This document shows positions 1 through 64,000 of a stretch of 64,000 nucleotides of DNA, in pieces (positions within the stretch are counted from its first letter, which is position 1; the number at the start of each line of letters is the position of its first letter). This DNA comes from Actinospica robiniae DSM 44927 (GTDB lineage: Bacteria; Actinomycetota; Actinomycetes; Streptomycetales; Catenulisporaceae), in NCBI RefSeq assembly GCF_000504285.1, contig NZ_KI632511.1, positions 245,372 to 309,371 on the forward strand, given 5' to 3'. The position numbers were made by a program, and so were the translations under genes. Below the pieces are notes generated by a model, which saw only the letters and a program-made list of their open reading frames with translations, did not search any database and was not told where the DNA came from.

Positions 1-112
1 CTTGATCCACTGCTTCGGCCTGGCCTCGCGGACCAGGCCGCGCACCAGGGTGGCGCGGTCGACGGGACCGGCGGCGGCGCGGGCGGATTCCGTGCCGTGC
101 GGCAGATCGGGT
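1..112 (-). CDS. UbiA-family prenyltransferase, N-terminal fragment (runs off left edge)
   Basis: Reading leftward, the open frame gives residues ending LVREARPKQWIK. That resembles the start of the actinobacterial decaprenyl-phosphate phosphoribosyltransferase (UbiA superfamily), a membrane enzyme of cell-wall arabinan precursor synthesis that typically begins LLRxARPxQWxKN. Only about 37 codons are visible. No good start codon is seen between 112 and 1; the nearest in-frame starts lie inside the repeat that begins near 113 (for example GTG at about 171). The repeat may therefore have supplied or replaced the native start. The family call rests on this short stretch, so it is tentative. Confidence 0.45.
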
Positions 113-329
113 TCACCCTCCCGGCAGGACCCTGATCGGGCTTCGCCTGCCCGACCGAGGAGAGAGCCCACCCCCTGGGGGAGTGGTGCGAGCTGTGCTC
201 GGGCCGAGTCCCGGCCCGTGGCCCGACCGCGCTCGGTGCGGAAGGATTCTGCATCGCCCCTGATCCGAGCATCCCGATCCTCGACCCGTGTGAAGGCGTC
301 GGTGCTCGGGTCGCCTGGCCCTGTCGCAC

Positions 330-397
330 GCCGAGGGGAATTCCTGCACCGCTTTCGGCCATGCCCCCGACGCCATCTGCCCAGCCACCCCATCCAC
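330..397 (-). pseudogene. Remnant of the 5' end of a DUF222/HNH gene
   Basis: From a GTG at 397 the minus strand reads VDGVAGQMAS, against VDGVAVEIAS at the start of the intact HNH gene at 18307. The upstream DNA also aligns: a purine-rich ribosome-binding stretch before the start, and the leader containing GTTGAAGTA at 537-545. Similarity fades after about 20 codons and the next recognisable sequence is repeat DNA, so more than 95 percent of the gene has been deleted. It shows that the left element once carried the same gene in the opposite orientation. Confidence 0.55.
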
Positions 398-662
398 CCC
401 CCCTTCCGTCACAAGTCCCGACAACCTTCGTACGCTTCCATGCTAGACGCCACCACCGACAAAAACCGCGCATCCGTCTATTGCTAGAAAAGTCAAAATA
501 CCGGAGATTTCCGGGCACTCGGACGCGTTCCCCGGAGTTGAAGTAGTAGAGAGAAAGAGCAGCTCAGAACGGCGGTGCAGGATTCTTCCGGATCGGGCGC
601 GACCGGGCCACAGGACGGGACCCGGGCCCGAGCGCAGCTCGCACCACTCCCCAGGGGGTGGG

Positions 663-811
663 CTCTCTCCTCGGTCGGGCAGGCGAAGCCCGATCAGGGT
701 TCTGCCGGGAGGTCAAGCGGCGCCATGCAGAATCAAGCACCAGCCACAGCCACCGCCGCTTGAGCTCCCGGCAGGTTCCTGATTGCCTCCGGGGACCGAC
801 CGAGGAGAGAG
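663..811. repeat. Long imperfect palindrome inside the decayed element
   Basis: Arms lie at 663-722 (starting CTCTCTCCTCGGTCGG, ending TCAAGCGGCG) and 754-811 (starting CGCCGCTTGA, ending CCGACCGAGGAGAGAG), separated by about 31 bases. Both ends of the arms pair almost perfectly; the middle pairs less well. The same structure is at 17778-17926 and 19762-19910. Confidence 0.75.
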
Positions 812-1070
812 CGCACACCCGTAACCCGACCACCCCGAACAACAGCCCGCCCCGCCAACGCCAGCACCCCACAGACCCCGGCACTCTCTCCGAGGGAGGG
901 CCTGCCAGAGGCGATTTTCGTCTTGAAACCGCAGCCCGCTCCGCCAACGCAACGTGTGGGCGGGTGGTCAGACGAACCAGGCGACGCGAAGCGGCCGCCC
1001 GAACTACGACCACCACCCCGACCCGACAAGCCACCACGCCCCAGGAGCACCCAGCCGATCATCACTCGCG

Positions 1071-2021
1071 TTAAACGCCCGGGTCCGGCAGGGTCGGCCG
1101 GGGCTGGGCGCTGCGGGTCGCTTCGAGTTGGGCGGCGGTGGAAAGGCCGTAGAAGAGCGCGATGGCGGTGAGGTCGGCCCACACCATCAGGGCCATGATC
1201 GCGGTCAGCGGGCCATAGGTGGCGCTGAAGGTGGCGCTGCCGCGGGCGTACCAGGCGAGCAGTCCGGTCAGGGCGAGCCAGAGGGCCAGTGCGACGCAGG
1301 CCCCGAAGGCGAGCCAGCCGAGCGTCGGCTGGTGGCGTCGCGGCGAACGCCGGAAGACGAAGCTGAGCGAGAGCAGGGCCAGCGCGCCGCCCGCGGGCCA
1401 GCGGGCGATCACCCAGGCGAGGTGGGCGGCGTGCGGCCAGTGGTAGACCTCGGTCAGCGCGTCGCCGACGGCGCCGCCCGCGACCGTGACGGTCATGCCG
1501 ACGGCCATCGGCGCGCCGGCGGTGACGGTGAGCAGCAGCGCGGTTCCGTACTTCCGGGGGAAGGGCCGGTCGCGCTCGACGCCGTAGATCCGGTTGGCGC
1601 CGCGTTCGATCTGGCCCATCGCGGTGGCGGTGGAGACGAGCGCGAAGGCGAGGCCGAGCCAGAGCGCCGGACCGCCGGCCTGCGCGTCGGCCTGGGCGTT
1701 GGCGAGCGCCTGGCGGACAACCGGCTGGCCGGCGCCGGGGGTGAGCCGGTCGAGCACGTCGGCCAGGACCTGCCCGGGCGCCTCGTGGTGCAGCGTGGTG
1801 GAGAGCCCGAACAGGGCGATGATCATCGGAAGGACGGCGAGGCAGATCTGGAACGCGAGCGCCCGGGCGTGGCTGAACCCGTCGGCGTAACGGAAGCGCA
1901 GGAACGCATCGCGCAGCAGCTGTCTGATGCCGCCGCGCCGCAGCGTGGTCCAGGCGTCCTCGGCGGAGAGGTCTTCGCCGGTCATGTCGCGTGTCTCCGG
2001 GACCTTCGCGGCAGTGCTCAC
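1071..2021 (-). CDS. YihY/BrkB family inner-membrane protein
   Basis: A 316-residue polytopic membrane protein of the YihY/BrkB (UPF0761) family, whose molecular role is not settled. It has a cytoplasmic N-terminal stretch of about 45 residues, then ALAFQICLAVLPMIIALFGL (the family's first membrane segment with the A-F...PM/L pattern) and about five more hydrophobic segments to residue 290. The start overlaps the stop of the upstream PAP2 gene by 4 bp (2018-2021), so translation is probably coupled. It is the last gene of a leftward operon with three PAP2 genes, which suggests a link to membrane lipid or polyprenyl-phosphate metabolism (inference). Its stop codon lies just beyond the tip of the decayed element. 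Confidence 0.85.
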   Translation of the reverse strand: MSTAAKVPETRDMTGEDLSAEDAWTTLRRGGIRQLLRDAFLRFRYADGFSHARALAFQICLAVLPMIIALFGLSTTLHHEAPGQVLADVLDRLTPGAGQPVVRQALANAQADAQAGGPALWLGLAFALVSTATAMGQIERGANRIYGVERDRPFPRKYGTALLLTVTAGAPMAVGMTVTVAGGAVGDALTEVYHWPHAAHLAWVIARWPAGGALALLSLSFVFRRSPRRHQPTLGWLAFGACVALALWLALTGLLAWYARGSATFSATYGPLTAIMALMVWADLTAIALFYGLSTAAQLEATRSAQPRPTLPDPGV

Positions 2022-2737
2022 CGTGCGGCCCTGCCCGCCGGACGCGCGAGTTCCGGAGACGCGGTGGCCACCGGCTCAGGGCTCTGATGGGCGCGGAGGA
2101 CGAAGTGCTGGGCGGCCCAGACGGCGAGGGCTCCGAGTATCGCGCCGGCGACGACGTCCGACGGATGGTGCATGCCGCGATACAGGCGCGCGACGCCGAC
2201 TGCGGCCGGAATCAACAGCAGCAGCCACGGGATTCTGCGACCGCTGTGCCGGTAGACGATCAAAGCCAGGATGCCGTAAAGCGCCACTGCCGCGGCGGTG
2301 TGGCCCGAGGGAAAACTCGATGTCGGTGGTGAGGCGTCGAGTTCGGCGACGGCCGGGCGCGAGCGATGCACGATAGCAGTGGTAATCAAGAAAGTGCTCA
2401 GTTCCAACAGGATTGCGAAGGCGATGCACAGCGGCTCGGCTCCGCTTTTGTAGTGCCACCGTGCCCAGATCACCATGGCGAGGGCGACCACCGCCGCTCC
2501 GTACGTGCCGGCCAGGAGGCACAGCAGGTCGGTGACGGTGTTCGCCCAGGGAACGCGGTGCGCTGCGAAGAACACGTCGACGTGGTCCTCCCCGGTCAGC
2601 GGGGCGCTGTGCGCCAGGATTCCGGTGCACAGCAGGCCGAGCAGGATCATCCCCGCGGACAGGCCGGCCACGCAGCAGGCGAAGGTGACGAGCAGCCTTC
2701 GTGCGTTCATCTCCCGAGGCGAATGGGGCATGGCCAC
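2018..2737 (-). CDS. PAP2-superfamily membrane phosphatase
   Basis: A 239-residue PAP2 (phosphatidic acid phosphatase type 2) protein. The second and third active-site motifs are clear: SSFPSGHTAAAV (PSGH) near residue 145 and RLYRGMHHPSDVV (R-x5-H-x3-D) near residue 188. Upstream, HRSRPAVAEL fills the K-x6-R-P position only loosely. Six hydrophobic segments are expected. Such enzymes dephosphorylate lipid phosphates or undecaprenyl pyrophosphate at the outer face of the membrane. An internal ATG (MNARRLL, at 2710) could be the true start because the first nine residues are polar. It sits between another PAP2 gene 21 bp upstream and the BrkB gene. Confidence 0.85.
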   Translation of the reverse strand: MAMPHSPREMNARRLLVTFACCVAGLSAGMILLGLLCTGILAHSAPLTGEDHVDVFFAAHRVPWANTVTDLLCLLAGTYGAAVVALAMVIWARWHYKSGAEPLCIAFAILLELSTFLITTAIVHRSRPAVAELDASPPTSSFPSGHTAAAVALYGILALIVYRHSGRRIPWLLLLIPAAVGVARLYRGMHHPSDVVAGAILGALAVWAAQHFVLRAHQSPEPVATASPELARPAGRAAR

Positions 2738-2758
2738 AGGTGACCGCCCGGCGACGGA

Positions 2759-3526
2759 TCATGCGTCTTCGGGGCCTGATCGAACGGGGTGCGCGGCGCG
2801 TCCGCTCTCCTCCGGCGCCACGCCCTCGAGGACGGGATGGACCCGCGGCAGCGCGTGTTCGCGGCGCCAGGTCTCGAAGGCAGCGGTGGTGCCGGTGAGC
2901 AAGCCGACGCCGAGCAGCCAGCCGCCGAGGACGTCGCTGGTCCAGTGCACGCCGAGGGCGATCCGGCTGTAGCCGACCGCGAGCGGGATCAGCGCGGCCG
3001 GCAGCCAGGCGGCCAGGCGGGTGCGGCGGGGCAGCAGCGGGAGCAGGACGAGCAGGAAGACGCCGGCGCCGAGCGTGGCGGTGAAGGCGTGGCCGGAGGG
3101 GAACGAGGGGCCGGGCGCGCTCGCCACCGGCTGGACGAAGACCGGGCGGGCCCGGTCGACGGCGACCTTGAGCACCTCGTCGATCGCCGCCCCGCTGATC
3201 ATGGTCGCGGCGGTCCACAGCGCCAGCCGGCGCGCGCCGCGCAGGAAGAGCACCACCGCGAGCAGGGTCGCGGCGATCCGCATGACCGTCGGTGAGCCGA
3301 TGTCAGACACCAGCACCATCGCGTGGACCAGCGCGGGATGGCCGAGGGCCTGGGTGTGCAGGGTGTTGGCGACGTACCGGTCCACGTTCCGCAGCGGCGC
3401 CCAGGACGCCTCGACCGCGAGGACCAGCAGCCCGACGAGCAGCGCCATCGGCAGAGCGACGAGCAGGACGAGGGCGAGCCGCGGGCTGAGGCTGCCGGAG
3501 GTGCGCGAGGCCTTCACGGGATCCAT
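2759..3526 (-). CDS. PAP2-superfamily membrane phosphatase
   Basis: A 255-residue PAP2 protein with all three motifs: KVAVDRARP (K-x6-R-P) near residue 120, GPSFPSGHAFTA near 140 and SRIALGVHWTSDVLGG near 186. A membrane segment begins at residue 16 and five more follow; the tail after 225 is hydrophilic. The likely substrate is a lipid phosphate or polyprenyl pyrophosphate. It is 22 bp downstream of the PAP2-kinase fusion and 21 bp upstream of the next PAP2 gene, so it is probably co-transcribed with both. Of the three phosphatases in the operon this one has the most canonical active site. Confidence 0.88.
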   Translation of the reverse strand: MDPVKASRTSGSLSPRLALVLLVALPMALLVGLLVLAVEASWAPLRNVDRYVANTLHTQALGHPALVHAMVLVSDIGSPTVMRIAATLLAVVLFLRGARRLALWTAATMISGAAIDEVLKVAVDRARPVFVQPVASAPGPSFPSGHAFTATLGAGVFLLVLLPLLPRRTRLAAWLPAALIPLAVGYSRIALGVHWTSDVLGGWLLGVGLLTGTTAAFETWRREHALPRVHPVLEGVAPEESGRAAHPVRSGPEDA

Positions 3527-3548
3527 GATCTCTCCAGGGGGCGCGCCG

Positions 3549-5021
3549 TCAGACGGCGGCGGGCCGGTAGACGACGAGTCGGCCGGTGAGCTTGCGCAAC
3601 GAAAGCCGCGGTGTCCCGGTGCAGGCCTCCCCGTCGACGCTGTAGTCCAGCGGCTGCCCGTCCGCGGACTCGAGCGTGAGCGACGATACGGAGAGGTACT
3701 GATACACCGGACACGTCGCCAGCGTGCCCGTCGCCAACGCGGCGATCAGGCGCAGCCGGGCCAGCGGTTGATCGGCGTCGACGATGCGCACGTCCAGGTC
3801 GCCGTCGGCGAGCCGGGGCCGGTAGGACGGCGCGAGGCCGGCCGGCTCGTAGCGGCAGTTCCCGGCGAACAGCAGCCATATTCGGCGCCGTTCGCCGTTC
3901 GCGTGCACGGTGATGGCGCCGCCGCGTCGCAGCACGCCGATCGCGCCGAGCATGGTGGCGGGCCACTTGCCCAGCCGGGCCTCGTGCTGCTCCCGGCCGT
4001 GCACCAGGTCGACGTAGGCGCCGATGCTGAAGGTGTTCATGAACACGTCGTCGTTGACCAGGCCGGCGTCCACCTCCACAGCCTGGCCCTCGCGAAGTGC
4101 GCGCAGGGCGTCGTCGACGCCTTCCACACCGAGGTCGCGGGCGAAGTGGTCGAACGTGCCCGAGGGCAAAACCAGCAGCGGGATGCCGCGATCGACGGCC
4201 AGGCGCGCGGCGGTGTTGACCGTGCCGTCACCGCCCGCCACGCCTAGAACGTGCGCGCGCTCCGCAGCGTCGGCCAGCGCCTTCGCCGTCTCGGCCCCGT
4301 CGGCGGCGCTGATCACTTCGGCGTCCGGCAAGGCTTGGCGCAGCCGCTCGGCCAGGGCCTCATCGGCGCTGCGGGCCGCGGTGTTGACGACGATGATCAC
4401 GCCCTCGCCGGTCGGGCATCCGTCGACCTCGCGGGCGGCGTCCGGAGCGCCGGCCGGGATGGGCGACGCGGTCGGCCACCAGCGGGTGGTGGCCAGACCC
4501 GAGGCCACGCCGATCGCCGCCCCGGCCACCACGTCGGAGGGGTAGTGCACGCCGGTGACCACGCGGGACAGACCCACCCCGACGGCCAGCGCCGCCACCG
4601 GCAGGGCCAGCCGCGGCTGCTCCAGCGCCACGCCGGTGGCGAACGCCGCGGCCGAGGCGGTGTGCCCGGAGGGGAACGAGGAACTCGTCGGCGGGCGGCG
4701 CAGACGTCTGATCAACGGCGTCAGGTCGAGCTCCGGCCGGGCCCGGCGCACCAGCGACTTGCCGGCCAGGTTCGCCGCCGCGCTGGCCGTGGCCTGCGCC
4801 GCCAGCCCGCGCAACGCCGCCCGCCGGGCCGTCCGGCTGTGCGCCAGACCGAGTCCGGCGGCCACGGCGAACCACAGCACACCGTGGTCGGCGGCCCGGC
4901 CCAGTGCCGGCAGGACCGAGTCTCCGACGCGCGAGGGCCGATCGGCGACGAGACGCATAGCGCGCGTGTCGAAGCCGCTCAGACGCCGATAGTGCCGGTG
5001 CAGTGGCAGATGCGTATCCAT
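3549..5021 (-). CDS. PAP2 phosphatase fused to a diacylglycerol/sphingosine-kinase-like domain
   Basis: A fusion of about 490 residues. Residues 1-200 are a PAP2 domain (SLVRRARPEL, SSSFPSGHTASA, SRVVTGVHYPSDVV). Residues 205-490 are a DAGK/YegS-type lipid kinase catalytic domain with the nucleotide loop GVAGGDGTVNTAA, LPSGTFDHFARDLG and a C-terminal beta domain ending YSVDGEACTGTPRL. The frame is open upstream to 5234, but the ATG at 5021 is chosen because GAGGAAGG lies 6 bp before it and the family begins near there. Having a lipid kinase and a lipid phosphatase in one chain suggests interconversion of a lipid and its phosphate; the substrate is unknown. It is the first gene of the operon. 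Confidence 0.88.
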   Translation of the reverse strand: MDTHLPLHRHYRRLSGFDTRAMRLVADRPSRVGDSVLPALGRAADHGVLWFAVAAGLGLAHSRTARRAALRGLAAQATASAAANLAGKSLVRRARPELDLTPLIRRLRRPPTSSSFPSGHTASAAAFATGVALEQPRLALPVAALAVGVGLSRVVTGVHYPSDVVAGAAIGVASGLATTRWWPTASPIPAGAPDAAREVDGCPTGEGVIIVVNTAARSADEALAERLRQALPDAEVISAADGAETAKALADAAERAHVLGVAGGDGTVNTAARLAVDRGIPLLVLPSGTFDHFARDLGVEGVDDALRALREGQAVEVDAGLVNDDVFMNTFSIGAYVDLVHGREQHEARLGKWPATMLGAIGVLRRGGAITVHANGERRRIWLLFAGNCRYEPAGLAPSYRPRLADGDLDVRIVDADQPLARLRLIAALATGTLATCPVYQYLSVSSLTLESADGQPLDYSVDGEACTGTPRLSLRKLTGRLVVYRPAAV

Positions 5022-5118
5022 GTGCTGCCTTCCTCGAAAGCGAACCGGGCAGGGTCGGATCCGTTTACCCGCAACCGCCTCGGGCACGCGGACATCCCGG
5101 CAGCACGCGTAGGAAGGT

Positions 5119-5970
5119 GTGGAACAGGACATGAGCGTCGGATCACGCTGGACGTCGCGCTCGCGGATCAACGCGGGCCGAGCGCGCGCGAACCACACGA
5201 ACGCGGTCGACACCCTCGGACGGATCGGCTTCACCGCACGCGGGATCGTCTACCTGCTCATCGGCTGGATCACGCTGATGATCGCGCTGGACCACCGCAC
5301 GTCGGAGGCCGACCGCACAGGAGCGCTGGAACTGGTCGCGGGCAAGGCTTTCGGCTTCGTCGTGCTCTGGTTCCTCATCGTCGGCTTCGCCGGCATGGCC
5401 CTGTGGCGCGCGGTCATGGCCGTGCGCCCGGACGTGCCCGGGAAGCAGAGCGCCGGCTCCCGGCTGGCCTCGGGCGGCAAAGCCCTGCTCTACGTCGTCG
5501 CCGCGTACACCACGGCCCGGTTCACCGTGACCGGGCACTCGAGCGGCTCGACCAACAAGGTCTCCACCGACTTCACCACCGACGCGATGCGGCACTCCGG
5601 CGGGCGCCTGCTGGTCGGCGCGGTGGGCATCGGCTTCATCGTCGCCGGAGGGGTGCTGATCGTGCGCGGCATCCGGCGGAAGTTCGCGAAGAACCTCGAC
5701 ACCGCCGCCATGTCCGTCCGCACCCGGCGCGGGGTGCTCGCCGTGGGCGTGGCGGGCAACGTGGCCCGCGGCGTGATCGGCGCGGCCGCGGGCGTCTTCC
5801 TGCTCGACGCCGCCATCACCTTCGACCCGCACCGAGCCCGCGGCGTGGACGGCACCTTGCGCGCGTTCGCAGCCGCCCCCGCCGGTCCCGTCGTGCTGAT
5901 CGTCATGGCCGTCGGGCTGGCCGCGTTCGGCTGCTACTCGTTCTGCGAAGCCCGCTGGCGTCGGCTCTGA
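5119..5970 (+). CDS. DUF1206 integral membrane protein
   Basis: A 283-residue protein with six predicted membrane segments arranged as three repeated two-helix units, each opening with an aromatic-glycine-R-G pattern (GRIGFTARGIVYLLIG, ASGGKALLYVVAAY, GVAGNVARGVIGAAAG). This is the layout of DUF1206, a family common in actinobacteria and without a known function. The start may be GTG 5119 or ATG 5131; AGGAAGG at 5111-5117 is slightly too close to the first and too far from the second. It is divergent from the PAP2 operon across about 100 bp. Confidence 0.85.
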   Translation: MEQDMSVGSRWTSRSRINAGRARANHTNAVDTLGRIGFTARGIVYLLIGWITLMIALDHRTSEADRTGALELVAGKAFGFVVLWFLIVGFAGMALWRAVMAVRPDVPGKQSAGSRLASGGKALLYVVAAYTTARFTVTGHSSGSTNKVSTDFTTDAMRHSGGRLLVGAVGIGFIVAGGVLIVRGIRRKFAKNLDTAAMSVRTRRGVLAVGVAGNVARGVIGAAAGVFLLDAAITFDPHRARGVDGTLRAFAAAPAGPVVLIVMAVGLAAFGCYSFCEARWRRL

Positions 5971-6181
5971 GCCGCTCGGGAAATCAAGCGCTCGCCGGCC
6001 GCAGGCCGGTCCGATTCTCCAGTTCTCACCTATGACTTCGCATCACATCGCGCCGGGCGCAGAGCATCCGGCGCGGACCGCCCGGCGGCGTCACTCGAAC
6101 AGGCGCGCCGACTTCCCAGCGCCCCGGGCGGTGTTCGAACAATGGAGGGTAAGGCCCGTCGCCGAGAGAGGTCAGCAGAAC

Positions 6182-6682
6182 ATGTCGAGTCGAAACGGTG
6201 GTGCCCGCGGCGCCACGGAGACCTACCAGGGCTTCACCGCGTCCACCGCGCTGGCCGGCTGCCTGCAGCGGGTGCTGGTGGACCTGATCAGCCTGCACAT
6301 GACCGCCAAGCAGGCCCACTGGAACCTGGTGGGCCCGAACTTCCGCGACATCCACCTGCAGCTCGACGAGATCACCGCGAGTGCGCGCGAGCACAGCGAC
6401 ACCATCGCGGAGCGGATGCGGGCGCTGCACGCGGTGGCCGACGGCCGGCTCAAGACGGTCGCCCAGAGCGCGACCCTGCCCGAGTTCCCGCCGGGGGAGA
6501 AGTCCACCCACGAAGTGGTAGACCTGATGACGGACCAGATCCAGCACGCCGTGGCCACCGCCCGCGCGGTGCACGACGAGGTGGACGGCGAGGATCCGTC
6601 CACCGCCGATCTGCTGCACGTCTTGATCGACGACTTGGAGAAGCAGGCGTGGATGATGGCCATGGAGAACCGGGGCCGCTGA
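6182..6682 (+). CDS. dps: Dps family DNA-binding ferritin-like protein
   Basis: A 166-residue Dps/ferritin-like protein. It carries the Dps signature around residues 40-65 (TAKQAHWNLVGPNFRDIHLQ then LDEI), which supplies the His and Asp/Glu ligands of the intersubunit ferroxidase centre. Dps dodecamers oxidise and store iron with peroxide and can protect DNA. The ATG at 6182 has GAGAGAGG upstream, while the frame runs open to 6032 without a better start. The short N-terminal tail, SSRNGGARGATETY, has only two basic residues, so DNA binding through the tail is uncertain. The MFS gene follows at once. Confidence 0.93.
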   Translation: MSSRNGGARGATETYQGFTASTALAGCLQRVLVDLISLHMTAKQAHWNLVGPNFRDIHLQLDEITASAREHSDTIAERMRALHAVADGRLKTVAQSATLPEFPPGEKSTHEVVDLMTDQIQHAVATARAVHDEVDGEDPSTADLLHVLIDDLEKQAWMMAMENRGR

Positions 6683-6804
6683 GCGGACCGACGGGTTCCG
6701 ACGGGCGGCGCGGCGGTCCGGCCCCCCGCGCCGCCCACGCCGACGCCCACGCCGAGGGCACATCCGACGCCGCGGACGCCGCGTCCGACCGCTCCGGCGG
6801 CCGG

Positions 6805-7953
6805 ATGGGCGCGTTCGCGGCGATCAGCGCGCTGTTCGTGGTGATCATGATCGGCACGACCCTGCCGACGCCGCTCTACGTCTTCTGGCAGCGGGAGTAC
6901 ACGTTCGGCTCCGCCATCACCACGGTCGTGTTCGCCACCTACGCGTTCGGCGTACTGGTGGCCCTGCTCACCGCGGGTCAGGCCTCTGACGAAGCCGGCC
7001 GCCGGCCGGTGCTCGCCGTCGCGCTGGTGCTCTCGTTCGCCGCGTCGATCGGATTCGCGGCGGCGGACTCGATCACCGTCCTGCTCGTGGCCCGCTTCGT
7101 CTCCGGTCTCGCCGCCGGCCTGACGACCGCCGCGGCCACCGCGTCGCTACGGGAACTGGCCGGGCGCGATCACCCGGAGGCTGCCGCGGTCGTGCCAGGG
7201 GCCGTCAACCTGTTCGGCCTCGGCTGCGGCCCGCTGCTCGCGGGCGTGCTGGCCGAGCTCATCCCGGGCCATCCGACCATGGTGCCGTTCGAGGTGCACC
7301 TGGTGCTGCTCGTGTGCGCCGCGCTCGCGCTGATCCCGCCGGACACGGTCACGGCCAAGCCCAAGCCGACCTGGGTGCGGCGCCCGCAGATCGCCGTCCC
7401 GTCGCACAGCCGCTGGACCTTCTGGGCCGCCGCCCTCGCCGGCCTGATCAGCTTCGCCCTGCTGGGGCTGTTCACCTCGGTGATCCCCACGTTCCTCGGC
7501 CAGACCCTGCACGAGCACCGCCCGGCCGTGGTCGGCACGGTCGTGTTCCTGCTGTTCGCGGCGGCCGTGGTGGCGCAGGTGCTGTGCCGCCGGGTGGAGC
7601 GCGGAACGGCGGTGCGGTCCGGCCTGCTCGCCCTCCCGGTCGCGCTCGCGCTGATCGTGGCCGGGCTCTATGCCGTCTCGTTCGCCACGTTCCTGGTCGG
7701 CACGGTCGCGGCCGGCGGCGCCGTCGGTGTGGTCTTCCTCGGCAGCCTCGACACCGCCCTGTCCGTCGCCGCCCCCGACCAGCGCGGGCAGGTCGGCTCC
7801 GCGTATTTCTCCTCGGCCTACGTCGGCCTGACGATCCCGGTGATCAGCGTCGGCTTCGCCGCGCAGGCGTTCGGCACCCGCCCCAGCGTGCTGGTCGCGG
7901 CGATCGCCCTCGCGGCGGCGGCGCTGCTCGCGTACGCCCGCCTGCGGCCGTGA
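6805..7953 (+). CDS. MFS transporter
   Basis: A major facilitator superfamily permease of about 382 residues with twelve hydrophobic segments and the loop motif GQASDEAGRRPVL between segments 2 and 3 (the G-x3-D-x2-GRR pattern). TTLPTPLYVFWQ in the first segment is typical of actinobacterial drug-efflux-like members. The substrate cannot be read from sequence. The start is uncertain: ATG 6805 sits right before the first membrane segment, but the frame is open upstream, and a GTG at 6649 inside the end of dps has GGAG 8 bp before it. That would add a 52-residue Ala/Asp-rich tail and couple translation to dps. Confidence 0.85.
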   Translation: MGAFAAISALFVVIMIGTTLPTPLYVFWQREYTFGSAITTVVFATYAFGVLVALLTAGQASDEAGRRPVLAVALVLSFAASIGFAAADSITVLLVARFVSGLAAGLTTAAATASLRELAGRDHPEAAAVVPGAVNLFGLGCGPLLAGVLAELIPGHPTMVPFEVHLVLLVCAALALIPPDTVTAKPKPTWVRRPQIAVPSHSRWTFWAAALAGLISFALLGLFTSVIPTFLGQTLHEHRPAVVGTVVFLLFAAAVVAQVLCRRVERGTAVRSGLLALPVALALIVAGLYAVSFATFLVGTVAAGGAVGVVFLGSLDTALSVAAPDQRGQVGSAYFSSAYVGLTIPVISVGFAAQAFGTRPSVLVAAIALAAAALLAYARLRP

Positions 7954-7966
7954 CGGGCCGACCGGC

Positions 7967-8176
7967 TCAGATCGGCTCCATGTGGTCGATCACGAACACG
8001 GCGAGCGTGCGGTACTCCGCGTCGATCTGGTCGGTCGGCCGGTAGATGAAGTAGGGGCCGCGGCCCTCGTTGACGGCAAGCGGTTGCGAGGCGTCGCCGG
8101 AGAGGGTTCTGCCGTCGAACGGACCTCCGCGCAGAACGATGTTCCGGTGATGATCGGGCCCCGGCTGCTTGCTCAT
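7967..8176 (-). CDS. Small conserved hypothetical protein
   Basis: A 69-residue soluble protein starting MSKQPGPDHHRNIVLRGGPFDGRTL. The LRGGPFDGRT pattern, followed by a short beta-rich C-terminal part containing YRTLAVFVID, is familiar from small uncharacterised actinobacterial and phage proteins. No function is assigned. It ends 13 bp from the MFS stop codon (convergent) and lies downstream of the aldo/keto reductase gene on the same strand, with about 70 bp between them. Confidence 0.6.
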   Translation of the reverse strand: MSKQPGPDHHRNIVLRGGPFDGRTLSGDASQPLAVNEGRGPYFIYRPTDQIDAEYRTLAVFVIDHMEPI

Positions 8177-8245
8177 GCCTCCATCGAACCGCCCGCCGCC
8201 CCCGGCCGCGAGGCCGCTCGCCCACTCGGGCGACCCCTCGACGCG

Positions 8246-9190
8246 TCAGAGCACTGACTCCAGCAGGGCCAGATCCTCCGGCGTCAGCCGGATGCCGCCC
8301 GCCGCGACGTTCGCCTCCAGATGCGCCGCATCGCCGGTGCCCGGGATAGCCAGGACGTGCGGCCCCTGGGCGAGGGTCCAGGCCAGCCGGACCTGCTGCG
8401 GCGTCACGCCGTGGGCCTTCGCGATCGTCAGGACCGCCTCGTCCTCCTGCGCACCCGCGTCGTCCGACCCGGCCCGGGACGCCCGGGCCCCGGCGATCGC
8501 GAAGAAAGGCACGAACGCGATCCCCGCCTGCCCGCAGGCTCGCAGCAGCTCGGCGGCGTCGCGCTGCCCGAGGCCGAAGCGGTTCTGCACCGACGCCACC
8601 GGTGCGATGGCCCGCGCCTCGGCGAGCTGAGCTGGCGTCACCTCCGAGACCCCGAGCTGCCGGACCAGTCCGGCGTCCCGCAGCTCGGCCAAGGCGCCGA
8701 AGTGCTCGGCGATCGACTCCCACCGCATGTTGCGCAGGTACACCAGGTCGAGGTGATCCCGGCCGAGCTGACGCAGGTTCTCCTCGACGTCTTCCCGCAG
8801 CTGATCCGGCCGCGCCGCGTCGGCCCAGCCCCCGTCGCGTTCACGCCGTGGGCCGACCTTGGTGGCGACCAGCACCTCGTCACCGAACGGCGCGAGCGCG
8901 GCGTTGAGGATCTCGTTGGCCGAGCGCAGCGCCGAGAAGTAGAACGCGGCGGTGTCGATGTGGTTCACGCCGAGCTCGACGGCACGTCGCACGACCGCGA
9001 TCGAGTTGGCGCGGTCGCGGGGAGTCCCGCCGTGGAAAGCGGCGGTGCCGGTCAAACGCATAGCGCCGAAGCCGAGACGGTTCACCGTGCGGTCGCCGAA
9101 CCGCCAGGTACCCGAGTCCGCGGCATCCGGGGGAGTGGTGGGGTCGGTTGAGGAGTTCAGAGAAGTAGCCACAGCGACTTCTATCATCAT
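8246..9190 (-). CDS. Aldo/keto reductase
   Basis: A 314-residue NAD(P)H-dependent aldo/keto reductase with a TIM barrel. FGAMRLTG forms the first strand, NHIDTAAFYFS carries the catalytic Asp and Tyr, and LVATKVGP the catalytic Lys. The usual catalytic His is replaced: the fourth strand reads DLVYLRNMRW, with Arg-Asn where many family members have LH. This pattern is seen in the PdxI/YajO-like branch, so the enzyme may still reduce aldehydes. The coenzyme-binding end includes PGTGDAAHLEAN. The N-terminal 28 residues before the barrel are low-complexity, and a later start cannot be excluded. Confidence 0.88.
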   Translation of the reverse strand: MMIEVAVATSLNSSTDPTTPPDAADSGTWRFGDRTVNRLGFGAMRLTGTAAFHGGTPRDRANSIAVVRRAVELGVNHIDTAAFYFSALRSANEILNAALAPFGDEVLVATKVGPRRERDGGWADAARPDQLREDVEENLRQLGRDHLDLVYLRNMRWESIAEHFGALAELRDAGLVRQLGVSEVTPAQLAEARAIAPVASVQNRFGLGQRDAAELLRACGQAGIAFVPFFAIAGARASRAGSDDAGAQEDEAVLTIAKAHGVTPQQVRLAWTLAQGPHVLAIPGTGDAAHLEANVAAGGIRLTPEDLALLESVL

Positions 9191-9251
9191 TGCGCTCGTT
9201 GCGTCGACCTTCGCCTTCTGATTCGCACCGAGCGGCGCCGGCAGCAGACGA

Positions 9252-9298
9252 ACCGGCCGGCGCCCGCGCCCCGATTCCGGGGGCGGACGCCGGCCGGT
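9252..9298 (-). terminator. Hairpin terminator downstream of the FKBP gene
   Basis: ACCGGCCGGCG at 9252-9262 pairs perfectly with CGCCGGCCGGT at 9288-9298. The loop can pair further (GCGCCCC with GGGGGCG). It lies about 20 bp past the FKBP stop codon, between two leftward genes. No T-run follows, as is usual in high-GC actinomycetes. Confidence 0.6.
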
Positions 9299-9319
9299 GC
9301 CGACGGAGAGAGACGCGGA

Positions 9320-10354
9320 CTAGAGCGCCGCGACGATGTCGACCACGAAGACCAGCGTGTCGTCCTTGCCGATGCCGGCCTGGGACGAGCCGCCCTCCGG
9401 GCCGTAGCCGAGCGACGGCGGGATGACCAGCAGCACCCGGTCGCCGACGTGCTTGCCGACCAGGCCCTGGTCCCAGCCCGGGATGACCGTGCCCTCGCCG
9501 ATCGCGGTACTGAACAGGGTCTTGCGGGAGAAGGAGGAGTCGAAGTTCTTGCCGGTGTTCCAGTCCACGCCGGTGTACTGGATCAGCAGGGTCTGGCCCT
9601 TGGCGACGGTCTTGCCCTGGCCCTGGATCAACACCTTGGAGACCAGGCCGGTCGGCGGCTTCACCCCGCTCGGGATCTTCACCGTCGGGTTGCCCGAGCC
9701 CGGCTCGCCGGTCACCTTGGGCAGCGAGGCGTCCGTCTGCGCGGCCATGGTGCCGGTGATCTGCGCGTTCGCCGGGTAGCCGGCCACCACGTCGAGCACG
9801 AAGATGAGCACGTCGGTCGGGTTGACCCCGGCCTGGGTGTTGCCCTGGCTGCCGAAGGCGTCGGCCGGCGGGGCCACCACCTCGATCCGGCTTCCGGTCT
9901 TCACGCCGGTCAGAGCCTTGGTGAAGGCGGGCAGCGCGGTGCTCGAGCCGAGCTGCACGCTCTGCGGCTCGGTCACGGCCTGGTTCGCGGAGGCGTAGGT
10001 GTCGCCCAGCTTCTTGTTCTGCGACCAGTTGAAGACGGTGTAGTTGACCACCGCCAGATCATCGCTCGCCAGGGCCTTGCCGGTGCCCTGGACCAGCACC
10101 TTAGTCTGGAACTGGTTCGGCGGCGCGGCCCCCTTCGGCACGGTGATGTCGGCCGCCTGGCCGATGCTGCCGGTGACGGTCGGCATCGCGGTGGACGTGG
10201 GGGTCGCGGTGGCGGAGGGCGACGAGGAACCGCACGCGGCGCTCACCATGACCGCGGCCAGCACGATCGGAAGGGCGAGCTTGGCGCGCAGTCCGCGGCG
10301 CTTGCGGGCGGCGGGTGTGGGCTCCGCCGCGATCTGGGTGGCTGCATTCGGCAC
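9320..10354 (-). CDS. Secreted or lipid-anchored protein with two FKBP-type PPIase domains
   Basis: A 344-residue exported FKBP-type peptidyl-prolyl isomerase. The N-terminus has basic residues (RKRRGLRAK), a hydrophobic segment and VSAACGSSS, a weak lipobox. A Ser/Thr/Ala-rich linker leads to two FKBP folds at about residues 85-195 and 225-344. The C-terminal domain is canonical: IQYTGVDWNTGKNFDSSF, IPGWDQGLVGKHVGDRV, IPPSLGYGPEGGSSQAGI and DTLVFVVDIV. The N-terminal domain keeps the fold (VVNYTVFNWSQNKKLGDTY) but has lost several binding-pocket residues, so it may be catalytically weak. The role is probably folding of exported proteins. Confidence 0.9.
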   Translation of the reverse strand: MPNAATQIAAEPTPAARKRRGLRAKLALPIVLAAVMVSAACGSSSPSATATPTSTAMPTVTGSIGQAADITVPKGAAPPNQFQTKVLVQGTGKALASDDLAVVNYTVFNWSQNKKLGDTYASANQAVTEPQSVQLGSSTALPAFTKALTGVKTGSRIEVVAPPADAFGSQGNTQAGVNPTDVLIFVLDVVAGYPANAQITGTMAAQTDASLPKVTGEPGSGNPTVKIPSGVKPPTGLVSKVLIQGQGKTVAKGQTLLIQYTGVDWNTGKNFDSSFSRKTLFSTAIGEGTVIPGWDQGLVGKHVGDRVLLVIPPSLGYGPEGGSSQAGIGKDDTLVFVVDIVAAL

Positions 10355-10719
10355 CCGCCTACCTTATGGCCCACACCCCGGAAACGCCGAGCCGGTCCGC
10401 CCGGTTAGCCCGATAAGTCCCATGAGTCCGATTGGTGAGCATTCCGGCGAAAGCCCTGAGGCCGATCTCTGCGCTGTGGGACGGTGACGTGACGTGACCA
10501 CCGTCCGTGTCCGAGAGGTATGTGTGAGGCCTGAGGGATCTGGGCCAGTTCCTACCGGGGAGTCGCGCGCGTGCGACTCCGGTCGAGTACGCTCGCGCGT
10601 CTCCGGTCCCTTATGTGCGGATCAACTCTTATATGCGTGCACGATGGGAGTGCGGCCACGCGCCGGAGCAGCAATAAACACCGTCGCGGACGACGCGGCG
10701 CGCGGGCATGATGGGCCCC
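10355..10719. other. Intergenic region between divergent FKBP and LLM-oxidoreductase genes
   Basis: No gene is supported in these 365 bp. They should hold both promoters. The one clear structure is a perfect 8-bp inverted repeat, GGAGTCGC at 10559-10566 and GCGACTCC at 10573-10580, about 140 bp before the rightward gene. It could be a protein-binding site or an RNA hairpin. Confidence 0.5.
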
Positions 10720-11685
10720 ATGCGCCCCTTCCGCTTCCTCGCGACCATCGAAGAGAGTGACGACAACCGCCGCCTCGACCTTGCCGGCCTCACCGCGCAG
10801 GTCCGCAAAGCCGAGGCGGTCGGCTGTGACACCTTCGTCCTGCCCGACCATCTGCTCGACCAGCCCGCCACACTGCCGTTGCTCGCCACGGTCGCCGCCA
10901 TCACCGAGACCATGCGCGTGAGCCCGTTCGTCCTGAACATCTGCCTGCGCCACCCCGCCGTGCTCGCCCAGGAACTCGCCACCATCGACGTGCTCTCCGG
11001 CGGGCGGCTCGATATAGGCCTCGGCGCGGGATGGAACAAGCCGGAGCACGACGCCGTCGGGATCCCGTTCGAGTCGACCGGCGAGCGGATCAAGCGGCTG
11101 ACCGAGGCGATCGCCGTGATCAAGGGCTGCTTCGCCGAAGGCGCCTTCGACTACAAGGGCGAGTACTACACCATCTCCGGGCACGACGGCCTGCCCAAGC
11201 CGGCCCAGCGTCCGCACCCGCCGATCTTCCTCGGCGGCGGCGGCAAGCGCACGCTGACCCTCGCCGCACGCGAGGCTCAGATCATCGGCCTGGCGCCGCG
11301 GATCAAGCCGATCGACGGGGCGCAGCGCACCGACGCCTGGAGCCTGACCGCGGAGGCCACCGAGGAGAAGATCGGCTGGATCCGCGAAGCCGCCGGCGAC
11401 CGCTTCGACGAGATCGAACTGAACACCTATCCCAACGGCGGCCCGATAACGATCACCGGCGAGCCGCGGGCCGAGGCCGCGCGCCGGGCCGAGCGGCTGC
11501 GCAAGCGTACCGGCGTCGAACTGACGGTGGAGCAGATCCTCGACTCGCCGCACATGTTCATCGGCACACTCGACGACCTGCGGCACAAGTTCATCGAGCT
11601 GCGCGAGCGTTTCGGTATCAGCTCGTTCCTCGTCGACGATCTCGACGCCCTCGCGCCGGTCATCGAGGAACTCGCCGGGCGATGA
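10720..11685 (+). CDS. LLM-class F420-dependent oxidoreductase (TIGR03621-like)
   Basis: A luciferase-like oxidoreductase of about 321 residues in the actinobacterial TIGR03621-type group, predicted to use coenzyme F420. Visible family features are FRFLATIEES at the N-terminus, GCDTFVLPDHL, LSGGRLDIGLGAGWN in the barrel and RPHPPIFLGGGGKRTL, which shapes the cofactor pocket. The C-terminal region includes FIGTLDDLRHKFIELRERFG. Three in-frame ATGs (10708, 10711, 10720) are possible; MRPFRF at 10720 matches where the family starts. The substrate is unknown. A terminator-like hairpin follows. Confidence 0.9.
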   Translation: MRPFRFLATIEESDDNRRLDLAGLTAQVRKAEAVGCDTFVLPDHLLDQPATLPLLATVAAITETMRVSPFVLNICLRHPAVLAQELATIDVLSGGRLDIGLGAGWNKPEHDAVGIPFESTGERIKRLTEAIAVIKGCFAEGAFDYKGEYYTISGHDGLPKPAQRPHPPIFLGGGGKRTLTLAAREAQIIGLAPRIKPIDGAQRTDAWSLTAEATEEKIGWIREAAGDRFDEIELNTYPNGGPITITGEPRAEAARRAERLRKRTGVELTVEQILDSPHMFIGTLDDLRHKFIELRERFGISSFLVDDLDALAPVIEELAGR

Positions 11686-11690
11686 CGCGT

Positions 11691-11723
11691 CGGCCCCGGG
11701 CAGCCGTGCGCCGGCCGGGGCCG
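11691..11723. terminator. Hairpin between convergent genes
   Basis: CGGCCCCGG (11691-11699) and CCGGGGCCG (11715-11723) form a perfect 9-bp stem with a 15-base loop between the convergent stops at 11685 and 11732. Confidence 0.55.
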
Positions 11724-11731
11724 CACTGCAT

Positions 11732-12337
11732 CTAATTCAATCGGCCGGGGGCGTCGAGCAGCCCGACCCGCCGGTGAAGCTCGGCGGCGAACGCCACCCC
11801 GCGGGTGGGCCCGAACGACGGAAGCGGGATCTCCATGTGCAGGAAACCGCGGTCGCGCACGCAGACGTCCAGCCGCAGCAGCTTGGTGTAGCCGCCCGAG
11901 GCCGTCGTCGGCTCCGAGACCCACACGATCTCCGCCAGCGGGACGTCCACCGCGGCGTCCTTCTTCGGCTTGGCCGTGAACAATCCCAGCCGGTACAAGC
12001 TGAAGACGAGCAGCCGTGTGTCGGTCATGACCAGATGGCAGCGCTTCGGGAACTTGATCGAGGACTGGACCACGCCCCCGCCCTGCAGCCGGTTCGCCTG
12101 CGCGCCCACCATCCGTCCGACGTTGTGGCCGATCATCATGCCCTCGTTCGATCCGCTCCCGGCCACGGTGCCGAGCAGCCCGCCCATGTCCTTGGCGAAC
12201 TGGGCCCGTGTCTGCCCGGCCGGGTACATCGGCACCACGGAGACGACCTGCTCGTCCATACCGCGCTCGGCGAGGTAGTAGCGCACGCGTTTGGCGTAGT
12301 ACTCGGGCGCCGATATCGCAACACTCTCATCAGTCAC
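11732..12337 (-). CDS. Hypothetical soluble protein
   Basis: A 201-residue protein from a GTG at 12337 (VTDESVAISAPEYYAKRV). It has an N-terminal helical part, then a Gly-rich middle, LGTVAGSGSNEGMMIGHNVG, that reads like a helix hairpin. Its C-terminal half is beta-rich, with LVMTDTRLLVFSL, PLAEIVWVSEPTT and LRLDVCVRDRGFLHMEIPLP resembling a PH-like or YdjO-like fold. I do not recognise a named family with certainty and assign no function. The frame stays open far upstream (to 15061), but that part is the antisense shadow of the GGDEF and TldD genes. Confidence 0.75.
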   Translation of the reverse strand: MTDESVAISAPEYYAKRVRYYLAERGMDEQVVSVVPMYPAGQTRAQFAKDMGGLLGTVAGSGSNEGMMIGHNVGRMVGAQANRLQGGGVVQSSIKFPKRCHLVMTDTRLLVFSLYRLGLFTAKPKKDAAVDVPLAEIVWVSEPTTASGGYTKLLRLDVCVRDRGFLHMEIPLPSFGPTRGVAFAAELHRRVGLLDAPGRLN

Positions 12338-12568
12338 CCGCCTATGAAAGCACGTGGATGAGCTCGGATCACACCCCTCCGCCGGACCCGCGGACGGACG
12401 CCCGGGTGCGCCCAGTCGAGTGATCATCCGCCACCGGTCGGGTTCAAGCGAAGGCGGGGGAGCGGCCCGGTCGCCGAGACTTGAGGTGGTCGGCTGTCGC
12501 ACCTGCTCGCAGAGCTCGAGGGCGGCTCGCGGGAAGGGAAGCGTTCGAGCACGGGATCGAGGCGGAGC

Positions 12569-13606
12569 ATGGCGCTGGGGGCCGCGTCCGACTCGGAGCT
12601 GGCCGAATCCCGCCAGTGGGCGATCAAGAAGGTCGCCGGCGGGCTGATGATCGCCGCCGCGGTGCTGGTCCTGCTGATCACCGGGCTGTTCGACCTGCGC
12701 GGCGAACCCTACCCGCCGGCCACCCGGATCGCCAACTACGTACTGTGCCCGCTGGTGGCTGCGTTCGGCCTGTTCCTGTTGCGCACCCCGCGGCGGCTGC
12801 CGCTCTGGCTGGCCAACTCCATCCCCTCCGTCGCCGCCGTCCTGATCTGCCTGCCCACCTCGCCCAACCAGGCCGCGGACGCGCTCAGCCCGCTGCTGCT
12901 GACCTGGCCGGTGACCTACGCCGCGGCGGTGCTCTCGGCCCGCGTCGCCTGGATCACCGCGGGCGTGGCCGGGGTGGTCTTCGCCGTGCTGGCCTCGCTC
13001 AGCCGCGGCGTGGACGGCCTGGTGCTGTGGATCGAGACCGCGGCGTCGCTGGCCGTGGTGTGCGGCATGGTGGTGCGGGTGCAGAACCAGTCGCTGCGGC
13101 TGCGCGAGACGCTGGCCCGGCTCGCCCGGACCGACCCGCTGACCGGCCTGATCAACCGTCGGGGCTTCGACGAGGCGCTGGCCCGCGAGCACGCCCGGCG
13201 GCTGCGCGGCGGTCCGCCCTCGGCGCTGCTGCTGGTGGACATCGACCACTTCAAGACCGTCAACGACACCTGGGGCCATCCCGCCGGGGACGAGACGCTG
13301 CGCCTGCTCAGCGGTCTGCTCAGCAGCACGTTCCGGGCCACCGACGTGGTCGGCCGGATCGGCGGCGAGGAGTTCGCGGCGCTGCTCGTGGACTGCGTCC
13401 CACAGGAGGCCGCCGAGCGGGCCCGGGACCTGTGCGACCGCGTGCGCACCCGGGCGCGGGAGTGGGAGCACCCGATCACGGTCAGCGTGGGGGTCGCGGC
13501 CAGCCTCGAGCACGCGCCGACCCCGACCGAGCTGATGGCCTCCGCCGACGCCGCGCTCTACGCCGCGAAGGCGGCCGGCCGCGACCGGGTCTGGATCGAA
13601 CCCTGA
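12569..13606 (+). CDS. Membrane-anchored diguanylate cyclase (GGDEF)
   Basis: A 345-residue protein with five to six hydrophobic segments at about residues 18-165, a short linker (QSLRLRETLARLARTDPLTGL) and a C-terminal GGDEF domain. The catalytic motif is RIGGEEFAALL near residue 270, preceded by DIDHFKTVNDTWGHPAGDE. The RxxD inhibitory I-site is not seen ahead of the motif. It is predicted to make cyclic di-GMP, which controls the timing of development in streptomycetes. ATG 12569 has GGCGGAG just upstream. No EAL domain is present. The membrane part is not a recognised sensor family. Confidence 0.92.
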   Translation: MALGAASDSELAESRQWAIKKVAGGLMIAAAVLVLLITGLFDLRGEPYPPATRIANYVLCPLVAAFGLFLLRTPRRLPLWLANSIPSVAAVLICLPTSPNQAADALSPLLLTWPVTYAAAVLSARVAWITAGVAGVVFAVLASLSRGVDGLVLWIETAASLAVVCGMVVRVQNQSLRLRETLARLARTDPLTGLINRRGFDEALAREHARRLRGGPPSALLLVDIDHFKTVNDTWGHPAGDETLRLLSGLLSSTFRATDVVGRIGGEEFAALLVDCVPQEAAERARDLCDRVRTRAREWEHPITVSVGVAASLEHAPTPTELMASADAALYAAKAAGRDRVWIEP

Positions 13607-13620
13607 CGGACGCGTCAGGG
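13601..13620 (+). terminator. Hairpin overlapping the GGDEF stop codon
   Basis: CCCTGACG (13601-13608), a four-base loop and CGTCAGGG (13613-13620) make a perfect 8-bp stem. Its first arm contains the stop codon of the GGDEF gene, so it could end that transcript before tldD, which starts 47 bp later. Confidence 0.5.
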
Positions 13621-13666
13621 GCCGATGATCTAGCGCGTGGGTAAGCCATGCCATAGGCTCAGGCTC

Positions 13667-15112
13667 ATGACACATTTCGACGCCGCCGACGCTGCCGTCG
13701 AAGCGGCGCTGGCCGCCGGCGCCACGTACGCCGACGCCCGGGTGATGCACCGCCGGTTCGAGTCGATGGCCGCGCGCAACGGCGACGTCGAGGACCTGGC
13801 GCAGCGCGAGAACGCCGGGGTCGGGGTCCGGGCGCTGGTCGGGGGCTGCTGGGGGTTCTACGCCGTGCCCGACCTGGCCGACACCGCCGCCCGGCAGGCC
13901 GGAGTGCGCGCCGCCGAGATCGCCGCGGCCTCGGCGAGCGTGCCGAACCGCCGCGGCGCCGGCGAGGCGCTCATCCCGTCGGATCCCGAGGTCGGCTCCT
14001 GGGCCAGCGAGTGCCTGATCGACCCCTTGGCCGTGCCGCTCTCGGACAAGGGAGACCTGCTCACCTCGGCGACCGCCGAGATGCGCAAGCAGGGGGCTGA
14101 CGTCGCGGTCGGCTCCTACGACATCTGGGACACCCGCAAGTGGTTCGTCTCCTCCGAGGGCCACCGGGTGGACCAGCACGTGCGCGAGTGCGGTGTGGCC
14201 ATCAGCGCCACCGTGATCGGCGACGGGGAGACGCAGGTGCGCTCCTATCCCTCGCGCCGCGGCCAGTTCGGCACCCGCGGCTGGGAGCTCGTCGAGGAGA
14301 CGGACGTCGCCGCGCACGCCGCGCGCATCGCCGACGAGGCCCGGGCGCTGACCCGGGCGCCGCAGTGCCCGGCCGGCGAGACGACCGTGATCATCGGCGG
14401 CGAGCAGATGGCGCTGCAGATCCACGAGTCGGTCGGCCACGCGATCGAACTCGACCGCATCCTCGGTTGGGAGGCCGCCTACGCGGGCACCTCCTGGCTC
14501 GACCTGTCCCAGCTCGGCCGGCTCAAGTACGGCTCGGAGCTGATGAACATCGTCATCGACCCGACCTACCCCGGCGCGCTGGGCTCGTTCGGCTGGGACG
14601 ACGAGGGCACCAGGGCGCACAAACGCGACGCGGTGCGCAACGGCATCTGGACCGGTGTGCTGGCCGGCCGGGAGAGCGCGGCTGTCGCAGGACTCGACTA
14701 CGGCGGCAGCGTCCGGTCGGACGGCTGGTCCCGGCTGCCGATGGTGCGGATGACGAACGTAGGGCTGGAGCCCGGGCCGCACACGCTCGAGGAGATGATC
14801 GCGGCCACCGACGACGGCATCTTCCTGGACATGAACCGGTCCTGGTCGATCGACGACCGCCGGCTCAACTTCCAGTTCGGCTGCGAGATCGGCTACGAGA
14901 TCAAGAACGGCAAGCTCGGCCGGATGCTGAAGAACCCGACCTACACCGGCATCGGCCCGCGCTTCTGGTCCTCGATGGACATGCTCTCCTCGGAGATCGT
15001 CGCGTGGGGCACGCCCAACTGCGGCAAGGGCCAGCCGGGCCAGACCGGGCACACCGGCCACCCGGCCGCGCCGGCCCGGTTCACCAACGTCCGAGTGGGA
15101 GTGCGCGGATGA
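13667..15112 (+). CDS. tldD: TldD-like metalloprotease subunit
   Basis: A 481-residue TldD/PmbA-family protein that carries the zinc-binding HESVGH (the HExxxH form) near residue 253. The N-terminal domain begins FDAADAAVEAALAAGATYAD. TldD pairs with TldE to form a protease that trims modified or unfolded peptides; in streptomycetes the pair is conserved but poorly studied. ATG 13667 fits the family start. The gene overlaps the next one by 4 bp (ATGA at 15109-15112), in keeping with an obligate partner. Confidence 0.93.
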   Translation: MTHFDAADAAVEAALAAGATYADARVMHRRFESMAARNGDVEDLAQRENAGVGVRALVGGCWGFYAVPDLADTAARQAGVRAAEIAAASASVPNRRGAGEALIPSDPEVGSWASECLIDPLAVPLSDKGDLLTSATAEMRKQGADVAVGSYDIWDTRKWFVSSEGHRVDQHVRECGVAISATVIGDGETQVRSYPSRRGQFGTRGWELVEETDVAAHAARIADEARALTRAPQCPAGETTVIIGGEQMALQIHESVGHAIELDRILGWEAAYAGTSWLDLSQLGRLKYGSELMNIVIDPTYPGALGSFGWDDEGTRAHKRDAVRNGIWTGVLAGRESAAVAGLDYGGSVRSDGWSRLPMVRMTNVGLEPGPHTLEEMIAATDDGIFLDMNRSWSIDDRRLNFQFGCEIGYEIKNGKLGRMLKNPTYTGIGPRFWSSMDMLSSEIVAWGTPNCGKGQPGQTGHTGHPAAPARFTNVRVGVRG

Positions 15113-16476
15113 GCGTTCAGACAGAGCTCGAACTCGCCGCGCGCGTGCTGGAGCTCGCGCGCGCGTCGGCCGGGCCGTCCGCCGAGGTGGACGTCTCGGT
15201 CAACCGCGTGGCGCTGGCGCTCACCCGGTTCGCCAACTCGTACATCCACCAGAACGTCGCCGACACGACGACCGAGGTGCAGCTGCGCATCCACACCGAC
15301 GGCCGCACGACATCGGCGTCCACGACGCTGATCGGGGCGGACGCGCTGGCCGAGACGGTGGAACGGACCGTCGCGGCGGCCAAGGTCTCGCCGCTGGATC
15401 CGGGCTGGCCCGGGCTCATCGGGCCGTTGCCGGTGCCGGCGAGCCACGGCGTCGACGAGGCCGTCATCGAGGCGTCGCCGGCGGACCGGGCCTCGCGGGT
15501 GCGCGACTTCGTCGAAGCCGTAGGCGATCTCAGCGCGGCCGGTTACTTCCGGACGCGCTACTGGACCTCCGCGTACGCGAACTCGGCCGGGCAGGCGGTG
15601 TCGGGATCGTGCACGGAGGCCGCGCTCGACGCCATCGCCCGGACCGAGTCGCTGTCAGATGGCGTCGCACGCCAGGCGTCGCGGCGCATCGCCGACATCG
15701 ACGGCGCGGTCCACGGCGCGCGAGCCGCCGCCAAGGCCCGCGCGTGGGACGGCGCGGTCGAGATCGAGCCGGGCACGTACGAGGTCGTCCTCGAGCCGAC
15801 TGCCGTCGGGGACGTGCTCTACTGCCTCGCGGCCTACGGGTTCAACGGCAAGCTGGTCAACGAGCACCAGTCGTTCGTCGAGTTCGGCAGCCGGCAGATG
15901 GACGAATCGATCACGCTGGTCGACGACGGTGTCTCGGCCTTCGCCTCCGGCCTCCCGTTCGACCACGAAGGCACTCCGCGCGACCGCCTCGTCCTGGTCG
16001 AGGAAGGCGTCAGCCGGGCTGCGGGCTACGACCGGCGCGCGGCAGCCGAAGCCGGCGTCGTCGGCAACGGGCTCGGCCCGGTGCCGAACAACATCCGGCT
16101 CGAGCCGTCGGCCGGACCGGCTCCGGTCGAGGTCGACGGGCCGGTGTCGAACTCGTCGGTACAGACGCTGGTGGCCGGGGTCGAGCGCGGCCTGCTCGTC
16201 ACGGACCACTTCTACACGCGCTGCCTCGACCCGCGCAGGGTGCTGATGACGGGTCTGACCCGCAACGGCACCTGGCTGATCGAGAACGGCGAGATCGTGC
16301 GGCCGGTGCGCAACATGCGCTTCACCCAGTCCTACTCCGAGGCCTTCGCCCCGGGCAACGTGCTCGCCGTCGGCAGCCACGCGATCGCCCTGCCGTACAA
16401 CTACGGCGCCAACTCCGCGACGGCCCCCGGCCTTCGCCTCGGCGCCTGGCGGTTCACCGGCGGCGCCTCGGGCTGA
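15109..16476 (+). CDS. tldE: TldE (PmbA)-like protease partner subunit
   Basis: A 455-residue PmbA/TldE-family protein without the HExxxH motif, as expected of the non-catalytic partner. Family stretches include DVSVNRVALALTRFANSYIHQ near the N-terminus, LAAYGFNGKLVNEHQSFVE in the middle and the C-terminal LVTDHFYTRCLDPRRVLMTG followed by RNGTWLIENGEIVRPVRNMR. With TldD it forms a heterodimer enclosing a proteolytic chamber. The two genes share an ATGA overlap, so translation is coupled. Confidence 0.93.
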   Translation: MSVQTELELAARVLELARASAGPSAEVDVSVNRVALALTRFANSYIHQNVADTTTEVQLRIHTDGRTTSASTTLIGADALAETVERTVAAAKVSPLDPGWPGLIGPLPVPASHGVDEAVIEASPADRASRVRDFVEAVGDLSAAGYFRTRYWTSAYANSAGQAVSGSCTEAALDAIARTESLSDGVARQASRRIADIDGAVHGARAAAKARAWDGAVEIEPGTYEVVLEPTAVGDVLYCLAAYGFNGKLVNEHQSFVEFGSRQMDESITLVDDGVSAFASGLPFDHEGTPRDRLVLVEEGVSRAAGYDRRAAAEAGVVGNGLGPVPNNIRLEPSAGPAPVEVDGPVSNSSVQTLVAGVERGLLVTDHFYTRCLDPRRVLMTGLTRNGTWLIENGEIVRPVRNMRFTQSYSEAFAPGNVLAVGSHAIALPYNYGANSATAPGLRLGAWRFTGGASG

Positions 16477-16478
16477 GC

Positions 16479-16516
16479 GCGCACCGGCCGGGCCAACCAG
16501 GCCGGCCTCAGTGCGC
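16479..16516. terminator. Imperfect hairpin between convergent tldE and L,D-transpeptidase genes
   Basis: GCGCAC at 16479-16484 pairs with GTGCGC at 16511-16516. Inside them, GGCCGGGCC and GGCCGGCC pair around an AACCA loop. The structure spans the 31 bp between the two convergent stop codons and enters the end of the transpeptidase gene. Confidence 0.45.
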
Positions 16517-17356
16517 CAGGTCGGCGGCGTCGCCCATCACGACGACAGGGTGCTGAGCCGGGTCGAGCAGACCGAGCAGCGTGATGATGTCCGCCCGCGG
16601 GATGCTCACGCACCCGTGGGTCGGACCGCCGTGGTCGACGTGTATCCAGACGCCGGTGCCCTTCTCCCAGCCGAGCGGGTAAGTGTCGTCGAGCGGGGAG
16701 GCCCCGGCCTTCCGGTTGTAGTTGATCGCTATGACGTAGTCGAACGATCCGGCCAGCGGCTCGCCCTCGAAGCCGCGACCGCCGATGACGAAGTTCGCCG
16801 AGCGGTAGTAGGGCAGCTTCGAGCCCGGATCCGCGTCCCGCCCGCCGGCGTCGGTCAGTCCGAACACGCCTATCGGACTGCGCAGGTCCCCCTGCTGCTT
16901 GTGCGCGGTCCAGCCGTGCAGCGCGTTGTGGGCGGCCCACTGCGGCCCGGCCTGCCACCCGTCCGCCGTCAGCTGGTAGAGCACCAGCGTGGAGTCCGGC
17001 GAGTTCGGCCCGTCCCCGACCACCTCGACGACCTCGCGGCTGTTCGCGGGTATCTTGGCAAGCGTCGCAGGACCCAGATTCGGCAGCGCGGCGTCGACCT
17101 GCGTCGTGCCGGTGCCGGGAGCCGTTGGCACGGACGACGACGAGGCGGAGGACGAGGCGGGGGCCAAACCGGAGGCCGAGGACGAAGCCGTGGCCGTCCC
17201 ATCGGGCGGGTTCGAAAGCGCGGGTTCGGCCGAGCCGGCCGGCCCCGCGGCGCCATGCCCGCCCACGCTCGCGCAGCCTGCGGTCAGGGCGCCCACGACG
17301 GCGATGGCCGACGCAGCACGGAGGAGCGGACGCACGAAGAGCCTTTCTGGACGCAT
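16508..17356 (-). CDS. Lipoprotein L,D-transpeptidase (YkuD fold)
   Basis: A 282-residue exported protein. ATG 17356 gives a signal peptide ending ALTAGC, a good lipobox; the open frame upstream to 17539 encodes no export signal. A Ser/Ala/Pro-rich linker of about 70 residues leads to a YkuD-type catalytic domain, with WIHVDHGGPTHGCVSIPRAD containing the catalytic Cys near residue 247. L,D-transpeptidases make 3-3 peptidoglycan cross-links or attach proteins to the wall. The domain resembles the L,D-transpeptidase catalytic-domain-like proteins of actinomycetes rather than the Ig-containing mycobacterial type. Confidence 0.87.
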   Translation of the reverse strand: MRPERLFVRPLLRAASAIAVVGALTAGCASVGGHGAAGPAGSAEPALSNPPDGTATASSSASGLAPASSSASSSSVPTAPGTGTTQVDAALPNLGPATLAKIPANSREVVEVVGDGPNSPDSTLVLYQLTADGWQAGPQWAAHNALHGWTAHKQQGDLRSPIGVFGLTDAGGRDADPGSKLPYYRSANFVIGGRGFEGEPLAGSFDYVIAINYNRKAGASPLDDTYPLGWEKGTGVWIHVDHGGPTHGCVSIPRADIITLLGLLDPAQHPVVVMGDAADLAH

Positions 17357-17549
17357 CGACACGGCGGGTGCCGGCCGCACGGGACCCCAGCAGGATCCGG
17401 GCGGTGCGTCCACGTACCCTGTGTTCAGCGGCCGATGCGCGTGAGCGCCGTCACAGTCCGCCGACGCACACCTGCGCAGCCGGTCACCATTTGACCCGAT
17501 GATCATAGCGGTGCCCGGTGTGGGCGTGGGAACCCGCATAGCTCTGGTG

Positions 17550-18115
17550 CGGATTGATGATCGGCTGGGTGATCGTCTTGGTGTGGGCGGGTGCTTCGCG
17601 TCGCCCTCGGTTTCGTTTGTCCGCCCCGCCCACTCGTTGCGTGGGCGGGGTGGGCTGGGGTTTCAAGCTTTTGCCTCCGGCGCGGGCCCTTCCCTCGGAG
17701 AGAGATGCCGGGTTCGTGTGGGTGCTGTTGTTGGCGGGGCGGGCTGGGGTTCGGGGTGGTGGGGTGTCGGGTGTGTGCTCTCTCCTCGGTCGGTCCCCGG
17801 AGGCAATCAGGGACCTGTCGGGAGCTCAAGCGGCGGTGGTTTCCGTTGATGGTGGATTGTGCATGGCGCCGCTTGACCTCCCGGCAGAACCCTGATCGGG
17901 CTTCGCCTGCCCGACCGAGGAGAGAGCCCACCCCCTGGGGAGTGGTGTGCGCTGCGCTCGGGCCCGGGTCCCGTCCGGTGGCCCGGTCGCGTTCGGTGCG
18001 GAAGAATCCTGCATCGCTCTGACCCGACCGACGCTCCTCTTCGGCTTCCTGGTTCGCTCAGCCTTGTGGAGTGGTGTCCGGTGGTTCGGCTGTGCTCGAT
18101 ACAGGATGTTGCATC
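17550..18115 (+). repeat. Left inverted repeat of the HNH element
   Basis: It matches 19581-20138 in reverse complement over its whole length with scattered mismatches and small indels, and most of 455-1069 as well. Conserved parts are the 18-bp tip, GGGCCCTTCCCTCGGAGAGA near 17686, the palindrome at 17778-17926, CGGAAGAATCCTGCATCGC near 18000-18018 and CGATACAGGATGTTGCATCGC at 18097-18117. Confidence 0.75.
17778..17926. repeat. Long imperfect palindrome in the left inverted repeat
   Basis: Arms 17778-17835 and 17867-17926 with a 31-base loop. The outer 16 bases of each arm (CTCTCTCCTCGGTCGG / CCGACCGAGGAGAGAG) and inner bases (TCAAGCGGCG / CGCCGCTTGA) pair; the centre is less conserved. Confidence 0.75.
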
Positions 18116-18132
18116 GCGTAGATTCCTGTATC
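18098..18132 (+). repeat. Hairpin in the leader of the HNH gene
   Basis: GATACAGGA (18098-18106) and TCCTGTATC (18124-18132) form a perfect 9-bp stem around a 17-base loop, about 175 bp before the HNH start codon. The left arm belongs to the inverted repeat; the right arm lies in the gene's own leader. It could be an operator or a leader RNA structure. Confidence 0.55.
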
Positions 18133-18306
18133 GCCGGTTGCGGTACCGTTCCCATCTCTTACTTCAACGCCCGGGGACGTCCGCGGGTTCCCGGGAACAT
18201 CCCTGATTCTTTCTGCCCTACAAGGGTCGTATACACGCCTTTTGTCAGTGGCGGGCTCTAGAATAGAAGTGTTCGGGGATGTCGGGGCCGGTGAGGGGAG
18301 GGTGTC

Positions 18307-19581
18307 GTGGACGGGGTGGCAGTGGAGATCGCGTCGATGTCCCGCGTGGTGCGGGAGGTGCTCGAGCGTGCGCGGGCGGGTGGGGATGATGTGGGGCGGG
18401 TTGACGCGGTGCGTGAGGCGATCGTGGAGGTGGGCCGGGCGGCGCAGGCGCTGCACGGGATGCTGCTGACGCTGGTCGGTGAGGGCGACCGGCTCGGTAT
18501 CGCGCGTGGGGGTGTGGGTCCGTGGCTGGCGACGGTGCTGGATGTGACCGAGGGCCGGGCCCGCGCGCTCGCGCACGACGCCCGGCTGCTGGCCCGGCTG
18601 CCGGGAGTGGAGGCGGAACTGTGCTCGGGTGTGATCGGGCCTGATTCCGCGCGGGCGCTGGCGCGCACGGTCAAAGCGGTGCGGGCGACGGGCCTGGACC
18701 CCGCGGAGGAGGCCGCCAAGACACTCGAGGTGACCCGGGAGCGCGGTGCGCGCGCCGGGTTGGAACGGGTACGGGTGCTCGAGGAGCAGGTCGCGCCGGG
18801 CTCGATCGAGGCGCGTCACGCACGGGAGCGCGAGCGTTCCTTCGCCCGGATCAGCACGTGCGGGGAGGGTCAGATGCACCGGTGTGAGATCCTGCTCGAC
18901 CCGGTGCGCGGCGCCGTTTTCCAGGCCGCGATCGATCTGCAGGTCGCCGAGATGATCCGGACCCGGCAGTTCGACGGCGGCGAGATCGTACCGGGGGATG
19001 TGCGCAGCACCGAGCAGATGAACGCGGAAGCGGTCACCCGGCTCGCACAAGTCTTCCTCGATGCCCCGCCCGAGCAGCGCCACGCCCACTTCTCCCTGCC
19101 CGCGCTCGCCGTCACCATTCAAGACCCGACCGCACCCGCGGCGGCCGTGAAGAATCCTGCCGGACACGCGGCGGCCGTGAAGGACCCTTCCGCGCATGTG
19201 GCGGGCATGAAGGATCCTGCCGTGCACGCCGACATTCCGGCCGGCTGTGCGCGCACGGTATTCGGGGCGCTGGTCCCGGCGGGGCGGCTGCCGAGGCGGA
19301 GTGATCCGAGGCGTCATGAGCTGGTGACCGATGGGTGTACGGGTACCTTCGACGGGATCGCGCTGGATCGTGACCCGCGGGCGCGTCTGGCCTCGCCCGG
19401 GCAGCGCGGGTTTCTCGCGTGGCGCGACCGGTACTGCACCTATCCCGGGTGCGATCGCCCGATGACGTTCGCCCTGCACGCCCACCACATCGTCCCGTTC
19501 GCGCAGGGCGGAGAGACGAGAGTGGGAAACCTCCGGCTGTACTGCGCGAAGCATCACACCACCGTCCACCAGGAGCGGTGA
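18307..19581 (+). CDS. DUF222 / HNH endonuclease (13E12 repeat family)
   Basis: A 424-residue protein starting at GTG 18307 behind GGGGAGGG. The N-terminal 290 residues form the helical DUF222 domain (VGRAAQALHGMLLTLVGEGD, LDVTEGRARALAHDARLLAR). The C-terminal HNH nuclease motif is YPGCDRPMTFALHAHHIVPF with LRLYCAKHHTTVHQE, giving the HH...N...H metal and catalytic residues. DUF222/HNH proteins are abundant in actinobacteria; nicking or cutting DNA is presumed, their purpose unknown. Residues about 275-310 hold 11-residue repeats (AAAVKDPSAHV-like) encoded by DNA resembling the element's own GAAGAATCCTGC motif. The gene fills the space between the inverted repeats. Confidence 0.9.
   Translation: MDGVAVEIASMSRVVREVLERARAGGDDVGRVDAVREAIVEVGRAAQALHGMLLTLVGEGDRLGIARGGVGPWLATVLDVTEGRARALAHDARLLARLPGVEAELCSGVIGPDSARALARTVKAVRATGLDPAEEAAKTLEVTRERGARAGLERVRVLEEQVAPGSIEARHARERERSFARISTCGEGQMHRCEILLDPVRGAVFQAAIDLQVAEMIRTRQFDGGEIVPGDVRSTEQMNAEAVTRLAQVFLDAPPEQRHAHFSLPALAVTIQDPTAPAAAVKNPAGHAAAVKDPSAHVAGMKDPAVHADIPAGCARTVFGALVPAGRLPRRSDPRRHELVTDGCTGTFDGIALDRDPRARLASPGQRGFLAWRDRYCTYPGCDRPMTFALHAHHIVPFAQGGETRVGNLRLYCAKHHTTVHQER
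19126..19229 (+). repeat. Tandem 33-bp repeats inside the HNH gene
   Basis: Three to four degenerate 33-bp units, each with a GTGAAGGAYCCTKCC-like core (near 19147, 19180 and 19207), encode repeated xAAVKDPAxHx in the linker between the DUF222 and HNH domains. The core resembles the GCGGAAGAATCCTGC motif of the flanking inverted repeats. Confidence 0.55.
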
Positions 19582-20138
19582 TGCATGATCCTGTATCGGC
19601 CGCCGGGCCGCCGGACACTGCTCCGCACGGCTCCCGGACCACGCAGTCGAAGAGAAGCGGCCGCATACGAGCGGTGCAGGATTCTTCCGGATCGAGCGCG
19701 ACCGGGCCACGGGATGGGACCCGGGCCCGAGCGCAGCTCGCACCACTCCCCAGGGGGTGGGCTCTCTCCTCGGTCGGGCAGGCGAAGCCCGATCAGGGTT
19801 CTGCCGGGAGGTCAAGCGGCGCCATACACAATCCACCACCAGCGCAGGCCGCCGCCGCTTGACCTCCCGGCAGGTCCCTGATTGCCTCCGGGGACCGACC
19901 GAGGAGAGAGCACACCCCCGCAACCCCACCACCCCGAACAACAGCCCGCCCCGCCACGCCAGCACCCCACAAACCCCGGCATCTCTCTCCGAGGGAAGGG
20001 CCTGCCAGCGGCGATTTTCGTCTTGAAGCCGCAGGCCGCCCCACCCACGCAACGGGTGGGCTGGGTGGGCAAACGAAACCGTGGGCGAAGCGAAGCACCC
20101 GCCCCCACCCGACGAGCACTCAGCCGATCATCAATCCG
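19581..20138 (-). repeat. Right inverted repeat of the HNH element
   Basis: Reverse-complement partner of 17550-18115. It begins at the HNH stop codon with GCATGATCCTGTATCG, carries GTGCAGGATTCTTCCG at 19674-19689 and the palindrome at 19762-19910, and ends with the tip at 20121-20138. It is more similar to 564-1069 than to the left repeat over the stretch around 19700-19820. Confidence 0.75.
19762..19910. repeat. Long imperfect palindrome in the right inverted repeat
   Basis: Arms 19762-19821 and 19853-19910 with a 31-base loop, the same design as at 663-811 and 17778-17926. Loop length is 31 bases in all three copies although loop sequences differ. Confidence 0.75.
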
Positions 20139-20410
20139 ACTAGTGTCATCCCCACGACGTAAGCGGCACGGACTTCTATCGCGACATGGCGCTCGGCGGC
20201 CTCAACCGCCGTCGCCGTCGCCGTCGCCGCCGCGGTCCGCGCCGAGGCGCTGCTCGGATCGGTCCTTGCCGTAGTGCGCGACGTTGCCGCCAAGGTCAGA
20301 GCCAAGCACGGCAAATGCAGAGTGCTGACGAGTCTCGGCCAGTACCAGGGCAGTAAAAGCACCTGCACGTCCACCGTCCACGTCTATGTCTACGTCGAGG
20401 GAGCGAGCCG
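20139..20410. other. Non-repeat region after the element; possible small coupled ORF
   Basis: No gene is firmly supported. A rightward frame from GTG 20274 to TGA 20414 would encode 46 residues (VRDVAAKVRAKHGKCRVLTS...) and overlaps the hydrolase start as ATGA (20411-20414), a pattern typical of coupled genes. No family is recognised and the upstream run of GTCGCC triplets (about 20206-20231) is low-complexity. A leftward 84-residue frame (20374-20120) ends inside the element tip and looks spurious. Confidence 0.25.
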
Positions 20411-21304
20411 ATGACGAACGCCGGCCGGGATCAGTCGTCTTGGGCGACGCACGAGCTGGTCACGCCGAACGGCAGGGTGCTGAATTACTGCTTCTATGGC
20501 CCGCCGGACGGGGCGCCCGCGATCTTTCACAGCGGATCACCGGGCACGCGCTGGAAGCACCCTGATCTGGCCGCGGCGATGACGCGAAGCGGCCTGCGCG
20601 TGCTGGTGTTCGACCGGCCCGGGTACGGCGGATCGACGCGCTGGGCCGGGCGGCGGGTCGCGGACGCGGCGGAGGACGCTCTGCTCCTGGCCGATGCCCA
20701 GGGGTGGTCCCGGTTCGCCGTGTTCGGCGGCTCCGGCGGTGGCCCGCACGCTCTGGCCTGCGCGGCTCTGCTGGCGCATCGGGTGACCTGCTGCGCGGTG
20801 GTCTCCGGGATCAGCCCGACCGACGTGTCCGATCTCGATCGACCCGGGCTGAGCAAGGGATCGCGGCTCGCGGCGCTCGGAGAAGCCGCGCTGCGCCCGC
20901 ACATCGAGGACGTGGCCCGCGGGATCATGGACGGGATCGACGCCGGCGGCCCCGAGTTCCCGCCGGATCCGCACGCGCCGGCGAGCAGCCCGCGTCCCGG
21001 CCCGGCGATTTCGGACCCGGCCGCGATGATGCGGTTGAACGCGACCTTCGTCGAGAGTCACGACGGTTGGGTCGACGACTCGGTCGCCTTCGTGCACCCG
21101 TGGGGATTCGACCTGGACGCGATCGTGTGCCCGGTCGGGAGCTGGCACGGCTCACGCGACACGAACGTCCCGAACGTGCACGCCGCATGGCTTCTGACGC
21201 ATGTCCCGGGCGCGGAGGATCACGGTTACGAGGGCGGTCACCTGCCCGACGGCGCGACCTACTGCGACGTCTTCTCCTGGATGCACGCGAACGGGCGCGC
21301 ATGA
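20411..21304 (+). CDS. Alpha/beta hydrolase
   Basis: A 297-residue soluble alpha/beta-hydrolase-fold protein. The oxyanion strand is HSGSPGTRWKHPD near residue 38. The nucleophile elbow is FGGSGGGPHALA near residue 105 with Ser as nucleophile (G-x-S-x-G). The acid is probably in CPVGSWHGSRDTNVPN and the catalytic His in YEGGHLPDG near the C-terminus. It resembles esterase/epoxide-hydrolase-like members; the substrate is unknown. It is convergent with the carboxylase gene 38 bp away. The ATG is preceded by GAGGGAGCGAGCCG. Confidence 0.88.
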   Translation: MTNAGRDQSSWATHELVTPNGRVLNYCFYGPPDGAPAIFHSGSPGTRWKHPDLAAAMTRSGLRVLVFDRPGYGGSTRWAGRRVADAAEDALLLADAQGWSRFAVFGGSGGGPHALACAALLAHRVTCCAVVSGISPTDVSDLDRPGLSKGSRLAALGEAALRPHIEDVARGIMDGIDAGGPEFPPDPHAPASSPRPGPAISDPAAMMRLNATFVESHDGWVDDSVAFVHPWGFDLDAIVCPVGSWHGSRDTNVPNVHAAWLLTHVPGAEDHGYEGGHLPDGATYCDVFSWMHANGRA

Positions 21305-21342
21305 CGGCACGACTGCCGGCACGCGCGCCCGTCCTTGGCCGG

Positions 21343-26826
<5,484 letters not shown>

Positions 26827-27184
26827 CGCAGCAAGCCTTTCCAAGGAGTCAAAGCACAAACGGGAACCGTATCGTGCCGGTCCCCTGCCGAGACCATTGT
26901 CCCGGATCGCCCTACGTCTGGGCATGTCGGGGTGGAGCAGGCCTGGGGCCGCTCTTTGTGGGGAACCGCCAAAAAGCGCCGGCGCCCGCGCCTGCCGGAC
27001 GCCGTTTCGGCGGGCCGGCCCGGCCGCGCGCCCGGGCGACGGGCTGGGCCCGAACGAGTGAAATCCCTGAGATGGCCGGACCGGCTCGGGCCGTGCGGTC
27101 TCGGAAACGCGGCGGGAGCCCGCATCGTGGTGGGGCATGCGGCCACAGCGCCGAGGGTTCCTGACGACCGAGGAGTGGGCAACC
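26827..27184. other. Divergent intergenic region between the carboxylase and the Ig-like protein
   Basis: 358 bp without a convincing gene. It must contain the promoters of both divergent genes. I see no strong repeat, operator or riboswitch. The stretch 26905-27060 is rich in GGCC/GCCGG and could fold but shows no clear long stem. Confidence 0.5.
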
Positions 27185-27727
27185 GTGCTAAACGGGCAGA
27201 AACGGAATTTGCGGGCGGCGTCGGCTTGCGCGGTGCTGGCCGTGCTCGCGTTCGCGTCGCCGGCCGTGGCGGCGGTGTCGTCCTCGACCACGGTCCAGGC
27301 GTCGCCTTCGTCGGCGACCACCGGGCAGTCGGTGGCGCTGACGGCGATGGTCTCCTGCACGGGAGACCTGAGCGGCGGCCTCGGCATGACGTTCTTCGAC
27401 GGCGGGGACGAGCTGACCACCGTTCCCGTGGCGGCGGACGGCTCGGCTTCGTACTCGACCAGCTTCAGCACCACCGGGACGCACACGATCACCGCCGCGT
27501 ACAACGGCAATGACAACTGCGACGCCTCCAACAACACCACCACGGTGCAGGTGACGGAGGCGACTGAGCCGTCCACCCCTTCGGCGGGCCTCTGCCTGCT
27601 GTTCTGCAACGGCCTGATCGACCTGACGGTCCAGAACGTCGGCAATGTCGGTAATGCGGGCGACATCTACAACGACGGCCGCATCGGCGGTGTCGGCAAC
27701 GGAGCCGGCGCTTCCATCGGACGCTGA
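27185..27727 (+). CDS. Secreted Ig-like-domain protein
   Basis: A 180-residue exported protein from GTG 27185 (GAGGAG 9 bp upstream). The signal peptide runs through ASACAVLAVLAFASPAVAA. Residues about 32-125 form one bacterial Ig-like fold of the Big_3/Big_5 kind (VQASPSSATTGQSVALTAMV, YSTSFSTTGTHTITAAYNGN). The tail of about 55 residues contains two Cys (GLCLLFCNG) and a Gly/Asn-rich end (VGNVGNAGDIYNDGRIGG). No membrane anchor or sorting signal is seen. It is probably a cell-surface or matrix protein; binding partner unknown. An upstream ATG (27137) would add 16 residues and is less likely. Confidence 0.75.
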   Translation: MLNGQKRNLRAASACAVLAVLAFASPAVAAVSSSTTVQASPSSATTGQSVALTAMVSCTGDLSGGLGMTFFDGGDELTTVPVAADGSASYSTSFSTTGTHTITAAYNGNDNCDASNNTTTVQVTEATEPSTPSAGLCLLFCNGLIDLTVQNVGNVGNAGDIYNDGRIGGVGNGAGASIGR

Positions 27728-27735
27728 GAAGGACG

Positions 27736-27768
27736 GCGCCGGGGCAGAGGCGTGCTCTGCCCCGGCGC
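27736..27768. terminator. Strong bidirectional hairpin terminator
   Basis: GCGCCGGGGCAGAG (27736-27749) and CTCTGCCCCGGCGC (27755-27768) form a perfect 14-bp stem with a five-base loop in the 56-bp gap between convergent stop codons. Confidence 0.85.
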
Positions 27769-27783
27769 GATGGGATGGTCTGA

Positions 27784-28287
27784 TCAGATTCCGGGGGCGG
27801 CGGTGTAGGTGAAGCCGCCGACGAGCGTCGCGCTGCCGCCGGAGGTGGTGACCGTGACGCCGACCGATCCCGCGCCGGTGCCCGCCGGGACGATCACGCT
27901 GACGAGGCCGTCGGAGACCACGGTCGGGTCCCCGGCGTTGGCCCCGAACGTCACGCTCTCGGTGGTGGACAGGCCGAAGCCGCTGAGGGTGAGGGTGTTG
28001 CCGCCCGCGATCGGACCGGAGCCCGAGCTGAGCCGCGACTTGAACGGCGCCCCGATGTAGTAGAACGGCAGCGGGTTGCTGGTGCCGCCCGCGGTGGTGA
28101 CCGTCACATCGACCGCGCCGCCGCCCGCGGGCGCGATCACGGTGATGGCGGTGGGCGTGTTCGCGGTGATGGTGGCCGGATTGGTGCCGAAGGTCACTGA
28201 GGTCGCGTTGGAGAGGTTGACGCCGGTGATGGTGACGGTGGTCCCGCCGCTGGTCGATCCCTGGTTCGGCGAAATCGGCATGTGCAT
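27784..28287 (-). CDS. IPT/TIG-domain protein, two repeats
   Basis: A 167-residue protein made almost entirely of two IPT/TIG immunoglobulin-like domains (residues about 4-80 and 85-163), each with the pattern S-x-GG-T-x-VTITG...VTFG...VTVTTxGGTS. It has no visible signal peptide or membrane segment: it opens directly with MHMPISPNQGSTSGG. ATG 28287 has AAGGA upstream. TIG domains usually sit in secreted or surface proteins, so how this one leaves the cell, or whether it does, is unclear. It is divergent from a four-repeat TIG gene. Confidence 0.8.
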   Translation of the reverse strand: MHMPISPNQGSTSGGTTVTITGVNLSNATSVTFGTNPATITANTPTAITVIAPAGGGAVDVTVTTAGGTSNPLPFYYIGAPFKSRLSSGSGPIAGGNTLTLSGFGLSTTESVTFGANAGDPTVVSDGLVSVIVPAGTGAGSVGVTVTTSGGSATLVGGFTYTAAPGI

Positions 28288-28577
28288 GGTTCCTTGCGCT
28301 CAGCAGGTGTGCAGCTCGTAGGGTCAGTAACCCGCTCGGACCAGCGCATCGCAATCTTCCTGACCCGGAATCACCTTTTCGAGCGAAGTGTGCAGGTGGT
28401 GGGATTGATCGCGTCCGGAATCACAGACCCGAAAGAGTGGTTCGGAGTCAGGAATCTTGCGGCACGCTGGTCCAAGCGGGTTACTGAAAGCAGTTCGATC
28501 ACCGCCTTCGCCGCGTCCACTCCATACCTGGACATTCACGGAAGGCATGTTCCCGCAGTCGGAAGGATTTCCGCGTC
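28288..28577. other. Divergent intergenic region between two TIG-domain genes
   Basis: 290 bp with lower GC than its surroundings and no supported ORF. It should contain both promoters. No clear operator was found. Confidence 0.45.
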
Positions 28578-29588
28578 ATGGCGCCGGTCATCAGCAGCAT
28601 CAGCCCGAACCAAGGTCCGAGCGCGGGCGGCAACACGGTGACGATCACCGGGACCGGGTTCACCGGGGTCACCGCGGTGAGGTTCGGATCGGCCTCGGCC
28701 TCGTACACCGTCGTCAGCGCGACCCAGATCTCCGCGACGGCGCCGGCCGGCACCGGGTCGGTGTCCGTGACGGTGGCCACCCCGGCCGGGACGAGCAACG
28801 CCATGGCCTACACGTACGTGACGGCGCCGGTCATCAGCAGTCTCAGCCCGAACCAGGGTCCGGGCGCGGGCGGGAACACGGTGACGATCACCGGGACGGG
28901 GTTCACCGGGGCGACGGCGGTGCTGTTCGGTTCGGCTTCCGCCTCGTTCACCGTGGTCAGCGCGACTCAGATCTCTGCGACGGCGCCGGCCGGGGCGCTG
29001 GCGCCGGTCTCCGTGACCGTCGCGTCCGTCGGCGGCACCAGCAACGGAGTGTTCTACTACTACGTCCCGCAGCCGACCGTCTTCTCGGTGTCTCCGGCGG
29101 TGGGGCCGGTCGCCGGCGGCAACGCCGTCACCATCACCGGCGCCGCGCTGACCCTCGTCACGGCCGTGCACTTCGGGTCCACCGCGGCCACGGGCATCGT
29201 CGTCGTCTCCGACAGCGAGATCACGGCTCACGCGCCCGCGGGTGCCGGGACCGTGGCCGTCACGGTGACCACGCCGGGCGGCACGAGCCTGCCCGGGGTG
29301 GGCAGCCCGTTCTACAGCTACCTCGCGGTCCCGGTCATCGCCTCCCTGACGCCCGGTCAGGGCCCGGACAGCGGCGGAACCGCCGTCACCATCACCGGAA
29401 CCAATCTCACTCTGACGCACTCGGCGACGATCGGCGGGGTCGCGGCGTCGTTCGTGGCGCTCTCCGATGCCGAGGTCGTGGCGACGATCCCGGGCGGCGC
29501 CCCCGGCCCCGCCGTCGTCATCGTGACCACGCCCGGCGGCGCGAGCAACCCGGCTTCCTACGAGTTGCTCGGCGCCCCGGCCGTGTGA
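28578..29588 (+). CDS. IPT/TIG-domain protein, four repeats
   Basis: A 336-residue protein with four consecutive IPT/TIG domains at about residues 3-83, 84-164, 165-250 and 251-334. Repeats one and two are nearly identical at both protein and DNA level (units starting at 28581 and 28824, period 243 bp), which points to a recent duplication; three and four are more diverged. No signal peptide, anchor or catalytic domain is visible. GGAAGGA precedes the ATG. Likely a structural or adhesive protein. The divergent TIG gene and the nearby Ig-like gene suggest a small locus of surface beta-sandwich proteins. Confidence 0.82.
   Translation: MAPVISSISPNQGPSAGGNTVTITGTGFTGVTAVRFGSASASYTVVSATQISATAPAGTGSVSVTVATPAGTSNAMAYTYVTAPVISSLSPNQGPGAGGNTVTITGTGFTGATAVLFGSASASFTVVSATQISATAPAGALAPVSVTVASVGGTSNGVFYYYVPQPTVFSVSPAVGPVAGGNAVTITGAALTLVTAVHFGSTAATGIVVVSDSEITAHAPAGAGTVAVTVTTPGGTSLPGVGSPFYSYLAVPVIASLTPGQGPDSGGTAVTITGTNLTLTHSATIGGVAASFVALSDAEVVATIPGGAPGPAVVIVTTPGGASNPASYELLGAPAV
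28581..29066 (+). repeat. Two 243-bp tandem repeats in the TIG gene
   Basis: Two adjacent 81-codon units (28581-28823 and 28824-29066), both starting GCGCCGGTCATCAGCAG, match closely for most of their length. They encode TIG domains one and two. Confidence 0.75.
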
Positions 29589-29598
29589 AACTGCGGCA

Positions 29599-31857
29599 TC
29601 AGCGGATCGGCGCGTACGGCCGCATCATCTCGTTGTCTTCGTGGTCGATGATGTGGCAGTGCCAGACGTAGCCCGGCCCCGCGGTGGGATCGAAGGGGAA
29701 CCGGTTCTGGCCGGGGGCGGCGCCGTTGGCCGGGGTCTGGCTGGGCGCCCACCGCGCGATCAGCCGCGTCACCTGGTTCGGCATGGTGTTCACCGTGTCC
29801 TTCCAGCCCGCTTCGTTCGGGTTGGGCGGGACGAGCGGGCCGGTCAGGTACGGGCTGAACGCCGGGTTGCCGCCGAGCGCGCCGTCGGCGTTCGGGACGA
29901 GGTAGTCGCGGGGCGGCCCGTAGCCGGGGATGATCTCGCCCGGTTTGTAGTCGACCTTCCCGATGCTGCCGTTACACAGCTGCCCTTCGTAGGTGCCGCC
30001 CGGGAACTCCTTGGCCCAGGCGCGCCGGTAGGCCGCCACGTCGATGTCCTGCCGGTTGAGCACCTGGAACTGGATCAGGTGCAGGTGCATCGGGTGCGCG
30101 AAGTCGGAGGTGACCAGGATCTCCCAGACCTCGGTGGAGCCCACCCGCGGCCGCTCGGTCAGCCACAGACCCTGGCCGTACCCGTCCGGACGCGAGCCTT
30201 GGATCGGCTGCTCGGTCCCGGCCCGCAGGCCGGTCCACATGCTGTTGTTGACCAGCGCGATGAGCGTGCCGCCCGGGTCCCCCGGCCGTTGCGCGCACGG
30301 GACCGTGTCCGGCTCGTTGAGCACGAGCTGGCGCCTGCCGTCCACCGGCAGCCCGGAAGCGGGATCGCCGGTGGACGGGTCGGCGAGTCGCACGATCGGC
30401 GCCGGCTGCCCGGGGCCGCCGCGCAGCGGAGCTCCGGTCGACGGGTCGTACGTGCTGTCCCGGCCGGAGAGCGGCAGGTCCACGTCGAAGCGCATGATCT
30501 GGCCGTCGAGTTTCGGGTCCGGCGGGTCGCCGATCGGGTAGCCGTAGACCCCCGTGTTGGTCAGGACCAGCGACTTTCCCGCTAGCGCCGAGAAGTCGAT
30601 GATCAGGTCGGCGCGTTCCGCCGGCGCGAGCACGAGCCGCTGCGCGTCCGGGCCGCCCGGGGTGTTGAGCTCGGCCGGGGAGTCGAGCAGCCCGCCGTCG
30701 GTGCCGATCTGCCAGAACGCGACCGCGGACGGCGCCGAATACCCGTTCGCGTAGCGCGCCTCGGTCAGGTTCATGGACAGGTAGCGGCCGTTGCACCCGT
30801 TCAGGACGCGGAAGCGGTAGCGCCGCGGCTCGACCCGCAGCACCGGCCAGGTCCGGCCGTTGACCACCATCGCGTCGCCGAGGAAGGCGGGGATCCAGTA
30901 CGGGTGCGCGCGCGGGTTCGGAGGCAGGCCGACCAAGGTCTCCGAGGCCGCGGTCGAGCCGTCCGGGAAGAGCAGCTGGCCGTCGGTGTCGAACTGCCGG
31001 TCCTGGATCGCGATCTCGATCTCGTACGGGTCGGCCGGCAGCCCGAGCGGGTTGTCCGGGCGCCCGGTGTCGTAGCGGTCGCGGACCAGGTAGAACGCGG
31101 CGAGCCCGGCGTACACGTTGAGCCGGGTGACGCCGAGGGCGTGGTCGTGGAACCACAGCGCGGTCGCGGGCTGGGCGTTGGGGTACCGGTAGACCGCCGC
31201 GTTCCGGTCGGTCGGGCGGTAGCTCGCGTACGCGGGTCCGCGCAGGCCGTTCGCGGTGAACCAGGCCTGCGGTCCGCCGTCGTCGCCGGAGGGCACTTCG
31301 CCGCCGTGCAGATGCGCGACCGCCGGAATCGGGCCGCGATAGGGCTTGAACGAGTTCATCTCGTGCAGCGGATCAGCCCAGTGCAGCGTCTGGTCGACGG
31401 TGAGCAGCGGCGCGACCCGGGATCCGCCGTTGCGCCCGGGCAGCTTGTTGACGTAGCGGACGGTGGTGGGCCGGTCCTCCCAGGCCTCGACGGTGCAGCC
31501 CGGCCAGCTCGCCGGCCGGTCCGCTACCTGGTAGCCCCACACCCAGGTGCCCTCCGCGCAGTGCTCCGGATAGACGCAGGCCGGCAGCACCTTCTGCGGG
31601 AACTCGACGAACGAGGTCGTCATCGAGGCCGCGCCGACGCGCTTTCCGCTGAACGTCGGCAGCGCGTCGAGGTACTTGGGGATCTCCCTGCCCGGCAGCG
31701 GAGTCTGCGGCCGGACGACCGAGGCCGCCGCGGGCGACGCGCCGATCAGCGTGTCGAGGGCGGTGACGGACGCGGCGCCGAGTCCTCCCGCCACCAGCAG
31801 TCGGCGCCGGCTGAGCGGCACCGGTCCCGACGGGTCGGACTCTGTTCTCTGCGCCAT
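29599..31857 (-). CDS. Tat-exported multicopper oxidase
   Basis: A 752-residue multicopper oxidase. A Tat signal, LSRRRLLVAGGLGAASVTA, lies near the N-terminus. Copper motifs are HLHGGE and WFHDHALGVTRLN in the first cupredoxin domain, HPMHLHLIQF and YVWHCHIIDHEDNEMMRPY in the last. The HCH-x3-H-x4-M form supplies the type 1 site with an axial Met. The length matches spore-coat CotA-like/bilirubin-oxidase-type enzymes more than two-domain laccases. Likely substrates are phenols or metal ions outside the membrane. ATG 31857 (GGAAAGG upstream) is preferred over the TTG at 31923, which would put 22 extra residues before the signal. Confidence 0.92.
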   Translation of the reverse strand: MAQRTESDPSGPVPLSRRRLLVAGGLGAASVTALDTLIGASPAAASVVRPQTPLPGREIPKYLDALPTFSGKRVGAASMTTSFVEFPQKVLPACVYPEHCAEGTWVWGYQVADRPASWPGCTVEAWEDRPTTVRYVNKLPGRNGGSRVAPLLTVDQTLHWADPLHEMNSFKPYRGPIPAVAHLHGGEVPSGDDGGPQAWFTANGLRGPAYASYRPTDRNAAVYRYPNAQPATALWFHDHALGVTRLNVYAGLAAFYLVRDRYDTGRPDNPLGLPADPYEIEIAIQDRQFDTDGQLLFPDGSTAASETLVGLPPNPRAHPYWIPAFLGDAMVVNGRTWPVLRVEPRRYRFRVLNGCNGRYLSMNLTEARYANGYSAPSAVAFWQIGTDGGLLDSPAELNTPGGPDAQRLVLAPAERADLIIDFSALAGKSLVLTNTGVYGYPIGDPPDPKLDGQIMRFDVDLPLSGRDSTYDPSTGAPLRGGPGQPAPIVRLADPSTGDPASGLPVDGRRQLVLNEPDTVPCAQRPGDPGGTLIALVNNSMWTGLRAGTEQPIQGSRPDGYGQGLWLTERPRVGSTEVWEILVTSDFAHPMHLHLIQFQVLNRQDIDVAAYRRAWAKEFPGGTYEGQLCNGSIGKVDYKPGEIIPGYGPPRDYLVPNADGALGGNPAFSPYLTGPLVPPNPNEAGWKDTVNTMPNQVTRLIARWAPSQTPANGAAPGQNRFPFDPTAGPGYVWHCHIIDHEDNEMMRPYAPIR

Positions 31858-32028
31858 GGCGGCCTTTCCGGGGCGGCCGCGACCTCCGCGCCGGGCCGTG
31901 CCGGGGCGCTCCGACGACGACAACCCTCTGGTATGCGTACTGTGACACGCCAGAGCCTAGCGTCCGGCCCGCGCGACGCCGGGGATCGCCGCGTCGTCCG
32001 TCGCGGCGCGTCGCCGCGCCTTCGGCGG

Positions 32029-32946
32029 TCAGGACCGCGGCAGGGACCAGTTCTGGTCGCCGAGCTGGGCGGCGATCTTTTCCAGCTCCTCCAGGCGCCG
32101 CTGCAGGCTCGGGTGGGTCGAGAAGAGGGTCCACTGCGCGCCGACGGGGGAGAAGAAGAACGCGTTGAACGCCTGGGCGCCGCGCAGGTCCCGGGACGGG
32201 ATCCGGGACTGCTCGCCGGAGACCTTGACCAGCGCCGATGCCAGCGCCGAGGGGCGGCCGGTGAGCAGGGCGCCGTCGTGGTCCGCCGCGAGCTCCCGAT
32301 ACCGCGAGAGGGTCCGGATCAGCACGTAGCTGATCGCGTAGACCGCCGCGGACACGGCCGCGATCGCGGCGAAGATCAGCACCGTGTTCTGGTCGCGCTG
32401 CCGCCCGCCGAACAGCTGCGAGAAGAGCGCGGCGCGCATCAGCAGGCCGGCGAGCACACCGAGGAACGAGGCGACCGTGATCACCACGACGTCCCGGTGG
32501 GCCACGTGGGTCAGCTCGTGCGCGATGACCCCTTCGAGCTCCGGCTCGTCAAGCCGGCGGATCAGCCCGGTGGACACGCACACGACCGCGTGCTTCGCGT
32601 TCCGGCCGGTCGCGAAGGCGTTCGGCATGTCGAGGTCGGCGATCGCCACCCGCGGTTTGGGCAGATCCGCCGACGCGCACAGCCGGTCGACGATCGCGTG
32701 CACCTGGGGCGCCTCGGCCTCGCTCACCTCGTGGCCGTGCAGGGCGGCCAATGCGATCTTGTCGGAGTACCAGTACTGCACCACCAGCAGCGCGGCGAGG
32801 ATCACGATGATCAGCGCGAGGGATTTGAGCAGCACGATGAGGGCTACCGCGAAGCCGACGTACAACAGCCCGAGTAGGAACATCGTCACGCTCATCCGCG
32901 CGACGAGCTGGGCGTTCGGACGGAACCGAGTGCGCATGGCGCTCAC
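32029..32946 (-). CDS. htpX: HtpX-like M48 zinc metalloprotease
   Basis: A 305-residue membrane protease of the M48 family. Two hydrophobic segments lie at about residues 18-65; the zinc site VIAHELTHVAHRD (HExxH) is near residue 141, followed by two further hydrophobic segments and a downstream Glu ligand in RYRELAADHDGA. HtpX degrades misfolded membrane proteins on the cytoplasmic side. MSAMRTRFRPN could start at 32946 or 32937; MRTRF is closer to homologues. It lies downstream of the DUF72 gene, same strand, with about 130 bp between. Confidence 0.92.
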   Translation of the reverse strand: MSAMRTRFRPNAQLVARMSVTMFLLGLLYVGFAVALIVLLKSLALIIVILAALLVVQYWYSDKIALAALHGHEVSEAEAPQVHAIVDRLCASADLPKPRVAIADLDMPNAFATGRNAKHAVVCVSTGLIRRLDEPELEGVIAHELTHVAHRDVVVITVASFLGVLAGLLMRAALFSQLFGGRQRDQNTVLIFAAIAAVSAAVYAISYVLIRTLSRYRELAADHDGALLTGRPSALASALVKVSGEQSRIPSRDLRGAQAFNAFFFSPVGAQWTLFSTHPSLQRRLEELEKIAAQLGDQNWSLPRS

Positions 32947-33072
32947 CTGCTTCCATGGCTCTTCATGTTCAGCTTGATCCTCGGACGAGCCCGCCGCCAG
33001 AGCCGGGCCGAACCTTTCGGCTGCTCTCAGCTTCCGGGTCCGCCCAGCCGGATTCCACGGCCGGACATTCCG

Positions 33073-33969
33073 TTATCCGGATACGGCAGCCGAGCGCAGG
33101 GACGCCTGCAGGCCCGCAGCCGTACGTTGCGCGGTGCCCGCACAGCACGTGTTGACGATCACGTGCACCTCGTGGGCCTGCTGGGTCAGCAGGCGGGCGT
33201 TGCGCGACCACTGTTCGGTCTCAGCGGGCGTGTAGTCGTACCGGTAGCGTTCGCGCTTGTCGCCGTCGATCCAGTGCCTGCTGCGCCCGTGCAGCCGGAT
33301 GACGGCCGTGGGCGCGGTCACCTCGAGGTCCGGCGGCATCGCGCAGGCCGAGTGCTGGGGCATGTCTACGCAGACGTACGCCGCGTCGTGATCAGCGAGA
33401 AGATCCAGGGTCTGGGCGCGCCGCTCCGGATGGAGCCAGGACGCGTGGCGGAACTCCACGGCGGCGGGCAGTGGCCGACACAGCTCGAGCGCCTTCGCCA
33501 CCTGCGTCACGCCGGGCTCGCCCGCCATCACCGACGCTGGAAACCGCAGCAGGACGCGCCCCAGCCGGCCGGCCGCGCGGAGCGGTTCGAGGCCGTCGCG
33601 GAAGTGCTGCCATGCGCCGCGCAGCAGTGCCTCTGGAGCATTGCGGCCGGTCAGGGCGGGTCTCGGAGCCTCGGCCCGCAGCTGCGGCGGCAGCGAGGCG
33701 ATCGGCGTGGAGTGGCCGGTCAAGAGGCGGAAGGCCTTGACGTCCATGATGAGGTCGTCGGTCGCCTCCACCCAGCCCGACACGGTCGCCGCCGTGGGAA
33801 TGGCGTAATAGGACATGTCGACCTCGACCAGCGGGAACCGTTCGGCGTAGTAGGCCAAGCGTGCTGCGGCCGTCCGCGTCTGCGGCGGATACCAGCCGGA
33901 AGCCACCAGGTCGCGGTCCGCCCAGCCCGCCGTGCCGACCAGGATTCGTTCGCTTCGGTGTAGGGCCAT
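33073..33969 (-). CDS. DUF72 family protein
   Basis: A 298-residue TIM-barrel protein of the DUF72 (YecE) family, function unknown. Visible family features are ILVGTAGWADRDLVASGWYP, AERFPLVEVDMSYYAIP, FRLLTGHSTP, LGRVLLRFPAS and AVEFRHASWLHPE. The terminal motif, normally VxxNN with an aromatic residue, reads HVIVNTCCAGTAQRTA here, with two Cys. ATG 33969 is chosen because the family starts just there; the frame extends to 34077 but overlaps the end of the sigma-factor gene. Confidence 0.88.
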   Translation of the reverse strand: MALHRSERILVGTAGWADRDLVASGWYPPQTRTAAARLAYYAERFPLVEVDMSYYAIPTAATVSGWVEATDDLIMDVKAFRLLTGHSTPIASLPPQLRAEAPRPALTGRNAPEALLRGAWQHFRDGLEPLRAAGRLGRVLLRFPASVMAGEPGVTQVAKALELCRPLPAAVEFRHASWLHPERRAQTLDLLADHDAAYVCVDMPQHSACAMPPDLEVTAPTAVIRLHGRSRHWIDGDKRERYRYDYTPAETEQWSRNARLLTQQAHEVHVIVNTCCAGTAQRTAAGLQASLRSAAVSG

Positions 33970-34036
33970 GGGGCCACGGTGCCCCGATTTCGCCGTTGCA
34001 TCCGCGGCGGGGCCGGATGCCCTCGAGATCCGCCGA

Positions 34037-35026
34037 TCACTCCGATTCGAGCGCGTCCGCGAAGCCGAAAACGGCAAGAAGCTCTGGCTTGCCGAACGAG
34101 ACGATCCGGCTGACGCCGCCGCCGGTCACTTCGAGCACGACGATGCCGTAGGGCCGGTATGTGCCGGTCTCATCCCGCACGTAGGCCGCCGCCGCGACCC
34201 CGCCGCTCGCGCCGCCGGGCACGGGGAACATGCGCCACCGGCCGGGCTCGCCGAGTACGCGGTCGCGCAGGACCGGCAGGCAGGTGGCGACGCCGCTGAA
34301 CCAGGCGCGCATGGGCGGCGCCTCTATCGTGGCGTCCTTCAGCAGGAGCTGCGCCAAGCGCTGCGCGTCAGCGGCCTCGAACGCCTTGATGTAGTCGTCG
34401 AGCACCGCTTTGGCCTCTGGCTCGGTCGGCTCGCGGATCTCCTCGACCGTCGGCGCCTGGTCCTTGAGCGTGGCCCGGGCGCGCTGGAGGGCGCTCTTGA
34501 CCGACGCCGTGGTCGTCCCGAGCATCTGCGCGACCTCTTCGGCGGGGAACGCCAGCACATCCCGGAGGACCAGGACGGCCCGCTGCCTCGGTGGCAGCAG
34601 CTGCAGGCCGGCGACCAGTGCCAGCCGCACCCCGGCGCGTCCGGCGACCACGGCCGCTGGGTCGCCGGACTCGGATGCGACCCACGCGCCCGGGATCGGC
34701 TCGAGCCACGGTTCGGCCGGATCCGGCTCGATCACCGCGGTCTCCGGGTCGCCGTCCGGTGCCCCCAGGCCGGACGGCAGCACTCGACGAGCTGCCCGCT
34801 CCCGTTTGGCCAACGCGGTCAGACAGCCGTTCGTCGCGATCCGGTAGAGCCAGGTCCGCACCGAGGAGCGGCCGTCGAAGCCGTCGAAGTGGCGCCACGC
34901 GCGCAGGTACGTCTCCTGGACGAGATCCTCGGCATCGAAGACGGAGCCGAGCATGCGGTAGCAGTGAGCGAGCAGCTCACGGCGGTACGGCTCGGTCTGC
35001 CGGACGAAATCCTCGGTCCCCGCCAC
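34037..35026 (-). CDS. ECF RNA polymerase sigma factor with C-terminal SnoaL-like domain
   Basis: A 329-residue sigma-70-family factor of the SigG/TIGR02960-like ECF group. Sigma-2 is at residues 8-75 (LLAHCYRMLGSVFDAEDLVQ ... LRAWRHF) and sigma-4 at about 125-190 (LLPPRQRAVLVLRDVLAFPA ... SVKSALQRARATL). The last 130 residues form a SnoaL/NTF2-like domain (VLDDYIKAFEAADAQRLAQL), which in this group is thought to modulate activity in place of a separate anti-sigma factor. GTG 35026 has GGAAGGAGC upstream. The TIGR03086 gene lies 37 bp upstream on the same strand, probably in one transcript. Confidence 0.9.
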   Translation of the reverse strand: MAGTEDFVRQTEPYRRELLAHCYRMLGSVFDAEDLVQETYLRAWRHFDGFDGRSSVRTWLYRIATNGCLTALAKRERAARRVLPSGLGAPDGDPETAVIEPDPAEPWLEPIPGAWVASESGDPAAVVAGRAGVRLALVAGLQLLPPRQRAVLVLRDVLAFPAEEVAQMLGTTTASVKSALQRARATLKDQAPTVEEIREPTEPEAKAVLDDYIKAFEAADAQRLAQLLLKDATIEAPPMRAWFSGVATCLPVLRDRVLGEPGRWRMFPVPGGASGGVAAAAYVRDETGTYRPYGIVVLEVTGGGVSRIVSFGKPELLAVFGFADALESE

Positions 35027-35063
35027 GCAAGACGCTCCTTCCTCGCGACCTACATTCTGCGAC

Positions 35064-35645
35064 CTACACTCTGCGCCCGAAGTATGCGGCGAGCCGGTCC
35101 GCCGCGCACGCGTCGGCCGGGGCATCGAGGGCCGGCCCGAACAGGACCTCGGGGTCGTCCGCGGGCCCGCGCAGCGAGTCGACGGCACCGGTTTTCGCCA
35201 AGCTGAGCAGCGACTCGGCGAGATCGGGAACGAGATCGGTGTCCTGCCCGAGAGCGTGGGCGAGGTCCCAGCCGTGCACGAACTGGTCGGTGGCCGCGAA
35301 GCCCGCGACCTCCGCGCCCGAGAACGTGCCGAACGGCAGCTGCACCGTCCGCTCGAGCGTTCCGGGCGCTTCGAAGGCTTCGAGCGCGATCCGGATGCTC
35401 TCCTCGTAGGCGGCCACGAAGTCACCGGCGGCGAAGTCCTCGGCGGCCCCGGCCGCGTCGTCGCCGGTGACCATCGGCGCCCACCAGCGAGCCGTGCCGA
35501 TGAAATGGTTGATGAGCGCGTGCACGTCCCAGGCCGCGCACGGCGTGGGTTTGGCCAGTTCGTCGCGGGTGACCGTGCGCAGAATGCCCAGTGTGCTCTG
35601 CAGAGCCGTCGCCAGCTCCACGCCCGTCTCGGTGTTCGTCCGCAT
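35064..35645 (-). CDS. TIGR03086 family metal-binding (DinB/maleylpyruvate-isomerase-like) protein
   Basis: A 193-residue four-helix protein of the TIGR03086 family in the DinB/MDMPI superfamily. WDVHALINHFIGTARWW carries the first His and ATDQFVHGWDLAHALGQD the His-x3-D-x2-H that completes the metal site. Relatives include mycothiol-dependent enzymes, but the substrate here is unknown. ATG 35645 is favoured by GAGAGGAT upstream; the ATG at 35663 would overlap that site. The gene runs into the sigma-factor gene, so it may be part of the same response. Confidence 0.85.
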   Translation of the reverse strand: MRTNTETGVELATALQSTLGILRTVTRDELAKPTPCAAWDVHALINHFIGTARWWAPMVTGDDAAGAAEDFAAGDFVAAYEESIRIALEAFEAPGTLERTVQLPFGTFSGAEVAGFAATDQFVHGWDLAHALGQDTDLVPDLAESLLSLAKTGAVDSLRGPADDPEVLFGPALDAPADACAADRLAAYFGRRV

Positions 35646-35737
35646 TTTCGCCGATCCTCTCATTCCAGCACGTCATGATCCTTCACTTAGGCAGACTCGC
35701 CGAGATCGGAAAAGGAATCGGTCGGATCACCACTGAT

Positions 35738-36454
35738 TCATGCGCGAGGCGTGGGGTGCGCGAGCGTGTCGAGGCCGTCGAGCAGCCACTCGAGGATGGT
35801 CTCGAAGTCTTGCGGAGCGGCATCGTGGCGCCGCGGGTCGGCGGCCCAGCGGCTGAAATGGGGGTGCTTGCCGTCGGCGGCGATGCGGGCGAGGTAGGGG
35901 GTCGCGGCGTCAGAGAGCTCTGATTCGCTTTCCACGCCGGTGCGGCGGCGCATCGACTGCTCTTCGAGGAGGGCGAGCCCGGAGCCGAGGACGTGTCCGA
36001 GCACGGTGTTGACGAAGCCCATCCGGGTCGAGGCGGGCAGATCGAGCGGGTCGAGCTCGGCGAGCGCGGCTTCGTACAGTGCGAGGGCGTTGGGTCCGAG
36101 CGGGGGGCGGGCGAAGGCGAGGCGCGCAAACCAGGGGTGGCGCTGGACGGACTGCCAGCCGCTGTCTCCCAGCTCGCGCAGCGCCGGCCGCCAGCCTTGG
36201 CCGGTAGCGACGGTGAACCGGCCGTAGACGTGATCGGCCATCAGATCGGCGAGCCCGTCCTTGCTGCCGACGTATCGGTACAGGGCCATCGGGCTGCGCA
36301 CGCCGAGCCGTTCGGCCAGGGTGCGCATGGTGATCTGGCCGTCTGCCTCCTCGTCGGCGAGGGCGATCGCGGCCTCGACGACGCGCTCGCGGGTCAGGGC
36401 CGGCCGGGTGCGCGGGGCATCGGGCTCGTCGAGCCACAGCGGTGGTTTGCTCAT
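35738..36454 (-). CDS. TetR-family transcriptional regulator
   Basis: A 238-residue TetR repressor. The N-terminal helix-turn-helix spans residues 18-65 (TRERVVEAAIALADEE, TMRTLAERLGVRSPMALYRY, VGSKDGLADLMADH). The C-terminal ligand domain has the TetR_C fold with PWFARLAFARPPLGPNALAL and GFVNTVLGHVLGSGLALLEE. It is divergent from a FAD monooxygenase gene across 37 bp that contain two operator-like palindromes, so it very probably represses that gene and perhaps itself. The ligand may be the monooxygenase substrate (inference). Confidence 0.92.
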   Translation of the reverse strand: MSKPPLWLDEPDAPRTRPALTRERVVEAAIALADEEADGQITMRTLAERLGVRSPMALYRYVGSKDGLADLMADHVYGRFTVATGQGWRPALRELGDSGWQSVQRHPWFARLAFARPPLGPNALALYEAALAELDPLDLPASTRMGFVNTVLGHVLGSGLALLEEQSMRRRTGVESESELSDAATPYLARIAADGKHPHFSRWAADPRRHDAAPQDFETILEWLLDGLDTLAHPTPRA

Positions 36455-36476
36455 TTGCCCTCAGCTTAGCAGTCTG

Positions 36477-36509
36477 TGTACGTTGTACAGTATGAGTGGA
36501 CAACGTACA
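36477..36509. promoter_or_regulatory. Double TetR operator covering the monooxygenase start codon
   Basis: Two copies of one palindrome: TGTACGTTGTACA (36477-36489, perfect) and TGGACAACGTACA (36497-36509, one mismatch), centred 20 bp apart. Seen as a pair they also form a perfect 12-bp inverted repeat, TGTGTACGTTGT (36475-36486) and ACAACGTACACA (36500-36511). The monooxygenase ATG (36492) lies between them, and no Shine-Dalgarno site is visible, so that mRNA may be leaderless. Confidence 0.85.
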
Positions 36510-37934
36510 CAGGCCAGCTCCCCGGACGTCCTGATCGTCGGGGGAGGGCTGGTCGGCCTCACCGCGGCGCTGGCGCTGCGCCACCACGGACTCGCCGTGA
36601 CGCTCGTCGAGAAGCACGCCGCGACCTCCCCGCAGCCCAAGGCCCGCCGCTTCCACATGCGCACCATGGAGATCTTCCGCGAGCTGGGGTTGGCCGCCCT
36701 GGTCCGCGAAGCCGCGCGCGACCTGGCCGGACACGACCACTTCGCGGCCGGCCGCACCCTCGCCGAATCCGTCCAGCAGCCGCTGCACATCCCCGGCGGC
36801 CACACGATCGACGAGCTCAGCCCCGAGCTGCCCTGCCTGATCGCCCAGGACCAGCTCGAACCGCTGCTGCGCCAGGCCGCGTCGGACGCCGGGGCCGAGA
36901 TCCGCTTCGGCACGCGCCTGGCAGAGGCATGGCAGGATGCTGACGGCGTGGTCGGGATCCTCGCCGACGGCGAGAAGATCGAGGCGCAGTACCTCCTCGC
37001 CGCAGACGGCGCGCGCAGCGAGATCCGCCGGTCACTCGGCATCGCCCGGTCCGGGCGCGGGGATCTGGGCGAGCCCAGCACCAACGTGTACTTCCGCGCC
37101 GACCTCGCCGATGTCGTGCGCGGGCGGGAGTTCAACCTCTGCAAGATCGAGCACCCCGACGCGGCCGGCTGGCTCGCCTCGATCGACGGGCGCGCCCGCT
37201 GGGTGTTCACCGTCGCAGGGGACCGCGCCGACCGGGCTTGGCCGAACCTGCTGCGCACCGCACTCGGCGTGCCCGCACCGGATCTCGACGTACTCAGTGT
37301 CCTGACCTGGCAGCCGCAGATGCTCGTCGCCGACGCCTTCTCCGCCGGCCGGATCCACTTGGCCGGAGACGCCGCCCACGTGATGCCGCCTTACGCGGCC
37401 AGTGGCGCGAACACCGGTATCGCAGACGTCCACAACCTCGCCTGGAAGCTCGCCGCGGTCCTGCACGGCCAGGCCGATCCCGCCCTGCTCGACAGCTACG
37501 ACGCCGAGCGCCGCCCGGCCGGGTACTTCGTCGCCGACCAGTCCGCCCGCCGATCAGCAGGGTTCGCATCCGGCGTTCCCGACCCGTCCCTCGCCCACCC
37601 CTTCGTCCTCGCGCTCGGCGGGTATCAGTACACGCATGGCGCCGTCATCGCCGTCGATCAGACGGACCCCGAGCCGACCACCGAGTTCGCCCCGGCCGGG
37701 CGCGTCGGCACCCGCATACCGCATCGCTGGCTCGACGCCGCGCGGACCCGCTCGACCATCGACGCGGCTGGACCGGCCTGGGCCGTGCTCAAGGGCGGCG
37801 GCCCACTCACTGACTTTTTGCCGCAGGGCCAACACATCCTGCTGCGCCCCGACCACATCGTCGCCTGGCGCGGTACCGATCCCGACGCTGCCGCCGACGC
37901 GAAGAAGACACTGGCGGAGGCGGCGCCCCGGTAA
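36492..37934 (+). CDS. FAD-dependent aromatic-ring monooxygenase
   Basis: A 480-residue class A flavoprotein hydroxylase (PheA/TfdB/RdmE-like). Dinucleotide-binding VLIVGGGLVGLTAALALR is near residue 12, the DG motif is LLAADGARSEIRR near 170, and GDAAHVMPPYAASGANTGIA near 290 is the second FAD motif. The C-terminal part after residue 390 is a thioredoxin-like domain ending HILLRPDHIVAWRG. It should hydroxylate a phenolic or polyketide compound using NAD(P)H and oxygen. A TetR double operator overlaps the start codon, so expression is probably induced by an aromatic ligand. Confidence 0.9.
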   Translation: MSGQRTQASSPDVLIVGGGLVGLTAALALRHHGLAVTLVEKHAATSPQPKARRFHMRTMEIFRELGLAALVREAARDLAGHDHFAAGRTLAESVQQPLHIPGGHTIDELSPELPCLIAQDQLEPLLRQAASDAGAEIRFGTRLAEAWQDADGVVGILADGEKIEAQYLLAADGARSEIRRSLGIARSGRGDLGEPSTNVYFRADLADVVRGREFNLCKIEHPDAAGWLASIDGRARWVFTVAGDRADRAWPNLLRTALGVPAPDLDVLSVLTWQPQMLVADAFSAGRIHLAGDAAHVMPPYAASGANTGIADVHNLAWKLAAVLHGQADPALLDSYDAERRPAGYFVADQSARRSAGFASGVPDPSLAHPFVLALGGYQYTHGAVIAVDQTDPEPTTEFAPAGRVGTRIPHRWLDAARTRSTIDAAGPAWAVLKGGGPLTDFLPQGQHILLRPDHIVAWRGTDPDAAADAKKTLAEAAPR

Positions 37935-37961
37935 AGTACGAGCACTGAGAGTGGAGGCCTC

Positions 37962-38639
37962 ATGCTCCGTCGCATCAGTGTTCTCATGGCCGCAATGGTG
38001 GTGCTCGCAGGCTGCTCTGGCGGCGGGCGCGTCAGCCACCCCATCGTGAGCGTCAGTCCCTTGCGAATCCTCGTGCCGTCGCCGGGCAGCAGCAAGTCGG
38101 CCGAGATCGTGCAGTCGTCGGACACCGTGCTCCGTGCGCACCTGATCACCCTCTCCGACCTGCCCGCCGGCTGGAAGGAGAGCACAAGCGCCGGCACAGA
38201 CCTCGACGCGAGCTGCAAGGCGATCAGCGATCCAGCCTTCGACGCATTGCCCTTACACGCCGAAGCCGACTTCACCGCGGACTCGGGAAGTATGCCCATC
38301 TTGGCTGAGACCCTCGCTTACGGCGGCACAGACGAGGTGGATGCCGCTTGGAAGAAGTACGTGACGCCTGTATCAGCGTGCGAGCATCTCACGATGCGGC
38401 TAACTGGACAGACGCATCAAATGGTCCTCGCGCAGACGTCGCTCCCGCGGAGCGGCGACGCGTCCGACGCTCGGCGTGCGCTGAGCACGTCCGGACGCTC
38501 TGCGTCGGTCTACCTCGTCCTGATCCGCAGGGGCGACCTGCTGGAGTCGGTCACGTACGCGGCCTGGGGTACGCCGAGCGCAAGCGACGTCCAACGCCTC
38601 GTCGAAACGGCCGCCGTGAACACCGCCGAGCTCAGGTGA
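37962..38639 (+). CDS. Lipoprotein of unknown function
   Basis: A 225-residue lipoprotein with signal peptide LRRISVLMAAMVVLAGC and a clear lipobox (VLAGC). The mature part has the order seen in actinobacterial sensor-like lipoproteins: a ready motif LITLSDLPAGWKES, two Cys (residues near 87 and 131) that may form a disulfide, and a final helix DVQRLVETAAVNTAELR. No catalytic residues are visible. It is 27 bp downstream of the monooxygenase and may share its transcript. Its stop is followed by the hairpin at the end of sdhB. Confidence 0.75.
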   Translation: MLRRISVLMAAMVVLAGCSGGGRVSHPIVSVSPLRILVPSPGSSKSAEIVQSSDTVLRAHLITLSDLPAGWKESTSAGTDLDASCKAISDPAFDALPLHAEADFTADSGSMPILAETLAYGGTDEVDAAWKKYVTPVSACEHLTMRLTGQTHQMVLAQTSLPRSGDASDARRALSTSGRSASVYLVLIRRGDLLESVTYAAWGTPSASDVQRLVETAAVNTAELR

Positions 38640-38661
38640 CCCTCGCCCCCGCTCGGCGACC

Positions 38662-39398
38662 TCACTTCCTGCGGGCCGCCCGCAGGAAGTCGCGGTTGAG
38701 CTCGACGATGCTCTGGAACGGGATGCCCTTCGGGCAGGAGGCGACGCACTCGCCGGTGTTCGTGCAGCCGCCGAAGCCCTCGTCGTCCATGGCCGCGACC
38801 ATGTTCAGCACGCGGGAATCGCGCTCCGGCTGGCCCTGCGGCAGGGAGTTGAGATGCGCGGCCTTGGCACTGGTGAAGAGCATGGCCGAGCCGTTCGGGC
38901 ACGCGGCGACGCAGGCCCCGCAGCCGATGCAGGTCGCGTTCTCGAAGGACTTGTCGGCGTCCGGCTTCGGCACCGGCGTCGCGTGCGCGTCCGGGGCCGT
39001 GCCGGTCGGCGCGGTGATGTAGCCGCCGGCCTGCACGATCCGGTCGAGCGCGGCGCGGTCGACCACGAGGTCCTTGATCACCGGGAACGCGCGCGAGCGC
39101 CACGGTTCGACGTCGATGACGTCCCCGTCCTTGAAGCTGCGCATGTGCAGCTGGCAGGTGGTGGTCTGCTCCGGGCCGTGCGGACGGCCGTTGATCACCG
39201 TGCTGCACGCGCCGCAGATGCCCTCACGGCAGTCGTGGTCGAAGGCGACCGGTTCCTGACCGCCGAGGATGAGGCGCTCGTTGAGGATGTCGAGCATCTC
39301 CAGGAAGGACATGTCCGGGCTGATGCCGTCGACCTCGTAGGGGACCAGCTCGCCGTCCTGCTGCGGACCGGCCTGCCGCCAGATCCGAACCGTGATCT

Positions 39399-39402
<4 letters not shown>
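38662..39402 (-). CDS. sdhB: Succinate dehydrogenase/fumarate reductase iron-sulfur subunit
   Basis: A 246-residue SdhB. The plant-type [2Fe-2S] ligands are [15 protein letters not shown] with a further Cys at TTTCQLH. The [4Fe-4S] cluster is in [16 protein letters not shown] and the [3Fe-4S] cluster in [16 protein letters not shown]. It passes electrons from SdhA to the membrane cytochrome. The start overlaps the sdhA stop by 4 bp (39399-39402). A perfect hairpin lies within its last codons. Confidence 0.95.
38664..38690. terminator. Hairpin inside the 3' end of sdhB
   Basis: ACTTCCTGCGGG (38664-38675), three loop bases and CCCGCAGGAAGT (38679-38690) make a perfect 12-bp stem. It encodes the last residues of SdhB (LRAARRK) and lies 24 bp beyond the convergent lipoprotein stop, so it could end both transcripts. 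Confidence 0.65.
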
Positions 39403-41339
<1,937 letters not shown>

Positions 41340-41340
41340 T

Positions 41341-42054
41341 TCAACGCACCAGACCTGTCATGACGCCGATGGGAACGGCCAGGAAGCCGAGGGTGATCAC
41401 CGCGGCGAGCCCGCTGCCGACGTAGCGCAGCGCCAGGTCGCGGCCGCGGCGCCGGCGCAGTCCGAGGGTCTGCGCGGCGCTCCAGAAGCCGTGGTTGACG
41501 TGCAGCCCGACCATCAGCACCCCGACGAAGTAGATGAGGTTGATCCACCAGACCTGGAAGTCGGCGGCCACGTTGTGGTACGGCCCGCCCTTGTCGAAGT
41601 CCGGGTTGGCCACTCCGACGGTCAGGTCGAGGATGTGCCAGACCAGGAACAGCCCGAGGATCACCCCGCCCCAGCGCATCGTGCGGGTGGCGAAGCTCGC
41701 CCGGGCCCGCTGGGCGTGCGCGTAGCGGGTCGGGCGGGCGGCGAGGTCGCGCCGGGAGAGCTGGGCGGCGGCGGTCACGTGCAGCACGAGCGCGACCAGC
41801 AGCACCGCGCGAAGGATCCACAGGAACCAGGCGCCGTGCAGCACGGGCTCGCCGATCGTGCGCAGCCAGGCGGCGTAGCCGTCGAAGTCGTGCGGCCCGA
41901 AGAAGATCTTGAGGTTGCCGAGCATGTGCGCCAGCAGGAACGCCACCATGATCAGCCCGGTGACCGCCATGACGGCCTTCTTGCCGATGGAGGAGCGCCA
42001 CAGGGTCTGGGCTCTGGCCGCCTCGGCCGGACGTACGCGGGTGTCGATAGCCAC
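41341..42054 (-). CDS. sdhC: Succinate dehydrogenase cytochrome b subunit
   Basis: A 237-residue membrane subunit with five hydrophobic segments, typical of the B-type (diheme, single-subunit) cytochrome b558. Candidate heme His residues are in [37 protein letters not shown] and [11 protein letters not shown]. It anchors SdhAB and passes electrons to menaquinone. Gene order sdhC-sdhA-sdhB with 1-bp and 4-bp junctions supports an operon. The promoter region is shared with a divergent LysR gene. Confidence 0.92.
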
Positions 42055-42093
42055 GTCGCCACGGTAAGGCGCGCCTGAGCAGAGGTCAAAGAG

Positions 42094-42127
42094 ATGGATT
42101 CTCTCAGATCCATAGGCACTGGCTATG
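42094..42127. promoter_or_regulatory. Probable LysR binding site between sdhC and the LysR gene
   Basis: Two adjoining inverted repeats: ATGGAT (42094-42099) with ATCCAT (42108-42113), and CATAG (42111-42115) with CTATG (42123-42127). They fill the 91-bp divergent gap. LysR-type regulators bind interrupted dyads of this kind next to their own gene and the divergent target. Confidence 0.6.
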
Positions 42128-42145
42128 TTGGTCTATGCTGTGTTC

Positions 42146-43051
42146 ATGCAGTTGCAGCAATTGGCGTACTTCCTCGCGGTCGCACAGGAGGGCTCGTTCA
42201 CTCGGGCGGCCGAGCGCGTGAACGTGGCCCAACCCTCGCTGTCCCAGCAGATCAAGGCGCTCGAGATGGACCTGGGCGCGCAGCTGGTGCACCGCGCCCG
42301 CGGCCAGGTGGGGCTGACCGCGGCCGGCGAGACGCTGCTGCCGGTCGCCCGGCGGATGCTCGCCGACGCCGAGACCGCACGTCGCGAGATCCGCGAGCTC
42401 GCCGCCCTCGGCCGCGGCCGCGTCCGCCTCGGCGCCACCCCGAGCCTGTGCACCGGACTGCTGCCGGCCGTGCTGGCCGGCTACCGGTCAGCACATCCCG
42501 GAGTGGACCTCGTGATCCACGAGAGCGGCTCCCGGGACCTGGAGAAGGCCCTGCTCGAAGGCAGCCTGGATCTGGCGCTGGTGATCGACGCGAGCCTGGG
42601 CGACGATCCGGAGCTCGCCACCGTCCCGCTGCTGACGGAGGAGCTCGTGGTCATCTCCCGGCTCGGCGAACCCGGCCCGACGGGGCGGCGTAAGCGGCTG
42701 ACCGTCGCAGAGCTCGAGGGTGTGCCGCTGGTGATGTTCCGGCCCGGCTACGACCTGCGCGAGACCACCGTGGCCGCCTGCCGCGCCGCGGGCTTCGAGC
42801 CGACCTTCGCGATCGAGGGCGGCGAGATGGACGCGGTGCTCGAGTTCGTCCAGGCCGGCCTCGGCGTCGCGGTCGTGCCGAGCACCGTGGTGCGCGGCCG
42901 GTTCACCGTGACGGCGATCAGCACGCCCGGCCTGCACCGGACGGTGCTGCTCGCGCGCCGCCGCGGCCTGGAACCGCCGCGCGCCGCGCAGGTGTTCATC
43001 GAGGACCTGACCGCGTCCCTGGCGCACGTCCCAGGCGCGCTCACCCGCTGA
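42146..43051 (+). CDS. LysR-family transcriptional regulator
   Basis: A 301-residue LysR regulator. The helix-turn-helix covers residues 1-60 (LQQLAYFLAVAQEGSFTRAA, VAQPSLSQQIKALEMDLGAQ). The effector domain from about 90 begins RVRLGATPSLCTGLLPAVLA. ATG 42146 matches the family start; the ATG at 42125 would add seven residues. It is divergent from sdhCAB with dyads between, so it probably controls that operon and itself. The effector is unknown. Confidence 0.92.
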   Translation: MQLQQLAYFLAVAQEGSFTRAAERVNVAQPSLSQQIKALEMDLGAQLVHRARGQVGLTAAGETLLPVARRMLADAETARREIRELAALGRGRVRLGATPSLCTGLLPAVLAGYRSAHPGVDLVIHESGSRDLEKALLEGSLDLALVIDASLGDDPELATVPLLTEELVVISRLGEPGPTGRRKRLTVAELEGVPLVMFRPGYDLRETTVAACRAAGFEPTFAIEGGEMDAVLEFVQAGLGVAVVPSTVVRGRFTVTAISTPGLHRTVLLARRRGLEPPRAAQVFIEDLTASLAHVPGALTR

Positions 43052-43312
43052 CGCGCACAACGCGGATGAAGCGGCGCCGGGCGAGCCGGTAGACGGGGTT
43101 GCGCGGCGTGACCGCCCGAAGCTCCGCGCGCGTCGCCGTGGTGATCACTCGCAGCCCGGACTCGCCCATGACGGACCAGAGCAGGACCTGGCGCGTGGGA
43201 TCCGGCGGGGCGGCGTCTCGGTCGATTCGGCGAAAAGGCCTTCGGTGTAAAGGATCGAGGGCCCTCGCTTGTGTAGCTCCATCAGCAGATACTGCATGTC
43301 GATCGACGGCAT
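43041..43312 (-). pseudogene. Frameshifted small gene, remnant
   Basis: Leftward coding signal starts at ATG 43312 or 43297 (MPSIDMQYLLMELHKRGPSI). It switches frame around 43190-43215 and continues as QVLLWSVMGESGLRVITTAT ... RRRFIRVVRVSG to a stop at 43041, overlapping the LysR 3' end. The second half has strong third-position G/C, so it looks like real coding sequence. A single indel would join the halves. No family is recognised. Confidence 0.35.
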
Positions 43313-43611
43313 GTCAGTGGTCTGACCGGGCAGTTTCCGATGGTCTTGGACGATTCCTGCAAAGCCCTGAGAACCAGGGTTTTGCGAGCCTGTGGGTCGG
43401 CCAGGAAAATCGCCGCGTGATCGGTTCCGCGGTCGTGCCGTTTCTCCAGAAGTCTGATCGTCACACCCGCATAGAGCCGATAGCGGCGCGCACCTTCGTC
43501 GCCGCGACGAGGCGTCACTTGGCAGAGGTCTGCCGCAAGTCGAGCGGCGAGATCCGTTTCGCGTGCGTTGCGGTCGGCTAAGCTCTCGATCGCCTCCCAC
43601 CTCGTGCGCAC
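43282..43611 (-). CDS. Uncertain ORF in a decayed region
   Basis: A possible protein of about 109 residues from GTG 43611 (VRTRWEAIESLADRNARETD) with a stretch GVTIRLLEKRHDRGTDHAAI. Codon use is only moderately biased, the 3' end overlaps the frameshifted remnant in another frame and no family is recognised. It may be a fragment of the same broken gene. Treat as hypothetical. Confidence 0.25.
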   Translation of the reverse strand: MRTRWEAIESLADRNARETDLAARLAADLCQVTPRRGDEGARRYRLYAGVTIRLLEKRHDRGTDHAAIFLADPQARKTLVLRALQESSKTIGNCPVRPLTCRRSTCSIC

Positions 43612-43621
43612 ATCACTATCG

Positions 43622-43762
43622 GCTTGCCGACGTGCCCGGAGACTCGGCCACAACCACGTATGCACCGAGCACATGTAGCTCGGCCTCATCCGCGAGGGCA
43701 AAGGCGTCGCGGTCAAGGCACTCGAGTCGGCAGGCGTCTCCCTCGAAGCGGTTCGCCTGATA
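43622..43762 (+). pseudogene. Relic of a Clp N-terminal domain (ClpC-like)
   Basis: From 43634 the plus strand reads ARRLGHNHVCTEHM, then an in-frame TAG at 43676, then LGLIREGKGVAVKALESAGV SLEAVR split only here by the spacing. This matches the second half of the Clp N-domain (typically ...NHNYIGTEHILLGLIxEGEGVAAKALESLGISLEAVR). Nothing similar lies on either side, so it is an isolated broken fragment of a ClpC or stand-alone Clp-N gene. Confidence 0.7.
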
Positions 43763-43861
43763 TCGCTGACGCCCCTCAAACCCAGGTCGCGCCGACGAAG
43801 CCCAGGTTGGTCGACGACCTCGAACGCGCGATGAACCCGATGCAGGCCACTGTCATTCTCG

Positions 43862-44212
43862 TCAAGCTCGCGAGGGATTCCTTGGGTCGTACGTGACGTC
43901 GCCCTTGATCAGGTCATGGACATACGCCCGATCCTGCTCGATCCGTGCGCGGACCTGATCGGCGCCGGCGACGGAGCCGTGGCCTGGAATGACGATGTCG
44001 ACGTCGTCGGCCACATCCTCGAGCTGCCCTAGCGCGGCGAGATAGTCCGAGGTCGGGTCGGCGGCGTTCATCATGTCCACCATCGGCACGAAGATGTCGG
44101 AAAGCATGTCGCCGACGAGCAGCACGCCGGAGTGGCCCTGAACCACGACGGCGTTGCTCTTGCAGAACCGGCTCTCATGGACCAGCACACCGTCCGCGAC
44201 TTGCCTGAGCAT
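43862..44212 (-). CDS. Metallo-beta-lactamase-fold protein lacking its metal site (internal deletion)
   Basis: A 116-residue protein. The N-terminus, MLRQVADGVLVHESRFCKSN followed by AVVVQGHSGVLLV, is the first strand pair of an MBL-fold hydrolase. The sequence then jumps to GDMLSDIFVPMVDMM and the C-terminal PGHGSVAGADQVRARIEQDR. Full-length relatives are about twice as long and carry HxHxDH between these parts; here that section is absent. The join is in frame, so a shortened protein could still be made, but it should not bind the usual zinc pair. It lies next to other decayed sequences. Confidence 0.65.
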   Translation of the reverse strand: MLRQVADGVLVHESRFCKSNAVVVQGHSGVLLVGDMLSDIFVPMVDMMNAADPTSDYLAALGQLEDVADDVDIVIPGHGSVAGADQVRARIEQDRAYVHDLIKGDVTYDPRNPSRA

Positions 44213-44370
44213 GAGTTGCTCCCTTCCGCTTGCGCCCGACGCTACCCGTCCCGCCCGTCCAATGGGCCGAAGTGGGGATCGTCCGCGCGCCCTCGAGGCG
44301 CGCCTTCCGCAGGTGGCGCGCCCGGCTGTGTAGAACGGCGTCGCACGGCAACTCACAGGAGGATGCACGC

Positions 44371-45525
44371 ATGGTCTACCCGGGCAGCCCGCTCTCCCGC
44401 CGCGACGCGCTGGCTGTAGCCGGTGCCTCGCTCGCCGCAGTGGCCGCCCTGCCGGGCGTCGCGCGTGCGGCCGACGCCCAGGACTCGGCGCCGCGGTTCG
44501 CGCCCGAGCCGGACGCGGAGCTGACCGTGCGTCACCTCGCGGCGCAGCGGGTGATCTTCTCATATCCCGGCGCCACGGTGCCGCAGTCGCTGCTCGATCT
44601 GATCGCGGCCGGCCTGGTCGGCGGCGTCATCCTGTACGGCGAGAACATCTCGAGTCTGCCCCAGATCACCGCGGCCGTCGCGCAGATGCGCGAAGCGAAC
44701 GCGAGCAGTCCGGTGCGCGCGCCGCTGCTGGTGATGACCGATCAGGAAGGTGGCAAGGTACGTCGTCTGCCCGGCGGCCCGGTGCAGACGGCGAAGCAGA
44801 TCGGAGCGTCGCCCGACCCCGGGCCCGCCGCCGCGGGCGCCGGCCGCGAAGCCGGGCTGCTGCTGCGGAGCGCCGGGCTGAACGTCAACCTCGCGCCGGT
44901 CCTCGACGTGTTCCGCACGCCCGGCGACTTCGAGGACCAGTACCAGCGCTCCTTCAGCATGGATCCGGCCGTGGTGGCGACCTGCGGGACCGCGTTCATC
45001 GCCGCGCAGCAGGAGACCGGTGTCGCGGCCACGGCCAAGCACTTCCCCGGACTCGGCCCCGCCAGTGCGAAGCAGAACACCGACAACGGCCCGGTCACTC
45101 TCACCACATCGCTGTCCGACCTGCGTTCCATCGACGAGCAGCCGTACATCCCGGCCATCGCCGCGAACCTCGCGCTGGTCATGATGTCGTGGGCCGTCTA
45201 CACCGCCCTGGACCCGAACTACCCGGCCGGGCTGTCCTCCAAGATCATCCGCCGCGAGCTGCGCGACCGGCTGGGCTTCGAGGGCGTCACCATCAGTGAC
45301 GCCATCAACGCCGGCGCCCTGGCCGCTTTCGGCACGCCGCCGCAGAACGCGGTCAAGGCCGCCAACGCCGGCATGGACCTGATCCTCGAGTCGACCCGCG
45401 ACATCTCCCACGGGCAGGCGGTCGTCGACGCGCTCACCGCCGCCCTCGCCGACGGCACGCTGGACGTGCCCGAGTCCGACGCGGCGCTGCGCCGGATCAT
45501 GAAGCTGCGCCGAGAACTCCAATAG
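44371..45525 (+). CDS. Exported glycoside hydrolase family 3 protein (NagZ-like)
   Basis: A 384-residue GH3 enzyme with an N-terminal Tat-like signal (LSRRDALAVAGASLAAVAAL ending GVARAAD). The barrel shows LLVMTDQEGGKVRRLPGGP, LNVNLAPVLDV, TAKHFPGLG (the KHFPG motif) and ITISDAINAG-like VTISDAINAG with the nucleophile Asp. NagZ enzymes usually have an HGD acid/base loop after KHFPG; here the loop reads PASAKQNTDNGP, so the acid/base dyad is altered. Likely role is removal of N-acetylglucosamine or another sugar outside the cell. AGGAGG lies 9 bp before ATG 44371. Confidence 0.88.
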   Translation: MVYPGSPLSRRDALAVAGASLAAVAALPGVARAADAQDSAPRFAPEPDAELTVRHLAAQRVIFSYPGATVPQSLLDLIAAGLVGGVILYGENISSLPQITAAVAQMREANASSPVRAPLLVMTDQEGGKVRRLPGGPVQTAKQIGASPDPGPAAAGAGREAGLLLRSAGLNVNLAPVLDVFRTPGDFEDQYQRSFSMDPAVVATCGTAFIAAQQETGVAATAKHFPGLGPASAKQNTDNGPVTLTTSLSDLRSIDEQPYIPAIAANLALVMMSWAVYTALDPNYPAGLSSKIIRRELRDRLGFEGVTISDAINAGALAAFGTPPQNAVKAANAGMDLILESTRDISHGQAVVDALTAALADGTLDVPESDAALRRIMKLRRELQ

Positions 45526-45736
45526 CCGCGGCTCGCGCGCGTCCGGAGGTGGCCGGATGCGCGCATATCGCGGTCCTGCGAAGCCTTGAGCGGCGGGACG
45601 CGGTGGTGCGGGCGGCGGCTAGCACAGGGTATTGACGCTGCGTGGACCGAGTGGTTGACTCTCGCCGGGAGAGCGCTCTCCGTGCTCTCGAGGTCCAGCG
45701 TGACGCCTTCCCCATCCACCACGTCAGGGAGCGCTG

Positions 45737-47533
45737 TTGTCTGCCACCCCCACCCGCCGCCACGTCCTGCGCGGCGCCGCCGTAGCCGCTGCTCTGCCGC
45801 TGATCGGCGGCCTCGGCACGTCAGCGGCCTTCGCCGCCTCCTCGAACTCCCACGGAGCCGGCGGCCTCGGCCCCAACGTCCTCGTCTTCGACCCCTCCAT
45901 GGGCGACGCGGCGATCCAGGCTCAGGTCGACGCCGTGTTCGCGATCCAGCAGTCCAACCAGTTCGGCACCGAGCGGTACGCGCTGGCCTTCAAGCCGGGC
46001 ACCTACAACGTCGACATCAACGTCGGCTTCTACACCCACGTGCTCGGGCTCGGCGACAGCCCCGACGACGTCGTGATCAACGGACACGTCACGGTCGACG
46101 CGCAATGGCTCGGCGGCAACGGCACCCAGAACTTCTGGCGTGCGGCCGAGAACCTGTGCATCGTGCCGCCGGACGGCCTCGAGCGCTGGGCAGTCGCGCA
46201 GGCGGGCCCGATGCGCCGCGCCCACATCAAGGGCGACATGACCCTGTGGCCCAGCCCTCCCGGCAACCAGTGGTCCAGCGGCGGGTTCCTCGCCGACAGC
46301 GTGGTGGATGGGCAGGTCGACTCGGGTTCGCAGCAGCAGTGGCTCTCGCGCAACGACACCTTCGGCAGCTGGACCGGCTCCAACTGGAACATGGTGTTCG
46401 TCGGCACCCAGGGCGCTCCGGCCCAGCACTTCCCCAACCCGGCCTGGACCGTGGTCGACCAGAGCCCGGTCGTGCGGGAGAAGCCGTTCCTCACCGTCGG
46501 CCGTAACGGCTCCTACAGCGTCTTCGTGCCCGCGGTGCGCCGCAACAGCAGCGGCACCACCTGGTCTTCCGGGCGGGCGCACGGCATCAGCATCCCGCTG
46601 TCGCGCTTCCACGTGGCCCAGCCCGGCGATTCCGCCGCTGAGATCAACGAGGCCCTCGCCCGAGGCGAGCACCTCCTGTTCACCCCGGGCGTCTACGCGC
46701 TGTCCTCGCCGATCCGCGTGTCGCGTCCGGGCACCGTCGTCCTGGGCCTGGGTCTGACCACCCTGCAGGCCACCCACGGCAACTCGCTGATCGAGGTCGC
46801 CGACGTCGGCGGCGTCAGCATCGCGGGCGTGCTGCTCGAGGCGGCCTCCGCCAACTCGCCGGTCCTGCTCCGCGTGGGCCACGGCCGCAGCTACATCCGG
46901 CACACTGAGGACCCCACCGCGCTCTTCGACGTCTACGCCCGCATCGGCGGCGCGCTCGCCGGCGGTGCCACCGTCAGCGTGCAGGTCGACAGCAACGACG
47001 TGATCTGCGACAACCTGTGGCTCTGGCGCGCCGACCACGGCAACGACGGCACCGTCGGCTGGACGGTCAACCCGGCCGACACCGGCATCATCGTGAACGG
47101 CGACCGCGTCGTCGCCTACGGCCTGGCCGTCGAGCACTACCAGAAGTACGAAGTGATCTGGAACGGCAACCACGGCCGCTCGTACTTCTTCCAGAACGAG
47201 CACCCGTACGACGTCCCCAGCCAGGACGCCTGGGTCCACGGCAGCACCAACGGCTACGCCGCCTATAAGGTCGCTGATTCCGTGACCGACCACCAGGCGT
47301 GGGGATTGGGCAGCTACTGCGTCTTCACCCAAGAGGCGCACGTCTACACCGATCGGGCCTACGAGGTGCCCGACACCCCCGGCGTCGTCTTCACCGACCT
47401 GATGATCGTCTGCCTCAACGACGCGAACGGCGGCGGCATCGTGCACTGCATCAACGACTTCGGCGGTCCGGTCGAGAACGGCTTCGGCACGTACAACATG
47501 ACCAGCTACTCGAACGGCGTCGGAAGCGTCTGA
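45737..47533 (+). CDS. Tat-exported beta-helix protein (pectate-lyase-like)
   Basis: A 598-residue exported protein starting at TTG 45737, with AGGGAG upstream. The Tat signal is TRRHVLRGAAVAAALPLIGG. The mature chain looks like a right-handed parallel beta-helix: short repeated strands such as VINGHVTVDAQWLGG, GVSIAGVLLEAASANSPVLL and NVICDNL-type turns, ending with YNMTSYSNGVGSV. Related secreted proteins in streptomycetes are labelled adenylyl cyclase or coagulation-factor-like, without support visible here. Carbohydrate binding or cleavage is possible; no catalytic set is identified. Confidence 0.75.
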   Translation: MSATPTRRHVLRGAAVAAALPLIGGLGTSAAFAASSNSHGAGGLGPNVLVFDPSMGDAAIQAQVDAVFAIQQSNQFGTERYALAFKPGTYNVDINVGFYTHVLGLGDSPDDVVINGHVTVDAQWLGGNGTQNFWRAAENLCIVPPDGLERWAVAQAGPMRRAHIKGDMTLWPSPPGNQWSSGGFLADSVVDGQVDSGSQQQWLSRNDTFGSWTGSNWNMVFVGTQGAPAQHFPNPAWTVVDQSPVVREKPFLTVGRNGSYSVFVPAVRRNSSGTTWSSGRAHGISIPLSRFHVAQPGDSAAEINEALARGEHLLFTPGVYALSSPIRVSRPGTVVLGLGLTTLQATHGNSLIEVADVGGVSIAGVLLEAASANSPVLLRVGHGRSYIRHTEDPTALFDVYARIGGALAGGATVSVQVDSNDVICDNLWLWRADHGNDGTVGWTVNPADTGIIVNGDRVVAYGLAVEHYQKYEVIWNGNHGRSYFFQNEHPYDVPSQDAWVHGSTNGYAAYKVADSVTDHQAWGLGSYCVFTQEAHVYTDRAYEVPDTPGVVFTDLMIVCLNDANGGGIVHCINDFGGPVENGFGTYNMTSYSNGVGSV

Positions 47534-47541
47534 CGGGTGAT

Positions 47542-47579
47542 CTCAGGTGGCGCCGCAGAACTCTGCGGCGCCACCTGAG
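47542..47579. terminator. Perfect 17-bp hairpin overlapping the HEAT-gene stop
   Basis: CTCAGGTGGCGCCGCAG (47542-47558), loop AACT, and CTGCGGCGCCACCTGAG (47563-47579). It follows the beta-helix gene stop by 8 bp and also contains the stop codon and last codons (AEFCGAT) of the convergent HEAT-repeat gene, so it probably terminates both. Confidence 0.85.
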
Positions 47580-49339
47580 TCGAGGGCCTGCCGGCACAGA
47601 GCGAGCAGGTGCTCGTCCAGGCGTACCTCGTCGCTGTCGGTGATACCGGGCGAGCCGGCATGACGGTACGGGGTCTCGAGTTCCGTGCGCAGGACCGGAT
47701 GGAAGGGCTCTGCTGCCGGGCCGAGATCGCGGATGCATTCGGCGGTCTGGACCCGGGTGTACGGATCGTTCTCCCACGCGGCTTCGAGTGCGGGCAGGGC
47801 AGCGGGAAACTCGGCCGGCCCGACGATGCGTATCAGTGCAATGGCACTCTTGACGCGCGCCTGATCGTCGTCGGCCGAAGCCATCAGCTTTCGTAGATGG
47901 CCGGTCAACGGCGTGGCCGACGGGCCGATCGCCCCGGCCACGTCCGCTGCGCTGCCCACGACGGTCCGTTCGGCCGGATTCCCTTCGGAGAACCAGTCCG
48001 TCTCGCGCAGCCGGGGTTCCAGTAGCGGGAGCAGCTTGTCGGCGTCGTTGCGCAGGAACCAGCATGCTTCGATGGCACGCAGGACCACGTGACCCGGCTG
48101 CTCCTCGTCCGCAGCGATTGCGGCCGCGAGGTCGTACGCCGCTGCGGCTGCGGGGCCGAAGGATGCGAGCGTTCTGAGGGTGACCTCGGTGACCAGCCGC
48201 TGACGTCCGCGCACCGCGGCGTCGAGCAGGCGCAGTACTTCGGGGGCCGCGTCCACGACGGCGAGGTCGCGCACCGCCGAGAGCAGTCCGAACACTGCGG
48301 TGATGGGGCCCGTGCCGAGTTCGTCCGTCTGCGCATGGAGTTGGGCGCGCAGCGTCGGTATGAAGCGGTCGGTGTGTGCGCGGTACCTCACCAGCGCGCT
48401 CGAAAGCGGGCGCACACCGGCTTCCTCGGACAGCGCCGCTTCGATGATCGGCAAGACGCGCTCATCACCGAGCCGGGCGAGTATGAGGACCATTTCCCGG
48501 AAGTCCTTGCGCACCTTCGCATCCGCGCTGTTCCAGGATTGCGGCCCGAGAGCCGCGACCTGCTCGGCGAGAGCGTCGGCGGCTGGCGCGGCGAGATCGT
48601 ACTTGTTCTTGAGCGCAAGCAGCGCCATGCGCCTGACCTGCGCCTCGGACGAGGCGAGTCGGCCCCCGACCAGCGTAACAAGGTTCGCATATGACCCGCG
48701 CAAGCCGCGCATCAACTCGCCGGCGAGCCGTAGCCCGTCCACGCGACGGACCGGATCAGGGTGCTGAACTTCCTCTTCGATCAGCGCGATACGGGCCGGC
48801 ACATCCTCGGGCCGGCCCGAATCGAGGCGGGCCAACTGATCGAACGCGGCCAGCCGCACGCCGGAATCCCCGTCGCACTCCATTCGCTGCTGGAGCAACG
48901 CGATGACGCGTTCGGTGTCGGCGAGGACGTACCCGACCGTGCGCGCAACGGTGGCGCGCACGGTCGCGTCGTCATCCTCCAGCCAGGAGGCGAAGTCTCC
49001 GGCCCGCGCCCGAATCAGCGCATTCGCCTCCTGATACGGTGCCGGCGCGTCAGCTCCGTCCTCGCATGCCGCGCCGATGCCCGCGATCAGCTCGATGGCC
49101 TGCCCGCGGCCCGCGTTGCCGGTGTCCGCGACCAGCTCGAACAGGAAAGGCAGGCAGGCCACGGTCGAGTCGTACACAGTGCCCTGATGATGCACAGCCC
49201 CGTAGAGCTCCGCCAACGCCGACTCTCGCTCGGCACCGTCGTCCGAAGCGAGCTTCCGCAACATCGAGGGCACGTCCTCGGCCGAGCCGTAGGCGTGCTC
49301 CAGCGCTTCCCAGTCGACATCCAGCAGTCCATCGAACAC
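47543..49339 (-). CDS. HEAT-repeat protein
   Basis: A 598-residue all-helical protein with about ten HEAT-like repeats, for example SDDGAERESALAELYGAV, EDDDATVRATVARTVGYVLA, ASSEAQVRRMALLALKNKY and LDSGGAAEFCG near the end. It begins MFDGLLDVDWEALEHAYGSA. HEAT solenoids mediate protein-protein contacts; no enzyme domain is present. Similar large actinomycete proteins are uncharacterised. It is soluble with no signal peptide. The 3' end is part of a perfect terminator hairpin. Confidence 0.82.
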   Translation of the reverse strand: MFDGLLDVDWEALEHAYGSAEDVPSMLRKLASDDGAERESALAELYGAVHHQGTVYDSTVACLPFLFELVADTGNAGRGQAIELIAGIGAACEDGADAPAPYQEANALIRARAGDFASWLEDDDATVRATVARTVGYVLADTERVIALLQQRMECDGDSGVRLAAFDQLARLDSGRPEDVPARIALIEEEVQHPDPVRRVDGLRLAGELMRGLRGSYANLVTLVGGRLASSEAQVRRMALLALKNKYDLAAPAADALAEQVAALGPQSWNSADAKVRKDFREMVLILARLGDERVLPIIEAALSEEAGVRPLSSALVRYRAHTDRFIPTLRAQLHAQTDELGTGPITAVFGLLSAVRDLAVVDAAPEVLRLLDAAVRGRQRLVTEVTLRTLASFGPAAAAAYDLAAAIAADEEQPGHVVLRAIEACWFLRNDADKLLPLLEPRLRETDWFSEGNPAERTVVGSAADVAGAIGPSATPLTGHLRKLMASADDDQARVKSAIALIRIVGPAEFPAALPALEAAWENDPYTRVQTAECIRDLGPAAEPFHPVLRTELETPYRHAGSPGITDSDEVRLDEHLLALCRQALDSGGAAEFCGAT

Positions 49340-49382
49340 GGCGCCTACTATCGCACCAGAACCCTGAGAGCGAAAAAGGCAC

Positions 49383-51431
49383 TCACGCCGCCTTCGGCTC
49401 AGCGCAGTCGTAGAGCATCTGGGCCACCGGTCCCGCCGACCCGCTGTATTGGGCGGAGGGCACCAGACGGCAGGAGGCGCGCACCCAGGCGTCGACCGCC
49501 TTGATGGTGGGGCCGCCGCCGACGTTGCCGAACAGGAAGCCGATGTTGAAGGTGCCGGGGACGTCGAGCAGGACGTAGGCGAGCCGCTTGTCCTGCACGT
49601 CGGCGCGCACGGCCGCGAGGCTCGGGGCCGGGGCCATCCCGCTGAAGCCGCCCATCGGCAGTACCGCCGCGCCGGCGCCGTCCACGTACGGCTCTGCCGT
49701 CAGCCAGTCGTCCGTCGCGAAGGTGTAGGCGGTGTGCGCGTGGCCGTCGACGTAGGCGAGCAGCGCCCGCTGCGCGGCGTTCATGCTGGCGTCCTGGCTG
49801 AGGGGGTTTCCGCCGGCCGGCGCGCCCTGCCGGGCGACCGGAGTGCTGCTGCCCGCGGTGAAGCCGAACTGGACTGGTCCTGCGATCGCGTCGAGGGCGT
49901 TGCCGCTGTACGACGTGTTCACCGTGGCGGCGGCCCACGCGAGCGGGGTGGCGAGCATGGCCGTGGCGCCGAGGATCGCGGCCAGGCGGATCGGCCGGTC
50001 TGTCGGGGCCGAGGAGCGGTTCAACGCCCCGATGGCCACGAGCGACAGCGAGAGCACCGCCAAAGCCATCACGAGGGGTGTGAGCCAGGGCAGGAAGTGC
50101 GCGTACTGGTGTGCCAGGTACGCGGTCCACAGCGCTTCGGCGAGCACGGCGACCGGGAGAAGCCACGTGCGCCAGTACAGGACGACGCCTGCTGCCGACA
50201 GCGCGCAGATCGGCGGGGCGAGCAGCGAGAGGTAGGCCATGTGGGGGACGGCCATCACGCTCAGCACGAGCGCGCCGGTGACGAACCAGATGCCCCAGAA
50301 GACGAATCCGCCGCGCACGGCGTTGGTGCGCGAGGCCCGCCGCGTCCACCAGAGCCCGGCGCCGAGCGCGAGCAGGGCCAGCGGGTAGAGCCAACCGACC
50401 TCGGGCGCGAATTCCGGGCCGAGAAGTTTGGTCCAGCCGTCGGCGCCGAACGACTGAGACTGAGTCGGGCTGGAGGACACGCCGAGCTGCTTGAGCGCGT
50501 GATGCAGGTTGCTACCGCTCGCCGTGCCGAGAGCACCCGGCACGTGGATCCCCAGCCGTGACACGCCGTTGTAGCCGAAGACCATCGAGAAGGCGTTGTT
50601 GTTGTTCGTTCCGTCGATGTAAGGACGATCGGCGGCGGGGGTGAACGTGTAGAGCAGCAGCCAGGAGAGCGAGGTCAGGACCATGGCCAGCCCGGCGATC
50701 GCCGCGTGGGCCAGGCGCCGGGCGCGCGGCAGCGGCGCCGTGGCCAGGTATCCCACGGCCAGCGCGGGCAGGATGACCCAGGCCTCGAGCATCTTGGCCT
50801 GGAAGCCGACCCCGACCCAGACTCCGGCGAACACCAGCGAGCGGAGTCTGCCGCGGGTGACCGCGTACTGATAGCGGTCTGCGGCGAGCACCAGGCACAG
50901 CGTCAGCGCGCCGTCTTCCATCGAGTGCTCGAACATGGACGCCACCACGGGCGTGAACGCGAGCAGCAGCGCGCCGAGCAGGGCGGCGTCGCGGCTGCCG
51001 GTCCAGCGCCGCACCGCGCTGTGGAACACGAGCACCGCGGCGACGCCCTCGAGCATCTGCGGGAGCGCGAGCGACCACGCGTGGAAGCCGAAGACGCGTG
51101 CGGACAGGGCCTGCGGCACGAACGAGCCGGCGAGCTTGTCCATCGTCAGCGTCGAGAGGGGATCGAGGGCGCCGTAGAACATGGCCTTCCAGCTCATGGA
51201 CATGCTGCGCACGGCCATCGAGTAGAACGGCGGGTATCCGGCGGCGGAGAGGTTCCAGGCGTAGAGCGCCGCGGTCAGTGCACAGAGCGCGAGCAGTGCC
51301 GCGATGCGCCACCGCCGCGCGAACACGTCGGCCGCCGGGCGGTCTCCCGCCTCGGCGGCCGGCTCGGGCGCGCTCGGCACCGTGCTGGTCGTAGTCGTCA
51401 CGCGTCCATCCTGGCCGAAATGGGATGGCAT
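49383..51431 (-). CDS. ArnT-like GT39-family membrane glycosyltransferase
   Basis: A 682-residue protein with about 12 membrane segments in the first 490 residues and a soluble extracellular C-terminal domain. The first loop has the acidic region with ARRWRIAALL-like entry then NLSAAGYPPFYSMAVRSMSM, close to the PMT/ArnT pattern. These enzymes move a sugar from a polyprenyl-phosphate donor to a lipid or protein on the outer face. The start may be ATG 51431 or GTG 51401 (VTTTTSTV), the latter nearer to the usual family start. It precedes the HEAT gene? No: it is upstream of it on the same strand with 43 bp between. Confidence 0.87.
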   Translation of the reverse strand: MPSHFGQDGRVTTTTSTVPSAPEPAAEAGDRPAADVFARRWRIAALLALCALTAALYAWNLSAAGYPPFYSMAVRSMSMSWKAMFYGALDPLSTLTMDKLAGSFVPQALSARVFGFHAWSLALPQMLEGVAAVLVFHSAVRRWTGSRDAALLGALLLAFTPVVASMFEHSMEDGALTLCLVLAADRYQYAVTRGRLRSLVFAGVWVGVGFQAKMLEAWVILPALAVGYLATAPLPRARRLAHAAIAGLAMVLTSLSWLLLYTFTPAADRPYIDGTNNNNAFSMVFGYNGVSRLGIHVPGALGTASGSNLHHALKQLGVSSSPTQSQSFGADGWTKLLGPEFAPEVGWLYPLALLALGAGLWWTRRASRTNAVRGGFVFWGIWFVTGALVLSVMAVPHMAYLSLLAPPICALSAAGVVLYWRTWLLPVAVLAEALWTAYLAHQYAHFLPWLTPLVMALAVLSLSLVAIGALNRSSAPTDRPIRLAAILGATAMLATPLAWAAATVNTSYSGNALDAIAGPVQFGFTAGSSTPVARQGAPAGGNPLSQDASMNAAQRALLAYVDGHAHTAYTFATDDWLTAEPYVDGAGAAVLPMGGFSGMAPAPSLAAVRADVQDKRLAYVLLDVPGTFNIGFLFGNVGGGPTIKAVDAWVRASCRLVPSAQYSGSAGPVAQMLYDCAEPKAA

Positions 51432-51541
51432 GGCCCTGAGCTCAGGGGCGGAGTACGCCAGGGTGCCGCGAATCCACCTGCGTGGCGGAGATTTCGCGTA
51501 TGGGCTGATCAGCCTACGGTCAGATTGATCACTGGGTTATG

Positions 51542-52219
51542 TCAACTAGCGTTGTGCGGAAAAACGCGCTTGGCGGTCATGTGGGCGTAGACGATCGTGT
51601 TGCCGAGGTATTCCTTGGTCTTCGGGTCGAAGTCGCCGCCGCAGGTGATCAGGCGCAGCCCGGGGTAGGGCGTGGCCGCGTACACCTTGTCGGTCGGGAA
51701 ATCCGCCTTGAGCGCGTCCTGGACCTCGTCGACGATGAAGACGGCGACGCTGTGGTCCGAACGCGTGACGTCGATCTCCATGCCGGGCTTGGCCAGGCCG
51801 AGGTAGTAGAACGCGCCGCGGTAATCCGCCATCAGCGACGAGTCCACGTGCGCGTCGATGATCGACGCGCCCACCTGGCCCGGCGTCGGGCTGCCGTTGT
51901 ACCAGGCGGCCACCTTGGCGTTGCTCAGCGGCGGCGTGCCGACGGTGTCGTCCTTGTTGACGCCGACGGTGATGATGTCGGCGTGCACGTTCACGGCGTC
52001 GATGTCGATGTGGGTCGGCACGGAGCGGCCCAGCGTCGGGAGCGGCACGACGGGCTTGACGGCGGCCGGGGCCAGGCTGCCCAGGACGGTCGCCTTGGGC
52101 TGCGGCGGCCCGGACGCGGCGCTCGCGTGGTCGAGCTTGAAGAACGCCGCGACGGCGAGGACCGCCGCGGCCACGTAGAGCAGTTTGTTGCCGCGGACGT
52201 CGCCGTCCTTGTGCGCCAT
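51542..52219 (-). CDS. Class F sortase
   Basis: A 225-residue class F sortase, the actinobacterial group. One N-terminal membrane segment (KLLYVAAAVLAVAAFF) is followed by a Pro-rich linker and the sortase barrel. The catalytic His is in IIDAHVDSS (about residue 124) and the catalytic Cys in LRLITCGGDF (about 193). The expected Arg may be in AHMTAKRVF. It joins sorting-signal proteins to the cell wall or modifies them. The gene downstream of a putative substrate (52366-52854) on the same strand makes the two a likely pair. Confidence 0.92.
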   Translation of the reverse strand: MAHKDGDVRGNKLLYVAAAVLAVAAFFKLDHASAASGPPQPKATVLGSLAPAAVKPVVPLPTLGRSVPTHIDIDAVNVHADIITVGVNKDDTVGTPPLSNAKVAAWYNGSPTPGQVGASIIDAHVDSSLMADYRGAFYYLGLAKPGMEIDVTRSDHSVAVFIVDEVQDALKADFPTDKVYAATPYPGLRLITCGGDFDPKTKEYLGNTIVYAHMTAKRVFPHNAS

Positions 52220-52365
52220 CGGGATCTCCCGGCCTTCGGTCGTCTCGTTCGGGTCGTGCTGTGGTGCGAGGAGCGTCAGGGGGTCGGCGGGCGCGCCCCG
52301 GCACGGGGTGACCGTGCCCGGGCGCGAGCCGTCAGGGGCGGGACGGGGGTGCCGCCCTCGCCTCT

Positions 52366-52854
52366 CTAGCGCTCGGTCTTGGCCTTGCGGCGGGTGGCCA
52401 CCACACCGAGGGCCAGCGCGCCGCCCAGCAGGGCCAGGCCGGCGGTGTCGGTGCCGCCGCCGAGGAGGGAGGCGCCGTCACCGGTGTGGGCCGCGCCCTT
52501 GGGCGAGACGACCAGGGTCTGCATGTCCGCGGCGGAGGTCTTGCCGCTCGCGCAGGTGATCGAGACGGTGTACGAGCCGGGGGTGTCCACCGACATGCCC
52601 CTGCCGGACAGACCCTTGAAGCCGGCGCTGCGGGTCAGCGTGATCGCGCCCTTGAAGCCGTCGGACTTGGCCACCGCCGAGGCGTCGGTGCTCGGGCAGA
52701 ACGAGTCGGTGAAGCCGTCGGTGATCCAGATGCTGCTGCCCGGGGCGACGGGCGGCGGGTTGGTGCCGGGGTCGGCGGCGGCGAACGCCGGGCTCGCGGC
52801 GGCGACCAGCGTACCGGTGACGAAGGTGAGGGCGGCGATACGGGAGGCCAGCAT
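52366..52854 (-). CDS. Exported cell-wall protein, likely sortase substrate
   Basis: A 162-residue exported protein. The signal peptide is SRIAALTFVTGTLVAAASPA ending FAAA. The mature domain contains two Cys (residues 53 and 101) that could form a disulfide. At the C-terminus come HTGDG (123-127), a hydrophobic stretch AGLALLGGALALGVVA and a basic tail RRKAKTER. This is the layout of a sortase substrate, but the pentapeptide reads AAHTG rather than LPxTG or LAxTG. The class F sortase gene is 146 bp downstream on the same strand. Confidence 0.8.
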   Translation of the reverse strand: MLASRIAALTFVTGTLVAAASPAFAAADPGTNPPPVAPGSSIWITDGFTDSFCPSTDASAVAKSDGFKGAITLTRSAGFKGLSGRGMSVDTPGSYTVSITCASGKTSAADMQTLVVSPKGAAHTGDGASLLGGGTDTAGLALLGGALALGVVATRRKAKTER

Positions 52855-53044
52855 GGTGATGGGGTTCCTCTTCTCTTAGAGCCTGCCGTCGCGGTACTCC
52901 GCGCGGCCGAGGCGGGTCGAGAAGCTGTTTCCCGAACTTTCTGACTAGTCATCAGAAGATGCGCTGAATGACTGACGGAGTATCAGATAGTTTCACTCGC
53001 CTGGGCGCGCGCAGAGCGTCGGACCGCGTGCCACGCCCGGAAAA

Positions 53045-53088
53045 CGCGGCGGCGGGCGGAGGGCCGAAGCCGTCCGCCCGCCGCCGCG
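53045..53088 (-). terminator. Strong intrinsic terminator of the polyketide hydroxylase gene
   Basis: CGCGGCGGCGGGCGGA (53045-53060) pairs perfectly with TCCGCCCGCCGCCGCG (53073-53088), a 16-bp stem with a 12-base loop. On the minus strand the hairpin is followed by TTTT (53041-53044), a proper intrinsic terminator 20 bp past the hydroxylase stop. Confidence 0.9.
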
Positions 53089-53108
53089 AGCACCGTCGAG
53101 GGGGAGTG

Positions 53109-54740
53109 TCAGCGAAGGCTGAGAACCTTCTCCAGCGCCTCCGCCAGGACCCGGCCGGGCTCGGCCGAGGAGCCGTGCGACCGCCAGGCCACGAAGCCGT
53201 CCGGACGCACTAGGACCGCGCCGTCGGCGGCCACGCCGTGCAGCTGCGCCCAGTCGGCGTCCTCGGCCTCGGGGACCAGGTCGTCGCCGCTGCCGGGACC
53301 GACCCGGTAGCAGTCCAGCGGGACGCCCGCCGCGGCCGCCAGGCGCAGGCCGGCCGCATGCCAGTCGCCGCCCTCGGGCCCGGTCAGCAGCACCGGGTTC
53401 TTCTCGTACAGGTCGAGGGTGGAGACCCGGACGCCCTGGCGCAGCAGCCACATGTGCGGCGCGCGACGTCCGGGCTCGGCACTGGGCCGGAAGTCCTGTG
53501 GGACGGCCTCCGCGTCCTTGGGGGCGCCGCAGACCGCGCTGGAGGCGTAGCGGTAGCCGAACACGATGGCGAGCATGCCGGGCTGCCGGCCGGTGCCCGG
53601 GCTGACCTCGTACCCGGGGTGCTGATGCTCCGCCGAGCGGGCCGAGGCGCGCTCCGCGGTCGCCAGCGCGACGGGCCTGCGCTCGGCCTCGTAGGTGCGC
53701 AGCAGCGCCGGGCCGGCCCAGCCCTCCAGCACCGCGGCGAGCTTCCAGGCGAGGTTGTGGGCGTCCTGGATGCCGGTGTTCGAACCGAACGCGCCGGTGG
53801 GGGACATCTCGTGGGCCGAGTCCCCGACGAGGAAGACCCGGTCGGTGCCGTAGCGCTCGGCGATCCGCTCCGCCGCGTGCCACGGCGCCTTGCCGGTGAT
53901 CTCGACCTCCAGGTCCGGCACGCCGGTGGCGGTGCGGATCAGCTCCGCACAGCGCTCGTCGGTGAAGTCCTCGAGGGTCTCGCCGTCGTTCGGCCGCCAC
54001 GGCGCGTGGAACACCCAGTTCTCCTGGTTGTCGACCGGCAGCAGCGCGCCCTCGCTCTGCGGGTTCGTCAGATAGCAGACGATGAACCGCCGATCGCCCA
54101 CGACGTCGGCGAGCTGCTTGGCCTTGAAGGTCACGCTGACGTTGTGGAACAGGTCGCCCTTGCCGGTGTGGCCGATGCCGAGCCGCTCCCGGACCGGGCT
54201 GCGCGGCCCGTCCGCGGCGACCAGGTAGTCCGCCTCGACCGTCCGGGTCTGCCCGGTCTCCCGGATCCGGATCTGCGCGGTCACGCCCTGCCCGTGCTCC
54301 TCGAAGGAGACCAGCTCGGTCCCGAAGTGGATGTCCGCGCCCTGCACCAGGGCGGCGTCGAGCAGCACCGGCTCCAGGTCGTTCTGGCTGCACAGGCACC
54401 AGCCCGACGGGCTCAGCCGGGAGAGTGCGCCGCCCGGGTCGATCTGGCGGAAGAGCCACTCCTGATCGGGCCCGGTCAGCGAGCCCGCCTGCAGGATTCC
54501 GTGGTTCTCGGCCAGAACTGACGCCGCGTCACGGATCAGTTGCTCCACTCCGGCGCCCCGGTAGAGCTCCATCGTGCGCACGTTGTTGCCGCGCCCGCGG
54601 GGATGATGCGAGGTCCCGGCGTGCCGCTCCACCAGCAGGTGCTCGATGCCGAGCCGGCCGAGGAACAACGAGGCGGACAGCCCCACCAGGGAACCGCCCA
54701 CGATCAGGACGGGAACACGCTCTGCTTCCTTCGATGCCAT
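53109..54740 (-). CDS. FAD-dependent polyketide hydroxylase
   Basis: A 543-residue class A flavoprotein monooxygenase. FAD motifs: [19 protein letters not shown] near residue 11, [17 protein letters not shown] near 165, and [20 protein letters not shown] near 295. A C-terminal thioredoxin-like domain begins near 420 and ends [16 protein letters not shown]. The type is that of aromatic polyketide hydroxylases such as the one in spore-pigment loci. ATG 54740 has GGAGAGG upstream; the open frame to 54881 is non-coding. It is divergent from the polyketide operon and closed by a strong terminator. Confidence 0.92.
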
Positions 54741-55042
54741 GGACCTCTCCAAGCCGGTGGTCAGGGGGTTCGCGGCTGCCGCGCTCGGCCGTCGCCCCCC
54801 GGCCGTCCGAGCGCGTCTCCGCCTGCACCGTGCATTCCCCGCAGAGCCCTGCTTGAGCCGATCCTCACTCATCTGGCTCACGCAACGCGCATCCGTGATG
54901 CCGTCAGGTGAGCATCGAGTTCAGATGATCCAGTACGTCGAAACCCACGGCCTCGGCTCGGATCGCCGGAATCGCGGGGCCGTGAGGCGCGGCGATCCCG
55001 CCGCCGCGCCGCCGGACCGCCGCTCGAGAGGAAGAAGCGACC
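54741..55042. promoter_or_regulatory. Divergent promoter region of the polyketide cluster
   Basis: 302 bp between the hydroxylase and the SchA/CurD gene, with no supported ORF. A 9-bp inverted repeat, GGATCGCCG (54960-54968) and CGGCGATCC (54990-54998), lies about 45 bp before the rightward start and may be a regulator site. No SARP-type direct heptamer repeat was recognised by eye. Confidence 0.5.
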
Positions 55043-56242
55043 TTGTCGACCGTGTACGAGACCCAGACCCAGACCCCCGGCCCGGACGCCGCGACCTCGC
55101 GGCTGCGGGTGGTGCTGCTGCTCGACGTCCTGGACGGGCACGAGCAGAAGTTCCTCGCCGCCTACGACCAGATCCGGCTGCAGGTGGCCGATGTGGCCGG
55201 TCATATCAGCGACCAGCTGTGCCAGTCCCTCGGCAACGCCTCGCAGTGGCTGATCACCAGCGAGTGGGAGAGCGCCGAGCCCTTCCTGAACTGGGTCGAG
55301 AGCGAAGAGCACCGCGCCGTGGTCGAACCGCTGCACGTCTGTGTGAGCGAGACCCGCTCGCTGCGGTTCCTGATCGCCCGGGAGACCCCCGAGGGCGGCG
55401 CGACCGCGCTGCGCGGCACCGTCCCGGCGCCCGCCGCGCCCGCCACCGTCCCCACCCGGTCGATGACGGGCGATCGGCCGCCGGCCGGCGGGACCGATCC
55501 CATCCCGGTACCGCCGCTCTCCCGCGGCGGCGTCGTCCGGCACGCCCTGACCTTCACGGTCAAGCCCGGAAGCGAGCAGGCCGTGGCCGGCTTCCTGGCC
55601 GACTACCGGTCGCCGCAGGCGCGCGTCGACGACACCACCCGGCTGCGGCGCACCTCGCTGTTCATGCGCGGCAACCGGGTCGTGCGGGCCGTCGAGGTGG
55701 AGGGCGACCTGGGCAACGCCCTGCGCCACGTCGCGGTCCAGCCCGAGATCAGGGCGGTCGAGCAGGCGATCAACCCCTACCTGGAGGAGGCGCGCGACCT
55801 GGACGACCCGTCGTCCGCGCGCGCGTTCTTCGCCCGGGCCGCGCTGCCCGCCGTGCAGCACGTCGGCAAGTCGGCCGACGGGGTCGATGGCGCGGTCCGC
55901 CACGCCTACCTCTATCCGGTGCGCCCGGGCTGCGGAGCCGAGGTCGCGCGGCTGCTCGCCGAACACGACGAAGCGGCGGTCGCCGATCCCGGACGCGCTC
56001 TGATCGGGACCACGATGTTCCTGCGCGACGACACGCTCGTCCGGCTGGTCGATCTGAACTGCGCTCAGCACGAGGCGGTCGAATCGGCCGCGGGCTTCGG
56101 GCTTGGCGCCGCGGCCGAGGAGCTGTCCCGGCAGCTGGATCCGGAGGCGGGCACCGACCTGCGGTCGCTGCCCGGGATCGAGCGCTTCCTCGAGGGCTGC
56201 CGCATGGATCCGGTCACCGACCGCCGGGCGCAGGACGCCTGA
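55043..56242 (+). CDS. ABM/SchA-CurD-like polyketide cluster protein
   Basis: A 399-residue protein of the kind found first in spore-pigment operons. Residues 20-115 form an antibiotic-biosynthesis-monooxygenase (dimeric alpha/beta barrel) domain ([39 protein letters not shown]). Residues about 165-380 hold SchA/CurD-type repeats ([40 protein letters not shown]). The exact reaction is not known; oxidation or cyclisation of the nascent polyketide is proposed for relatives. The start is TTG 55043 with GAGAGGAAG 8 bp before it, or GTG 55052. Confidence 0.82.
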
Positions 56243-56286
56243 GCCGCCGTCACGACGCCACCCTTCCCCAGCCAATGGAGAGATCA

Positions 56287-56724
56287 ATGACCGCTCAGCC
56301 ATCAGTGCGCATCGTGGACCTCGACGAGACGGAACCGAACCGCAGGCGCGGCGGCGACCTGCGGGCCATCCTCACACCCAAGACCGTGGGGGCCACCAGC
56401 GGGTTCATGGGCCTCGCCCTGATCCCGCCGGGGGAGCGGATCGCCGAGCACTACCACCCCTACTCCGAGGAGTTCGTCTTCCTCGTCTGCGGCGACGTCG
56501 AGGTGGACCTCGACGGGGTCGCCCACAAGCTGCGCCCGGACCAGGGCCTGATGGTGCCGATCAACATGCGCCACCGCTTCCGCAACGTCGGGGACACCGA
56601 GGCCCGGATGGTCTTCCACCTCGGTCCGCTGGCGCCGCGTCCCGAGCTCGGCCACGTCGACACCGAGGACGCGGCCGGCGCCGAGCCGGCCGGACCGCCC
56701 GACCTGGCGGGAGCACGGCGGTGA
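56287..56724 (+). CDS. Cupin protein of the polyketide cluster
   Basis: A 145-residue single-domain cupin. Motif 1 is [20 protein letters not shown] and motif 2 [13 protein letters not shown], giving a likely His/Glu metal site. Similar cupins lie beside KS-alpha in spore-pigment (whiE ORFII-like) operons, where they are thought to help cyclise or oxidise the polyketide. ATG 56287 has GGAGAG upstream; ATG 56275 is in frame but overlaps that site. Its stop overlaps the KS-alpha start as GTGA. Confidence 0.88.
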
Positions 56725-57989
56725 ACCGGCGGGTGGCCGTCACCGGCCTGGGCGCGGTGGCCCCCGGCGGCGTCGGCATCACCGCCTTCTGGGACCTGCT
56801 GACCTCGGGCCGGACCGCGACCCGCGGGATCACGCTGTTCGACCCCGCGGGCTTCCGCTCCCGAATAGCCGCCGAGTGCGACTTCGACGGCCTGGCCTGC
56901 GGACTCGACCCGGTCCGCGCCGAGCGCGCGGACCGGTACGTACAGTTCGCCCTCGTCGCCGCCGCCGAAGCGGTCCGGGACTCCGGCATCGAGCTCGCGC
57001 GCGAGGACCCCTGGCGGCTCGGCGTCTCCCTCGGCACGGCCGTCGGCGGCACCACCCGGCTGGAGCGGGACTACGTGGCCGTCAGCGCGGCCGGCAGCCG
57101 CTGGGACGTGGACCACCGCGAGGCCGCGCCGCATCTGCACCGCGCGTTCTCACCCAGCGTCCTGGCCTCCGAGGTGGCCGAGGACCTGTGCGCCCGCGGA
57201 CCGGTCGAGACGGTCTCGACCGGCTGCACCTCCGGTCTGGACGCCGTCGGCTACGCCTTCCAGCTGATCTCCGAGGGCAAGGCCGAGGTCATCGTGGCCG
57301 GCGCTTCGGAATCGCCGATATCCCCGATCACCGTGGCCTGCTTCGACGCCATCAAGGCGACCTCGGCCCGCAACGACGACCCGGAGCACGCCTCGCGCCC
57401 CTTCGACGCGGAACGCGACGGGTTCGTGCTCGGCGAGGGCGCCGGGGTGCTCGTGCTCGAGGAGTGGGAGCACGCCCGCGCCCGGGGCGCCCGGATCTAC
57501 TGCGAGATCGGCGGTTTCGCGACGCGCGGCAACGCGTACCACATGACGGGGCTGACGACGGAGGGGCTGGAGATGTCCGAGTCCATCGACCGCGCGCTGG
57601 AACAGGCGCGGATCGACCCGTCAGAGGTCGACTACGTCAACGCGCACGGCTCGGGCACCAAGCAGAACGACCGGCACGAGACGGCGGCGGTCAAGCGCTC
57701 GCTGGGCGGGCGCGCCTACGAGATACCGATGAGCTCGATCAAGTCGATGATCGGGCACTCCCTCGGCGCGATCGGCGCCGTCGAACTCGTCGCCTGCGCC
57801 CTGGCGATGGCGAACGGCGTGGTGCCGCCGACCGCCAACTATCAGACCCCTGATCCGGAATGCGACCTCGACTACGTGCCGCGGACCGCGCGGGCCTGCC
57901 GGCTGCGCACCGTCCTGTCGGTCGGCAGCGGGTTCGGCGGCTTCCAATCGGCGGTGGTCCTCGCCGACGCCGATCGGAGGCTACGGTGA
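56721..57989 (+). CDS. Type II polyketide ketosynthase alpha (KS-alpha)
   Basis: A 422-residue ketosynthase. The active-site Cys is in [15 protein letters not shown] (Cys169), with His in [16 protein letters not shown] and the Lys/His pair in [20 protein letters not shown]. It extends the polyketide by decarboxylative Claisen condensation together with KS-beta and the ACP. It starts at GTG 56721 overlapping the cupin stop and ends in a GTGA overlap with KS-beta, so stoichiometric translation is expected. It closely follows the WhiE/TcmK type. Confidence 0.96.
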
Positions 57990-59239
57990 AGCGCAAGACG
58001 GATCCGCCCGCCCGCCCGGCCGTGGTGACCGGCCTGGGCGTGATCGCGCCCAACGGCATCGGCACCGAGCGGTTCTGGAAGGCGCTTCTCGGCGGCGCCT
58101 GCGTGCTCGGCCCGGTGACCCGCGAGGGCTGCACCGATCTGCCGCTGCGGGTCGCCGGCGAAGTCGAGGGCTTCGACGCGCAAGCCCTGATCGAGAGCCG
58201 CTATCTGGTCCAGACCGACCGCTTCACCCACTTCGCGATGGCCGCGGCCGACCTCGCCCTGGAGGACGCCCGGCTGCAGGCCGACCCGGAGAACCCGTAC
58301 GCCATCGGGGTGGCGACGGCCGCTGGCTCCGGCGGCGGCGAGTTCGGGCAGGGCGAGCTGCAGCGGCTGTGGGGCGAGGGACCGCAGTTCGTCGGGCCCT
58401 ACCAGTCGATCGCCTGGTTCTACGCCGCCAGCACCGGCCAGCTCTCCATCCGCGGCGGCTTCCGCGGGCCGTGCGCCGTGCTCGTCAACGACGAGGCGGG
58501 CGGACTCGACGTCTTCGGGCACGCCTGCCGGGCCATCCGGCAGGGTACTGACGCCGTCCTCACCGGCGCCACCGAGGCGCCGCTGGCCCCGTATTCGGTG
58601 GTCTGCCAGCTCGGCTACCCCGAGCTCAGCCTCGCCGAGGACCCGCAACGGGCCTACCTCCCGTTCACCGGGGACGCCTGCGGTTTCTCGCCGGCCGAGG
58701 GCGGCGCGATGCTCACGCTGGAGTCCGAGCACGCCGCCCGCGCCCGCGGCGCGGAGATCCGGGCCGAGGTCGCCGGGCACGCCGCCACTTTCAGCGGCAC
58801 CCGGGACTGGGAGCAGTCCCGATCCGGGCTGGCCCGGGCGATCCAGGGCGCGCTGGACGAGGCGGGCGCCTCGCCCGAGGAGGTCGACGTAGTTTTCGCC
58901 GACGCCCTGGGCGTGCCGGCCGCGGACCGGGCCGAAGCGCTCGCGCTGCACGACGCCCTCGGCGCCCGGGCCGCGCAGGTCCCGGTGACGGCGCCCAAGA
59001 CCGGCTTCGGACGGGCGTACTCGGCCGCCTCGACGCTGGATGTGGCCGCGGCCGTGCTCGCCCTCGAACACGGCGTGATCCCGGCCACGCCCAACATCAC
59101 CACGGCCGAGCACGACCTCGACCTGGTGACCGGCAGCGCGCGCAGCTCGCCGATCCGCACCGCCCTGGTCCTGAGCCGGGGCCTGATGGGCCACAACTCG
59201 GCCCTGGTGCTGCGCCGCGCCGGCGGCTACCGGCTCTGA
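57986..59239 (+). CDS. Type II polyketide chain-length factor (KS-beta)
   Basis: A 417-residue ketosynthase-like partner of KS-alpha. The active-site Cys is absent: the aligned stretch reads [15 protein letters not shown], with Glu170 in that position where most chain-length factors have Gln. KS-beta controls chain length and helps decarboxylate the ACP-bound malonate. It overlaps KS-alpha by 4 bp (57986-57989). The N-terminus, [20 protein letters not shown], is standard. Confidence 0.95.
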
Positions 59240-59301
59240 CCGGCTACGACCGGCACGGCACCCGTCCGGAGTTCCCCACTTCCGCTAAGGAGAGACCTGT
59301 G

Positions 59302-60049
<748 letters not shown>

Positions 60050-60083
60050 GCGCGCTGCCTCTTGCCGCAGCCGTGCTGCCGTC

Positions 60084-60126
60084 CCGCCGAGCCGACCGGG
60101 CCACCTCAGGCCGGTCGGCTCGGCGG
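60084..60126 (+). terminator. Perfect 16-bp hairpin within the polyketide operon
   Basis: CCGCCGAGCCGACCGG (60084-60099), an 11-base loop and CCGGTCGGCTCGGCGG (60111-60126) lie between the aromatase and cyclase genes. No T-run follows, so it may attenuate, process or stabilise the transcript rather than end it. Confidence 0.6.
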
Positions 60127-60152
60127 TCCCTTCGTGAGGAAAGGACCCATCC

Positions 60153-60485
60153 ATGCACCGCGCTTTGATCGTCGCCCGGATGAAGCCGGACTCGGCCCCG
60201 GACATCGCCGACGCCTTCGCCGACTCCGACCGCGGCGAGCTGCCCGCCCTCGTCGGCGTGACCAGCCGCAGCCTGTTCCAGTTCGGCGACCTGTACCTGC
60301 ACCTGATCGAGGCCGAGCGGCCGCCCGGCCCGGAGGTGGCCAAGGCGAAGGACCACCCGGACTTCCGGGCCGTCAGCCAGCAGCTGGCCGCCTACGTCTC
60401 CGCGTACGACCCGGCGACCTGGCAGGAACCTAAAGACGCGATGGCCCGCGAGTTCTACCGCTGGGACCGCGCGATCAAGATCTGA
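60153..60485 (+). CDS. TcmI-type polyketide cyclase
   Basis: A 110-residue dimeric alpha/beta-barrel cyclase of the TcmI/WhiE ORFVII family (HRALIVARMKPDSAPDIADA, SRSLFQFGDLYLHLIEAERP, EFYRWD near the end). It closes the later ring(s) of the aromatic polyketide. GAGGAAAGGA precedes the ATG. It is separated from the aromatase by 103 bp that hold a strong hairpin, so its expression relative to upstream genes may differ. Confidence 0.93.
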   Translation: MHRALIVARMKPDSAPDIADAFADSDRGELPALVGVTSRSLFQFGDLYLHLIEAERPPGPEVAKAKDHPDFRAVSQQLAAYVSAYDPATWQEPKDAMAREFYRWDRAIKI

Positions 60486-60504
60486 CGGCCCGTCCGGGCG
60501 GTCA
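60483..60504. terminator. Hairpin shared by cyclase and methyltransferase gene ends
   Basis: TGACGGCCCG (60483-60492), loop TC and CGGGCGGTCA (60495-60504) form a 10-bp stem with one mismatch. Both stop codons of the convergent genes are within it. Confidence 0.6.
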
Positions 60505-61551
60505 CACCGTGCTGTCGAAGGCGTGCAGGTACGGGTTGACCGGCCGGACGTCCTTGATGCGCAGGCCCGCCTCGGTCATCAGGGCGGCCAGGCTCGCCTT
60601 GGTGTGCTTCGCGCCGCCGACGTTCATCAGCAGCATCAGGTCCATGGCGGTGGTGAACCTCATCGACTGGCTCTCGTCCACGAGGTTCTCGATCGCCAGG
60701 ACCCTGGTGCCGGGGCGGGCCGCCTCGACGATGTTGCGCAGGGTTCTGCGGGTGCTCTCGTCGTCCCACTCCAGGACGTTCTTGATGATGTAGAGGTCTG
60801 CCTCGACCGGAATGGCGGTGCGGCAGTCCCCTGCGATGATCTCGGCGCGAGCGGAGAGCGCACCGCCCTCGCGCAGGCGGGGGTCGGCGTTCGCCACCAC
60901 GGCGGGGAGGTCGAGCAACGTGCCGCGCAGCTGCGGATGCCGCTCCAGCAGGGCGGCCAGGACGTGGCCCTGGCCGCCGCCGATGTCGACCACGGAGGCG
61001 GCCCCCGCGAGGTCGACGAAGGCCGCGACGTCGTTGGCCGACTGCCGGCTCGACTGCGTCATGGCCTTGTCGAACACGCGGGCGGACTCGCCGGCGCCGT
61101 CGTGCAGGTACGCGAAGAACTCCTTGCCGAACACCTCGGGGAACACACTCCGGCCGGAACGCACGGCGTCGGCCAGGTGCGGCCAGGCCTCCCACGTCCA
61201 CGGCTCGGTGCACCACAGGGCGATGTAGCGGAGGCTGTCGGGCGAGTCCTCCTGGAGCAGCCGGGACATCTCGGTGTGCCCGAACCGGCCGCTCCCGTCC
61301 TCAGTGAAGACGCCGTAGCAGGTCAGGGCTCGGAGAAGTCGGGTCAGCGGCTCGCTCGGCACGCCGACGGCCGCGGCCAGTTCGTCCGCCGTGGCCGGCT
61401 TGTCGCCGAGATGGTCGGCGATGCGCAGCTCGGCGGCCGCGCGCACCGCAGCGGCGCAGGCCGCGCCGAAGACGAGCTCGCGCATGCGCATCGAGACGTT
61501 CTCGCGCGTGGGCGTGGAGACCGAAGGGTTGGCGGGGGAAGTCGTGGTCAT
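60502..61551 (-). CDS. SAM-dependent O-methyltransferase
   Basis: A 349-residue methyltransferase of the TcmN C-terminal/DnrK-like class. An N-terminal winged-helix dimerisation domain covers residues 20-110 (AAVRAAAELRIADHLGDKPA, LTRLLRALTCYGVF). The SAM-binding motif is ASVVDIGGGQGHVLAALLER near 187, then LLDLPAVV and AEIIAGDCRTAIPVEADLYI. The usual catalytic His position reads KNVLEWDDE, with Glu in place of the His of KNxxHDW, so catalysis may rely on another residue. It likely methylates a phenolic OH of the polyketide. It is convergent with the cyclase. Confidence 0.9.
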   Translation of the reverse strand: MTTTSPANPSVSTPTRENVSMRMRELVFGAACAAAVRAAAELRIADHLGDKPATADELAAAVGVPSEPLTRLLRALTCYGVFTEDGSGRFGHTEMSRLLQEDSPDSLRYIALWCTEPWTWEAWPHLADAVRSGRSVFPEVFGKEFFAYLHDGAGESARVFDKAMTQSSRQSANDVAAFVDLAGAASVVDIGGGQGHVLAALLERHPQLRGTLLDLPAVVANADPRLREGGALSARAEIIAGDCRTAIPVEADLYIIKNVLEWDDESTRRTLRNIVEAARPGTRVLAIENLVDESQSMRFTTAMDLMLLMNVGGAKHTKASLAALMTEAGLRIKDVRPVNPYLHAFDSTV

Positions 61552-61614
61552 GTTGGCGCCGGTTTCCTCATCGATGGGGTGCCGATGGACGGGGTGCGGA
61601 CAAGCGGGCGTCGC

Positions 61615-62250
61615 TCAGGGCTTGGCGTTCTGCAGGCAGCTCTCGATGCCCCCGCGGGCGCCGGAGACGGTGCTCTGCACCTTGTCAGCCTGCTGCAGGG
61701 CCTGCGCGACGTCGGCCCTGCGGCCGGGGATGCTCAGGAAGAGCGGATAGGCCGCCTTCAGGTCGCTCGCCCCCTGGGCCACGCGCTTCAGGACGGACTT
61801 CGTGCCCTGGTCCGAACCCAGCTTGGCGTTGTCGACCAGCTTCTGCGCCGCGTCGACCAGCTTCTGCGCGGGGCCGCTGGGGTTCTCGGCGGAGGCGGCC
61901 GGGCCGCTGTAGAAGGCCTTGATGTAGATGGACTTGTAGGTACGGACGGCCTGGCCGAGGTTGAGCTGAGCCGGGGTGGACGCCTTGGTCCAAGGCAGTG
62001 CCAGGATGGCCGCCCGGATGGCCGCGTCCGCGTTCTGCATCACATTCTGGGCTCCATTGGCGCCGTTCAGCGCCTGCTGAGCCGCGGTCAGGTTCTCCTG
62101 CGCGGTCTGGACCGCGTCGTCGGCCTTGAAGTAGGCCAGGAGTTTCGCATCGCACGGGTCGGCCGTACCCGCGTTGGCCACCGCGGCCGGACCGGCCACG
62201 GACAACAGCGCTACCGCCGAAACGGCGCACGCGAAGCTGCGCACATGCAT
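61615..62250 (-). CDS. Secreted helical protein of unknown function
   Basis: A 211-residue exported protein from ATG 62250 with GGAGGG upstream. The signal peptide is VRSFACAVSAVALLSVAGPA ending AAVANAG. The mature chain is mostly helical (TAQENLTAAQQALNGANGAQ, AQKLVDAAQKLVDNAKLGSD), with one Cys near each end (DPCDAK and ESCLQN) that might close a disulfide. No family is recognised. It lies between the SARP regulator and the methyltransferase on the same strand, so it may be co-expressed with the cluster. Confidence 0.7.
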   Translation of the reverse strand: MHVRSFACAVSAVALLSVAGPAAVANAGTADPCDAKLLAYFKADDAVQTAQENLTAAQQALNGANGAQNVMQNADAAIRAAILALPWTKASTPAQLNLGQAVRTYKSIYIKAFYSGPAASAENPSGPAQKLVDAAQKLVDNAKLGSDQGTKSVLKRVAQGASDLKAAYPLFLSIPGRRADVAQALQQADKVQSTVSGARGGIESCLQNAKP

Positions 62251-62361
62251 CGCCACAAGCCCTCCACGAAGATCAGTTGGGTCGCCCGCCAGCCTCCCAG
62301 CCCGCGCCCGCGGCGCCCGCCCGGACACACGAAGGGCGCGGAGAGATCCACCCGGACAGCC

Positions 62362-64000
62362 TTACAAGCGAGCCGGATGGAGTACGTCGGAAAGCTGTGC
62401 GGCGTAGGCGTGCTGGAGGGCGCGCAGCCGGTACACGCCGATCTCCGGAGACTCGGCCAGATAGTGGTCGACGAGCGCCTCGAGGGAGTCCTCGACCTGC
62501 TGAGGCGGGGCGTCGGCCAGGGCGCAGACGGCGTCGAGGCCGAGGTCCTGGGCCGGCATCGAGCCGAGCAGGCGCAGGATCCGCGCGGGTGCGGCCGCGC
62601 CGGGGAGGGCGGTGCGTTCCGCCGCGCGCAGACCGGCGTCGAGGACTGCGCGCACGGACACCTCGCCGAGGCGCAACTCGCGCAGCCGGTTCTCCGGGTC
62701 GGCCAGGCGCTCCGCGAACTTGGACAAGGCCCAGGCCGGCCGGGAGGCCAGCCGCGCGGTCGCGATGCGCAGGGCGAGCGGCAGACCCCCGCAGGCCTCG
62801 ACGATCGCTTCGGCCGCGCAGGGCTCCCGGTCGACGCGGGCGGCGCCGACGGCCATTCGCAGCAGGGCCAGCGAGGCGGCGTCGTCGAGCCCGGTCAGCC
62901 CCAGCACGCGCCCGGGCAGGTATGCCAGCGGCGCGGCGCGGCCGGTCACGATCAGGGCACTGGCCCCGCTGCGAGGGATCAGCGGGACCAGCGCCGCACC
63001 GTCGTCGACCTCGTCGAGGACGACCAGGACACGGCGGTGCGCGAGCACGTCGGCGACCAGCCGTTGGCGGTGCGCCGTGTCCCGGGGCATTTCGTAGTCG
63101 GCGAACCCGAGCTGACCCAGCAACAGCCTCGGCACTTCGGCGGCCGGCACCGGCTCGGCGGAGGCCGCGCCGAGGCGTAGGAAGAGCCGTCCGTGCGGGA
63201 ACAGCGTCGCGCACTGCCGCGCCGCCGACACCGCGAGGGCCGTCTTGCCGATGCCGCCGCTGCCGGTGATCACCATGAGCGGCGTGCCGCCGGCGTGCGC
63301 GGCGTGCCCTAGCGCGGCGCAGACGGCGGCCAGTTCCGCCTCGCGGCCGACCCAGTGCGCGGACAGCGGCGGCAGCAGGTCGGGCGCATACCTGCCGGGG
63401 TCCGTTTCCACCACGCGGACCGGCGCGTGGGTCAACGCGCGAAGATGGGCTTGCCGCGCCGCCTCGCCGGGCTCGATGCCGAGCTCTTCGATCATCCGGG
63501 CCCGCAGGCTCCGGTAGACCTCGAGCGCCTCCGCGCGCCGCCCCACTCCGGCGAGGGCGTCGATCAGCTGGGCGTGCGGACGTTCGCGCAGCGGGTGGCG
63601 GTGGACCAGGGCCCGCAGCTCGCCGATGACCTCGGCCTGCCGGCCCAGCGCGAGATCCGCGTCGATCCGGCCTTCGGCGGCGCGCACCCGCAGCTCGTCG
63701 AAGCGGGCGAGGTGGCCGGAACGGGCGGCCAGGCCCTCCACGTCGGCCAGCGGGTCCCCCCGGAACAGGCTCAGCGCCGCGGCGAACCGGCCGGCCGCGG
63801 TCTCCCAGTCGTGCCGGCCCAGCGCCTGGATGCCGACCGCGTGGTGGGCGGCCAGCGCCAGCGTGTCGAGTTCGTCCTCGGCGACGCGCACGGCGTAGCC
63901 GGTGGGGGTGGTCCTGATCCGCGCCCCGGCCTCCGGGCCGAGCGTGCGCCGCAGCCGCATCACGTGGCTCTGCAGCGTGCCGCGCCAGGCCGCGGGCGGC
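62362..64000 (-). CDS. SARP-family transcriptional regulator with NB-ARC ATPase (runs off right edge)
   Basis: A visible stretch of about 545 residues without its start. The first residues, PPAAWRGTLQSHVMRLRRTL, are the end of the SARP winged-helix DNA-binding domain. A bacterial transcriptional activation domain follows (ALSLFRGDPLADVEG, LHRHPLRERPHAQLIDAL-like VHRHPLRERPHAQLIDAL). Then comes an NB-ARC ATPase with Walker A ITGSGGIGKTALAV. It ends soon after with no TPR array, so it is shorter than AfsR. SARPs activate secondary-metabolite operons by binding direct repeats near the -35 region. Its place at the cluster edge makes it the likely pathway activator. Confidence 0.92.
   Translation of the reverse strand, partial: PPAAWRGTLQSHVMRLRRTLGPEAGARIRTTPTGYAVRVAEDELDTLALAAHHAVGIQALGRHDWETAAGRFAAALSLFRGDPLADVEGLAARSGHLARFDELRVRAAEGRIDADLALGRQAEVIGELRALVHRHPLRERPHAQLIDALAGVGRRAEALEVYRSLRARMIEELGIEPGEAARQAHLRALTHAPVRVVETDPGRYAPDLLPPLSAHWVGREAELAAVCAALGHAAHAGGTPLMVITGSGGIGKTALAVSAARQCATLFPHGRLFLRLGAASAEPVPAAEVPRLLLGQLGFADYEMPRDTAHRQRLVADVLAHRRVLVVLDEVDDGAALVPLIPRSGASALIVTGRAAPLAYLPGRVLGLTGLDDAASLALLRMAVGAARVDREPCAAEAIVEACGGLPLALRIATARLASRPAWALSKFAERLADPENRLRELRLGEVSVRAVLDAGLRAAERTALPGAAAPARILRLLGSMPAQDLGLDAVCALADAPPQQVEDSLEALVDHYLAESPEIGVYRLRALQHAYAAQLSDVLHPARL

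Follow-up and report, generated by a model that had tools for sequence, protein, structure and literature searches.

Why would a mobile element keep a 149-nt palindrome in each of its two ends? This question is raised by a stretch of the Actinospica robiniae DSM 44927 genome that spans bases 245372-309371 of a 9.92-Mb record; the whole of this 64-kb stretch is referred to here as the window. The features identified are compiled in Table 1. The palindrome coordinates and the arm sequences provided by an initial annotation of the window proved to be exact. All three repeat copies that it reported are present, but two of them, at 17778-17926 and 19762-19910, are not independent because they form part of the two ends of a single element, for which repeat analysis and the alignment of copies gave a size of approximately 2.6 kb. 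The third copy belongs to a gene-less element; it is situated in the right end of this element, and the left end is broken within a palindrome at position 117.

Table 1. Palindrome-bearing elements of the window and their parts (position 1 is the first base of the window)
Feature	Position	Strand	Basis and remarks
Whole element, long terminal inverted repeats flanking the HNH gene	17552..20136	+	Alignment of copies; end consensus CTA-NN-GCGAW-TTGATGATCGGCTGAGTG; ends ± ~10 bp
Left terminal inverted repeat	17552..18039	+	Repeat search and alignment of copies
Left-hand palindrome, directed towards the gene in standard orientation (GGTCCCCGGAGG side first)	17778..17926 (loop 17836-17866)	+	Sequence, folding, covariation
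HNH endonuclease gene, DUF222 (13E12) family, 424 aa	18307..19581	+	PF01844, 29.8 bits; 93% identical copy above PF02720 cut-off
Right terminal inverted repeat	19649..20136	-	Repeat search and alignment of copies
Right-hand palindrome; the minus strand has the standard orientation	19762..19910	-	Sequence, copy collection
Gene-less (MITE-like) remnant of the same family; left end truncated within the palindrome, right end approximate	117..1070	-	Repeat search, copy alignment
Palindrome of the remnant; the minus strand has the standard orientation	663..811	-	Sequence, DNA folding
Right half-palindrome and flank, 98% identical to 17877-17940	117..180	+	Repeat search

The 149-nt unit is composed of arms of 58 and 60 nt that surround a loop of 31 nt. 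The arms are imperfect, with 16 outer pairs followed by an unequal internal loop (12 nt versus 14 nt, part of which can pair) and then by stretches of 7, 10, and 10 pairs. Both strands of the palindrome fold into an imperfect intrastrand hairpin, and the three DNA folds computed for the window had z values of -7.5 to -8.6, with 0 of 200 shuffles being as good. The arm length had initially been put near 60 bp. Arms of 58 and 60 nt were found in all 84 copies collected, which comprise 83 distinct sequences and include a few members of family B. These 84 are part of the 169 cores described below; the collecting pattern tolerated no changes other than substitutions in the core and the 16 outermost bases, and copies with insertions or deletions at these places would have been missed. 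The loop had been regarded as constant at 31 bases. It measures 31 nt in 70 of the 84 copies, 32 nt in 7, 30 nt in 4, 29 nt in 1, and 28 nt in 2, and its length is therefore nearly but not strictly constant. The likeness of the loops in both ends of one element could be compared for three usable pairs only.

The palindrome is highly repeated. Its inner cores, TCAAGCGGCG-N18-48-CGCCGCTTGA, have 169 exact matches in the whole genome, and a control pattern had none. Among the cores listed (up to 2.99 Mb), most occur in inverted pairs, spaced by 0.6-0.9 kb in short elements and by approximately 2 kb or more where an HNH gene or an insertion is present, and the pairs lie mostly within MITE-like elements of approximately 1.4 kb. 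Twenty short elements could be aligned to a 1459-base consensus, which includes some flank, keeps both ends, and retains a piece approximately 71% identical to 18120-18336, a segment that precedes the HNH gene. MITEs are short gene-less derivatives that have the ends of a gene-bearing element and a high copy number. The short elements are likewise gene-less, share their ends with the gene-bearing element, occur in many copies (20 aligned; 169 cores), and have TA in their end consensus; unlike MITEs, their ends are long (~450 bp) and carry a hairpin. REP/BIME sequences with their RAYT proteins (REPtrons) are dispersed palindromes of 20-40 nt in inverted pairs, few of which are accompanied by a nuclease gene, and the enzyme is of the HUH type. 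Many dispersed palindromes, inverted pairs, and few copies with a nuclease gene are also seen here, whereas the palindrome measures 149 nt, resides inside defined terminal repeats, and is associated with an HNH instead of an HUH enzyme.

The 93 ends collected, some of which are spurious, share CTA-NN-GCGA(A/T)-TTGATGATCGGCTGAGTG, and little is conserved further outwards. The triplet was found with C in 65, T in 74, and A in 65 of these 93 ends. Since both ends tend to read CTA inwards, the consensus suggests a CTAG target in which TA would be doubled. A Pfam scan of the HNH protein in the window placed PF01844 above its cut-off and did not report PF02720, which exceeded its cut-off in the 93% identical copy and in five paralogues. 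Five HNH frames, including that of the window, are free of stops and 88-100% identical over at least 410 residues, and others are broken or interrupted. A GAT(A/G)CAGGAT motif, which resembles the palindrome loop and is a possible protein site, has three matches in the element interior in the window (18004-18016, 18098-18107, and 19588-19597). Six insertions that appear transposase-like by eye are located inside palindromes (L051, L059, L067, two in L082, and L084), four lie at or within approximately 12 bp of a palindrome edge (L056, L061, L073, and L081), at least four are found elsewhere in elements (L065, L067, L071, and L083), and L060 is truncated at the palindrome centre. Judging from these raw counts, insertion sequences may use the palindrome as a place to land.

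Diverged palindromes flank diverged DUF222-HNH genes both in the same genome, where protein identity is 37-41%, and in A. acidithermotolerans. An HNH alignment used as query retrieved three loci, all in A. acidithermotolerans, and the single HNH protein as query found no named relatives. Among six Actinospica lineages, both palindromes are present in A, L084 (one interrupted), B, C, and D, and only halves in E. For a covariation analysis, 15 sequences from five families were aligned, namely A, B, and D from this genome and C and G from two other Actinospica genomes. In this alignment, 95.9% of the 612 cells pair. Double compensatory changes were detected at 18 of the 44 stem pairs, amounting to 56 cells as compared to 16.9 ± 2.8 in 500 shuffles; rows within one family are related, and the number of independent events is thus lower than 56. 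When the partner was slid by 1-3 columns as a control, 0-4 double-change cells were left. Further pair types, one of five measures, were not above the shuffles (92 of 500 were as high). The paired substitutions across genomic copies and the near-constant loop length support the initial idea of selection on a hairpin, and the HNH elements of Actinospica contain a DNA hairpin that is conserved in structure.

Complementarity might also be maintained without a function, if the hairpin were a passenger of MITE-like repeats whose arms are corrected by template switching (quasipalindrome correction) or gene conversion. Most copies, among those listed, do reside in gene-less repeats, and double changes that occur nearly without single-change intermediates fit a DNA-level copying between the arms. 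Such correction would erase the unequal internal loop as well, yet this loop is present in the lineages compared, with varying sequence. Furthermore, when the terminal repeat was compared at the DNA level with the two other Actinospica genomes, eight matches were obtained, seven of them on the palindrome and one, which is short, elsewhere. A passenger role is considered quite improbable.

A structural RNA had been another initial suggestion. If a structured RNA were encoded on one strand, the better folding, as RNA, of the standard strand compared with its complement in 11 of 11 non-fragment stretches (with C_L127 reversed, and E_L136 L and R as well as L131 omitted) would be expected, although loops and flanks contribute to this difference. 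The base pairs argue against it. G-U pairs are few in the five-family alignment, with 14 G-U and 12 A-C cells among 612, and the excess of G-U on the standard strand that was sought as a sign of RNA was not found. In family A, 55 distinct arm pairs contain, outside the internal loop, 24 G-T as opposed to 78 A-C cells, 54 of the latter stemming from three positions; this is the opposite of what is predicted for an RNA from the standard strand and is compatible with an RNA from the other strand. No Rfam family reached its threshold in the window. A structured RNA appears very improbable, and the scarcity of G-U pairs favors a structure that forms in DNA over one that forms in an RNA of the standard strand.

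Similar hairpins exist outside Actinospica. A covariance model matched 9 of 394 genomes of the class, including that of the window, and this is a lower bound since strict filters were used and few candidates were scored per genome. Two loci were rejected by eye: L144 is a low-complexity match, and L142, located where a contig ends, is a long and perfect hairpin in which the motif is absent. In the remaining six genomes, the hairpin contains an internal loop with unequal sides and a related sequence, as a rule GGTCACCGGAGGC opposite GGGCTGCGCCTGCC; this loop recurs, with variation, in the Actinospica and Streptomyces groups. Like hairpins were found on plasmids of Streptomyces, Kitasatospora, and Micromonospora, and BLAST searches with two Streptomyces copies retrieved 18 and 32 plasmid records, four of the 32 being short Bradyrhizobium matches. 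The window palindrome itself matched a single Streptomyces plasmid, NZ_CP107822, which was also present in the set of 32. As this match covers only 31 bases, the link between Actinospica and the plasmids is based on structure and motif, from which we infer common descent of the two. In a set of 15 Streptomyces sequences, 8 of which come from one plasmid, 14 of 28 main-stem pairs were doubly changed, as counted without a shuffle control, and one-sided changes amounted to 0 in the main stem. The Streptomyces consensus loop differs from that of Actinospica in being branched into two small hairpins. Three viral contigs were matched by a pattern scan, without a model match at E <= 0.001, and a BLAST search for phages gave no match. 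Known hairpins could not be told from background by an ungapped hairpin score, which was dropped. No description of the hairpin was found in the literature covered, which consisted of open-licence papers.

Within Actinospica, the hairpin is united with HNH elements. One initial suggestion was that the palindrome may be a cruciform substrate of the HNH nuclease; the DUF222-HNH protein would recognize it for transposition or cleavage. Inverted pairs indeed flank the HNH gene in the six lineages, with the interruption in L084 and the half-palindromes in E noted above. Hairpin and gene also occur apart, and for this reason such a substrate is disfavored as a general role and quite unlikely overall. 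Of 148 class genomes, 110 have DUF222, which was found in 0 of 10 same-order genomes among those listed; 18 further genomes without a match are outside this list. At 30 DUF222 loci, sampled from as many genomes of other genera, no hairpin was detected at E <= 0.01 (best value 0.25), with the restriction that the covariance model may miss diverged hairpins. No relatives of the window HNH protein were found at 1e-15 on the collected plasmids, though some of these carry the hairpin, and one Actinospica genome (G002) has hairpins and no match to the protein at 1e-20. The separation is not a clean one, since two further genomes (G051 and G100) possess DUF222 genes and one hairpin each, not adjacent within the 3 kb examined. 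At L084 (G000:C1:8245700-8253000), ends that are 88-89% identical to those of the window element surround an HNH protein of only 41% identity, which also speaks against a substrate role; an exchange of genes or of ends between lineages may have taken place there. The REP13E12/13E12 repeats, as described in PMC13061034 and PMC10589994, likewise contain an HNH gene of the same family (PF02720, PF01844) and are repeated in the genome. In the element studied here, the gene is enclosed by long inverted repeats, both of which carry a palindrome; at the 30 DUF222 loci of other genera, the palindrome was not detected.

The plasmid hairpins are largely consistent in place and direction. At 18 loci, hand-picked from the matches and 17 of them annotated, the next gene was found in the standard direction in 13 of the 17, starting approximately 0.1-0.55 kb downstream of the hairpin; the direction was opposite at L183, L184, L193, and L194. 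Plasmid NZ_CP108590 has nine copies according to the model, and eight are directed as the next gene, the exception being that at 14708. All nine are confined to a single arc of the circular plasmid (75.6-83.5 kb and 0.8-14.9 kb), and a conjugal transfer protein annotated at 33.4-34.6 kb lies outside it. On NZ_CP107959, the copy at 10794 is directed opposite to the next gene and sits between convergent genes. A rolling-circle single-strand origin, considered for L183 and L184, was rejected, as an annotated Rep is present in L183 only and the large gene of pSGL1 is FtsK-like.

A further comparison concerned nine plasmids on which a relaxase, a mobilization protein, or MobC is annotated. Twelve of their 14 hairpins are on the relaxase strand: two of three on NZ_CP107959, the single copies on NZ_CP043961 (model E-value 0.016), NZ_CP117711, CP109186, and NC_015409, both copies on LN997845, NZ_CP107912, and NZ_CP047145 (one copy by BLAST only on each of the last two), and none of one on Kitasatospora NZ_CP108027, where the strand is opposite to that of MobC and the model was run on locus L193 only. 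For CP109186, NC_015409, NZ_CP107912, NZ_CP047145, and NZ_CP117711, 50 kb of each was covered; CP109186, of which these are 50 of 68 kb, has a second BLAST match beyond the located copy. A 40-base model match on LN997845 (L198 48313-48352, E 0.036) was dropped. An oriT is usually located just upstream of the relaxase operon. With oriT assumed at this place, 11 of the 12 relaxase-strand hairpins, at 2-17 kb beyond the relaxase gene, would be on the leading side, and that of NC_015409 (pVMKU) would lie approximately 46 kb from oriT. The genes downstream of the relaxase-strand hairpins point towards the oriT so placed. No model match at E <= 0.01 was found among the transfer genes of the plasmid stretches examined. 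A small gene annotated as HNH endonuclease is located near the mobF relaxase gene of NZ_CP043961 (31242-31802) and NZ_CP117711 (28643-29155).

As to the genes next to the hairpins, 24 distinct proteins were scanned, one of which (L175 15177-15314) is on the far side. Six are DNA methyltransferases (five C5 and one N6-like), a raw count to be read without a plasmid background rate, and the five C5 enzymes may represent one lineage. An ArdC domain, DUF3560, DUF6884, and a helix-turn-helix were found once each, matches to ParB-like, SprT-like, and antitoxin-like families remained below the curated cut-offs, and 11 of the 24 neighbours had no match in the Pfam scan. Leading regions with anti-restriction and methyltransferase genes and with Frpo hairpins upstream are described in PMC11541004, the main text of which contains no words beginning with "actino" or "ardc". 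Frpo/ssi hairpins resemble those studied here in being long imperfect DNA hairpins upstream of genes that include methyltransferase and anti-restriction genes, and in occurring several times per plasmid in places; with oriT as assumed above, the plasmid hairpins studied here would also share the position before leading-region genes and a direction that fits transcription from the transferred strand. The hairpins described here differ in being GC-rich, in lacking a clear -35/-10 pair, and in their presence in the ends of chromosomal HNH elements; the comparison covers structure and position. Inspection by eye for a clear -35/-10 pair in the hairpin found none; only some of the lineages have a TTG 17-18 nt before a TA, and the final T of the -10 is missing.

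Our preferred explanation, which is tentative and plausible rather than probable, is that the palindrome is a DNA hairpin of the ssi/Frpo-like kind that acts in single-stranded DNA and was captured by HNH elements. When a strand enters a cell, the hairpin would fold back and the host would start RNA or complementary-strand synthesis at this place, and the genes just downstream would thereby be expressed or made duplex at once. The Actinospica hairpin would be a member of a family present on actinobacterial plasmids, of which DUF222-HNH elements would have taken up one copy per terminal inverted repeat, facing the HNH gene; its numerous chromosomal copies would then stem from short derivatives, and many of these copies may be passengers. 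We infer the single-strand activity, the oriT positions, and the benefit to the HNH element. Points in favor are the covariation, the recurring internal loop, the gene direction, the relaxase strand, the absence of model matches among the transfer genes examined, and the methyltransferase and ArdC neighbours, which recall the genes behind Frpo hairpins in PMC11541004. On the other side are the lack of a clear -35/-10 pair, the reversed copies (L183, L184, L193, L194, NZ_CP108590 14708, and NZ_CP107959 10794), the strand on NZ_CP108027, the distance on pVMKU, the short BLAST match, the methyltransferase count without background rate, the neighbours without Pfam match, and the possibly single C5 lineage.

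The main rival to an action in single-stranded DNA is a terminator or insulator, in which a strong bidirectional hairpin blocks read-through into the next gene ahead of an ordinary double-stranded promoter. Several features of the plasmid copies fit this explanation: they lie between genes, at the above distance before a start where the direction matches, one copy is placed between convergent genes, and a promoter-like TGGAC(T/C)-N17-CANNAT follows eight of the nine NZ_CP108590 hairpins (L175 and L176). Yet no T-run was seen by eye, some of the internal loop sequence is found again in different groups, a recurrence that would be superfluous for a terminator, no model matches at E <= 0.01 were found among the transfer genes examined, and G-U pairs are few although termination acts in RNA. 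A terminator, or a transcription barrier as suggested initially, is held to be possible but rather unlikely.

A more far-reaching version of the single-strand explanation, possible but rather unlikely, is that there is an actinobacterial class of single-stranded DNA start hairpins from which anti-restriction genes are expressed immediately when plasmid strands come in, and that a DUF222-HNH element captured one such hairpin in each end and spread it via MITEs. The HNH element would then also be switched on upon entry, and MITE derivatives would have spread at least 169 cores through one chromosome. If true, early expression from the transferred single strand, known in F-like plasmids, would have a second, actinobacterial design, and since this design would be recognizable by sequence, it may help to find unknown anti-defence genes on Streptomyces plasmids. 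The presence of a 149-nt palindrome in each end of a mobile HNH element would be explained as well, and a testable function would be provided for a repeat at which draft assemblies break. Window position 1 directly follows a run of N in the record, as seen in the 100 bases upstream (L133), which places an assembly gap beside the half-palindrome, and several draft contigs of two other Actinospica genomes also terminate at palindromes.
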